Part shown: one piece after another, positions 1 through 38,165 of the stretch
Numbering within the stretch: the stretch's first letter is position 1
Layout: each line of letters opens with the position of its first letter
Notes under the pieces: generated by a model
Databases searched by the model: none
What the model was told of the DNA's origin: nothing
What the model saw: only the letters and a program-made list of their open reading frames with translations
Program-made: the position numbers and the translations under genes
Origin: a virus
Length of the DNA stretch: 38,165 bases
IMG/VR virus record: IMGVR_UViG_3300000230_000014
Coordinates: 1 to 38,165 of that record
Reading direction: 5' to 3' (one strand)

Positions 1-157
1 CTTTCCAAAGCAAATATTTTTCAATTGCATCTCTAAGTAACATAAATTTATTTGTTATTGATTTAAGAGCCTCCTTTATTGAGAATTCTTGGATTGTTTT
101 CCGAGAACAACACTTTAAACTCCCACATGTAGAACGAAAGAAGGCTTGATCTTTCAT
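1..157 (-). CDS. Partial ORF cut by the left edge (possible recombinase N-terminus)
   Basis: An open frame runs leftward from an ATG at 155-157 to the window edge without a stop (52 codons). A second in-frame ATG at 41-43 begins a stretch MLLRDAIEKYLLWK. That short stretch resembles the first helix of the SAM-like N-terminal domain of phage integrases, but 14 residues are too few to assign a family. The upstream part contains a Cys-rich bit (TCGSLKCCSRK) and may be leader rather than protein. A weak AGCAGG lies upstream of the first ATG. An integrase here would fit the otherwise missing recombinase of the phage. The remainder of the gene outside the window would decide it. Confidence 0.3.
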   Translation of the reverse strand, partial: MKDQAFFRSTCGSLKCCSRKTIQEFSIKEALKSITNKFMLLRDAIEKYLLWK

Positions 158-338
158 CAATGCCTGCTGTGGGCTATCCCTGACATGGGACAGAGGCCAA
201 TGTTAATAATGATTTTTTGTGCCATCCTACTTCCCTGCTTTGGCACAAGCACGAGATATGTAGGTTTTCTTAGTATACTCCCACATTATAAAAATGCAAA
301 TACTATCATTTAAAGGACATTGTGGATAAACTCCCACA
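119..338. repeat. Three direct copies of ACTCCCACA in the leader of the left-edge ORF
   Basis: The 9-mer ACTCCCACA occurs at 119-127, 277-285 and 330-338 in the same orientation. An 8-bp inverted repeat (TTGTGCCA at 217-224, TGGCACAA at 241-248, 16-nt loop) lies between the first two copies. The stretch between the left-edge frame and the gene at 402 shows no other coding frame. The repeats could be protein-binding sites, for example integrase arm sites, but that is only a guess from position. Confidence 0.4.
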
Positions 339-401
339 AAACAGAAAGAAATTAATATCAATCTACACTTATGCATTTTAGTATGCTAATACATACACAG
401 C

Positions 402-683
402 ATGGCAAAAAATGAATTCGAAATTGATCCTTTTGAAATGTTGCGTAAAAATGCACATATTTGGGAAGGAGAAAAAGCAACACTTTGGTATCACGAAAAA
501 CTTGATGGTTCTTTTACTTTGATTGTTTTATATAATTTTGAAAATAAAAAACGTCATCTATTTTTAGAAGTAAATAATTCAAAAAGAAAAATAGAATTTA
601 AAAACGAAGATATCTCTGATGAATTATACACTCATGTACTTATGGAAATTGAGGCATTCAAAGGTATCGCAAATTTAAGCTGA
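402..683 (+). CDS. Hypothetical 93-aa protein
   Basis: A 93-residue hydrophilic protein rich in Lys, Glu, Asn and aromatic residues, with no signal peptide or membrane segment. It begins at the first ATG (MAKNEFEID), preceded by an A/T-rich leader with no Shine-Dalgarno sequence. I do not recognise the family. It is one of only two convincing plus-strand genes in the window. It converges on metK, and the two stop codons are only 11 bases apart, so any terminator between them must lie inside one of the genes. Confidence 0.6.
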   Translation: MAKNEFEIDPFEMLRKNAHIWEGEKATLWYHEKLDGSFTLIVLYNFENKKRHLFLEVNNSKRKIEFKNEDISDELYTHVLMEIEAFKGIANLS

Positions 684-694
684 TCAATCCCCTA

Positions 695-1630
695 TTATCT
701 CCACTCAAAGTTTCGGCCAAAATGACCCCATGTGCATGTGTCTTTGAATTTTACTTTGTTTAGTTTTAAATATTCACGTAAACCTCGAGGGGTAAGATCA
801 TAACCTTCTATTTGTATTTCTTTGCCATCAATTATTGCCACCGCCATAACAGGATCAGCTTTTCCAATTGCATAAGCGAGTTTTGTTTGCACATTTTTAG
901 CATCATATTTTTCTAATAAATCAACTGCAATTCTGCGAGCTATATATGCACCTGACCTATCAACTTTTGTATAATCCTTACCAGAGAAAGATCCGCCACC
1001 AATTGTAACTTCGGGACCGTAATTATCTACAATCAGTTTTCTGCCAGAGAGACCAGTATCAGCATCAAAGCCTCCAAGTGTCCATTCGCCCGCAGGGTTT
1101 ATAAAATATTCATCTGATTCAATTTCTTTTTTGACAAAAGAAAAAAGTTCATCATTTTTTGTATTTTGAAAACTTGCAACTACAGCCACAACCTTTCCAT
1201 TATCGATAGTTACTTGTGTTTTACCATCAAATGGATACTGCTCGTATATTTTCATGCACAAGTTACGAGCCAGTTCATATTCCATTGGAAGCCTACTTTT
1301 TGTCTCTGACGTTGCATAACCTTTCATAATTCCTTGATCACCAGCACCTCCAGTATCTACTCCTCTGGCAATCTCAGGACTTTGGGTGGCAATGTGGGTT
1401 ATAACCTCGAAATTTTGCCCTACAATGGCTTTTACGAGGCTTTCTGTGTCCAATTTGGCACTACTCGTCACCTCGCCGTTTATTGTTATTAAATTGTGTC
1501 CACCCATAACCTCAATTGCTACACGACTCTCGGGATCATTTTCCAAGTAAGCATCAAGGATGCTGTCTGCGATAAAATCGCAAATTTTGTCCGGATGTTT
1601 CGGACTCACAAATTCTGCTGTCTTTTTCAT
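695..1630 (-). CDS. metK: S-adenosylmethionine synthetase, short form
   Basis: Makes S-adenosylmethionine from methionine and ATP. Family motifs are in order: HPDK (residues 12-15), GAGDQG (95-100), TGLSGRK (192-198), GGGSFSGKD (211-219), KVDRS (222-226) and a terminal GHFGR (302-306). At 311 residues it is about 70 shorter than the usual bacterial enzyme (about 380-390). The motifs at both ends are kept, so the shortening lies in internal segments. The normally conserved Gly before HPDK is Lys here. Expression is very probably controlled by the SAM-I riboswitch and terminator directly upstream. Start ATG at 1628-1630. The product would supply the three DNA methyltransferases in this window as well as general metabolism. 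Host or phage origin is unclear. Confidence 0.93.
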   Translation of the reverse strand: MKKTAEFVSPKHPDKICDFIADSILDAYLENDPESRVAIEVMGGHNLITINGEVTSSAKLDTESLVKAIVGQNFEVITHIATQSPEIARGVDTGGAGDQGIMKGYATSETKSRLPMEYELARNLCMKIYEQYPFDGKTQVTIDNGKVVAVVASFQNTKNDELFSFVKKEIESDEYFINPAGEWTLGGFDADTGLSGRKLIVDNYGPEVTIGGGSFSGKDYTKVDRSGAYIARRIAVDLLEKYDAKNVQTKLAYAIGKADPVMAVAIIDGKEIQIEGYDLTPRGLREYLKLNKVKFKDTCTWGHFGRNFEWR

Positions 1631-1635
1631 ATTAT

Positions 1636-1662
1636 AAATAAAAATTCCTCATAAAAGAGGAA
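1636..1662 (-). terminator. Leader terminator hairpin of the metK riboswitch
   Basis: On the minus strand TTCCTC (1662-1657), loop TTTTAT, GAGGAA (1650-1645), then TTTTTATTT running almost into the metK start codon. This is the layout of the expression platform of a transcription-terminating SAM-I riboswitch. GAGGAA could also serve as a distant ribosome-binding site, so translational control is possible as well. A TCCTC at 1674-1670 (minus) could compete for GAGGA as an antiterminator. Confidence 0.7.
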
Positions 1663-1676
1663 AAGATATAGAGGAC

Positions 1677-1783
1677 TAATTCTTATCTTTCCCATCATTG
1701 GGTTGGAGTTAGCACCTTCTTATTTCTAAGGGTTGCCGGTGGGTCATTGAGCCAGTACTCTCGCCACACTCTTGATAACAACT
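1677..1783 (-). ncRNA. SAM-I (S-box) riboswitch
   Basis: On the minus strand the conserved S-box blocks appear in order: TTATCAAGAG (P1 5' side and start of the core), GGCGAGAG, CTGGC, AATGACCC, CCGGCAACC, AAGGTGCTAACTCC, and GATAAG closing P1 at the 3' side. The class binds S-adenosylmethionine and usually shuts off methionine and SAM genes when SAM is plentiful. It sits directly before the metK terminator hairpin and start codon and just after a good promoter, so the aptamer would lie at the very 5' end of the metK transcript. Confidence 0.93.
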
Positions 1784-1799
1784 ATTAAGTTGTAAATTT

Positions 1800-1808
1800 A
1801 TTATAGCA
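1800..1808 (-). promoter_or_regulatory. Extended -10 promoter for the metK transcript
   Basis: On the minus strand TGCTATAAT is an extended -10 element (TGN followed by a perfect TATAAT at 1805-1800). The expected start, around 1793, is just before the riboswitch P1 stem. No convincing -35 box is visible, as is usual for extended -10 promoters. It overlaps the space after the stop codon of the small acidic gene, so metK can be transcribed independently of the defence operon. Confidence 0.6.
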
Positions 1809-1811
1809 CAA

Positions 1812-1967
1812 TCACAAAAGATCAACCAGTTCGGTTGCATCATCTTCGTCGAGACCTTCCTCATCCATAAGTTCTTTTACTCTTTCAGCATGTTCAATAT
1901 CCAAGCCCTGATTTTGAGCAATTTCTGCAATCTCTATTATTTCTTCAGGATCCTTATCTTCTAGCAT
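1812..1967 (-). CDS. Small acidic protein, 51 aa
   Basis: Reads MLEDKDPEEIIEIAEIAQNQ and ends at TGA (1812-1814). The protein is strongly acidic and should be helical, with a heptad-like spacing of Ile and Leu. It begins 5 bases after the stop of the zinc-ribbon gene, behind an AATTTAT leader like that of its neighbours, so it is probably the last gene of the defence operon. I do not recognise a family. Small acidic proteins may be regulators, DNA mimics or partners of a neighbouring enzyme, but nothing here tells which. Confidence 0.55.
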   Translation of the reverse strand: MLEDKDPEEIIEIAEIAQNQGLDIEHAERVKELMDEEGLDEDDATELVDLL

Positions 1968-1972
1968 ATAAA

Positions 1973-2200
1973 TTAATCTTCACTATAAACTAATGAAGAA
2001 ATGGGTTTTTCTGATTCTTTTCTACAAAGTAAAGCGGTATCTCTTTTATTACATTCCGGACAAAATGGCTGAAATCTTTCATGCCAATCATTATCATTTG
2101 AAAACACAGAAAACTCTAGTTGACATGCTCTACATTTAAAAAAATATGCAAATGAAAGCATTCCTGATGATGTAGTTTTTGATTTAATTATTTTTATCAT
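1973..2200 (-). CDS. Small zinc-ribbon protein, 75 aa
   Basis: Carries two knuckles, CRAC near residue 23 and CPEC near residue 47, with a further Cys near residue 59. This spacing is typical of a four-Cys zinc ribbon. The N-terminus is basic (MIKIIKSK). The start overlaps the end of the preceding gene by 17 bases, so translation is probably coupled. The function is unknown; DNA, RNA or protein binding are all possible. It lies in the unassigned tail of the defence operon. Confidence 0.65.
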   Translation of the reverse strand: MIKIIKSKTTSSGMLSFAYFFKCRACQLEFSVFSNDNDWHERFQPFCPECNKRDTALLCRKESEKPISSLVYSED

Positions 2201-2642
2201 ATTGATTTTTCATTCCAGAAACCACATTAATAAAAACACCTCTAACAGAACTATCAATTCTTAATTTAGTATTTTGTGAGTGATACCAAAAGCAATTATA
2301 TTTTTCATCAATTTCAAGTTGAATGTCTTTCCTAACATAGACATAATTTCCCATACCACCAGAATAGTTAATAAAAAGATTTGCATTTTGATTAATATAG
2401 TCTGATGTCTTATCGTAAGATTCTTTGTCTATGGACTCATTAGTCTCATAAGTAGTTAGATCATCATTATCACCTAGTACATACATTATAATTCCACCCT
2501 CGTTACCCATAGCTCCTATGGGAGAAATTTCACAATAAATCACTTGCTCAAAATTAATTGAATTTAAATTCTCAGCTGTAATGATTACGCTTTCTGGAAA
2601 TACTATCGGTTTTTCTAATGTTCCTCTATATACTGTTATCAT
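2184..2642 (-). CDS. Hypothetical 152-aa protein in the defence operon
   Basis: A 152-residue soluble protein with alternating hydrophobic residues that suggests a beta-rich fold. Recognisable pieces are VYRGTLEKPIVFPES near the N-terminus, a Gly-rich stretch (YSGGMGNYVYV) near residue 95 and an aromatic patch (CFWYHSQ) near residue 117. No signal peptide or membrane segment. I do not recognise the family. It starts 4 bases after the PD-(D/E)XK gene stops and overlaps the zinc-ribbon gene, so the three are probably co-translated. Confidence 0.6.
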   Translation of the reverse strand: MITVYRGTLEKPIVFPESVIITAENLNSINFEQVIYCEISPIGAMGNEGGIIMYVLGDNDDLTTYETNESIDKESYDKTSDYINQNANLFINYSGGMGNYVYVRKDIQLEIDEKYNCFWYHSQNTKLRIDSSVRGVFINVVSGMKNQYDKNN

Positions 2643-2646
2643 AAAA

Positions 2647-3393
2647 TTATTTTAACATTTTTCGTGATTCAAAGTAAGCACAATAATCACAAGCACGGCC
2701 AGATTCTGGAATATCTCCATCGAGACAATTTTTAATTTCTTGAAGAATTCCACCAACCCATGAATCATCACCAGTGTATGGTAAAAGATCAATATCAAAT
2801 TCAAGTTTTCCATCAAACGCTTCACGATCAGCTTTTCCGTTGCAATAAACAAAGTAACCAGTACTTGACACTTTAAAACCTAGCTTGCGTAATAACCACT
2901 GGTACATTTCCATTTGACGTTTGTATCCGATCTGCCAGTCTGCATCCAAACTTACCTTTGACGGTTTACTAGTTGCCTTGTAATCAACAACAGTAATCTC
3001 CCCTTCCCTATTGACCCACAAGTCGTCTACGGCGCCCGTCATGATGAAATTAGTCGGCTCGTGGTGATATTGTATTCCTTTGAAATTCTCTCTCCATTCA
3101 CCCATTTTTTCGTGTGCAAACGGGACCATGTCCAGACCATAGGCTTTCATAAGTGGGTGTGTGGTTTTCCCCTCTCTATGTATGTCGAATTCTTTTTTTA
3201 AGAGGGCATCTACGGCTGAGTTTAAGGCAAATGGAAAGCCCGGAGGTTGTGCTACCCCAAGCCTACGATCCATATAAAAACATTTCGGGCAATTCATGTA
3301 GTTCTCAATTTTTGATCGAGATAATTTAAAAGGCTCCGTACTTTCCGGATCGTAGATATTGCGTGTTCTGTTGGCATTGTAATATTCTGACAT
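2647..3393 (-). CDS. PD-(D/E)XK nuclease-family protein, Cas4/RecB-like
   Basis: Shows the Cas4/AddB-type layout: LSRSKIENYMNCPKCFY (Cys35 and Cys38), then GAVDDLW and VVDYKAT giving the catalytic D123/D124 and D137-x-K139, then QIGYKRQMEMYQW (the QxxxY-type motif), and a C-terminal pair Cys235/Cys238. Four such cysteines in related proteins hold an Fe-S cluster. The expected activity is single-strand exonuclease or end processing. It follows the SLATT gene by 4 bases and is in the defence operon, so it may act as an additional effector or in repair of cut DNA. Similar proteins are also common as stand-alone genes in CPR genomes, so a defence role is inferred from position only. Confidence 0.75.
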   Translation of the reverse strand: MSEYYNANRTRNIYDPESTEPFKLSRSKIENYMNCPKCFYMDRRLGVAQPPGFPFALNSAVDALLKKEFDIHREGKTTHPLMKAYGLDMVPFAHEKMGEWRENFKGIQYHHEPTNFIMTGAVDDLWVNREGEITVVDYKATSKPSKVSLDADWQIGYKRQMEMYQWLLRKLGFKVSSTGYFVYCNGKADREAFDGKLEFDIDLLPYTGDDSWVGGILQEIKNCLDGDIPESGRACDYCAYFESRKMLK

Positions 3394-3397
3394 AAAA

Positions 3398-3952
3398 TTA
3401 TTCAGTGTGATTTAACCATAGGTCTTTTGGTAAAAATTTATTTATTTCATCATCAGAAAAAGTATATTCCTCATTTTTTTTCAAAGCCACGGAGGCTTTA
3501 TCATATGCTTTACTACTAGTTGGTAAAGCATTTTTATAAATAAGATCTAAATCACACAGCAACTGATCGCGCCTGTTTACGATGTGTTCTTCAGAAATTT
3601 TTTCATTCATAATATCGGCAATAAGACAGGTGTATTTTTCACGAACTTGCCATAGTTGATGTGCTGTCTGTTTGTATTTAAATGCTTTTTCTTCAGGGTT
3701 AAAACTCATTTGGAAAATAGCCAAGGCTAAAGCGAGAAATGTAAAAATAGAACCTAGGATCAGGAGACATTGACTGTTTGATATCATAGAACTAAACAAG
3801 CCAGTTGAACCAAAACTAAGTATCACTAGATTCGCAATTTTCAATCGGCGTGTATAGCTTTCTTGCATCTCGAACTCTTTCTCATAAGTTTTATGAGAGT
3901 AGACCACTCGCCCGAAAGATTCACGGATAATTTGTAAATTTATTTTATTCAT
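3398..3952 (-). CDS. SLATT-domain two-transmembrane effector (CBASS)
   Basis: A 184-residue protein with two adjacent hydrophobic segments (about residues 40-60 and 63-85), a basic amphipathic N-terminus, then a helical cytoplasmic part with KQTAHQLWQVREKYTCL, RRDQLLCDLDLIYKNALP and a C-terminal EEYTFSDDEINKFLP. This matches the SLATT domain, described as a pore-forming effector in nucleotide-signalling conflict systems. Lying 9 bases behind the CD-NTase gene, it is the probable effector: a cyclic nucleotide made by the enzyme would trigger membrane permeabilisation and stop phage spread. The family call is confident; the activation mechanism is inferred. Confidence 0.85.
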   Translation of the reverse strand: MNKINLQIIRESFGRVVYSHKTYEKEFEMQESYTRRLKIANLVILSFGSTGLFSSMISNSQCLLILGSIFTFLALALAIFQMSFNPEEKAFKYKQTAHQLWQVREKYTCLIADIMNEKISEEHIVNRRDQLLCDLDLIYKNALPTSSKAYDKASVALKKNEEYTFSDDEINKFLPKDLWLNHTE

Positions 3953-3961
3953 AAATTAATT

Positions 3962-5269
3962 TTAATAATTGTTTCCTATTGGAACTAATATACGACCCAA
4001 CCCTACGCACTTGTTGTCTTTTATAATGTAGCATTCAACATAATGTTCTCCATAGTAAAGCGTACTTTCTTCTCGAGTCTCATGCCCTAAGTCGTCATGT
4101 ATCTCTCCTCGTAGGGCGTTTGCTCTTTGGGCTTCATCTCCAAAGTTTCTAATTTTCCATTTCATATCATAAGGTTGTGGTACGTTGTGTGTGGCTCTAA
4201 ATAACAGTTTTTTCTTTTTTTGGATCGGAAGTTTTCGTCTTAGGAAATTAATTAGTGTACTATCTCGAAATCCGTCCTGTTTTGTAATATCGGCATCAAG
4301 AGAAACACTGTATGATGGATCTATCTTAAACGGTACCCCATGTTTCTGCTCAAGATATTCCTCTGTTGTTGAAGGATACTGCTCATGTAGTTTGGTTAAT
4401 TTACTGTACTCATCTTCCACTGTATTTTCACTGGTAACTACCTTCACTGTTGTCTTTGGGAAATCGTCGCCAAATATTTTTTTCCATTCGCCTGCAGCTT
4501 CCTCAAATTTACTGTTTGTTTCAAAATCCAGCGCTTTTTGAGCTCGATTTAGAGCGGTACTAATATGACTACACAAACCTTGATCTGAAGTAATAATCAA
4601 GAAATGTTGAAAGAAATTTACAAAAAGTTGTGCTAATCCAATATATTGAGTATTGCTTTGCAGGAAAGATAGTACTGCTCTTTCAATTTGATACGTACGC
4701 AGTTTAGCCGTATTATTGTCTGACCATTTTTTAAGAGATCTTATGAGAAATCTTGTAGTGCCTGTGTTGGTTTCAGATTCTTCGATTTCTTCAATTTCAG
4801 CTCGATAATCTTGATAGTGCCATCTTCCACCATTTTCAGAATCAGGAATAACAAAACTCCCATCTTCTCGTTCCCATGCAGGAACTACTTCTACATCGTG
4901 TTTTGTATCTGCAAATTCTAATTTTACGATTTTTCCAAATGCACTTATCGGAGTATTTGGGTATCTTTCCTCTAAGATTTTTTTTACGTCTTGCAAAACT
5001 TGTGACTGTTTATTTGAAGTATTATCATCATACTGAGCAAACTTTTCCGGTGGCATGATAAAAATAACATCAATATCGCGTGCGGGACGAATCATAGTAC
5101 GTTTACCATAAGAGCCGATTAGGAGTTTTGTGCTACCGGAATATGTCGTGCTTGGGTAGTAATAGTCGTGCAATTTTGAACAGACGCCAGTATATTTTGT
5201 CTTAGCATCCTCCTTTTGGGCGGATGTTAGTTTTATATTTTCATAAAATTTTTCAAACTCTTTTTCCAT
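3962..5269 (-). CDS. CD-NTase (SMODS) with C-terminal AGS-C sensor domain
   Basis: Nucleotidyltransferase of the cGAS/DncV-like family that makes cyclic or linear oligonucleotide second messengers on infection. The active site is intact: GSYGKRT (G52-S53), metal-binding D65 and D67 in ARDIDVIF, and a third acidic residue D125 in HDVEVVPAW. The C-terminal about 90 residues (MKWKIRNFGDEAQ, LRGEI, HYVECYI) fit the AGS-C putative sensor domain found behind SMODS enzymes. Length (435 aa) is normal for this architecture. It starts 5 bases after hsdR and is followed by the SLATT gene, which makes a minimal two-gene CBASS-like unit with no Cap2/Cap3 or HORMA/TRIP13 partners. The nucleotide product cannot be read from the sequence. 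Confidence 0.88.
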   Translation of the reverse strand: MEKEFEKFYENIKLTSAQKEDAKTKYTGVCSKLHDYYYPSTTYSGSTKLLIGSYGKRTMIRPARDIDVIFIMPPEKFAQYDDNTSNKQSQVLQDVKKILEERYPNTPISAFGKIVKLEFADTKHDVEVVPAWEREDGSFVIPDSENGGRWHYQDYRAEIEEIEESETNTGTTRFLIRSLKKWSDNNTAKLRTYQIERAVLSFLQSNTQYIGLAQLFVNFFQHFLIITSDQGLCSHISTALNRAQKALDFETNSKFEEAAGEWKKIFGDDFPKTTVKVVTSENTVEDEYSKLTKLHEQYPSTTEEYLEQKHGVPFKIDPSYSVSLDADITKQDGFRDSTLINFLRRKLPIQKKKKLLFRATHNVPQPYDMKWKIRNFGDEAQRANALRGEIHDDLGHETREESTLYYGEHYVECYIIKDNKCVGLGRILVPIGNNY

Positions 5270-5274
5270 ATATT

Positions 5275-8200
5275 TTATTTTTGCTCTGGGAAGTTGCCGC
5301 CAGAGATATCGAAGAATCTCTCGAAGAAATTCGTAAGTTTATCAATTACACTTTCACGTTTCTTAGTGCGCTCTCCTGTTGGCGAGAAACGAGACACTGG
5401 TGGCAAAACCTTTGAGATTGCAGTGCCAGCCGCCGGTACCCTGCCATCACGGAATGAGCTCTTTACAAATTGATACGTTGCATCACGATCCAGTTTTTCA
5501 GTAGCAATAATTTCTTCAAGTTCTTCGATCTTCTTCTGATCAACGAATTTACGCCAATCTTCATCAACTACAGAGTGCATATCGAGTGATGTAATAAACT
5601 GATTGATGAGATCCTTTTTATTACGCAACTCGACGCTTGAATCAATCGCCTTATTGATATCGAGCAGAATTTCTCGGTTTTGAGTGTGATCCTCGTGGTA
5701 TTGCTTGATTAGTGCTAGGACATAGTCGATATTTATTTCAATCTGCTTGATCAATTCCATTTCAAACACTACGTCATCGTTAACATTCTCTTTCTCTTCC
5801 TCTACGCTCTTGCGGAATTCATTGTAGAGGTCGATATACATACTGTGGTAATCCTGTACATCACGCTCAGTCAAAATTCCATTGCCAGCAAATTCATCGA
5901 ACGTAGTGAGAATGTTGCGGACACGCAGAACCGCACCATAAAGTTTGATGAATTCTTTTTGATTTGTTTCGCCTATGATGCGCTCACCAATAGGAAACTT
6001 TTCTAAAAGCTCTTTTACTAAACTCGCATAGCCGCGCACTTCCTTCTTATCGTCCTTGTAGCCGTTATAGTATTCATCGTAAGACTTCAACAGCACAATG
6101 CCTCCGGCTTCCTTATCTCCAAAGAGTGCAATGGATTCGTTCGTGGCCTTTTCCAAGTTGCGGAAACAGATGATGTTTCCGAAAGTCTTTACGCTGTTCA
6201 GGATACGATTCGTGCGCGAGAACGCTTGCAACAATCCGTGTAAGCGGAGATTTTTGTCTACCCACAGTGTATTGAGTGTAGTTGCATCAAAGCCGGTCAG
6301 AAACATATTGACCACGATAAGTAAGTCGATTTCTCGATCTTTTACTCTCTGACTGACGTCCTTATAATAGTTTTGGAATTTGTCTGAAGACGTATCGTAT
6401 GAGGTTCCAAACATTCCGTTGTAATCAACGATAGCTTTTTCAAGAAAATCTCGCGAGCTTACATCGAGACCGCTTGTATCTTCTAAATTCTCATCAATCA
6501 TTCCGTCAGCGTCCTCATCATTTACCCCGAAACTGAAAATTGTTGCGACTTTTAATCTCTTATCGCTCGGAGCATCCGCAAGTTGCTTTTTAAATTCTGC
6601 ATAGTATTTTTTAGCGGCATCAATAGACGAAACTGCAAAAATTGAATTGAATCCCGACAGTCGTCGGTCTTTCACCTTGTAGTAACTATTACGTTTGGTC
6701 TTTTGATCAAAATGCTCCCGAATATAAGCCACGATTTTTGTCATGCGCTCCGGTGCCATTAAGATCGCCTCACGATCAATGTCGCTCACCTTTTTGTCTT
6801 CGATGTCCTCTGATTCACGGACAGTAGAAACATAATCAACTTTAAACGGCAACACGTTTTTGTCAGCGATCGCATCAACTATGGTATAGGTGTGTAGCTT
6901 ATCGCCAAAGGCTTGCTCTGTAGTTCGTAGATCCGGTCGGCCACCTGATGATGAATTCATTGCAAAAATCGGCGTGCCAGTAAAACCGAAGATATTGTAA
7001 TTCTTGAAAGTTTTCGTTATGGCGGCATGCATATCGCCAAATTGTGAGCGGTGGCATTCGTCAAAAATAATCACAACATGACCGTCAAAGATTTCATGAC
7101 CGTCGTTGCGACCAATAAAGCGGTCTAGTTTTTGAATGGTCGTGATAATGATACGAGCATTCGAGCTTTCAAGCTGTTTTTTGAGAAGCGATGTGCTGGT
7201 ATTGCTGTTGGCCGATCCTTTTTCAAACTTGTCATACTCGCGCATCGTTTGATAGTCCAAGTCCTTGCGATCAACGACAAACAACACTTTATTGACGTAT
7301 GGTAGTTTAGTTGCGAGCTGTGCAGTCTTGAAACTTGTCAGAGTTTTTCCTGATCCTGTTGTATGCCAAATATAACCACCGGCTTCCGGTGTACCGAGCT
7401 TTTTGTAGTTAGTGCTTATCTCGATGCGGCTCAAGATTCTTTCGGTCGCTACTATCTGATATGGTCGCATTACAAGTAAAAGGCGATCTGTAGTAAAGAC
7501 GCAATACTTCGTCAAGATATTCAAAACTGTATGCTTTGCAAAAAATGTTTTTCCGAAGTCCATAAGATCGGCAATCGGGCGATTTGTCGCATCTGCCCAC
7601 CAACTTGTGAATTCAAAACTGTTACTTGATCGCTTGCCTTTCTTTACAGCACCCTCATTTGCTTCTTTGATGTGCTGTGATCTTGTTGTATTGCTGTAGT
7701 ATTTTGTATGTGTTCCGTTTGAAATTACGAACAACTGGACGTATTCAAAGAGACCCGACGCAGCCCAGAAACTTTCTCGTTGATAACGATTAATTTGGTT
7801 GAAGGCCTCTTGGATAGCGACACCACGACGCTTGAGCTCGATATGAATGAGCGGCAATCCGTTTACGAGCACTGTTACATCGTATCGGTTGGCACGCTGT
7901 CCGTCTTCGGTGGCGTACTGATTGGTAACCTGTAAACTATTATTATGAATGTTCTTTTTATCTAAAAGAACTATGTTCCTTTTAAACTTTCCATCATCGC
8001 CATACAAGTTTTTTATTTCATCTTCTTGAATTGTCGCAGTTTTTTCTTCGATACTTTGGTTGGGATTTGCGATCTCACCTGTAAAGAAGCGATCCCATTC
8101 CGTATCACTGAAGGTATAGTCGTTTAGTTTTTCTATCTGTTTTTTCAGATTAAGAACCAGATCATTTTCTGACGTGATCGCAAGATACTCATATGCCTGA

Positions 8201-8343
8201 GTTTCCAGCTGCTTAATAAAAGCATTCTCAAGTTCTGCCTCGCTTTGATAGTTAGCGACTCTTTTGCTATCAGTAATATACTCAGCGACAACTGTGCTTT
8301 GTGTGCTTTCCGCAACTAAATTGTATTTGTTATTAGTTGACAT
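5275..8343 (-). CDS. hsdR: Type I restriction endonuclease subunit R
   Basis: Motor and nuclease subunit of a type I restriction-modification complex. The N-terminal nuclease domain shows D155 and E169-x-K171 in the string HIELKRR. The SF2 helicase core shows Walker A TTGSGKT (328-334), DECH (428-431) and TGTPIF further on, and the C-terminal third is helical, as expected for HsdM contact. At 1022 residues it is full length and appears intact. The ATG overlaps the hsdS stop by 11 bases, so the two are translationally coupled. The complex cuts DNA lacking methylation at the site read by HsdS. Confidence 0.95.
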   Translation of the reverse strand: MSTNNKYNLVAESTQSTVVAEYITDSKRVANYQSEAELENAFIKQLETQAYEYLAITSENDLVLNLKKQIEKLNDYTFSDTEWDRFFTGEIANPNQSIEEKTATIQEDEIKNLYGDDGKFKRNIVLLDKKNIHNNSLQVTNQYATEDGQRANRYDVTVLVNGLPLIHIELKRRGVAIQEAFNQINRYQRESFWAASGLFEYVQLFVISNGTHTKYYSNTTRSQHIKEANEGAVKKGKRSSNSFEFTSWWADATNRPIADLMDFGKTFFAKHTVLNILTKYCVFTTDRLLLVMRPYQIVATERILSRIEISTNYKKLGTPEAGGYIWHTTGSGKTLTSFKTAQLATKLPYVNKVLFVVDRKDLDYQTMREYDKFEKGSANSNTSTSLLKKQLESSNARIIITTIQKLDRFIGRNDGHEIFDGHVVIIFDECHRSQFGDMHAAITKTFKNYNIFGFTGTPIFAMNSSSGGRPDLRTTEQAFGDKLHTYTIVDAIADKNVLPFKVDYVSTVRESEDIEDKKVSDIDREAILMAPERMTKIVAYIREHFDQKTKRNSYYKVKDRRLSGFNSIFAVSSIDAAKKYYAEFKKQLADAPSDKRLKVATIFSFGVNDEDADGMIDENLEDTSGLDVSSRDFLEKAIVDYNGMFGTSYDTSSDKFQNYYKDVSQRVKDREIDLLIVVNMFLTGFDATTLNTLWVDKNLRLHGLLQAFSRTNRILNSVKTFGNIICFRNLEKATNESIALFGDKEAGGIVLLKSYDEYYNGYKDDKKEVRGYASLVKELLEKFPIGERIIGETNQKEFIKLYGAVLRVRNILTTFDEFAGNGILTERDVQDYHSMYIDLYNEFRKSVEEEKENVNDDVVFEMELIKQIEINIDYVLALIKQYHEDHTQNREILLDINKAIDSSVELRNKKDLINQFITSLDMHSVVDEDWRKFVDQKKIEELEEIIATEKLDRDATYQFVKSSFRDGRVPAAGTAISKVLPPVSRFSPTGERTKKRESVIDKLTNFFERFFDISGGNFPEQK

Positions 8344-9556
8344 ATTCGTTAAAGGTTAAAAGTTTGCCCCGATAGTATTCATATTGCGATCTACGTGCCT
8401 TAAGTTCGGCAGGTAAACCGATGGAAATGTCGTTTACAAGTGCATCAAATTTATTTAAAATTGTAGCGATACGTTTTTGTTCAGAAATTTCTGGTACAGG
8501 AATTTTAATTTCTAAGATGTCATCTTTTCGCAGATTTGTTTGGTCGGTGCCATTATCGTATCTGAGTAATTGTCTATTTCTATTCAAAATGTAAAAAAGA
8601 TATTTTGCGTCTAATTCTTGCTTGTTTTTTATTGTTAAAGCACAAATTCGCTGGTTTAATGTGTACTTATCATTTTCATCAACATAAAAACATTTTGCTA
8701 AAGCCTTGCCGTTTGGTAAATCACTCATCACCATTAAAATATCATCTTTGAAAATGGGAGAAATTTGTTTTTCTGAATACTTTCTAACTTCACCTCCCGT
8801 TGAAACAAACTTTGAATTAACAACAATATATTTGCCGTTTTCAACAATATGTTTTTCGTGTCCTTTTCCATTCATAAAGTTAATAATTTGACTAAGCAGA
8901 ACCTGCCGGACCCCCCCCTCTGGGAAAGTTAGAAGCCGTGAACGGTAATGTTCGTACTGCTTCTTCCTCGCTTCTAGCTCCGCTTCTAGCTCCGCTTCTA
9001 GCTCCGCAAAACTATTAAGAGTTTTGACGACTTCCTCTTGTATTGCAATTGGAGGTACAGGTATTTTCATCTCAAGTACCTTTTTCATACTTGGGTGTTT
9101 TATACCAGCCCCACGATAAAAACTCTCAATAAGATCATTTTTTGAAAGCATCCAGTAGTATAAGAATTTATTTGATAAAATATTTGTATCGAGGGATGTT
9201 GCAATGCGGTTGTCAGCGGTAACAAATTTACCCTTGTAATATTTGACGTTTGCTTGACCACCCCAAGGTATCGCAACTATTTCACCATCACATAAATACT
9301 TTCCGGCAAACTCCTCATCAGTCCAACCAATATAATTACCCGTCGAAAGTATCCGAACCGTGCCGTTTGGACGTACAAGTTCTTTAAATCGATTAGCAGG
9401 AAAATAAGGGTAAGTAAGAACTTTTTTCTGCTTTTCGCGATCAATTCCATTGAACTTTTTATCCCAAGCTGTTAATTCCCACAACTCTTTGTACGCAATA
9501 CCATTTGGGCACAGTTCAGATATTAGTTTTTCAATTTTATTAATGTGTTTAGTCAT
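8333..9556 (-). CDS. hsdS: Type I restriction specificity subunit S
   Basis: Reads the target sequence for HsdM and HsdR. Two target-recognition domains are each followed by a conserved helix: first IPVPPIAIQEEVVKTL, then AELEAELEAELEARKKQYEH; second IPVPEISEQKRIATIL, then PAELKARRSQYEYYR. I place the start at the ATG at 9554-9556 (MTKHINKIEKL), one base after the hsdM stop; a longer frame to 9610 would overlap hsdM by 53 bases. Two unstable DNA elements lie between the halves: three perfect 12-bp repeats coding ELEA, and a run of eight G on the coding strand at about codon 213. Either could change specificity. The gene is intact as sequenced. Confidence 0.93.
   Translation of the reverse strand: MTKHINKIEKLISELCPNGIAYKELWELTAWDKKFNGIDREKQKKVLTYPYFPANRFKELVRPNGTVRILSTGNYIGWTDEEFAGKYLCDGEIVAIPWGGQANVKYYKGKFVTADNRIATSLDTNILSNKFLYYWMLSKNDLIESFYRGAGIKHPSMKKVLEMKIPVPPIAIQEEVVKTLNSFAELEAELEAELEARKKQYEHYRSRLLTFPEGGVRQVLLSQIINFMNGKGHEKHIVENGKYIVVNSKFVSTGGEVRKYSEKQISPIFKDDILMVMSDLPNGKALAKCFYVDENDKYTLNQRICALTIKNKQELDAKYLFYILNRNRQLLRYDNGTDQTNLRKDDILEIKIPVPEISEQKRIATILNKFDALVNDISIGLPAELKARRSQYEYYRGKLLTFNEYVN
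8911..8918 (-). repeat. G8 homopolymer tract in the middle of hsdS
   Basis: Eight C on the plus strand, so eight G in the coding strand, reading GAG GGG GGG GTC (E-G-G-V). One extra G would lead to TAG about nine codons later, and one fewer G to TGA about 14 codons later. Either change leaves a protein with only the first recognition domain and the central conserved helix. It is a striking G run in an A/T-rich gene. Confidence 0.9.
8969..9004 (-). repeat. Three perfect 12-bp tandem repeats in the central helix of hsdS
   Basis: Unit CGCTTCTAGCTC (plus strand) at 8969-8980, 8981-8992 and 8993-9004, followed by CGC of a partial fourth. The repeat encodes the four-residue unit ELEA three times in the spacer helix between the two recognition domains. 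In the EcoR124 family, two versus three copies of the equivalent TAEL unit set the distance between the half-sites. Confidence 0.92.
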
Positions 9557-9557
9557 A

Positions 9558-11138
9558 CTAATTTCCTTCGATATCACTGATAATCTGATCAATTGCAACA
9601 CGAAGCTCATTTTGTTTTGTCACAATTTTCGCAATTCTTGAATTGAGTTCAGTAATATCCACTACATCACGGTTATCTTGTTGAACAACATAATTTGAAA
9701 CTTGTAGATTGTAGTCATTTTCGGCAATTACTTTGTTGTCAGCTAGTTTTGCAAAGTGATCAACATCCTTACGTGCAATATATGAGCTTAAAATATTAGC
9801 GCGATTTGTTTCAGTAAGTTTATTTTTAGTGCCTCCACGGACAAATTCAGCCGAGGCGTCTATAAATAAAGTCTTATTGTCTTTCTTGCTCTTTTTTAAA
9901 ACTATAATGCAGGTTGCAATGGTTGGACCAAAAAATAAATCTGGAGGCAGTTGTATTACAGCGTCAATGTAATTGTTTTCTATAAGATATTTACGAATCT
10001 TTTGCTCAGCTCCTCCACGAAAGAGTACGCCCGGATACTCAACAATCGCCGCTGTACCACTTGTTGAAAGCCATGAAAGCATGTGCATAGTAAATGCTAG
10101 ATCAGCTTTGCTCTTTGGCGCTAGTACTCCAGCAGGTGAAAAACGAGGGTCATTTATGAGGAGTGGATTAGAATCACCTTCCCAGTTAATTGAATATGGA
10201 GGATTGGAAACAATCGCATCGAAAGGTTCATCATCCCAATGTTTAGGGTCTGTAAGTGTGTCTCCGTGTGCTATATCAAAATGGTTGTAATTGATATCAT
10301 GCAAAAACATGTTTATACGACAAAGGTTATATGTTGTGATATTGATTTCCTGACCATAGAAACCTTGTCGGACATTTTCTTTACCAAGTACTTTGGCAAA
10401 TTTTAAAAGAAGCGAGCCCGAGCCACAGCATGGGTCGTATACTTTATTAACTTCCTTTTTCCCAACCGTAGTAATTTCAGCAAGGAGCTCACTCACCTCT
10501 TGAGGTGTAAAGAACTCACCTCCAGATTTTCCAGCATTTGAGGCATACATAGTCATTAAAAACTCGTATGCATCACCGAATGCATCGATAGTGTTGTCTC
10601 CATAATCACCAAGGCGAAGATCACCTATAGCTTCAAGAAGTTTTACAAGTTGTTGATTTCTTTTTTCAACAGTTGCACCAAGTTTATTTGAGTTAACATC
10701 AAGGTCATCAAAAAGTCCCTTTAGGTCATCTTCACTATCAGATCCTTTAGCGGAATTTTCTATATTGGTAAAAACATTTGCGAGTGTCTCATTAAGATTC
10801 GCATCATTATGAGCATTTTTGCGAACATTCACAAAAAGCCCACTAGGCAGGATATAAAAACCTTTTTCCTTGATTGTATCTGCTCGGCCAAACTCTGCTT
10901 CCTTGTCTGATAAATTTACGTAATCAAAATCTTTTTTTCCAGAACGTCGCTCGTCAGCATTAATGTAATTTGTTAAATTTTCACTAATAAAACGATAAAA
11001 CAGGATTCCCAACACGTACTGTTTGAAATCCCAACCGTCAACACTTCCGCGCATATCATTCGCAATTTGCCAAATAGCACGATGAAGTTCGGTGCGCTCT
11101 TGTTCTTTTGTTCTGTTTATATTTGAATCTTTAGACAT
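9558..11138 (-). CDS. hsdM: Type I DNA methyltransferase subunit M
   Basis: N6-adenine methyltransferase subunit of the type I system. It has an N-terminal helical HsdM domain (about residues 15-150) and then an N6-methylase domain with SAM motif DPCCGSG (235-241) and catalytic NPPY (312-315). The C-terminal helix (about residues 495-526) is the usual HsdS/HsdM contact. At 526 residues it is complete. It begins 4 bases after the fic stop, and hsdS begins one base after its own stop. It needs SAM, which the nearby metK makes. Confidence 0.95.
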   Translation of the reverse strand: MSKDSNINRTKEQERTELHRAIWQIANDMRGSVDGWDFKQYVLGILFYRFISENLTNYINADERRSGKKDFDYVNLSDKEAEFGRADTIKEKGFYILPSGLFVNVRKNAHNDANLNETLANVFTNIENSAKGSDSEDDLKGLFDDLDVNSNKLGATVEKRNQQLVKLLEAIGDLRLGDYGDNTIDAFGDAYEFLMTMYASNAGKSGGEFFTPQEVSELLAEITTVGKKEVNKVYDPCCGSGSLLLKFAKVLGKENVRQGFYGQEINITTYNLCRINMFLHDINYNHFDIAHGDTLTDPKHWDDEPFDAIVSNPPYSINWEGDSNPLLINDPRFSPAGVLAPKSKADLAFTMHMLSWLSTSGTAAIVEYPGVLFRGGAEQKIRKYLIENNYIDAVIQLPPDLFFGPTIATCIIVLKKSKKDNKTLFIDASAEFVRGGTKNKLTETNRANILSSYIARKDVDHFAKLADNKVIAENDYNLQVSNYVVQQDNRDVVDITELNSRIAKIVTKQNELRVAIDQIISDIEGN

Positions 11139-11142
11139 AAAT

Positions 11143-12207
11143 TTATATTTTTACATACCTCGTTCCCGGACCCCGACCAGTCCTTTTTACTTTCTCTAGT
11201 GATAAAAGCCTCATAAGTGCCTGACGAACGGTTGCAATATTAATTCCTGTAGCATTTGCAATTTCTGTTGGACTTGCATCACCGATACCTGAGATATATT
11301 TCCATACCTCATATTGTTTTGGTGAAAGTTGATCTTCAACATGTTCTTCTTCAAGATAACTGAGAGCCTTTGTCGCCTGTTCTTTTAATACTGAGAAGAA
11401 GAAATTGAGCCACGGCGCGATTGTAACATGATCGGTTTTGAATGTTTCCTGTGATTTGCGAAGTGCTAGATAGTACTCATCCTTTCGACGTTCTACAATT
11501 TGCTCATGAGAGACATACTGTATAAATTGATAACCTGATCTTAAGAGTAGAAGATTTGTAAGTACACGCGAAAGACGCCCATTTCCATCTTCAAACGGGT
11601 GAATTTTTAGGAATTCAACAATAAAATTTCCAATCACAAGGAGTGGATGGAATCTATTTTCTTCTATGGCTGTTTGTGTCCATTCAACAAGTTCTGTCAT
11701 TTCAGCCGGTGTTTGCCAAGCAGCAGTTGGATTAAACATAATTTTTGCTATTTGACCATCGGGACCAAGTACACCTACTGTATTTTCCCCTTTTTTGTAT
11801 TTACCTCTGTGAAGTTTATCTTTATCTGAATACTTCATGAGCTCGTTATGGAGTGATTGAATCATTCCTTCACGAAGTGGTAATGTCTGAAAGCTATCAA
11901 AAACATTTTGTAATGTTTCTAGATAACCCTGTACTTCTTGAGAATCGCGATCGGCAAACTTTGAAACTGCAAGTCCTTGCATAACTTTCTCAACTTCTTC
12001 ATCGGTAAGTTTACCTCCTTCTATACGAGTTGATGCCGCCGCAGAGGTAACAAGCACAGAGCGCTTGAGGCTTGTGATTGCTTGTGGGGTCATTCGCAGA
12101 CCAGATTTAAATTCGCCACGGATGCCATCTATCTCAGCAATAAGCTGAAGAATATGTGGTGCTGGCGCTTGTAATCTGTAATCAAATTTTGCTTTATTTT
12201 CTTCCAT
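11143..12207 (-). CDS. fic: Fic-family AMPylase with C-terminal winged helix
   Basis: Transfers a nucleotide, usually AMP, to a target protein. The Fic core motif HPFEDGNGRLSR lies at residues 203-214 with catalytic His203. An N-terminal inhibitory helix carries S59-T-R-I-E63-G64, the [S/T]xxxE[G/N] signature of self-inhibited class II Fic proteins. The last about 65 residues (SPKQYEVWKYISG to the end) form a winged helix-turn-helix, so the protein probably binds DNA. As first gene of the restriction/CBASS operon, preceded by a promoter wrapped in repeated boxes, it is a likely autorepressor and switch of the operon. The AMPylation target is unknown. Confidence 0.9.
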   Translation of the reverse strand: MEENKAKFDYRLQAPAPHILQLIAEIDGIRGEFKSGLRMTPQAITSLKRSVLVTSAAASTRIEGGKLTDEEVEKVMQGLAVSKFADRDSQEVQGYLETLQNVFDSFQTLPLREGMIQSLHNELMKYSDKDKLHRGKYKKGENTVGVLGPDGQIAKIMFNPTAAWQTPAEMTELVEWTQTAIEENRFHPLLVIGNFIVEFLKIHPFEDGNGRLSRVLTNLLLLRSGYQFIQYVSHEQIVERRKDEYYLALRKSQETFKTDHVTIAPWLNFFFSVLKEQATKALSYLEEEHVEDQLSPKQYEVWKYISGIGDASPTEIANATGINIATVRQALMRLLSLEKVKRTGRGPGTRYVKI

Positions 12208-12212
12208 AATTT

Positions 12213-12264
12213 ATCTACTATTAGTAGTATAGTAGATAATATCACTTAGTAGTAGATAAAGCAA
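12213..12264 (-). promoter_or_regulatory. Promoter and operator of the fic-hsdMSR-CBASS operon
   Basis: On the minus strand TTGCTT (12264-12259), 17 bases, TATTAT (12241-12236) form a sigma-70-like promoter. TAGTAGAT (plus strand) occurs at 12250-12257, inside the spacer, and 12230-12237, overlapping the -10 box, exactly 20 bp apart. The inverted form ATCTACTA is at 12213-12220, and CTACTA-T-TAGTAG (12215-12227) is a perfect palindrome. A bound repressor would block the promoter. The likely ligand is the winged helix of Fic. Confidence 0.65.
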
Positions 12265-12272
12265 CAAGGGGG

Positions 12273-12452
12273 CTACTTCCCTGCGTACGGTTGGCTATTT
12301 TCCCCTTTGTTTGCAAAGTAAAATGTAAATGCCATGGAAACGAGAGTTAGGAAGTCTTTTGCATCAATTTTGCCGATAAGCATGCCCACAATGGTGGCCA
12401 ATGCCATCAAAACGAACACTAATTTTGATGCTGAAGTTAGAATATTTTTCAT
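12273..12452 (-). CDS. Small holin-like membrane protein, 59 aa
   Basis: Starts at the ATG at 12450-12452, three bases after the endolysin stop, and ends at TAG 12273-12275. The protein has two hydrophobic stretches (about residues 10-26, KLVFVLMALATIVGMLIG, and 32-43, LTLVSMAFTFYF) separated by a short charged turn (KIDAKD), and a polar tail. Size, two short membrane helices and position at the end of the lysis module fit a small holin. There is no family-specific motif, so the call rests on topology and context. Confidence 0.6.
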   Translation of the reverse strand: MKNILTSASKLVFVLMALATIVGMLIGKIDAKDFLTLVSMAFTFYFANKGENSQPYAGK

Positions 12453-12455
12453 AAA

Positions 12456-13502
12456 TTATTTATTAAATAATTCGTTTAATTTCGACCTTGTAATTTTTCC
12501 GACCACCCCATCAGGATTGAGACCGTACTTCGTTTGGAAATTTTGTACGGCTTTTTTTGTAAGAGATCCAAAGTATCCAGTGCTTTCTGTGTTAACAGGA
12601 AACAGTCCGAGATATTTTAGACAATTTTGTAACGCCACGATGTCTAGATTTCCGTATATAACTGTCGCAGAAAATTTTAGATCATACACAAAATTATAGA
12701 TAGGTTTGTTTAGATCTGTACTTTCTGAGAATTGAAAATTCATCGGATATTTTGCAAACCAGTTACGAACCTTGAAGAAGTCTTCATCGATGATTCGTTG
12801 TCCCGCACCTGTGCCAGCTTTGGGACCCCATGAGTCATCAATTATGATTGCTTTTCTGCCGTTATATAAAGTGAAGTCAACCCCAGTTACTGAATGTCTT
12901 GATGTCGTAGGTGCGGCAAGTTCAAGATCCGCGTACCTTACATCTGGATTTTTGTCCCATTCATCGTATTTGAAATAAAACCAGAGCATAATACCCTTGC
13001 CTGTTTGTTGAAGGACAGATGCCACAGTTTCAATATCTTTGATAGGGAGAGTGATCCAGTTCTTTGAGATCTTGAATATCTCCCCTACTTTTTGTTTATA
13101 TTCAGGTATAACTACCGCATCCATTTCGGCATCGCTCATTTTTTGACTTGGAACAAGATCTTCAAGGGTAACTCCTTCGCTTGCGATCTTGAATACATCG
13201 TCACCATTCATTCCGCCCCCCGGTTTATTTATGCGACGCTGATAAATATGTGTAGCAGAAAAATGCACGTAGATGCCGTTTGCGAGCCAGTACATAACAC
13301 CAAGTAACTTCGCCATTGTTTGTGCTACACAGGATCCGCTTCCATCTTGATCAAAGATTGGAAACTTTCGCCAATCACTTTGCTTTTTTCCCTGCCAGTT
13401 AACTGGAGAAGCTGAAGAGACAATTTCTTCAAATTTATAATCCTTCAATTTTTCTTCTTCAGTTCTCGTATCGAGACATGCACCTTGATATATTTTTTCC
13501 AT
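12456..13502 (-). CDS. Endolysin: papain-like (C1) peptidase with peptidoglycan-binding domain
   Basis: The N-terminal about 260 residues look like a C1 cysteine peptidase: Gln52 and Cys58 in QDGSGSCVAQ, a His in SRHSVTGVD (about residue 203) and DDSWGPK in place of the usual NSWG. The C-terminal about 60 residues are a peptidoglycan-binding type 1 domain (VALQNCLKYLGLFP, YFGSLTKKAVQNFQ, PDGVVGKITRSKL). It sits between the XhlA-like and holin-like genes at the end of the tail module, so it is the probable lysin that cuts cell-wall peptides. No signal peptide is seen, so release needs a holin. The substrate bond is inferred. Confidence 0.8.
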   Translation of the reverse strand: MEKIYQGACLDTRTEEEKLKDYKFEEIVSSASPVNWQGKKQSDWRKFPIFDQDGSGSCVAQTMAKLLGVMYWLANGIYVHFSATHIYQRRINKPGGGMNGDDVFKIASEGVTLEDLVPSQKMSDAEMDAVVIPEYKQKVGEIFKISKNWITLPIKDIETVASVLQQTGKGIMLWFYFKYDEWDKNPDVRYADLELAAPTTSRHSVTGVDFTLYNGRKAIIIDDSWGPKAGTGAGQRIIDEDFFKVRNWFAKYPMNFQFSESTDLNKPIYNFVYDLKFSATVIYGNLDIVALQNCLKYLGLFPVNTESTGYFGSLTKKAVQNFQTKYGLNPDGVVGKITRSKLNELFNK

Positions 13503-13506
13503 AAAA

Positions 13507-13695
13507 TTATCTAACTAATAAATTAATAAGCCCGGTGATCAGACCAGCTATCGACGCGGTTGAGACAATCCAGAAAAATTTCATGATCCATTCTTGGTTC
13601 GTCTTTACAACGGCCAAGTCTTCCTGAATATGACTCAAGTGATTTTCCTTTATCTCTTTGATATCGTTTTCTATTTTTTCTACTCGTTTTTCCAT
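13507..13695 (-). CDS. XhlA-like holin-associated protein, 62 aa
   Basis: A short coiled coil (MEKRVEKIENDIKEIKENH, about residues 1-30), then VKTNQEWIMKFFW and one C-terminal membrane helix (about residues 40-60, IVSTASIAGLITGLINLL). This layout is that of the XhlA family, which works with a holin and an endolysin in lysis. It starts 5 bases after the tail fibre stop and ends 4 bases before the endolysin. A different small membrane protein with the same topology cannot be excluded. Confidence 0.75.
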   Translation of the reverse strand: MEKRVEKIENDIKEIKENHLSHIQEDLAVVKTNQEWIMKFFWIVSTASIAGLITGLINLLVR

Positions 13696-13700
13696 ATAAA

Positions 13701-15320
13701 TTAGGTTTTAATAATGAAGTTAGCCACAACAAAGGGAGGAAGATTGTTGTGAGGAGTATTTCCTCCTATATACTGATCGACCGTATCAGCAGTTCCTGAA
13801 CCATAAGTATCAGAACCTGAAGCAAATATACGATGAGGATGTGATGGCATTTCAAGTATTGATAAGCGATGTTTTTCTTCACCACCAATTTCACCAAGAG
13901 CTCTATTTGTAAGTAAAATATTACCACCATCAAAAGTGAAATTCCCTGAACCCTGATTTGACCAATCAAAACAAATTCCTTGCATAGAATTTGAAAAAGT
14001 CGATGAAAGTTTAAAAGTTGTATCACTTTGTACAGAAACATAAGCAGCATTAAGACGAACTACATCAAACGAAATCCATCCGTTACCAGAAACATTTATT
14101 GGAGAACCACCGGGGGTACTTGAAAGACTAAAACGTTTAAGTTCGTTATTTACAGCAACAACATAATAGAAATTATTTTGATATACACCAGATATTGAAA
14201 TACTGTTTGTCGAGAAAAGAGTATCACCGACTCTTAATAGTTCACTTGCATTTGCCATACTAAGTTCATTACCAGAAGCAACACCACATGTCCCTGAATC
14301 AATTCCTATAGTTGGAGGTTCATATATTTGGAATACTGCACTACCAGAATTTCCATTTCCAAAAAGTGAACCACCGGGAGTCTGAGAGACTTGAATGTAA
14401 AGACCTGAATTATTTATAACATAATAATCAGTACCAACTACAAAGTTGGTTGATGATTGTGATGTACATCTTATTCGTGTACCAACAGGAGTACGAAGTG
14501 AGTATTGTCCAGTAACTTCAATATATCCTGATCCATCAACAGATCTGCTTCCTGACGATAATCCGGGATACTTTGGAGGATCACCTGCACTTGAATTAAA
14601 GGTTATATGCGTACCAGTTGGAAATTTATGAGGGGTTGGAGTAGTAAAAAGATCTGAAGAAACATCAAGTCCTGTATATGGGATGACAACAATCAATGAA
14701 AAAGATTTCTGTCCTGCACCAATAATTGCTGAGCTTCGTGTATCTGGAAGATTAAAAGTAGTTGATCCATTTCCTGCCCCATAAGACGTACCAATAGCTG
14801 CAAAAAGAACGGCGTACGTAGTTCTAGAAACAGCTGAACCATCACAAAGAAGAAAGCCGGCAGGAGCTGATGATCCACCGAATGCAAAAATAACACCAGC
14901 AGGCATAGATGGTGCAACACCTGTAATTGGACGAGCATCAAGCGAGATATATCCCTCTACGCTGTCATCTGATGCTTTTATTTTTGTAATAGAAGTTCGC
15001 AAATAAATTTCAGCAAGAACAAGTTTATCAGAAGGATACAAAGGAGCCACAGGAGATGCATTTTCTGTACCATTAATAATTTCTATCGTTCCATCTTGTT
15101 TAATAACAACAAGATCAATTCTTGGATTTGATGTAGGAGCTATAATTGTTGGAGAATTACCACCTGTGTATCTTACTTGTGCATTGTTTACGATTGCTAC
15201 ACCCGGAGTTATATGTACTGTCATATTCGGTGTATCTTGTGAAATCACATGCAAACCATATGCTGTCTCATTTAGTTTCTCCGCAGTTATTTCTTCACCT
15301 TTGATCCAAATTTTACTCAT
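13701..15320 (-). CDS. Tail fibre with split tail-collar domain
   Basis: The N-terminus resembles phage fibre bases (ITAEKLNETAYGLHVI, VTPGVAIVN-like, then a strand-rich part). A tail-collar signature follows at about residues 142-200 (PAGFLLCDGSAVSRTTYAVLFAAIG, TFNLPDTR). The usual end of such fibres (HRLSILEMPSHPHRIF, HNNLPPFVVANFIIK) occurs only at residues 475-539. Between lie about 270 residues with two related units, each holding a YYVI/YYVV strand followed about 15 residues later by TPGGS. The protein probably mediates host recognition, and the insert is a candidate receptor-binding module. Located at the distal end of the tail operon. Confidence 0.8.
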   Translation of the reverse strand: MSKIWIKGEEITAEKLNETAYGLHVISQDTPNMTVHITPGVAIVNNAQVRYTGGNSPTIIAPTSNPRIDLVVIKQDGTIEIINGTENASPVAPLYPSDKLVLAEIYLRTSITKIKASDDSVEGYISLDARPITGVAPSMPAGVIFAFGGSSAPAGFLLCDGSAVSRTTYAVLFAAIGTSYGAGNGSTTFNLPDTRSSAIIGAGQKSFSLIVVIPYTGLDVSSDLFTTPTPHKFPTGTHITFNSSAGDPPKYPGLSSGSRSVDGSGYIEVTGQYSLRTPVGTRIRCTSQSSTNFVVGTDYYVINNSGLYIQVSQTPGGSLFGNGNSGSAVFQIYEPPTIGIDSGTCGVASGNELSMANASELLRVGDTLFSTNSISISGVYQNNFYYVVAVNNELKRFSLSSTPGGSPINVSGNGWISFDVVRLNAAYVSVQSDTTFKLSSTFSNSMQGICFDWSNQGSGNFTFDGGNILLTNRALGEIGGEEKHRLSILEMPSHPHRIFASGSDTYGSGTADTVDQYIGGNTPHNNLPPFVVANFIIKT

Positions 15321-15334
15321 ATAAAAATTTAAAA

Positions 15335-15952
15335 TTAATTTATAATCATTTCACCATCAAGAGTCATTGCTTCAGTTGAGGCTACGGTTATATTCATGGC
15401 TACTCGATTGAACAGGGTTCCAGAATTCGACGTTGCTGAACCATTTATAAAAAGAGAAAATTCACGCCACGTTCCTGTCGCCTCTGTTGCCGCCCAGAAA
15501 CTGGTAATACTGATTACATTCAAACTTTGAGAAATTGATGAGACAACTTTTCTGGTACTAGCTGATGGTATTTGTAATCCTGTATCACTATCCGATGGAG
15601 TATTAGTTCCAGTACCAAGTTCTTGATAATTAATAACAATCTGATCAATTAAAGAATATTGTCCTGCCAACGCAGCAGCCATCGCTGTTCGCGATATTGT
15701 GGGAACGATATTGTGAGTACGATACATACGAACATATCGTCCAATAATTTTTTTCCCTATAAATTCAGCAATACGATCTGGTATAAATATTGGAATATTA
15801 CGAAGTAATATAATTTCTTTTTTATTTAAATTTGTTTTTTCTGTTATATAAAATCTATACCCTGCAGTTTTGATAGAAAAAATCCACTTGAAAAAAATTA
15901 TCAATTTATTTTCACCACCATTCATTTTTATTATTTCTTTATATGTATTCAT
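15335..15952 (-). CDS. Phage tail-tip protein, 205 aa (function unknown)
   Basis: The N-terminal part is basic and hydrophobic (KLIIFFKWIFSIKTAG, about residues 16-31) and then hydrophilic. From about residue 85 it resembles small tail-tip or baseplate proteins: IVPTISRTAMAAALAGQYS, INYQELGTG, TSFWAATEATGTWREFSLF and a beta-rich end. It sits between the hub-like protein and the collar fibre, with 4- to 14-base gaps. The structural role is inferred from position and pattern; I cannot name the family. Confidence 0.6.
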   Translation of the reverse strand: MNTYKEIIKMNGGENKLIIFFKWIFSIKTAGYRFYITEKTNLNKKEIILLRNIPIFIPDRIAEFIGKKIIGRYVRMYRTHNIVPTISRTAMAAALAGQYSLIDQIVINYQELGTGTNTPSDSDTGLQIPSASTRKVVSSISQSLNVISITSFWAATEATGTWREFSLFINGSATSNSGTLFNRVAMNITVASTEAMTLDGEMIIN

Positions 15953-15956
15953 ATAT

Positions 15957-17429
15957 TTAGGTTGTTGCTATCATGTGATTTGTTTTTGGCATTCGTTTTT
16001 TATCATTCGCATCTGCCGGATACCATGGACCCGCTACCCATATCGGTAGAACATTCAAACCCCACGGGTTTATTCGCCATTCATTTTCGATTATTTTTGA
16101 CTCCTCAGTATAGCCATACGCCTGAACAAGTACTTCATTTTCTTCTATTTCAAACTGTTCAGCGGGATTGGTAACAAGTAATTTTCCAAGCACATCAATG
16201 ATTCCAACATTCTCAGATGCAAGAAGTTGCACTTCATATTGGAATGAACTAGGAGTACGCGCGCTCATAATTACACGAGTGATTTTAAATGTCTCATTAA
16301 CAATTCCAAGAATAGATGAGTTTACGATAATACTCTGGCCACTTTTAAGTCCAGATTTTGTTGTTATTAAATAACCTTCATTTGCCCGTGAACCATATTT
16401 TTTTATTTCTGCTTTTGCTCTTTGGATAGCCTGATCTTCAGATTTAATAGTTGCATCTCGTATTACGTATTGATATTCACCATATGTTGCGATTGAACTC
16501 ACATCTGAGCGAACGATTTTAATTGGATATACCTGATTTCCAGACCACTTTACATAATTACCAGCTGATGGTTTTGTTGTGTCAGGGAAGATAATAAATC
16601 CATTATTCGGATTATAAAGAACATCTTTGGTCGTAGGATCATCAATACCATCTTGTCCGATTGTAAGAGTGTTATAGTTAGCTCCACTATCTATTGATGT
16701 TTGAATAGTAAGACTTTGTAATCCGGGCTTTGCTACAAAAGTACGTTGCTGACCATCTGCTACATATGTATTAGTAAGAAGTGAACTTACCTTATCTCCC
16801 CCTCTTACAATTATTTTATTTCTTACTTGATTAATATTTCTACTTATCTTGAGTGACCCGAATATATAATTTCCAGAAGTATCATCAATATTAAATGGAG
16901 CCGAAGTTGAATGTTCTTTAAAGAAGTGAATATCTTTATCGTAGTCAACATACCAATCACAATCCCCTATCATCTCTGCAAGTTTTTGTATACATTTTGA
17001 TGGTTGCTCATCATTAAAAACTATTTTTCTGATGACGTCGGTTGCTGCTACATTTAAAACTGTAAATCCAGTAAGATATAAAGTATTAATATCAGATATA
17101 ATATCTCCTACCATCATGTTCGTATAAGTTTTATTTACAAGCTGACGATCCATGATTTGTTGATAATCTTTACATAGCACAGTGAAGTATTTAAGTACTC
17201 CTTTATTTTCTCCGCTTGTTTCTACAACAATTCCACCAAATATTTTTATCGTCCCATCAAACATTGTAATCTCATCACCAAGTACAGGACGATATGTTTT
17301 TGATCCATAGTTTTTGATCTTGAATTCCAAGCGGTCAGGTTCTTTGGTCAATACATCTTGTTTTTCAAGTGTCGGCCACTCAATATTTGATGTCTTATCT
17401 GTGTTGTTTACTTTAAGTAAAAGTGCCAT
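15957..17429 (-). CDS. Tail hub/tip protein (prophage tail-like)
   Basis: A 490-residue protein directly downstream of the tape measure. The N-terminal part has strand-rich segments such as LEFKIKNYG and GDEITMFDGTIKIFGGIVVE, which fit the beta-barrels of tail hub proteins of the gp27/Dit-Tal type. The middle carries a conserved CDWYVDYDKDIHFF segment, also usual in such hubs. A KAEIKKYG helix leads to an OB-like end. It probably closes the tube and connects it to the fibres. Exact equivalence to a Dit or Tal protein is not resolved. Confidence 0.65.
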   Translation of the reverse strand: MALLLKVNNTDKTSNIEWPTLEKQDVLTKEPDRLEFKIKNYGSKTYRPVLGDEITMFDGTIKIFGGIVVETSGENKGVLKYFTVLCKDYQQIMDRQLVNKTYTNMMVGDIISDINTLYLTGFTVLNVAATDVIRKIVFNDEQPSKCIQKLAEMIGDCDWYVDYDKDIHFFKEHSTSAPFNIDDTSGNYIFGSLKISRNINQVRNKIIVRGGDKVSSLLTNTYVADGQQRTFVAKPGLQSLTIQTSIDSGANYNTLTIGQDGIDDPTTKDVLYNPNNGFIIFPDTTKPSAGNYVKWSGNQVYPIKIVRSDVSSIATYGEYQYVIRDATIKSEDQAIQRAKAEIKKYGSRANEGYLITTKSGLKSGQSIIVNSSILGIVNETFKITRVIMSARTPSSFQYEVQLLASENVGIIDVLGKLLVTNPAEQFEIEENEVLVQAYGYTEESKIIENEWRINPWGLNVLPIWVAGPWYPADANDKKRMPKTNHMIATT

Positions 17430-17432
17430 ATA

Positions 17433-18929
17433 TTAATTTGATATTCTGTGAATTTCACGAAGACGACGAATAATCATGTCGCCAATTTGTACTGCGACTG
17501 TACGATCAAGAAATGTGCTATTACGCATATCTACCATTATGTTGCTACCACCAACTCCAGCACCATTTGGAATAATTGAACCTCCTATACTAGGAATAAA
17601 TACTTCGGGACCCTGTTCGCCGACAATATAACTTCGACCAGATTCTACGGCGCCACCGCCCGCCTTTTTACCAGTAATTGCACTTACGGCAGAACTTACA
17701 GCTCCACTTATTCCACTTCCCGCTTTGCTTGCAAGACTAGCAATAGATGACAATGCTCTATTCACTGCAGAGATAACTTTATCTACCACACCACCTATGA
17801 AGTCCCATGCTTTTTTAATAACATCTTGTATCCCTTGCCATAAACTTATCCAGAAATTTTTAAATCCAGTCCATATCGCAACAAGCGTGTTATAAAACGA
17901 AAGCATTTTGTTAGACAAATAATCCACAGTAATAGTCCACACATTTTTTATTGCATCCCACACTCCCTTGAGAAATTTTGAGACAGTATCCCAGTGTGTA
18001 TAAAGAAGAATTCCAAGAGCAATAATTGCCAAAATTACCCACGTCCATGGATTGAGAAGCAATGGTACAAGTGCTGCACCAAGTGATGCTATTCCACTCA
18101 AAACTGGCATTACAAACTGTACAGCCATTGCGGTTCCTGCAATCGCAAGCACACCAGCAATGACAAGCATTGCAGTCGATATTACTTGTGAAAGCCATGG
18201 ATATCTTTCTATAAGTTGATTGACCCATGTCAGCGCTGTGCCAAGCCATTTAACAAGCGGAGTTCCTGCATTTTCCATAAAGTCACCAGTTGTTTCTTTC
18301 AATCTTGCCCATTGTATTGAGAATGGACTCATTGCTTTTTCACCCTCAGTAATTCGTCTTCCTAATTCTTCAAAGAGTGTCTGTAAGCTAACAAATTCAG
18401 GAGCTGCGATACCGAACTGCTCAAGAAGAAAACGGAGCGCTCGTTCGTTTCCTTCCGTTGCCCGGATCATCATGTTTGCAGCTTCTTGAGCGTTCAGCAT
18501 TCCGATACGCTGACCTCGCAATAATATATTTCCGTATTCTTGCGCCTTATTCATATTGCCCACGCGCGGGAGAAGTTTCGATGCGACAAGCGTTGCGTAT
18601 TCGTCACCGATACCAATCGCACGCTGTTGTGCTGCACCCCATTCTTTCAAGACACCAAAGTTTGCATCAACATCTTTGCCGTATCCAGCAAGAAAGAATC
18701 GAGCTTGTGCGAGCTGCTTGTTACTTTCTTCAGTTGCGTTGATAAGACTTGTCAGTCCTTTCGTTCCGGCATACGCAGATAAAAAACCTAGAGCACCTTG
18801 AAGTGCGGATCCGTAACTTTTGGTTTGTTTCTCGAGATTCTCTGTTTGTACACCAATATCTTTAAGTGTACGTGTCGCATCATCTCGAGCATTGACTACA
18901 ATTTGAAGTTTTACATCTTGGGTTGCCAT
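17433..18929 (-). CDS. Tail tape measure protein
   Basis: Sets tail length and travels through the tube. It has a long helical N-terminal half (ESNKQLAQARFFLAGYGKDV, LLEQFGIAAPEF), hydrophobic stretches at about residues 245-325 (VISTAMLVIAGVLAIAG, VPLLLNPWTWVILAIIALGI), Trp-rich repeats after that (WTGFKNFWISLWQGIQDVI) and an Ala/Ser-rich hinge (about residues 395-425). At 498 residues it is short for a siphovirus, and by the usual rule of about 0.15 nm per residue the tail would be near 75 nm. It lies right after the chaperone frameshift region, as expected. Confidence 0.88.
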   Translation of the reverse strand: MATQDVKLQIVVNARDDATRTLKDIGVQTENLEKQTKSYGSALQGALGFLSAYAGTKGLTSLINATEESNKQLAQARFFLAGYGKDVDANFGVLKEWGAAQQRAIGIGDEYATLVASKLLPRVGNMNKAQEYGNILLRGQRIGMLNAQEAANMMIRATEGNERALRFLLEQFGIAAPEFVSLQTLFEELGRRITEGEKAMSPFSIQWARLKETTGDFMENAGTPLVKWLGTALTWVNQLIERYPWLSQVISTAMLVIAGVLAIAGTAMAVQFVMPVLSGIASLGAALVPLLLNPWTWVILAIIALGILLYTHWDTVSKFLKGVWDAIKNVWTITVDYLSNKMLSFYNTLVAIWTGFKNFWISLWQGIQDVIKKAWDFIGGVVDKVISAVNRALSSIASLASKAGSGISGAVSSAVSAITGKKAGGGAVESGRSYIVGEQGPEVFIPSIGGSIIPNGAGVGGSNIMVDMRNSTFLDRTVAVQIGDMIIRRLREIHRISN

Positions 18930-18934
18930 AATTA

Positions 18935-19479
18935 TTATTTTGTTTTCCTCATGTCACGTTTTTGTTTTTCGTTATCGACCTTCATTTGAACTTTTACAAT
19001 TTCTGCAAACCACCAAGGTTGATCTAAGAATTCTTGATATGTCCATCCAAATTTTTCACATAACATAACGATAAATAATTCGTTTGGAACATGACCTCTG
19101 CCTGTCTCAGCGAGTACGGAATAGTCGTACTCTACTTGGCTAAAAAATCGCTAGGGTCAAATGCATCTTTTGTTACTTCATTGATTGACTTGAGTACAAC
19201 TCGATAATCTTCTTGGCGAAGATTCTCAACTTTCTCTGCTGCACCATCAGGACTTCCATCTATACTCACCACAACGAGGTGCAATGCTAACTCCTCAGCT
19301 TCAGGTACTGCGAGTGGATCAAAATCTACGACTTTTGTTTTGTCCCCTTCAGATGTTTGAAACTTTGAATGTTTCAAAAATACTGATTGTAATTGTCGAG
19401 CTTCTTTTCCTGTGAGATATGTATAAAATTCTACAATTCTTCCCGATGGAGTTGTTACTTTTTTTGTTTCTCTTTCCAT
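18935..19479 (-). CDS. Tail assembly chaperone, -1 frameshift product (gpG-GT type)
   Basis: A -1 slip at TTTTTTA (19147-19141) adds an extension in the second frame: SQVEYDYSVLAETGRGHV, then NELFIVMLCEKFGWTYQEF, then LDQPWWFAEIVKVQMKV, ending at TAA 18937-18935. The fused product is about 181 residues, compared with 115 for the unshifted one. The extension is open over about 200 bases that hold no other gene and stops 5 bases before the tape measure ATG. Longer forms of this kind are needed in trace amounts for tail assembly in lambda-like phages. The frameshift is predicted, not shown. Confidence 0.82.
19132..19479 (-). CDS. Tail assembly chaperone, short form
   Basis: A 115-residue protein between the tail tube and tape measure genes (MERETKKVTTPSGRIVEFYTYLTG, GEARQLQSVFL-like helices, end DPSDFLAK). 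Size and position match the gpG-type chaperone that coats the tape measure before the tube forms. Its start is two bases after the tube gene stop. The last codons contain the slippery site that leads to the longer form. Confidence 0.8.
   Translation of the reverse strand: MERETKKVTTPSGRIVEFYTYLTGKEARQLQSVFLKHSKFQTSEGDKTKVVDFDPLAVPEAEELALHLVVVSIDGSPDGAAEKVENLRQEDYRVVLKSINEVTKDAFDPSDFLAK
19141..19147 (-). promoter_or_regulatory. -1 ribosomal frameshift slippery site
   Basis: On the minus strand the heptamer T TTT TTA fits the X-XXY-YYZ rule in the zero frame (GAT TTT TTA). It lies 6 bases before the zero-frame stop, and the -1 frame stays open to 18935. Confidence 0.82.
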
Positions 19480-19481
19480 AA

Positions 19482-20468
19482 TTAATAACTTGATACTAGA
19501 TTTGTAATAAGAGCAGTAATCATCTTCGAATCGCTCGTTGAATAATGAGCTTTAAAAGATACACTCTGTTTGACCATTTCATTAATCTGAATAGGTCGGG
19601 TTATCTCGGTGAATGTCACCTTTGCTAGATCGATACGAACGGTAGGATTTGCTGCGTTTCCGATCGTAGTGTCCGTATTCACTAGATCGAGGCGAATAGC
19701 TTTCGCGGTTCCAGCTAGTGTATTTGTTTTGAAGTCGCTTTCGTTTTGCCATAATGCTTCTAGTTTTCCTTCAATCGTGAATTGCTTATTTAGGAAATCG
19801 TTAGGAGTAATACTTCCAAGAACATCATCATCTTCAAGGTTTTTAGTAATCGTCAAAGTGAGTGACTTGAGTGCAATTGCTGATCCTACTCCAAGACCTG
19901 CAAGACTTGAAGCCACCTTGAATGTGAAATGCTTATGTGTGAATTTTCCTTCAGTGGTAAGTGAAGGAGTCAAGGTTGCAGTTGCTCCCTTTTTTGCACG
20001 AATGTTTGCGCTGTATCCAATATAGGATCCCAGTTCGTAGGTAATCTCAAGAGAATCAATAACTCCTAAGGCGTGCTTATAATCTTGTCCTGCGAGAGGA
20101 TCATCAAGAAATAATGAAAGAGCTTGATGTTGAGCTCCTTGTTGCACTGAGAATATATGATCGTAAACAATGGATTCACCCGCATGAGCTCCAGATGATA
20201 CACTTCCAAGCGCCGCAAGAAGTATCAATCCGAAGTGTTTATCACCAATCGGAGCCTTTAGACTTCCTTCTGCCCATTGTTTTGTGATTGTTGAGCCTAT
20301 GGAATCTTCAATCACTCCATATGCCTGTTCTTCAAATATTTTATTATCTTTTTCTTCGATTCCAAGTTCAGAAAAAGGTATCCAATATGATGCTGAAGAT
20401 TCAACAGTACCCCTTGTTGTTTCTTTTGCTATTCCAACTTGGAATAGTCTTCCGATTCCTTTTGTCAT
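19482..20468 (-). CDS. Major tail tube protein
   Basis: A 328-residue strand-rich protein with the repeated pattern of tube proteins: RLFQVGIAKETTRGTVESSA at the start, then YVLGVIDSLEITYELG-like strands, LTLTITKNLEDDDVLGSI, FTIEGKLEALWQNE and KVTFTEITRPIQINEM near the end. It forms the inner tube of the siphovirus tail. The start overlaps the stop of the small gene before it by 4 bases (ATGA), and the chaperone follows after two bases. The identification rests on position and pattern, as tube proteins diverge strongly. Confidence 0.78.
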   Translation of the reverse strand: MTKGIGRLFQVGIAKETTRGTVESSASYWIPFSELGIEEKDNKIFEEQAYGVIEDSIGSTITKQWAEGSLKAPIGDKHFGLILLAALGSVSSGAHAGESIVYDHIFSVQQGAQHQALSLFLDDPLAGQDYKHALGVIDSLEITYELGSYIGYSANIRAKKGATATLTPSLTTEGKFTHKHFTFKVASSLAGLGVGSAIALKSLTLTITKNLEDDDVLGSITPNDFLNKQFTIEGKLEALWQNESDFKTNTLAGTAKAIRLDLVNTDTTIGNAANPTVRIDLAKVTFTEITRPIQINEMVKQSVSFKAHYSTSDSKMITALITNLVSSY

Positions 20469-20647
20469 AGATTGTTTTCAGATTTTATGGTTGGTAATGG
20501 CTCGACCTTTTCTTTTGATTTCTCGTAGATCTCGTTGGCTTCTTCTTGGGAGTTTGCCTTTATCGTCTGCGGCTTATATTCAAGCCCACCCGGGAAGAAG
20601 TATTCTTGCGGAGATTCGAGCATTTTGTTTTTATCTTTTGTTTGCAT
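20465..20647 (-). CDS. Small hypothetical protein in the tail module, 60 aa
   Basis: Reads MQTKDKNKMLESPQEYFFPG and continues with GLEYKPQTIKANSQEEANEI. It is hydrophilic and highly charged, with a PGG turn and no membrane segment. It fits tightly between the tail terminator (5-base gap) and the tail tube gene (4-base overlap), which argues for a real gene despite its small size. The function is unknown. Confidence 0.65.
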   Translation of the reverse strand: MQTKDKNKMLESPQEYFFPGGLEYKPQTIKANSQEEANEIYEKSKEKVEPLPTIKSENNL

Positions 20648-20652
20648 AGTTC

Positions 20653-21102
20653 TTAGAATGTAAGTGTCTTATCCGCATGCGCTTTTAATGTGACCGTGAA
20701 CACGATATAGGATTTATCCTGTGACGTAATTGCAGTCGGCTCACTATTTGACGGTTCCAATCCACCGACCGCAGTTCCGGCAAGTGTTGGATCATTATCA
20801 AATACATCAAGTATTTGATCTGATAAGTATTCGATGTCGTCAGTTGATTCAATGTTTTCTGTTTTCTGAACAATCGTAATCCCGAACGTGTAGGTGCGTA
20901 GATTAGATCGGTTAGTAGACATGTTTCCTTCAGAGCTTGGTGACACCAAAATGGCAGCAGGAAAAGAAGGAATATCTCGATCAAGTGATGGATTCTTTTT
21001 TAAATCATCCACGATTATGCACTTAAGAACACCACTCGTTACAAGTGCATCGAGTTTGTCTTTTATTTTTGCTTTTACAATTGTCCCTAGTGATGAAGAC
21101 AT
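20653..21102 (-). CDS. Tail terminator-like protein
   Basis: A 149-residue alpha/beta protein with VKAKIKDKLDALVTSG at the N-terminus, a strand IPSFPAAILVSP, RTYTFGITIVQ, a helix DIEYLSDQILDVFDND and a terminal strand SYIVFTVTLKAHA. This order matches the tail terminator/gpU family that caps the tube and meets the neck. It sits between the HK97 gp10-like gene and the tail tube. The family was named from fold pattern and position. Confidence 0.7.
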   Translation of the reverse strand: MSSSLGTIVKAKIKDKLDALVTSGVLKCIIVDDLKKNPSLDRDIPSFPAAILVSPSSEGNMSTNRSNLRTYTFGITIVQKTENIESTDDIEYLSDQILDVFDNDPTLAGTAVGGLEPSNSEPTAITSQDKSYIVFTVTLKAHADKTLTF

Positions 21103-21105
21103 AAT

Positions 21106-21564
21106 TTATCTAGTGAGTTTTCCGATTTCTCGGAGAATAATATCTCCCGCTTGGTGAAAAATATTTTGTACGTCCTTCTGAGATTTTTCGACTATCTGTC
21201 TCATAAAAGGACGAGGTTTTGATGGACGTGAAAATTTTGCGAACACTCGTTCCCCACTCTGGTTTACCCATGACAAAACTTTCTTTTGTTTTGGGTAGAC
21301 GTACCCTCTACCAAATTCAACGAATGGAGCATATCGTGCAGTTGGAAACCATCTTGCTTGTAATCTTCCTGATGTAAATCGAAAACTATGCAGAAGATTT
21401 CCTGTACGCCATGGGACCGGATCATCTTTTAAAGTATGCTTAGCAAATATCGCTTGTGTAGCATCCACGGCTCGCTGGAGTACTGGCTCCGCTATCCTTG
21501 GATACTGTTGAAACGCTTTTGTAAGCGCCTTTATATTTTTGATCTCTACATCTACGAGTGCCAT
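21106..21564 (-). CDS. HK97 gp10-like neck/tail completion protein
   Basis: A 152-residue protein with an N-terminal helix bundle (EPVLQRAVDATQAIFAKHT), the characteristic VPWRTGNLLHSF segment and the strand pair YAPFVEFGRGYVYP, then a basic part SRPSKPRPFMRQIVEKS. This is the pattern of the HK97 gp10 family, which joins the head to the tail. It starts 3 bases after the connector stop. Confidence 0.85.
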   Translation of the reverse strand: MALVDVEIKNIKALTKAFQQYPRIAEPVLQRAVDATQAIFAKHTLKDDPVPWRTGNLLHSFRFTSGRLQARWFPTARYAPFVEFGRGYVYPKQKKVLSWVNQSGERVFAKFSRPSKPRPFMRQIVEKSQKDVQNIFHQAGDIILREIGKLTR

Positions 21565-21567
21565 AAA

Positions 21568-22173
21568 CTAAGAGAGAGCAGGAATCCTGCGATATCGATT
21601 GATAGTCGCTTGATCATCCTTATTTAAGTCATCACGCCATGTGATCTGAGCACCGTCGAATCCTTCAGAGAGTTTACCTTCGGCTTCACGTCGCTTATAC
21701 CACTTCACGACCATGCGTTCTGCAAGATCAGTTATATCGCTCGGAAGAGTATGTGATTCTTCATCATCATAATTTTCCCAATCAATAAGATATCCTGCGG
21801 TATAAGATACTTTCAAAAACTTTTCAAAGATTCCGTTAGTTTCAATAATTCCTGCTTCTTCATCTAGCTCCCATGAATTAGGATCATATATATTCCACAC
21901 AGGATTTATTTTTGTCCCAGAACGATATTCAATTTTCACCACTTCACTAACAGGAGCGTGACGAAGTACGATTATTTTTTGTCCATAAGTGTGAATAGTG
22001 TGCGTTTCCTCGTATTCTGTTTCTATGAACCTTCGATTACATTCACCTTCAATAAAATCACTGACTGCATTAATCAGATTTGCAAACAGATCATCAAAAT
22101 CATCTGATTCTATTCGAAGTCTGATGTTTCGTACTCGATCTATTGTTGTAAGTGCATATACTCGTGGTTCCAT
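21568..22173 (-). CDS. Head-tail connector protein (gp6-like)
   Basis: I start at the ATG at 22171-22173 (MEPRVYALTTIDRVRNI), giving 201 residues. An upstream frame to 22242 would run through a strong hairpin and is unlikely. It has a helical core (DDFDDLFANLINAVSDFIEGECNR), a strand pair, and the PSDITDLAERMVVKWYKRRE helix typical of phage connector adaptors that dock on the portal. Preceded by the hairpin at 22185-22238, and followed three bases later by the gp10-like gene. Confidence 0.8.
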   Translation of the reverse strand: MEPRVYALTTIDRVRNIRLRIESDDFDDLFANLINAVSDFIEGECNRRFIETEYEETHTIHTYGQKIIVLRHAPVSEVVKIEYRSGTKINPVWNIYDPNSWELDEEAGIIETNGIFEKFLKVSYTAGYLIDWENYDDEESHTLPSDITDLAERMVVKWYKRREAEGKLSEGFDGAQITWRDDLNKDDQATINRYRRIPALS

Positions 22174-22184
22174 GGTATTTAGAT

Positions 22185-22238
22185 GATTGATTCCCGGTCG
22201 CTCCCTCCCAACTTGAGAGGGAGAGCCGAGAATCAATC
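22185..22238 (-). other. Long hairpin between head genes
   Basis: GATTGATTC (22185-22193) pairs with GAATCAATC (22230-22238), and inside it CTCCCTC with GAGGGAG, plus CGG with CCG in between, giving about 19 bp with small bulges and a loop of about 9. No U-run follows on the minus strand, so it is not a terminator of the usual type. It may be an RNA processing or stability element before the connector gene. Confidence 0.7.
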
Positions 22239-22244
22239 GCAAGA

Positions 22245-22640
22245 TTAATTCACAGGCTCATTGTATGCGCGCGAAAGCGCGAACACAGCGGAGCACGGGA
22301 TCGATGGAGAGGTACCGCCGACATCCAAGACCGCGCGGAGGTAACGCTTACGACTTCCAGTGTTGAGCCCTTCCAATCGGATGAGCTTTACATCGTTATC
22401 TGCCGTAACCGTTGCCGACGCTCCTGAGATCGCAGCCCATCCGGTTGATCCATCCGCCGATTCTTCGACGTTTATTGCGTAGGTTTCATCGCCGGTTGTA
22501 AGGTCAATATCGCCTGCAGAAACGGTCAGAACAGCTGACCCGAATCCCTTCGTGTCAACCGCAGAACCGTTTGCATCTGCAGTACGTACTTCAGGTACAA
22601 GCGAAACGAGAAATTTTACCGCGTCATAGACTGATTTCAT
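22245..22640 (-). CDS. Head decoration/stabilisation-like protein
   Basis: A 131-residue, strand-rich protein with a helix at the start (SVYDAVKFLVSLVPEVR), repeated Gly/Ser/Asp-rich strands (GSAVLTVSAGDIDLTTGDETY, ADGSTGWAAISGASATV) and a C-terminal strand RKRYLRAVLDVGG. The pattern resembles capsid decoration or stabilisation proteins of HK97-like phages. Its ATG overlaps the stop of the previous gene by 4 bases (ATGA). G+C is visibly higher than in neighbouring genes. I cannot name the exact family. Confidence 0.6.
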   Translation of the reverse strand: MKSVYDAVKFLVSLVPEVRTADANGSAVDTKGFGSAVLTVSAGDIDLTTGDETYAINVEESADGSTGWAAISGASATVTADNDVKLIRLEGLNTGSRKRYLRAVLDVGGTSPSIPCSAVFALSRAYNEPVN

Positions 22641-22978
22641 ACAGTGTTTTCTGGCTGAGTGCCGGTTTGAGTACTCTCCACATTTTCCTTTGAAGATTCA
22701 TCATCTTCTTTGGATTCAGTTCCTTCACCGTCTTCCGGTTTATCGGCATTGACAGAATCATTGTTTGAATCTTTCGATTCATTAATGTCTGTGTCGTCAG
22801 TCGACTCATCAGCAGGTAATTTTTCCTGTTTATCAGCTTCTTCAGCTAACTCAAGGAATTCATCGCCGATATTCTCGGCTTCCTCTGGTGTCATTCGAAT
22901 GACAGATCCTTTTTCAATGCGATCACCTTTGAAAGAGATCGGCTTCAGAACTGTATATGAGAATATTTCTTCACTCAT
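22637..22978 (-). CDS. Acidic head-module protein, 113 aa
   Basis: The N-terminal about 45 residues form a small domain (SYTVLKPISFKGDRIEKG, SVIRMTPEEAENIGDEFLEL). The rest is a low-complexity acidic tail full of Asp, Glu, Ser, Asn and Thr. The N-terminal part looks like small head-protein modules placed after the capsid gene in other siphophages, but I do not recognise the family. The acidic tail may be disordered. Confidence 0.6.
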   Translation of the reverse strand: MSEEIFSYTVLKPISFKGDRIEKGSVIRMTPEEAENIGDEFLELAEEADKQEKLPADESTDDTDINESKDSNNDSVNADKPEDGEGTESKEDDESSKENVESTQTGTQPENTV

Positions 22979-23003
22979 AGTGATATACTCAAACGATTAG
23001 TTA

Positions 23004-24188
23004 TTAAGAGGCGGCAGTCTTCACGACTACGAAGGCTGCGCCTAATGCGACCGTAAGTGCTACGCGCTTTTTAAGCACGAGAGCACGCTGATCTGCGAGT
23101 GCAATTTCTTTTCCACCGAAGGTTCCTGACTCATGTTGTGAGACAGTCATCTCTCCTTTATCACCGAATGCTAATGCCTTCATGTTTCCGAAGATAATAT
23201 ACTTGGTAGAAACTGCCGATGCTGAAATGCCCGGCAAGTGGCGAGTGGTGTACACAGGAAATCCCGCAAGTTCACCAGCAGGACGGATTCCTCCGCCAGT
23301 TGGATTGTTTGTGAGAATATTTGCCGATGCCGCACCTGCTTGTGGCAGGATAAAGTTTCCGGCTGTGTCTTTCTGTGTACGAAGTTTTGCCCACACTGTG
23401 CGGTTCATGTACCATGCAGAACCTTCAAGAACTGATTCTTCAAGATTTGCAATAGTATCAGCCGCATCCACCACGACATCGAATTCCGCAAAGGTATCGT
23501 GTCCGGTTGGAAGTGTGTACACAGTGACATTGCTGTGGTTAAGAACACCAATGAAAGGACTGCCGTTTCCAACGAATCCTTGTTTGTCCACCATGTTTGC
23601 TAATGCTTCACCACCTAAGGCAAGGAGCCAGTCGGCAAGTTGTACACCTGCATCAGCAAGCAAATCATTGCCCACTACGAATGCAAGTTGCCACTTCTTG
23701 GCGATGAGATTAGCTTGACCGAAGTTCACTCCAGTGATACCACCTACCGCATCAAAGCCGAGGAATTCACCTTCAAGAAAAGCTCCAGTGTAATTTGGAA
23801 TTCCTTTCTCATCAGTTCCCATCGGCCACTTCTGCGCTTGGCTCATGATGAGACCTACAGACGCAGCAATGCGAAGGATTGCGCTTTCGACTTCCTTGGA
23901 GACCAAGTAACCACCACGAGAATCCTGTTCGCCGACCAGAGTTTCGTTTGCTTTGGTTTTTATTCCGGCAGCCGCTTTCACGACTTCCACGAACGAGGTT
24001 TTCTGATCTTCAGTCATCCCTGTACGATCATGACCAAAAAGAGAACGCTCAAGCTGAAGTTTTTCAACGATAGCTCTGGTTTCTTTGGCAACAAGCGGAG
24101 AGATGGCATCACCGAGTCGCTTCTCCATTACGTCATCTACGACGGTTTGGAGCTGACTCTTGATGGCTTCTAGTTGTTTTTCATCCAT
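23004..24188 (-). CDS. Major capsid protein, HK97 fold
   Basis: The N-terminal about 90 residues are helical and probably removed as scaffold (KQLEAIKSQLQTVVDDVMEK). The capsid domain follows: GGYLVSKEVESAILRIAASVG, GEFLGFDAV, WQLAFVVGNDLLADAG, the E-loop region and the P-domain helix NRTVWAKLRTQKD, then GGIRPAGELAGFPVYTTRHL and the A-domain strand KRVALTVALGAAFVVV. This fits the phage_capsid (HK97 gp5) family at 394 residues. The gene lies directly after the prohead protease, as expected. Confidence 0.93.
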   Translation of the reverse strand: MDEKQLEAIKSQLQTVVDDVMEKRLGDAISPLVAKETRAIVEKLQLERSLFGHDRTGMTEDQKTSFVEVVKAAAGIKTKANETLVGEQDSRGGYLVSKEVESAILRIAASVGLIMSQAQKWPMGTDEKGIPNYTGAFLEGEFLGFDAVGGITGVNFGQANLIAKKWQLAFVVGNDLLADAGVQLADWLLALGGEALANMVDKQGFVGNGSPFIGVLNHSNVTVYTLPTGHDTFAEFDVVVDAADTIANLEESVLEGSAWYMNRTVWAKLRTQKDTAGNFILPQAGAASANILTNNPTGGGIRPAGELAGFPVYTTRHLPGISASAVSTKYIIFGNMKALAFGDKGEMTVSQHESGTFGGKEIALADQRALVLKKRVALTVALGAAFVVVKTAAS

Positions 24189-24204
24189 ATGTTTGGATTA
24201 AAAG

Positions 24205-25161
24205 TTATGCTTTTTCGTTTATCTTACGAAGAGCATCACTAGTTATGTTGTTAATGACCCGGAGGAATTGACGCTCATGGTTCCATTCTTTGAAACCTTT
24301 TTTTGCATCATCCTCGGGATTCGACCTTTGTGAGGCATCACCTTCTTCAGGGGCGCCGGTGCCGTCCTCACCCCCAAGGTCAACTGCTTTGAGCAGTTCC
24401 TCCAAGGCGACGAGCGATCCTTTGATTCCCAAGATTGCCGTTTCTATATGTCCCCTACTTTTTGCTGATAAAATTCTGCCGTCTTTCATTCCCTTTTCTT
24501 CGGGCTTTGGTTTGCAGACAAAATTTCCGTTGCCGTCGTCTTCAAGAACACCGTCGGTTCCGTCTTCCAGCTGACAGACATCACCCGCTTGCTCTTTCAC
24601 TTTTTCTTCAACGACCAAACCTTTTTGAATTAGTTCGGAGCTATCAAAGCTCGCTGTCTTCATGAGTGAGAGAGCCATCGGATTGGCAGGGACCGGAACG
24701 AATGAAAATTCCAACAGCTCGGCTTTTGTTACCATATTTCCTTCCATTTCCTTTGCAATAAATCCGACCGATGTTGTGCGAAGAATTTTTGCATCATACA
24801 AACGTCGTACCTGTTGAGCGAATGGGTTTGCAGATTCTGGAGCGAATCGTCCCTTTGCAACAAGTTTTCCGTCTTTGAGTTCAATTGAATCTGTGACACC
24901 GATTGGGAGCCCTGTGTAATTGTGACCCCACAAGACCACAGGATTATTTTTATAATGAGTCAGATCCCATCCTTCCTGATTTACAATTTCACCCTGACGA
25001 TCTTTATCGGCAGTTGAAATAATTACTTCAAAGGTTCCCGAATCCTCTTTGGATTCTTTCATCTTTTCGAGAAATTCTTTTGTCTCAGGTGTTTCTAAAT
25101 ATGCAAATAATTTTTCGCTTATTTCTGTACTTATTTTATTGAGTGTGCTTTGTGTATCCAT
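24205..25161 (-). CDS. Prohead protease (HK97-type, peptidase U35/S78)
   Basis: Cleaves the capsid scaffold during head maturation. The catalytic core lies in the first about 165 residues: GEIVNQEGWDL, VVLWGHNY with His80, LRTTSVGF with Ser131 and a conserved ELLEFSFVPVPANP segment. The C-terminal about 150 residues are Glu/Asp/Gly-rich and probably disordered or helical; such extensions may act as scaffold. At 318 residues it is longer than minimal members for that reason. The gene sits between the portal and capsid genes. Confidence 0.88.
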   Translation of the reverse strand: MDTQSTLNKISTEISEKLFAYLETPETKEFLEKMKESKEDSGTFEVIISTADKDRQGEIVNQEGWDLTHYKNNPVVLWGHNYTGLPIGVTDSIELKDGKLVAKGRFAPESANPFAQQVRRLYDAKILRTTSVGFIAKEMEGNMVTKAELLEFSFVPVPANPMALSLMKTASFDSSELIQKGLVVEEKVKEQAGDVCQLEDGTDGVLEDDGNGNFVCKPKPEEKGMKDGRILSAKSRGHIETAILGIKGSLVALEELLKAVDLGGEDGTGAPEEGDASQRSNPEDDAKKGFKEWNHERQFLRVINNITSDALRKINEKA

Positions 25162-25186
25162 GTTTTTATAAAAATTAATTAATAAA

Positions 25187-27367
25187 TTATTCGAGTGAGA
25201 TGTCTTCAGGTCGCGTGTAGCATCGACAGCTCACGTGGAGTGGTGGACTCCCAACATCGTCATACGTTATTGGTAATTTCGAACCATCGGTTCCCGTAAC
25301 TTCATCCCCCTTATTAAAAAATGATTCTTCAATATCGATAATTTTTCCATGCATGGAGTCGCACCAAGGGCAGACGCGATCGTCTGCTGCGGTGTACCAC
25401 TTGATAGTTTTTACAACACCAGATTGTTTCCACGCTTCCTTTGTTGAATCGTTGGCAATACGGAATGTTTCAGTTGTTGCTACCTGACGCGCACGCACCT
25501 CATCACTATAGTCGTATACTGAGTTGAGCTTTTCAGTTAGTTCATCAAGTGTCCATCCTTCAGTTTGTCCTTGCTCGAGAAAATCTTTCAGTAGTTGCAT
25601 AGTTGTGTCGTTGTAACTTTCGGACATAAGTTCCACTGAGTGATCAAGAGCTCTTTTTGCTTCAGGGGTCATTCGGAAATTATCTACACCTAGAAGTGAT
25701 GCAGCTTCCTTTCCTTCTTTTTCGTACAGATCACTCAAGATAGGACTTGATAGATCAATTAATATACTCATCCACTCTTGCTTGTTATAAATATCTGATT
25801 CAGCAATTGCTTTTTGCCCTTTGAATTTATCAAGATTTTTTAAGACCTCAGCTTTTTGATCAGCATTGAATTGTTTGATCACTTCGTGCATTCGCTTTTC
25901 ATATGGGCTTATACGCGTTGCGAATGCTTTATAAATTGGTTCATAGTCAGCATCAGACAATTCTTTTATACCTTTGCATTTTGTTTCCTTGAGTTCAGAT
26001 ACTGCTTTGTTTTGCTTATCAAGTGATTCAGTCAATTTTTTTGCAATTTCTTCAGAGATACTCTTTCTCGCTTTGTGATTTTTTGCGAATCGTATTGATG
26101 GTTTTTTTTCAATTCCTTTTTTACTCATTCTCTTTACTTCTTTTGGCTTTGGTTTACCAAGCGGTATTTTTGAAAAATCTGTCATGACACTGTCACCTTT
26201 ATCTACACCATCTAATCCGAAGTATTCTTCTCGAGCTTCATTTATACTTATCACTGGTTGCAAACCGACTGCCGCTTTCATTTCTTCTATTCGTTGAGTG
26301 CGATCTTCAGGGACCGGATCAGTAAAGTCTAGATATAAATTATCGCCATATCGAGGTACAAGAAATTCATTGAGCTGTTGTACTATAAGTTCTAGTTTCG
26401 GTTTTAATGTTCGAGCTGCAAAAACATAATTAGATGTTTCCGCAGTCGCACGATTTGTTTCTGATTCTGAACTACCAAGAATTGTTTTAGGTACACGAAA
26501 TCCACTTAGTATCTTGTCTCGCATAACACTTTGCATATTTGCGAAGTCCATATCTTTTGGAGTACTACTTGCCTCATCGTACTTTACGCCCTTTGGAAGG
26601 ACAGCTACTCGGTATGCATTACCTGCACCTTTGTATAAATTTTCAAATGATGCACGGAGTACTTTCATTTGTGCATCAGTAATCGCATTTTCTGAAGATA
26701 GTAAGCCTCCAAGACGAGCGCCGTTCTTGAAGTAGTTCATGTTTACCTCGTTTGCGAAGTTGTCTGTTTGGATCCAATCAATAATAGCTTGCACTGTTCC
26801 GATACCTTGATATTGATCGTTTGGATCAGGATATTTAAAGTGAAGTATTTGATAAGGTTTGAATTCTTGTGTCTCACCGTTCACTGAGTATTTATATCCT
26901 TTCAAAAATTCTGGAAGTTTTGCAGGAATTGGATTTGTATATCGAGGACTTAATAGAAATATTGCAGTCGGTTTGTCTGTCTCACTTTTCACTCCATCAA
27001 GTAACCAGTATGAATTTCCTGCGAGTTCTAAATGTGATGATGTTAGATATTTTAAATCGTAACCAGTTTGAAATGGATTTACTCCATCTAGTAAATCAAG
27101 AAGTTCATGATCGAATATTTCTTCGTGAGTTCCATCTTTCGTAACTTGAAAGAGTCTGAATTTTTGTTTTGCAACTTCTTCAGCAATTGCACGCACACAA
27201 CCGTAAACCCATCCATTATATAAATCCATCACTTTTTCTACGGATGCTTTTCTAGACTTTGACCATATTAAAAATGGATCAGCATCTGCAATTCCTGAAG
27301 CAAGCGATAATGATATCGCTTTGCGTGTAAGACCTATTATGTTTAATGCTTTATCAAATATATTCAT
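25187..27367 (-). CDS. Portal protein fused to a MuF head-morphogenesis domain
   Basis: I use the ATG at 27365-27367 (MNIFDKALNIIGLTRK), giving 726 residues; the longer frame would start inside a U-run after a hairpin. Residues about 40-420 are an HK97-type portal (DPFLIWSKS, GWVYGCVRAIAEEVAKQKFRL, LLDGVNPFQT, YFKNGARLGGLL, ILGSSESETNRATAE). A charged linker with KKGIEKKPSIRFAKN follows, and the last about 220 residues are MuF-like, with TTETFRIANDSTKEAWKQSG, a CPWC pair and PPLHVSCRC. MuF is normally a separate minor head protein, so this is a fusion. The portal forms the DNA entry channel. Confidence 0.9.
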   Translation of the reverse strand: MNIFDKALNIIGLTRKAISLSLASGIADADPFLIWSKSRKASVEKVMDLYNGWVYGCVRAIAEEVAKQKFRLFQVTKDGTHEEIFDHELLDLLDGVNPFQTGYDLKYLTSSHLELAGNSYWLLDGVKSETDKPTAIFLLSPRYTNPIPAKLPEFLKGYKYSVNGETQEFKPYQILHFKYPDPNDQYQGIGTVQAIIDWIQTDNFANEVNMNYFKNGARLGGLLSSENAITDAQMKVLRASFENLYKGAGNAYRVAVLPKGVKYDEASSTPKDMDFANMQSVMRDKILSGFRVPKTILGSSESETNRATAETSNYVFAARTLKPKLELIVQQLNEFLVPRYGDNLYLDFTDPVPEDRTQRIEEMKAAVGLQPVISINEAREEYFGLDGVDKGDSVMTDFSKIPLGKPKPKEVKRMSKKGIEKKPSIRFAKNHKARKSISEEIAKKLTESLDKQNKAVSELKETKCKGIKELSDADYEPIYKAFATRISPYEKRMHEVIKQFNADQKAEVLKNLDKFKGQKAIAESDIYNKQEWMSILIDLSSPILSDLYEKEGKEAASLLGVDNFRMTPEAKRALDHSVELMSESYNDTTMQLLKDFLEQGQTEGWTLDELTEKLNSVYDYSDEVRARQVATTETFRIANDSTKEAWKQSGVVKTIKWYTAADDRVCPWCDSMHGKIIDIEESFFNKGDEVTGTDGSKLPITYDDVGSPPLHVSCRCYTRPEDISLE

Positions 27368-27435
27368 AAAAATAAAAAAGAGGGCTTGCAACACGAGTCA
27401 ATCTCTTTCGAGACGAATTCGTGTCACAAGTCCTC
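27368..27435 (-). terminator. Long stem-loop with GAAA tetraloop and U-run, just before the portal gene
   Basis: On the minus strand GAGG, CTTG and ACACGA (27435 to 27415) pair with TCGTGT, CAAG and CCTC (27398 to 27380), with an internal TCTC-GAAA-GAGA tetraloop stem. TTTTTTATTTTT follows up to two bases before the portal ATG. The shape is that of an intrinsic terminator or attenuator, with a GNRA loop. Being directly before the portal start, it could also control translation. Confidence 0.6.
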
Positions 27436-27484
27436 TTGGGTATCAAGTCAGACTAAGTTCTCTAAATTATCAAATTACCTACTA

Positions 27485-27514
27485 ATTGTAGCGCGCAAGG
27501 AATTCAGAGCGCAA
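27485..27514 (-). promoter_or_regulatory. Candidate promoter for the head and tail genes
   Basis: On the minus strand TTGCGC (27514-27509), 18 bases, TACAAT (27490-27485). The octamer GCGCAAGG (plus strand) occurs twice, at 27493-27500 and 27509-27516, 16 bp apart, and may bind an activator. The expected transcript starts near 27478 and would carry the stem-loop at 27380-27435 in its leader. Confidence 0.4.
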
Positions 27515-27521
27515 GGCCTAG

Positions 27522-27707
27522 CTAAAGTGGAAAAGCAATGAAGTCATCTGAGCTGTCAGTTTTTCTTTTAATTGTATATTCAACAAGAATAACTTTATTG
27601 TCTTGTATTTTAAGGATAATTTCACCCATCTTTATCTGTTTCGCCAAGCGTATAATTTCTACCCATTCAGGTGGAATTGATTTTATTATTTGTGGTTGCT
27701 GATTCAT
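27522..27707 (-). CDS. Small hypothetical protein behind the large terminase, 61 aa
   Basis: Reads MNQQPQIIKSIPPEWVEIIR, then RLAKQIKMGEIILKIQDNKV and a terminal strand. It has a helix, two strands and no membrane segment, and probably forms a small alpha/beta domain. The ATG overlaps the terminase stop by 4 bases. No family recognised. The first five residues match those of the large terminase, perhaps by local duplication or chance. Confidence 0.6.
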   Translation of the reverse strand: MNQQPQIIKSIPPEWVEIIRLAKQIKMGEIILKIQDNKVILVEYTIKRKTDSSDDFIAFPL

Positions 27708-29155
27708 ATAAGTCCTACTACTTCAGGATTTTGCATTCCTTGTTGCACCAATCCAAGGACGAGATACACGAATGCATCGACTGAGTCATCGTGTTCTTCT
27801 ACTCCGAATCCAAGAAGTTGAATCAATAAATCTTCACATCCTTTTCTTGGAAACACAATCGTGCCATTTTGAATATATACAGCGATTGCTCGAAGTCTTG
27901 CTCTTTTATCTGTTCCAGCTCTCATGGCCACTACCGGCAATAACGCACGCTCCATTTCTTCAATTGCAGCGCGTTGATACTGCACATCTTCAACAAAAAA
28001 TATTCCGAATGGATTTGTGATTGCCATTGCTTTGGTTGTCTCAATAGTTTCGTGGAATGAAAGTCGTGCGTTGATTGGATTCGGTTTAATATATATTTTA
28101 GGTATACCATCTTTTACAAAAGATGTACCTGATACCATTGAGGTGTAATCTGCCGTTTCCTTTTTTGAAATTGCAAGATCTATTCCAGTTCCATGCAACC
28201 CTCCTTCAAATTCAGGAGGAATTTTATCGTAATATTTTATCCATTCTTCATGCACATCAGCACCTTCTTCGGGAACAACTTTCAAAAGATATTCTCGTTG
28301 ATATGCATTGAGTCCCACTTTGTCTCTCTGAGCATCAAGTGCTTTCTGATCGGGATATTTTCCTAGCCATGTAATCTTGCCATCTTTAACAAGTGGATAG
28401 TTTAGTTGTTTGAATGTTTTATCACGCTTTAATCGTGCCATCAATGCATCGGTATGTAGTTGGTTTCCAATCACAATAAGACGACCGTTTGTTTCATCTA
28501 TGGCAGGAATTACTTCACCCCTCAACCATCTTTCTGTTTTATCTCGGTTCTCTTTAGTGCGCACCCATTCTAAATCTTCAGGATCATCTACCACTACCAA
28601 CTTCGGACGGAATTGTTTGTGTCGGAGTCCACGTACTTTTTGCCCTCGAGATCGAGCAAGAATACGCACACCGTTTGAGAGAAGCATATTTTTTGCTTGC
28701 CATTCTTCTTCGCTTTCAAGAGTCCAGTCTGCAACAAAGTTTCCTTTTATTTCACCATAGTCTTGTTTGATGAGTGGATTATTTTCTAGTTCTTCTTTTA
28801 TGTTTGCAATATTTAGACTTGCTTGAGTTCCTGTGTCTGCAATTGGAATAATAAAATTGTAAAAGTCGGGATATTCAAGTGCTGCCCACAAAGGTAGTGC
28901 AAGCGAACCGAATGTGCTTTTTGCACTTCCACGAAATCCGATAATCTCTACCATTTTTTCATTATGATCACCGAGGGTTGTAAGAAGTTCAGGATGGAAT
29001 GATGCGGGTTCACGATCAAGATAATGGGAAAGATACACGAGACAAAATCCTGTGAATGTTTTTGCAAGCGACCTACGAGTGGAGTGTTCATCAAAGAATT
29101 CACTTTTCCACCACTCTGGTTTTGCTTGGCTCAATTGTGATGGTTGTTGGTTCAT
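27704..29155 (-). CDS. terL: Terminase large subunit
   Basis: ATP-driven DNA packaging motor and nuclease. Walker A is GFRGSAKST (73-81). Walker B is VVVDDPE (187-193), with the following catalytic acidic residues. The nuclease domain starts at GTGIDLAIS (D326) and ends in HDDSVDAFVYLVLGL. At 483 residues it is complete. It overlaps the small terminase gene by 56 bases and is followed by a 4-base overlap with a small gene. Confidence 0.93.
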   Translation of the reverse strand: MNQQPSQLSQAKPEWWKSEFFDEHSTRRSLAKTFTGFCLVYLSHYLDREPASFHPELLTTLGDHNEKMVEIIGFRGSAKSTFGSLALPLWAALEYPDFYNFIIPIADTGTQASLNIANIKEELENNPLIKQDYGEIKGNFVADWTLESEEEWQAKNMLLSNGVRILARSRGQKVRGLRHKQFRPKLVVVDDPEDLEWVRTKENRDKTERWLRGEVIPAIDETNGRLIVIGNQLHTDALMARLKRDKTFKQLNYPLVKDGKITWLGKYPDQKALDAQRDKVGLNAYQREYLLKVVPEEGADVHEEWIKYYDKIPPEFEGGLHGTGIDLAISKKETADYTSMVSGTSFVKDGIPKIYIKPNPINARLSFHETIETTKAMAITNPFGIFFVEDVQYQRAAIEEMERALLPVVAMRAGTDKRARLRAIAVYIQNGTIVFPRKGCEDLLIQLLGFGVEEHDDSVDAFVYLVLGLVQQGMQNPEVVGLI

Positions 29156-29687
29156 TGGGTAGTATTTCTTTTGGAACTATGCCCCAGTTCACGAATGCCT
29201 TGAGCATTACCGCTTTTAGTTCCGGCGGTAGAGGTCTATTACGCTGTTCTACTTCAAGAGTTCCTAGATGTCGCTCAAACAATCCTGCATCAAGCTCTGA
29301 ATTAAAGAGAGTTACATCAAGTCTTATAATTGAATTGATTGCATTTATCTGTTCTCGAATACTTGGAGGATTGAATCCTTCTTTTTTCATTTCATCGTTG
29401 TAATAAACAATCCTCATGAGGCGCTCAAGCATAAGACGATATCTTTCTTTCATCTCTGTCATTCGTTCACTTACTTTAGTGCGATCAGTTTGCTCTATAG
29501 TCGCACGATGCACTTTTTGTTTAAGTTTTTGAATATATCTCCAATCAAGAATGGTTCCATTGGCACTTCGATATCCTTTTTCGAATAGCGTATCTTGAAG
29601 TTTTGTAATCGAAATAAGCGGGTCAACCACTAAGATGTCCCGAATTGCTCTTTTTATTTTTTCTTCTTGGAGTGGTGATTTTTTCAT
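29100..29687 (-). CDS. Terminase small subunit (probable)
   Basis: A 195-residue protein immediately upstream of the large terminase. The N-terminus has a helix-turn-helix-like part (EEKIKRAIRDILVVDPLISI, TKLQDTLFEKGYRSANG), followed by long helices (ERYRLMLERLMRIVYYNDE, IREQINAINSIIRLDV). This is the usual layout for DNA recognition and oligomerisation in small terminases. It overlaps terL by 56 bases. The call rests on position and layout; no sequence signature was certain. Confidence 0.7.
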   Translation of the reverse strand: MKKSPLQEEKIKRAIRDILVVDPLISITKLQDTLFEKGYRSANGTILDWRYIQKLKQKVHRATIEQTDRTKVSERMTEMKERYRLMLERLMRIVYYNDEMKKEGFNPPSIREQINAINSIIRLDVTLFNSELDAGLFERHLGTLEVEQRNRPLPPELKAVMLKAFVNWGIVPKEILPNEPTTITIEPSKTRVVEK

Positions 29688-29720
29688 ACCGGCTTATTCG
29701 TGGTTATTTTGAAACAGACT

Positions 29721-30818
29721 TTATTTTTCAAGGAATAATCTGCGTATGATTTCTCGCACAACGTTGACCGTTACAGCATTTCCAAGGCACTTATAACGTG
29801 CAGTGTCGCTTATTCCTGCCGTCCAACCATCAGGAAATCCTTGAAGTCTTTCGCACTCTACTGGTGTTAGTCTGCGAATTTTTATGCCGTCAAATACGCC
29901 ATGTTTATCTTGTGCGGTCAGAGTGAAGCACGGTTCGTTATTCCCCTTTACTCGCCTACCATTTTGCCTTTTGTTAATACGATCGGGAGTCAGCACGGGA
30001 ATCGCGTACAGCCCTGTTTTAGCCCCAACACCGCCCGCCTGACTGGCTAATGTTGTCGATAATCCTTTGGGATCATAGACACGATAACCTTGGGACCCGC
30101 CTGCTAACTGAACTAAATCCCACGCATGTTTTTTTGTTAGGCTTCCACGTCCGCCAGTTCTGATTGTATTTGAGAGATTAGTTTCCTTGTTAGTTTCGGT
30201 GACAGGAAATATTTTTGCTCTGCGTTTTTCTCTAAGATGTCCGACAATGAACACTCTTTCTCGGTTTTGTGGTACCCCGAAGTTTTTACTGTTAAGCACC
30301 TGCCATTCAACGTCATACCCCAACTCATAAAGGGTTGAAAGGATGACAGCAAATGTTTTTCCTTTGTTGTGAGATAGAAGCCCTTTGACGTTCTCAAGAA
30401 GTAGAAAGCGTGGCCTCCTTTGTTTAATGATCCGAGCAATTTCAAAGAAGAGCGTACCTCGTGTATCTTTGAATCCGAGACGCTTTCCGGCGATCGAAAA
30501 TGATTGGCAAGGAAAGCCTCCGACAAGGAGATCAAAGTCTGGTAATGTTTTTGGTTTGATTTTTCTAATGTCGCCATAATTTTTTTGTTCAGGAAAATGT
30601 TTTTGATAAATGTTAATTGCTGATTTTTCAATTTCGGAATACCCAACACAAGAGGCACTTGTCCTCCGCCCATTCCCATTGCGGATGTTAGACATGGGCA
30701 TACGTCTTGCATGATTGCCGCATTTTTTTGCTGACTTCCGATTGCTATTGTTTTCATATGCCTGTTGTATTCCGAGTTCGAATCCACCAATACCTGTGAA
30801 GAGACTAAAGTATTTCAT
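29721..30818 (-). CDS. DNA (cytosine-5) methyltransferase
   Basis: Uses SAM to make 5-methylcytosine. Motif I FSLFTGIGGFELG (residues 4-16), motif IV GGFPCQSFS with catalytic Cys104, motif VI ENV (142-144), motif VIII QNRER (184-188) and motif X LGNAVTVNVV near the end are all present. The recognition region lies at about residues 200-310. Residues 23-56, between motifs I and II, are a basic insert (RKSAKKCGNHARRM) not seen in typical members. It probably protects phage DNA from host restriction. It overlaps the ParB-methyltransferase gene by 14 bases. Confidence 0.92.
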   Translation of the reverse strand: MKYFSLFTGIGGFELGIQQAYENNSNRKSAKKCGNHARRMPMSNIRNGNGRRTSASCVGYSEIEKSAINIYQKHFPEQKNYGDIRKIKPKTLPDFDLLVGGFPCQSFSIAGKRLGFKDTRGTLFFEIARIIKQRRPRFLLLENVKGLLSHNKGKTFAVILSTLYELGYDVEWQVLNSKNFGVPQNRERVFIVGHLREKRRAKIFPVTETNKETNLSNTIRTGGRGSLTKKHAWDLVQLAGGSQGYRVYDPKGLSTTLASQAGGVGAKTGLYAIPVLTPDRINKRQNGRRVKGNNEPCFTLTAQDKHGVFDGIKIRRLTPVECERLQGFPDGWTAGISDTARYKCLGNAVTVNVVREIIRRLFLEK

Positions 30819-32082
30819 GGTTTGCTCGATTCATTCGTTTCCATCTGTCACGAATCACGTCACAAAATTTAGGATCGAGTTCAATCATAAATGCACGCCG
30901 TCCGACTTTTTCGGCTGCAGTCATTGTGCTACCAGATCCTGCAAATGGATCAAGCACAATGTCATTTCTTTTAGTTGAATTTCTTAATGCTCGCATACAG
31001 AGCCAGTCAGGTTTTTCTGTTGGATGTAAATAGCGAGCTGTTGCTTTACGTGGCATTTCCCATACGTCATATTCGCCATCGCCATAAAAGACATGCGTGC
31101 CGACCTTCCATCCGTAGATAATGCTTTCAGCAGTTTTTGGATCAGGTTTTTTTGCTTTGGCAATCCATTCATGTTTGTAGCGATAGTCATTCCATCCCAT
31201 GCTTGGAATATTCTTTACCCAGATAATCACTCCCGAATGTCTGAATCCATTCATAAGCATGCTCTGCAAAAATTGCGGATATGAACTCCAACCAGAGCAA
31301 ATATATAGGGACCCTCCTTCCTTGATATGAGTAATCATTCCGGCAAATGCACCATCAATAAATGTTTTAAATTCTTCAGGAGTCATGTTGTCATTTTTAA
31401 TTTTCTCGAGTTCCTCATTTTTGAGTTTTTCCCCGCGTGAGTGATAGTCCACATTGTATGGAGGATCAGTGAATATCATGTCGGCTTTTTCTTTTCCTAG
31501 AAGTGCTTTGTATACTTCAGGATCAGTTGAGTCACCACAAATGAGGCGGTGTTGACCTAGTTCGTATATTTCACCAACTTTCGAGCGTGGCTCTTTTGTA
31601 TCATCAATCAGTTCTTCTTCGTCGTCGTTATCATCGAGTGTCTGATCAAGAATGCGACTTATTTCATCCTCTCTAAATCCTGAGGCAGGAATATGTGGAT
31701 CTTCTTTTAATGCAATAATAATTTCTGCTAGTTTTATTTCATCCCATTTTCCTTTTATTTTATTGAGTGCGAGGTTGAGAAGTTTTTCATCTTCGGCCGA
31801 TAAATCAACAAATGATACTGGGACCAAGTAGATACCTTTTTCTTTTGATTCTTCTATACCTTTTGGAATTACTCCACTTGCGATTATCGATTCAAGAGCG
31901 CTCAAGCGTTGATGTCCTCCAATAAGCACGCCATATCTATCTTTGTTACTATTTACTACAATTGGTTCGACAAAGCCGAATGTTTTTATACTTGTTTTTA
32001 ATGCTTCCATTTCAGAATCAGGCATGATTCTAGGATTATAGTCGGCACGTTTCAGCTCGTTTATTTTAATCGTTGATTGCAT
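30805..32082 (-). CDS. ParB-domain DNA methyltransferase (beta class, adenine-N6 or cytosine-N4)
   Basis: A ParB/Srx-like domain (IKINELKRADYNPRIM, then VLIGGHQRLSALESI) is fused to a methyltransferase of the beta class: TDPPYNV before the target domain and LDPFAGSGSTMTAAEK after it, ending near ELDPKFCDVIRDRWKR. This order, catalytic motif first and SAM motif second, is the hallmark of the class. I start at the ATG at 32080-32082 (MQSTIKINELKRAD), overlapping the previous gene by 17 bases. Such fusions are common in phages and may modify viral DNA. Confidence 0.9.
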   Translation of the reverse strand: MQSTIKINELKRADYNPRIMPDSEMEALKTSIKTFGFVEPIVVNSNKDRYGVLIGGHQRLSALESIIASGVIPKGIEESKEKGIYLVPVSFVDLSAEDEKLLNLALNKIKGKWDEIKLAEIIIALKEDPHIPASGFREDEISRILDQTLDDNDDEEELIDDTKEPRSKVGEIYELGQHRLICGDSTDPEVYKALLGKEKADMIFTDPPYNVDYHSRGEKLKNEELEKIKNDNMTPEEFKTFIDGAFAGMITHIKEGGSLYICSGWSSYPQFLQSMLMNGFRHSGVIIWVKNIPSMGWNDYRYKHEWIAKAKKPDPKTAESIIYGWKVGTHVFYGDGEYDVWEMPRKATARYLHPTEKPDWLCMRALRNSTKRNDIVLDPFAGSGSTMTAAEKVGRRAFMIELDPKFCDVIRDRWKRMNRANHEIL

Positions 32083-32452
32083 AATGTAAGTCGTCATAGA
32101 CGAAGTTTTGAGCAAATTCGACCCTTTGTTTCAGTCCCTTTATTTTTTCTTTATCTTTTTTTATGCTTTCATTTATCAGACTGATTGTCTCATCACAGCT
32201 GACAATAAATTCTTCAGCTTTGGCTATCTTTGAATTTAATTCCTTACTTTTTAGACGAGTGACCTTTGTAGTGTCCTTAGGATCAATAGTTGCTAGTTCT
32301 ACTTTAAGCTCATCAAGCTCTTTGAATTTTTCATCCTGAAGTTTTTTAACTGAAGGTATTTTTGATTCATCAAATTCAATGTTTACAGCTTTTCTCCATA
32401 TCTGCTCGTTAAGTTCATTGATGAATCTTTCTTGGTATTGTTTTGTGTCCAT
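32066..32452 (-). CDS. Coiled-coil hypothetical protein, 128 aa
   Basis: Almost entirely helical. A charged region with heptad spacing covers about residues 35-115 (KKLQDEKFKELDELKVELAT, KSKELNSKIAKAEEFIVS, INESIKKDKEKIKGLKQRVE). No membrane segment. It lies one base from rusA and overlaps the ParB-methyltransferase gene, so it is part of the DNA-metabolism operon. The function is unknown. Confidence 0.65.
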   Translation of the reverse strand: MDTKQYQERFINELNEQIWRKAVNIEFDESKIPSVKKLQDEKFKELDELKVELATIDPKDTTKVTRLKSKELNSKIAKAEEFIVSCDETISLINESIKKDKEKIKGLKQRVEFAQNFVYDDLHYAIND

Positions 32453-32453
32453 A

Positions 32454-32870
32454 TTAAATATCTAGGGTTATATCAATTTCGACGCGACCTTTTCCGTCTG
32501 GTGAATAATTAGATTCAAAGCTCCCATCAAGAAATTTGTCATTTTTGAAAAGAGCATCTGCTAGTCCTTTGAAGATATTGTCGGGATCACCGTGGATACC
32601 ATTCATCCAAAAAATGCGAACATCCATGCGAGCTTTTGATGCAAAACTTGTTTTGAATGGTTGCAAGTCTGTTAGAAGCGTATTTCCGGCACGCATTAAG
32701 TAAGCGGGATACTCCCCATAAAATGAACGCCTGACGTAACTTTTCCAAGCGTTATATCTTTTTGCTTCAGGAAGCCAGAGAGCCCGTTTGACGACTCGAG
32801 TGTACGGGATTGGATTGCCGTGCCAGTCGTCTTGATTTCCTTTAACTACGAACGATAGTTTTTTTATCAT
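32454..32870 (-). CDS. rusA: RusA-family Holliday junction resolvase
   Basis: Resolves branched DNA during phage recombination. The family signature is near residue 94: HGDPDNIFKGLADALFKNDK, containing the DxDN acidic cluster and the conserved Lys, followed by a further Asp. An early basic stretch (RVVKRALWLPEAKRYNAWK) fits substrate binding. Length (138 aa) is typical. It follows the replication gene and precedes two further DNA-related genes, as in lambda-like phages. Confidence 0.88.
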   Translation of the reverse strand: MIKKLSFVVKGNQDDWHGNPIPYTRVVKRALWLPEAKRYNAWKSYVRRSFYGEYPAYLMRAGNTLLTDLQPFKTSFASKARMDVRIFWMNGIHGDPDNIFKGLADALFKNDKFLDGSFESNYSPDGKGRVEIDITLDI

Positions 32871-32876
32871 AAGATT

Positions 32877-33755
32877 TTAATTAATTGTAAATTTTAAAAA
32901 TTGCTTTTTTAATTCTTCAATTTTTCGAAGGAGCTCATTGCTCTGCTCATTTGGTTTTTGTAAAAACCTTTGAGAAAGTGAATCTAGTTCTTTCCAGAAA
33001 GTTGCGCGATTCTGCATTTTATCGATGAGTGAATTGAAAACTGTTGAAGATAAAAAAGTGCTAATACTAGGCGAGAGTCCTCTAAACTGTTGCGATCCGA
33101 GAAAATAAAGTATTAATTTTTCGAAGTCTTCTTGATTGAGAATTTTTAAATCAAGAGCACGTTTTAGATTTTTTGCATCTGCCTTGGTGATGATGATTGA
33201 TACCCCCCGTGACTGTCTTGCGATCGTATGAAAATAGCCGACTAATTGTGCATGTACACTTCTTTCTTTTTTGGATGCAGTCTCTGACTGCGATATACTT
33301 TCTTTCTCTTTGTTTCCTAGGTTTTGTGTGTTCACTTGCTGAACTGCTTTCGGTCTAGTAGCTGAACTACTTTTGGTATGGCCAGTAGACTGGTTCAGTA
33401 GCTGAACTACTTTTTCCAGATCAATTTGAAGATTGATCTGATAGTAATTCCCTTTGCTTGTTTGCTGAATTACTATCAACCCTGCGGTACTTAGACTTTT
33501 AAGACCTTTTGCTACGGATGCGCGTGCTAATCCTGCACCGTAATCAAGAATCTTTCCGTCTTTCGTTTTTATTCCGTCAATGAATTGAGAAAAACTAATG
33601 CGATCAGTTTCTTTATGAAACCCGAATGTCCTTCGGCAAATATAAAGAAGGCACCGTCCCTCAGCTTCAGGAATTCGAGGGACAATCAAATCGAGAACGA
33701 TGTTCGGGATCTGAGTGCTGTTTGGTATTAGGTTGTGTAATTTTATTTCATCCAT
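32877..33755 (-). CDS. Phage replication protein, lambda O-like
   Basis: The N-terminal domain is a winged helix of the phage O family: STQIPNIVLDLIVPRI, EGRCLLYICRRTFGFHKETD, RISFSQFIDGI and an ASVAKGLKSLSTAGLIVI recognition helix. A hydrophilic linker (about residues 110-170) is coded by the repeats described separately, and the C-terminal part is helical (RGVSIIITKADAKNLKRAL). It probably binds the phage origin and loads a helicase. No loader or helicase gene is seen, so the host may supply it. Repeats inside the gene strengthen the O-like reading. Confidence 0.8.
   Translation of the reverse strand: MDEIKLHNLIPNSTQIPNIVLDLIVPRIPEAEGRCLLYICRRTFGFHKETDRISFSQFIDGIKTKDGKILDYGAGLARASVAKGLKSLSTAGLIVIQQTSKGNYYQINLQIDLEKVVQLLNQSTGHTKSSSATRPKAVQQVNTQNLGNKEKESISQSETASKKERSVHAQLVGYFHTIARQSRGVSIIITKADAKNLKRALDLKILNQEDFEKLILYFLGSQQFRGLSPSISTFLSSTVFNSLIDKMQNRATFWKELDSLSQRFLQKPNEQSNELLRKIEELKKQFLKFTIN
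33336..33476. repeat. Iteron-like repeats within the O-like gene (candidate replication origin)
   Basis: AGTAGCTGAACTACTTTT occurs twice exactly, at 33357-33374 and 33397-33414. Looser copies TTGCTGAACTGCTTT (33336-33350) and TTTGCTGAATTACTAT (33461-33476) flank them. The core has short inverted arms GTAG and CTAC. CCAGTAGACTGG lies between the two exact copies (33382-33393). The two exact copies are read in different codon frames, so the match is kept at the DNA level. A pyrimidine-rich tract beside them (33297-33318) could ease melting. Confidence 0.65.
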
Positions 33756-33773
33756 ACATATGGTTTTGAGAAG

Positions 33774-33807
33774 AGAGAAGCACCGATAGCCCTATCGATG
33801 TTTCTCT
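33774..33807. other. Hairpin after the pseudoknot-like region
   Basis: AGAGAA, GCA and CGATAG (33774-33789) pair with CTATCG, TGT and TTCTCT (33792-33807), with one C-A mismatch: about 15 bp and a very small loop. It lies just upstream of the O-like gene. On the plus strand it is followed by a weak T-rich run (GCTTTTATTATTT). Its role is unknown. Confidence 0.6.
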
Positions 33808-33820
33808 GCTTTTATTATTT

Positions 33821-33905
33821 GTAAGACCGCGTGCCACAGACTTACCGGGGATTAGCCCCCGATCTCAGCCCTCGCGCCACTGCGACAAAGGCTGAGTCAG
33901 TGGCG
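33821..33905 (-). ncRNA. Structured intergenic RNA with a possible H-type pseudoknot
   Basis: The space between the ATPase and O-like genes (33756-33921) holds nested and interleaved pairing. CTCAGCC (33864-33870) pairs with GGCTGAG (33890-33896), and CGCCACTG (33875-33882) with CAGTGGCG (33898-33905). The two stems interleave, the order expected of an H-type pseudoknot with 7- and 8-bp perfect stems. A CGGGG/CCCCG hairpin (33846-33861) and GTAAG/CTTAC (33821-33825, 33841-33845) follow in the minus direction. Strand was chosen from the direction of the phage genes. No known riboswitch or ribozyme fits. Confidence 0.6.
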
Positions 33906-33921
33906 AATCTCCTTTTAAGGA

Positions 33922-35091
33922 TTATTTGCCACTTTTCTTAGGTTTGTCGGCTTTCTTATCTTCTTTCGAATCACGTAAGTCCTTATCGAATTTCTCTTGC
34001 GGTGTAGGTTCAGCAGGTAGTTCCCCTTTGGCTTCAGCAATTTTTTGCTTTCCAAATTCAACTACTCTTGCGAATCCGTCCTCAAGCACTTCGGGATGCA
34101 TCGCCTCAATTGCTGACCAACTTCGAGTTCCGAATGCGAACTCAAGTGCATCAGTTTTGTTTTTCTTTTCTGCTGCACTACTACTTGGCCAAACTGAGAC
34201 AAGATATCCTTCAATTTCTTCGAGCCATCGCTTTTTAGCTCTGACCCATTCACGTTTATCTTCTTCAGTCTTGATCAATTCACCGGCATCTTGCTCAGCA
34301 TGATTAAATCGTGCCGCTATTGGATCCTTGATCACCGCTTCAATTGCGGGAGCAAAATCTTCATAGGTAGGATTTTTAAATACCGCACCGTCGAGAAGAT
34401 TACCTCGTCCTTTGAGAACTACAGACTGTCGCCAGACTTCACGTTTCTTTCTCTGAATAAGTTCGTGACGTTCCATAAGTACTAAGACATCGAATTCATA
34501 TGCAGCATTCTTTTCTGCTTGCATTTTTACTCCGGTCTTTGTGAACTCTTTTCGTCCATCCTCATCTATATCCTGCTCCATGCGATCTGACACACGGCCA
34601 GTTGCAAGAATGTGCAAGGGCGATTGCACGAGTGGAATTGAGAAGTATTTATTCCATTCGCTTTTAATCGACATCCAATCCTGAATTTGGAAAGTTGTAC
34701 GATTTAGCTTTCGCTTGTATGCCTCTTGGAAGTCCATCCAGATGTGAGTGATACTATCGATCACCATAATGTCGGAGTATCCATCTGAGCAGAGCTTCAT
34801 TGCTTTTACCAAGTCGGCCAGCGAGTGTGTCTCGCGCACCATCGCTTCAATCCCATGTTCTTTGAAAAGTGGGACCAAGAACTTTGATGCTTTCTCGGTA
34901 TCAATAAGCACAATCGGCTTCTTGCTGTTGATCTTCTTGTGAAGACCTATCGCTACTAATGCGGCAGTCCAACTTTTACCAGTTCCCGGTTCCCCTTCAA
35001 ATGCCGCTTTGAAGTAAGGTTTTGTGTTCCCGATTGCAGTGAAGAATGATTCTTCAACTGTAGGGGAACTGCTTCGTTCTTGTGTTTGCAT
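33922..35091 (-). CDS. RecA-like phage ATPase (Sak4/AAA_24 type)
   Basis: Probable single-strand annealing/recombination ATPase. Walker A is GEPGTGKS (33-40). Walker B is DIMVID (107-112). A helical region with KTGVKMQAEKNAAYEFDVLVLMERH matches the nucleotide-binding core of this family, and the C-terminal tail is Lys/Glu/Asp-rich and disordered (from about 360). At 389 residues it is longer than the shortest family members because of that tail. Located at the head of the DNA-metabolism operon. Confidence 0.8.
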   Translation of the reverse strand: MQTQERSSSPTVEESFFTAIGNTKPYFKAAFEGEPGTGKSWTAALVAIGLHKKINSKKPIVLIDTEKASKFLVPLFKEHGIEAMVRETHSLADLVKAMKLCSDGYSDIMVIDSITHIWMDFQEAYKRKLNRTTFQIQDWMSIKSEWNKYFSIPLVQSPLHILATGRVSDRMEQDIDEDGRKEFTKTGVKMQAEKNAAYEFDVLVLMERHELIQRKKREVWRQSVVLKGRGNLLDGAVFKNPTYEDFAPAIEAVIKDPIAARFNHAEQDAGELIKTEEDKREWVRAKKRWLEEIEGYLVSVWPSSSAAEKKNKTDALEFAFGTRSWSAIEAMHPEVLEDGFARVVEFGKQKIAEAKGELPAEPTPQEKFDKDLRDSKEDKKADKPKKSGK

Positions 35092-35099
35092 AATTTTGC

Positions 35100-35176
35100 T
35101 TGACTTGACGAAGGGGTCTTTGATACAATGTATCTGTTAATGAGAGGCCACCTTCGGGAGGTCTTTTATTTTTTCT
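35100..35176 (+). ncRNA. Candidate very short plus-strand transcription unit
   Basis: TTGACT (35100-35105), 18 bases, TACAAT (35124-35129) form a good promoter on the plus strand. The predicted start is near 35136. A hairpin follows directly: GGCCACC (35146-35152), TTCG loop, GGAGGTC (35157-35163), with an A-A mismatch and one G-U pair, then TTTTATTTTTT. The transcript would be only about 35-40 nt and antisense to the ends of minus-strand genes. GATACA-A-TGTATC, overlapping the -10 box, could be an operator. This gap has no gene. Confidence 0.4.
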
Positions 35177-35429
35177 CGAATAATTTCTTTCTTCTTTTTT
35201 CAAGCGGTTCGACTAACTGCTCGATAGTTTCTTTGATCAAGCCATCGTGTATTTGATTGAAGGCTTCATCAATTTGCTTTTGGTTCTGTGAATCAACGGT
35301 TGTTAATTTTCCCATCAATTCGCCAGTCCATTCTGCGATTGCATCTAAGGTTTCAGGGACGATTCTTTCATCCACTATGCTCGTCGCTCTGTCCCTCAGA
35401 ATTCTCTTGATTTCTTGTTTCGTCGTCAT
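35166..35429 (-). CDS. Hypothetical helical protein, 87 aa
   Basis: I use the ATG at 35427-35429 (MTTKQEIKRILRDRATS); a TTG start six bases earlier adds only two residues. The protein is almost all helix, with a basic end (EPLEKRRKKLFEKK). The N-terminal part resembles small helical DNA-binding or regulatory proteins, but no family was recognised. It overlaps the SymE-like gene by 62 bases. Confidence 0.6.
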   Translation of the reverse strand: MTTKQEIKRILRDRATSIVDERIVPETLDAIAEWTGELMGKLTTVDSQNQKQIDEAFNQIHDGLIKETIEQLVEPLEKRRKKLFEKK

Positions 35430-35643
35430 AGACAATACTTCTTACTTCTTTGAGTCTCTTTTTGCGATCAAGACTAAGCTTGATATTTTTTCGCAATCGA
35501 ATCTCATTTTTCTGATAATCGATATCGACTTGATCGCCAATTTGTAGCCGATATTTTTCTGTGAGCCATCTACCTTCTAGGATTAATGCGGGTATACCGT
35601 ATCTTCGATAAGTGACAGCTCTAGTTTGTTTGAGTGATTTCAT
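35368..35643 (-). CDS. SymE/AbrB-like small protein, 91 aa
   Basis: Residues about 15-52 carry YGIPALILEGRWLTEKYRL and QIGDQVDIDYQKNEIRLRKN. This strand-helix-strand order with a conserved GRWL and a GD turn is shared by SymE-type and SpoVT/AbrB-fold proteins. AbrB-fold proteins bind DNA; SymE is an RNA-cleaving or nucleoid-binding toxin. The C-terminus is acidic and probably disordered. In the early region of a phage it may be a regulator. There is no antitoxin RNA partner that I can prove. Confidence 0.55.
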   Translation of the reverse strand: MKSLKQTRAVTYRRYGIPALILEGRWLTEKYRLQIGDQVDIDYQKNEIRLRKNIKLSLDRKKRLKEVRSIVYDDETRNQENSEGQSDEHSG

Positions 35644-35673
35644 AATGTTTTGCTTCTCGGAAAAGCAATTACG

Positions 35674-36024
35674 TTATCGATCAATCTCAAGAGTTCCGGC
35701 TGGGAGATAAAGTTTGAAAAACTTTTTAATATTTTCGCGATCTCCTTTTCCGCCGACATGCCATTCTCTTATTTCTCTGAATGGTGTTTTGTCTTTGTAG
35801 TCGTATATAGTGATGACTGTTTTTCCATCAACTGATTTGAACATCCATTCAAATCTCACCTTATTATCGAGTGGTGCCTTCCATTCTGATTCTTTTGAAT
35901 CAGGAATTTGGTTGTGTGGCATACCGAATCTTTCGAGCAAGTTTTTTGATGTTGTATGTACCATCCCAACTCGACCAGTTCCGACAATCTCTTTAGGCTT
36001 TGCGATTGTGAATTCTAATTCCAT
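35674..36024 (-). CDS. Hypothetical early phage protein, 116 aa
   Basis: An alpha/beta protein with ELEFTIAKPKEIVGTGRVGM at the N-terminus, then VRFEWMFKSVDGKTVITIYDYKD and REWHVGGKGDRENIKKFFKLY. The WHVGGKG loop and the FEW/YDYK strands recur in uncharacterised phage and CPR proteins; I do not know the function. It is the first gene of the minus-strand phage region and follows a long hairpin region. Confidence 0.6.
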   Translation of the reverse strand: MELEFTIAKPKEIVGTGRVGMVHTTSKNLLERFGMPHNQIPDSKESEWKAPLDNKVRFEWMFKSVDGKTVITIYDYKDKTPFREIREWHVGGKGDRENIKKFFKLYLPAGTLEIDR

Positions 36025-36079
36025 AACTTTTTTTACTTTTGTTATTAAAGTTCGACCTTTATTACTACCAATAAAAAAT

Positions 36080-36128
36080 GGCAGTCATGAGCAAATAATC
36101 GGGTGTTGATTACTTGCTCGTGACCGCC
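36080..36128. other. 21-bp imperfect hairpin upstream of the phage genes
   Basis: Left arm 36080-36100 and right arm 36108-36128 pair over 21 positions with one mismatch and two G-T pairs around a 7-nt loop. No U-run follows. It could be an RNA processing stem at the start of the phage transcript or a DNA site at the boundary. Confidence 0.65.
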
Positions 36129-36155
36129 ACGAAATATTTAGGATATGTAAAATAA

Positions 36156-36181
36156 AAAACACACCCTTTCGAGTGTGTTTT
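36156..36181 (-). terminator. Intrinsic terminator of the CAP-protein transcript
   Basis: On the minus strand AAAACACAC (36181-36173), an 8-nt loop, GTGTGTTTT (36164-36156), then further T residues and TATTTT. It lies about 160 bases after the CAP gene stop and would also separate host from phage transcription. Confidence 0.8.
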
Positions 36182-36213
36182 CTGGTGAGACTATTTATTT
36201 ATTATAAAAAATT

Positions 36214-36279
36214 TGCGACATTTTCATTTCCGTCACGCGCTTTTGCGACTTGACAGAACCAAAGGCTTATTGTGCGACA
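36214..36279. repeat. Three TGCGAC boxes spaced about 30 bp
   Basis: TGCGACA at 36214-36220, TGCGACT at 36244-36250 and TGCGACA at 36273-36279: same orientation, 30 and 29 bp apart, so on the same face of the helix (about three turns each). Function unknown; possible protein-binding sites. Confidence 0.4.
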
Positions 36280-36342
36280 CTATACTACCTTTTAAATACA
36301 GCTATAAATAGCAATCAACCTCCCCCAATTAGTAAATTTTGA

Positions 36343-37245
36343 TTATTCTGTAGTTATCTCAAGCACACAAGAATTATATAATTTGATTTGTTCGTTATAA
36401 ATATTTATTTTTTCTTTCATTTCATTAATTAAATTATTATAAATATTTACTAAATTATTATAAATGTCGATTTGTTCATTTTGAGTCTTCCCTTCATATA
36501 TCACTCCTTTTTCGATCATTTCTCGACGAAGGATTAAATCATTCTCTTTTGCCCTCAATTCACTTTGTTTAATATCAATTACTCCATTTAGTAATTCATC
36601 TGCCGATAAGCAAGCACTACTTGGTACCCCAAAATGCTGAACCGACATCCAAATATCCCTGCCTTCAAATTTAGCTTTCTTCACAGCAACACCGATCTCA
36701 GTATAACGATTGTTTAGAATATTTGCTCGGTGACCTGGACTTGCCATCCATGCATCAACAAGGGCTAAATCATCTTTGAAGTTACCCATAGCTAAATTCT
36801 CTCCGACTAATATATATTCATAACCCGCATCTTTCACTAAATCACCTACACCAAGACCATTTGGTGAGGCGTGTTCAAAATATTGATTGTTAAACATGTC
36901 ATCTAATTTCTTTTCGGCAGATAAATTTAATTTTTGATTTTCTGTTAATTTTGAAAGTTTGTTTTCTTCTCTATATTTATTACTAAAATTAATAATTTCA
37001 TCTTTTGATAAAATAACGTAATCTTTAATATTTATGAGATTTTCTACAACACGCAAGGCTCCTGGGGTATCCTCATTATTCAGCAATTTAGTTTTTTCTC
37101 TTTGAATTAAATTAATTATTGGATCTCCGCCCTTTTTATTGATTACTGACAAAACTTTCTGAGCAGAAGAAAAAATATCGTCTTTCGCAATATAAAAAGA
37201 TAACAACAAAAATATTAGTATAAAAATTTGATAATATTTTCTCAT
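36343..37245 (-). CDS. Membrane-anchored CAP (SCP/PR-1) domain protein
   Basis: I use the ATG at 37243-37245 (MRKYYQIFILIFLLLSFYIA), where a clear signal anchor begins; a longer frame would overlap the upstream gene. Residues about 75-215 form a CAP domain: YFEHASPNG, LVGENLAMG, WMASPGHRANILN and EIGVAVKK. The C-terminal about 85 residues are a coiled coil with IYNNLV/IYNNLI repeats. CAP proteins of this kind are common in CPR genomes and probably act outside the cell; the enzymatic role is unknown. The gene is followed by a terminator, and its start is 5 bases after the previous stop. Confidence 0.85.
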   Translation of the reverse strand: MRKYYQIFILIFLLLSFYIAKDDIFSSAQKVLSVINKKGGDPIINLIQREKTKLLNNEDTPGALRVVENLINIKDYVILSKDEIINFSNKYREENKLSKLTENQKLNLSAEKKLDDMFNNQYFEHASPNGLGVGDLVKDAGYEYILVGENLAMGNFKDDLALVDAWMASPGHRANILNNRYTEIGVAVKKAKFEGRDIWMSVQHFGVPSSACLSADELLNGVIDIKQSELRAKENDLILRREMIEKGVIYEGKTQNEQIDIYNNLVNIYNNLINEMKEKINIYNEQIKLYNSCVLEITTE

Positions 37246-37249
37246 AAAT

Positions 37250-37642
37250 TTATTTGCACGTTGATGATAATTGATAGCCTGATTTCTCAGCTTCTTCGCT
37301 TGTACTAAACCAAACTTCATTTTCAGGTTTAATGCGTTTAGCTCCACTACAGCCTAAACTATAATACATTTTACCATTTTTTGAGGCGACATACTTCTTC
37401 TCTCTTTGCCCTTCCGATTGGATTGAAATTTCAGCTAGGTCATTTTTGGAGTTTTCAAGTAAGGACTGATTATTCCTTAATTGACTTATATTATCAGCTC
37501 CGACAACCCTATTATTGACCGATAATCGTCCTAAACCAAAAGAACTAATCCCCACCCCTACTATTATACAAATATACAATATTGTAGTATTGTCAATACC
37601 AAATTTGGACTTGATTTTATCGAATATATTATGTATACTCAT
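37250..37642 (-). CDS. Membrane-anchored Ada-type metal-binding domain protein
   Basis: I use the ATG at 37640-37642 (MSIHNIFDKIKSK); a TTG three codons earlier is possible. A membrane helix lies at about residues 22-40 (ILYICIIVGVGISSFGLG). The C-terminal about 45 residues (KYVASKNGKMYYSLGCSGAK, FSTSEEAEKSGYQLSSTCK) match the small Cys-containing domain related to the Ada zinc site, frequent in CPR membrane proteins. It is co-transcribed with the CAP gene. Confidence 0.7.
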   Translation of the reverse strand: MSIHNIFDKIKSKFGIDNTTILYICIIVGVGISSFGLGRLSVNNRVVGADNISQLRNNQSLLENSKNDLAEISIQSEGQREKKYVASKNGKMYYSLGCSGAKRIKPENEVWFSTSEEAEKSGYQLSSTCK

Positions 37643-37687
37643 ATAGTTCAATTATAAATTATTTTAATTCAGTTTACTAGAACCTAA

Positions 37688-37708
37688 AAACTAGAAACTA
37701 GAAACTAA
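37688..37708 (+). repeat. Three 7-bp tandem repeats directly before rpmA
   Basis: AAACTAG, AAACTAG, AAACTAA at 37688-37708, ending 4 bases before the rpmA start codon. It replaces any Shine-Dalgarno sequence. The role is unknown. Confidence 0.6.
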
Positions 37709-37712
37709 CTTT

Positions 37713-37985
37713 ATGGCACATAGGAAAGCCGGGGGTTCGGCCAAAAACTTAACAGATTCAAATCCAAAGTATTTAGGTACTAAACTTTATGCTGGCGAAA
37801 AAGCAAAATCTGGATCAATAATAATTCGTCAACGTGGAACTAAAATTCTTCCAGGAACAAATGTTGGACTTGGTAAAGATCATACTCTTTTCGCTCTAAA
37901 AGAAGGTACTGTCAAATACGGAACAAAGAGAAAAATAAATTTCAATCGCACTTCTTCCGTCAAGAAAATCGTACACGTTATATAA
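37713..37985 (+). CDS. rpmA: 50S ribosomal protein L27
   Basis: The bL27 signature is at the N-terminus ([20 protein letters not shown]), followed by [37 protein letters not shown] and a basic tail. L27 reaches into the peptidyl transferase centre. The SNPKYLG segment in place of the common SNGRDSxxKRLG is usual in Parcubacteria-like CPR genomes and supports the host assignment. At 90 residues it is full length. No rplU (L21) precedes it; the neighbour on the left is divergent. Confidence 0.96.
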
Positions 37986-37988
37986 ATA

Positions 37989-38018
37989 ATTTTCAATTAA
38001 TAATTACTAATTGAAAAT
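37989..38018. other. 11-bp hairpin after rpmA
   Basis: ATTTTCAATTA (37989-37999) pairs with TAATTGAAAAT (38008-38018) around an 8-nt loop. It precedes the terminator and may help end the transcript. Confidence 0.6.
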
Positions 38019-38019
38019 C

Positions 38020-38065
38020 AAAATACAAAAAATGATTTGGCTAGCCAAATCATTTTTTGTATTTT
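38020..38065. terminator. Bidirectional terminator after rpmA: 46-bp perfect palindrome
   Basis: A perfect inverted repeat of 23 bp per arm, centred on CTAG (38041-38044), with A-runs on one side and T-runs on the other, so it can end transcription in both directions. It lies 35 bases after the rpmA stop. Confidence 0.85.
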
Positions 38066-38100
38066 AGAGCTAATTAACAAATAGTGTTGGTACCGTTTCC

Positions 38101-38129
38101 AAAAGAGCAAGGAAATTCCTTGCTCTTTT
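38101..38129. terminator. Second terminator hairpin at the right edge
   Basis: AAAAGAGCAAGGAA (38101-38114), a single A, then TTCCTTGCTCTTTT (38116-38129): 14 bp with almost no loop and T-runs on either strand. It probably belongs to a gene right of the window or backs up the rpmA terminator. Confidence 0.75.
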
Positions 38130-38165
38130 CTGTATTTTGGGCACAATTACTAGATATGTTAAGTA

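Follow-up and report, generated by a model that had tools for sequence, protein, structure and literature searches.

Type I operon and neighbouring genes

The window (the whole stretch of DNA analysed, 38,165 nucleotides; IMG/VR record IMGVR_UViG_3300000230_000014) carries on its minus strand three neighbouring genes of a Type I restriction–modification (RM) system: hsdM (9558–11138; 526 aa, DNA methyltransferase subunit; EcoR124II M, E 3e-182), hsdS (8333–9556; 407 aa, specificity subunit; Pfam Methylase_S, 2e-37; EcoR124II S, 1e-34) and hsdR (5275–8343; 1022 aa, restriction subunit; Pfam EcoR124_C, 2e-68, and HSDR_N); the operon holds a single hsdS gene. HsdM was matched at 87% in a Falkowbacteria MAG, and HsdR at 84.5% in a bacterial MAG (L004). 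By the homology of HsdM and HsdS to the EcoR124 subunits, the EcoR124_C domain of HsdR and the adjacency of the genes, the system is assigned to Type IC.

A Fic-family gene (11143–12207, minus strand; Pfam Fic; PADLOC SoFic) lies directly upstream of hsdM; a 77% homologue is likewise found upstream of hsdM in locus L247. Directly 3' of hsdR, on the same strand, are a CBASS-type nucleotidyltransferase gene (3962–5269; SMODS and AGS_C by Pfam; PADLOC Cyclase, 2e-104) and a gene for a two-TM effector (3398–3952; Pfam SLATT_4, 6e-50; PADLOC 2TM effector); together they form a CBASS module (3398–5269) in which a CD-NTase with an AGS_C sensor is combined with a SLATT_4 effector. With a Cas4-like nuclease (2647–3393), three defence layers (Fic-RM, CBASS, nuclease) stand in one block.

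Prophage and host

The body of a prophage occupies 12456–35091 (minus strand; PHROGs, Pfam, relatives) and comprises a lysin-like PG-binding protein, tail, capsid, portal, terminase, methyltransferases (C5 and N6/N4), replication proteins and Sak4; at 29721–32115 a phage-encoded C5 cytosine methyltransferase adjoins a ParB–N6/N4 methyltransferase fusion. It is followed by a patescibacterial chromosome flank (36268–37986) with a CAP-domain gene, a small ORF and rpmA (L27, 94% to that of Patescibacteria genome G204), syntenic with G204 and G348 at about 75% DNA identity. A free virus was rejected as the source of the record, since its right end is CPR chromosome; judged from its gene content, the window is prophage plus CPR host DNA. 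Full-length relatives of the portal protein (47–56%) were found in 4 of 380 Patescibacteria genomes; in 296 Bacteroidota the matches were partial, of 30% at best. In G204 and G192 relatives of the phage are integrated beside an integrase and housekeeping genes; in the window no match to the integrase of one relative (L267) was found, nor was an integrase present among the Pfam-scanned proteins. The CPR host proposed in the preliminary description is thus upheld by the flanking rpmA/L27 and by the related prophages in Patescibacteria. At 695–1781 (minus strand) a short form of metK (311 aa) follows a SAM-I riboswitch (RF00162, 71 bits); its best match (65%) comes from a Patescibacteria genome, and it may be either host DNA or cargo of the prophage.

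In a virus contig related to the prophage (G027; L201:8236–15869) the site behind the lysin is taken by a Fic gene (9085–10149; 86% identical to that of the window), a Type III RM system (mod/res) and a SIR2-type gene. Since Type III RM and SIR2 stand there in place of Type I RM and CBASS, the Fic-RM block behaves as exchangeable cargo; on this gene order the post-lysin site of the window and of G027 is a defence-cassette exchange site. HsdM was sought in 17 relatives of the window phage, whose records may be fragments, and none was found; the type of RM is therefore not fixed in the lineage.

The G8 tract and its reading frames

The plus strand reads C8 at 8911–8918, i.e., G8 on the coding (minus) strand of hsdS; this homopolymer is the candidate phase-variable tract. 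It spans nt 639–646 of the CDS (last base of GAG, GGG GGG, first base of GTC) and thus codons 213–216 (E-G-G-V). Frames were computed for G6 to G10; product length by tract: G8, 407 aa; G9, 221 aa, ending in TAG; G7, 227 aa, ending in TGA. TGA terminates 3 of the 32 genes in the window; the TGA of the G7 frame is therefore a real stop, and an alternative code (TGA = Gly) was rejected on the same ground. The preliminary description had placed eight G in the middle of hsdS, after the first recognition domain (TRD1) and the central helix, with a stop about nine codons on for G9 and about 14 codons on for G7; its position and its frame arithmetic both proved correct.

The protein is laid out as TRD1, D1 helix (residues 170–208), tract loop (209–216), TRD2 and D2 helix (357–399). 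AlphaFold2 (mean pLDDT 80, with lower confidence in some of TRD2) places residues 213–216 in the loop after the D1 helix and the start of TRD2 at the strand 217–220; S subunits were returned by Foldseek as matches of the model (1ydx, 1yf2, 7bst_A), and the tract aligns to the SFKEGEVEW junction of EcoR124II S. As shown on the model, the predicted G7 and G9 products keep one complete TRD and the D1 dimerisation helix and end just past D1.

Within the coiled-coil helix of D1 a 12-bp tandem repeat is found (8969–9007, minus strand; 3.2 copies, TRF score 78, 100% match) that codes (AELE)n. Judged by its sequence and place, it is the counterpart of the TAEL repeat, which sets the spacer length in EcoR124I/II (PMC3874165), and of the LEAT repeats with which the poly-G of NgoAV is combined (PMC6789123). 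This repeat is a second potential specificity variable, absent from the preliminary description.

The tract is the sole G/C run of eight or more in the record (runners-up: two C6 runs). By composition, 0.14 runs of this length are expected per 38-kb window (P about 0.13), so that the run alone proves nothing, and significance from composition alone was rejected. A G8 near the lower length limit for hypermutable tracts might simply be a chance spelling of a Gly-Gly-Val linker that shows no measurable variation, and one such run per 38 kb is too likely by chance to speak against a static linker of this kind. The codon usage does speak against it: GGG is a minor Gly codon in the window (9.5% of Gly codons), and GGGGGG occurs once among its 55 Gly-Gly pairs, at the hsdS tract. 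By this rare spelling, and by the family-wide repeat hot spot at the same junction described below, the tract is raised above chance.

Repeats at the same junction in related hsdS genes

Relatives of the window HsdM were collected from 80 bacterial or archaeal loci, 79 virus loci and 15 Patescibacteria regions, and the adjoining hsdS genes (114 distinct genes) were examined behind the conserved central helix (YxYYRxxLL). A simple repeat was present at this junction in 26 of the 114 (about one in four); repeat types: G7 to G13, (GA)n, (GACA)n and (GCAA)n. Against 18 of 7382 equal-size coding-strand windows of the same loci this is a 94-fold excess; with strict thresholds 22 of 114 genes stood against 7 of 7382 background windows (204-fold), figures in which the genes counted are not fully independent of one another. 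The C-terminal copy of this helix motif served as a matched control, and a repeat followed it in 1 of 102 cases (Fisher p = 4e-7 vs the central junction); the lone case, L154 with the 7-mer repeat (ACGAACA)6, may itself be an internal junction.

On the HsdM tree, which is only a proxy for the history of hsdS because hsdS exchanges recognition domains, the presence of the repeat needs at least 12 gains or losses on well-supported branches and involves four repeat chemistries. CPR members with junction repeats include L006 (G8), L248 (G8), L247 (GA), L249 (GA) and L243 (ACAG). The hsdS of L006, a MAG labelled Gracilibacteria, shares TRD2 with the window gene and differs in TRD1; both have G8 at the junction despite diverged neighbouring codons. 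Among other phyla and virus contigs, tetranucleotide repeats (GACA in L013, L075 and L243; GCAA in L103, L104 and L141) and the heptanucleotide repeat of L154 were noted at this position of hsdS.

Tract length and frame vary across the family. In 24 of the repeat-bearing hsdS genes the frame could be followed as far as a stop codon; 18 of these encode the full-length product, and the other 6 (L013, L038, L043, L049, L076, L104) are truncated, with the stop 19 to 42 codons past the start of the helix motif. The second half is intact in another frame in L038, L043, L049 and L076; in L013 and L104 the central and C-terminal helix motifs do not share a reading frame. The hsdS family therefore occurs in nature in both forms. 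In one virus contig (L084:8146–8157) a G9 tract stands at the junction and the contig ends 3 nt past it; this would fit an assembly that broke off at a site of variable length, but is suggestive only.

Variation within a single lineage was also sought. No near-identical flanks with another tract length were found in IMG/VR; the E. coli-type alleles, taken as a population test, had G7 at the same junction in 7 of 7 copies. In the prophages of Mycoplasma anatis (named phages with Type I systems) both copies are identical and lack a central repeat, and no simple repeat was found in the Type III mod/res genes of relatives. The invariance of the E. coli-type G7 is the main support of a static linker, to which the likewise G8 tract of the closest relative may be added. 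Such a linker is nevertheless judged unlikely: it would leave unaccounted for the 94- to 204-fold enrichment at one junction, the GA, GACA and GCAA repeats, which do not code Gly, and the six relatives that are out of frame.

The same tract and frame evidence would also fit a plain ON/OFF switch, in which a slipped tract yields an unstable or inactive truncated S and cells with G7 or G9 lose both modification and restriction. NgoAV-like loci are often without an active form (43 of 92 strains; PMC9577141), and PMC10030836 discusses an attempt to express such an N-terminal half from a staphylococcal Type I S. An OFF switch, however, would fit anywhere in the 5' part of hsdS, whereas in all repeat-bearing members the tract lies directly past D1, in a position that preserves TRD1 and the dimerisation helix; half-S proteins of Type IC are, moreover, functional (PMC3874165). 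Simple loss of function is therefore regarded as an improbable purpose of the tract, to about the same degree as a static linker.

A further arrangement is suggested by the G7 frame, the TGA of which overlaps an ATG of the TRD2 frame (ATGA); in L038 an ATG also stands right behind the stop. A second half might thus be re-initiated in the G7 allele, and the two separate halves might assemble, as co-expressed halves of EcoDXXI complement each other (PMC3874165). A start at this ATG would, however, leave out residues 217–224, which in the AlphaFold2 model make up the opening strand and helix of TRD2; the G9 frame is without an ATGA-type overlap, and no active protein came from hsdS2 of NgoAV (PMC9577141). 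Assembly from two such halves is considered very improbable.

Comparison with known systems

In NgoAV of Neisseria gonorrhoeae (Type IC) the poly-G yields a half-S of 208 aa out of 410 with the target GCAN8TGC; on loss of one G the halves are fused and the target becomes GCAN7STCA; among 92 strains the tract ranges from 6 to 9 G, with two specificities (PMC9577141). The parallel with NgoAV drawn in the preliminary description was borne out in family (Type IC), in tract position (behind TRD1 and the central helix), in the adjacent 4-residue repeat and in the truncated size, about half of the subunit in both (221/227 aa in the window). The two systems differ in that tract-length variation and two specificities have been demonstrated for NgoAV, whereas the window copy is known from one sequence with the full-length frame; the window gene, unlike that of NgoAV, is linked to Fic and CBASS and adjoins a prophage in the chromosome of a CPR bacterium.

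Half-S homodimers with palindromic targets are known from EcoR124I and EcoDXXI and have been reported, among the Type I families, only for Type IC (PMC3874165). The window system resembles EcoR124I/II and EcoDXXI in its HsdM and HsdS, which are homologous to theirs (E 3e-182 and 1e-34, respectively), and in its 12-bp spacer repeat; their half-S proteins, in contrast, arose from laboratory truncation or Tn5 insertion, and no G8 tract is involved (PMC3874165). In SpnIII and SsuCC20p the specificity of a Type I system is switched within a clone, as is proposed for the window hsdS, but by DNA inversion between duplicate hsdS genes (PMC7394358), whereas the window operon has a single one. According to the survey of Atack et al. 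2020, as it is cited in PMC7394358, simple sequence repeats (SSRs) occur in about 7.9% of the Type I hsdS genes of REBASE; the window gene resembles these, at the level of detail given there, in carrying a simple repeat predicted to be phase-variable. SSR-driven Type I switches have been demonstrated for NTHi hsdM and NgoAV hsdS only, and slippage switching of a Type I S between two working targets only in the gonococcus (PMC7394358).

Proposed mechanism

Since the window hsdS has the architecture of NgoAV, a contingency switch between an asymmetric and a symmetric target is its most likely role, and we regard the G8 as probably a slippage locus of this kind. With G8, the state read in the window, the full 407-aa S with two recognition domains would direct the enzyme to an asymmetric bipartite target. 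Gain or loss of one G would cut S just past the D1 coiled-coil helix (221 or 227 aa); the half-S chains, by the precedent of EcoR124I(delta50), EcoDXXI and NgoAV, would homodimerise on two HsdM, and methylation and restriction would be sent to a palindrome of the TRD1 half-site. The 12-bp (AELE)n repeat may add another variable, slower to change, by setting the length of the spacer. The predicted outcome is a lysogenic CPR population whose cells differ in which incoming DNA is restricted.

Significance

A switch of this kind is known as such, from NgoAV and from the earlier survey of SSRs in hsdS in so far as PMC7394358 reports it; what appears to be new is the CPR, prophage-linked member and the extent of the junction hot spot. 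No description of phase variation in CPR bacteria was found in the open-access literature; the statement of the preliminary description that no such switch was known from CPR bacteria is in this respect uncontradicted, but the window is not the only case, as G8, (GA)n and (ACAG)n stand at the junction in other CPR genomes. The spread of several repeat units over the family suggests, at the level of sequence, that Type IC systems in general are built for slippage switching. A wider reading, in our judgement as likely to be true as false, is that Type IC hsdS genes of many phyla, CPR included, repeatedly gained differing slippery repeats at the one loop in which a change of frame still yields a functional half-S; the switch of NgoAV would be a single instance of a widespread, convergent alternation between an asymmetric and a palindromic target, found here on, or next to, a CPR prophage that exchanges RM cassettes. 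CRISPR-Cas is rarely encoded in CPR bacteria, according to the statements on this point in PMC6509639. If the proposed switch is real, a self-diversifying RM system in a prophage-side defence island would bear on the survival of ultra-small cells under phage attack.
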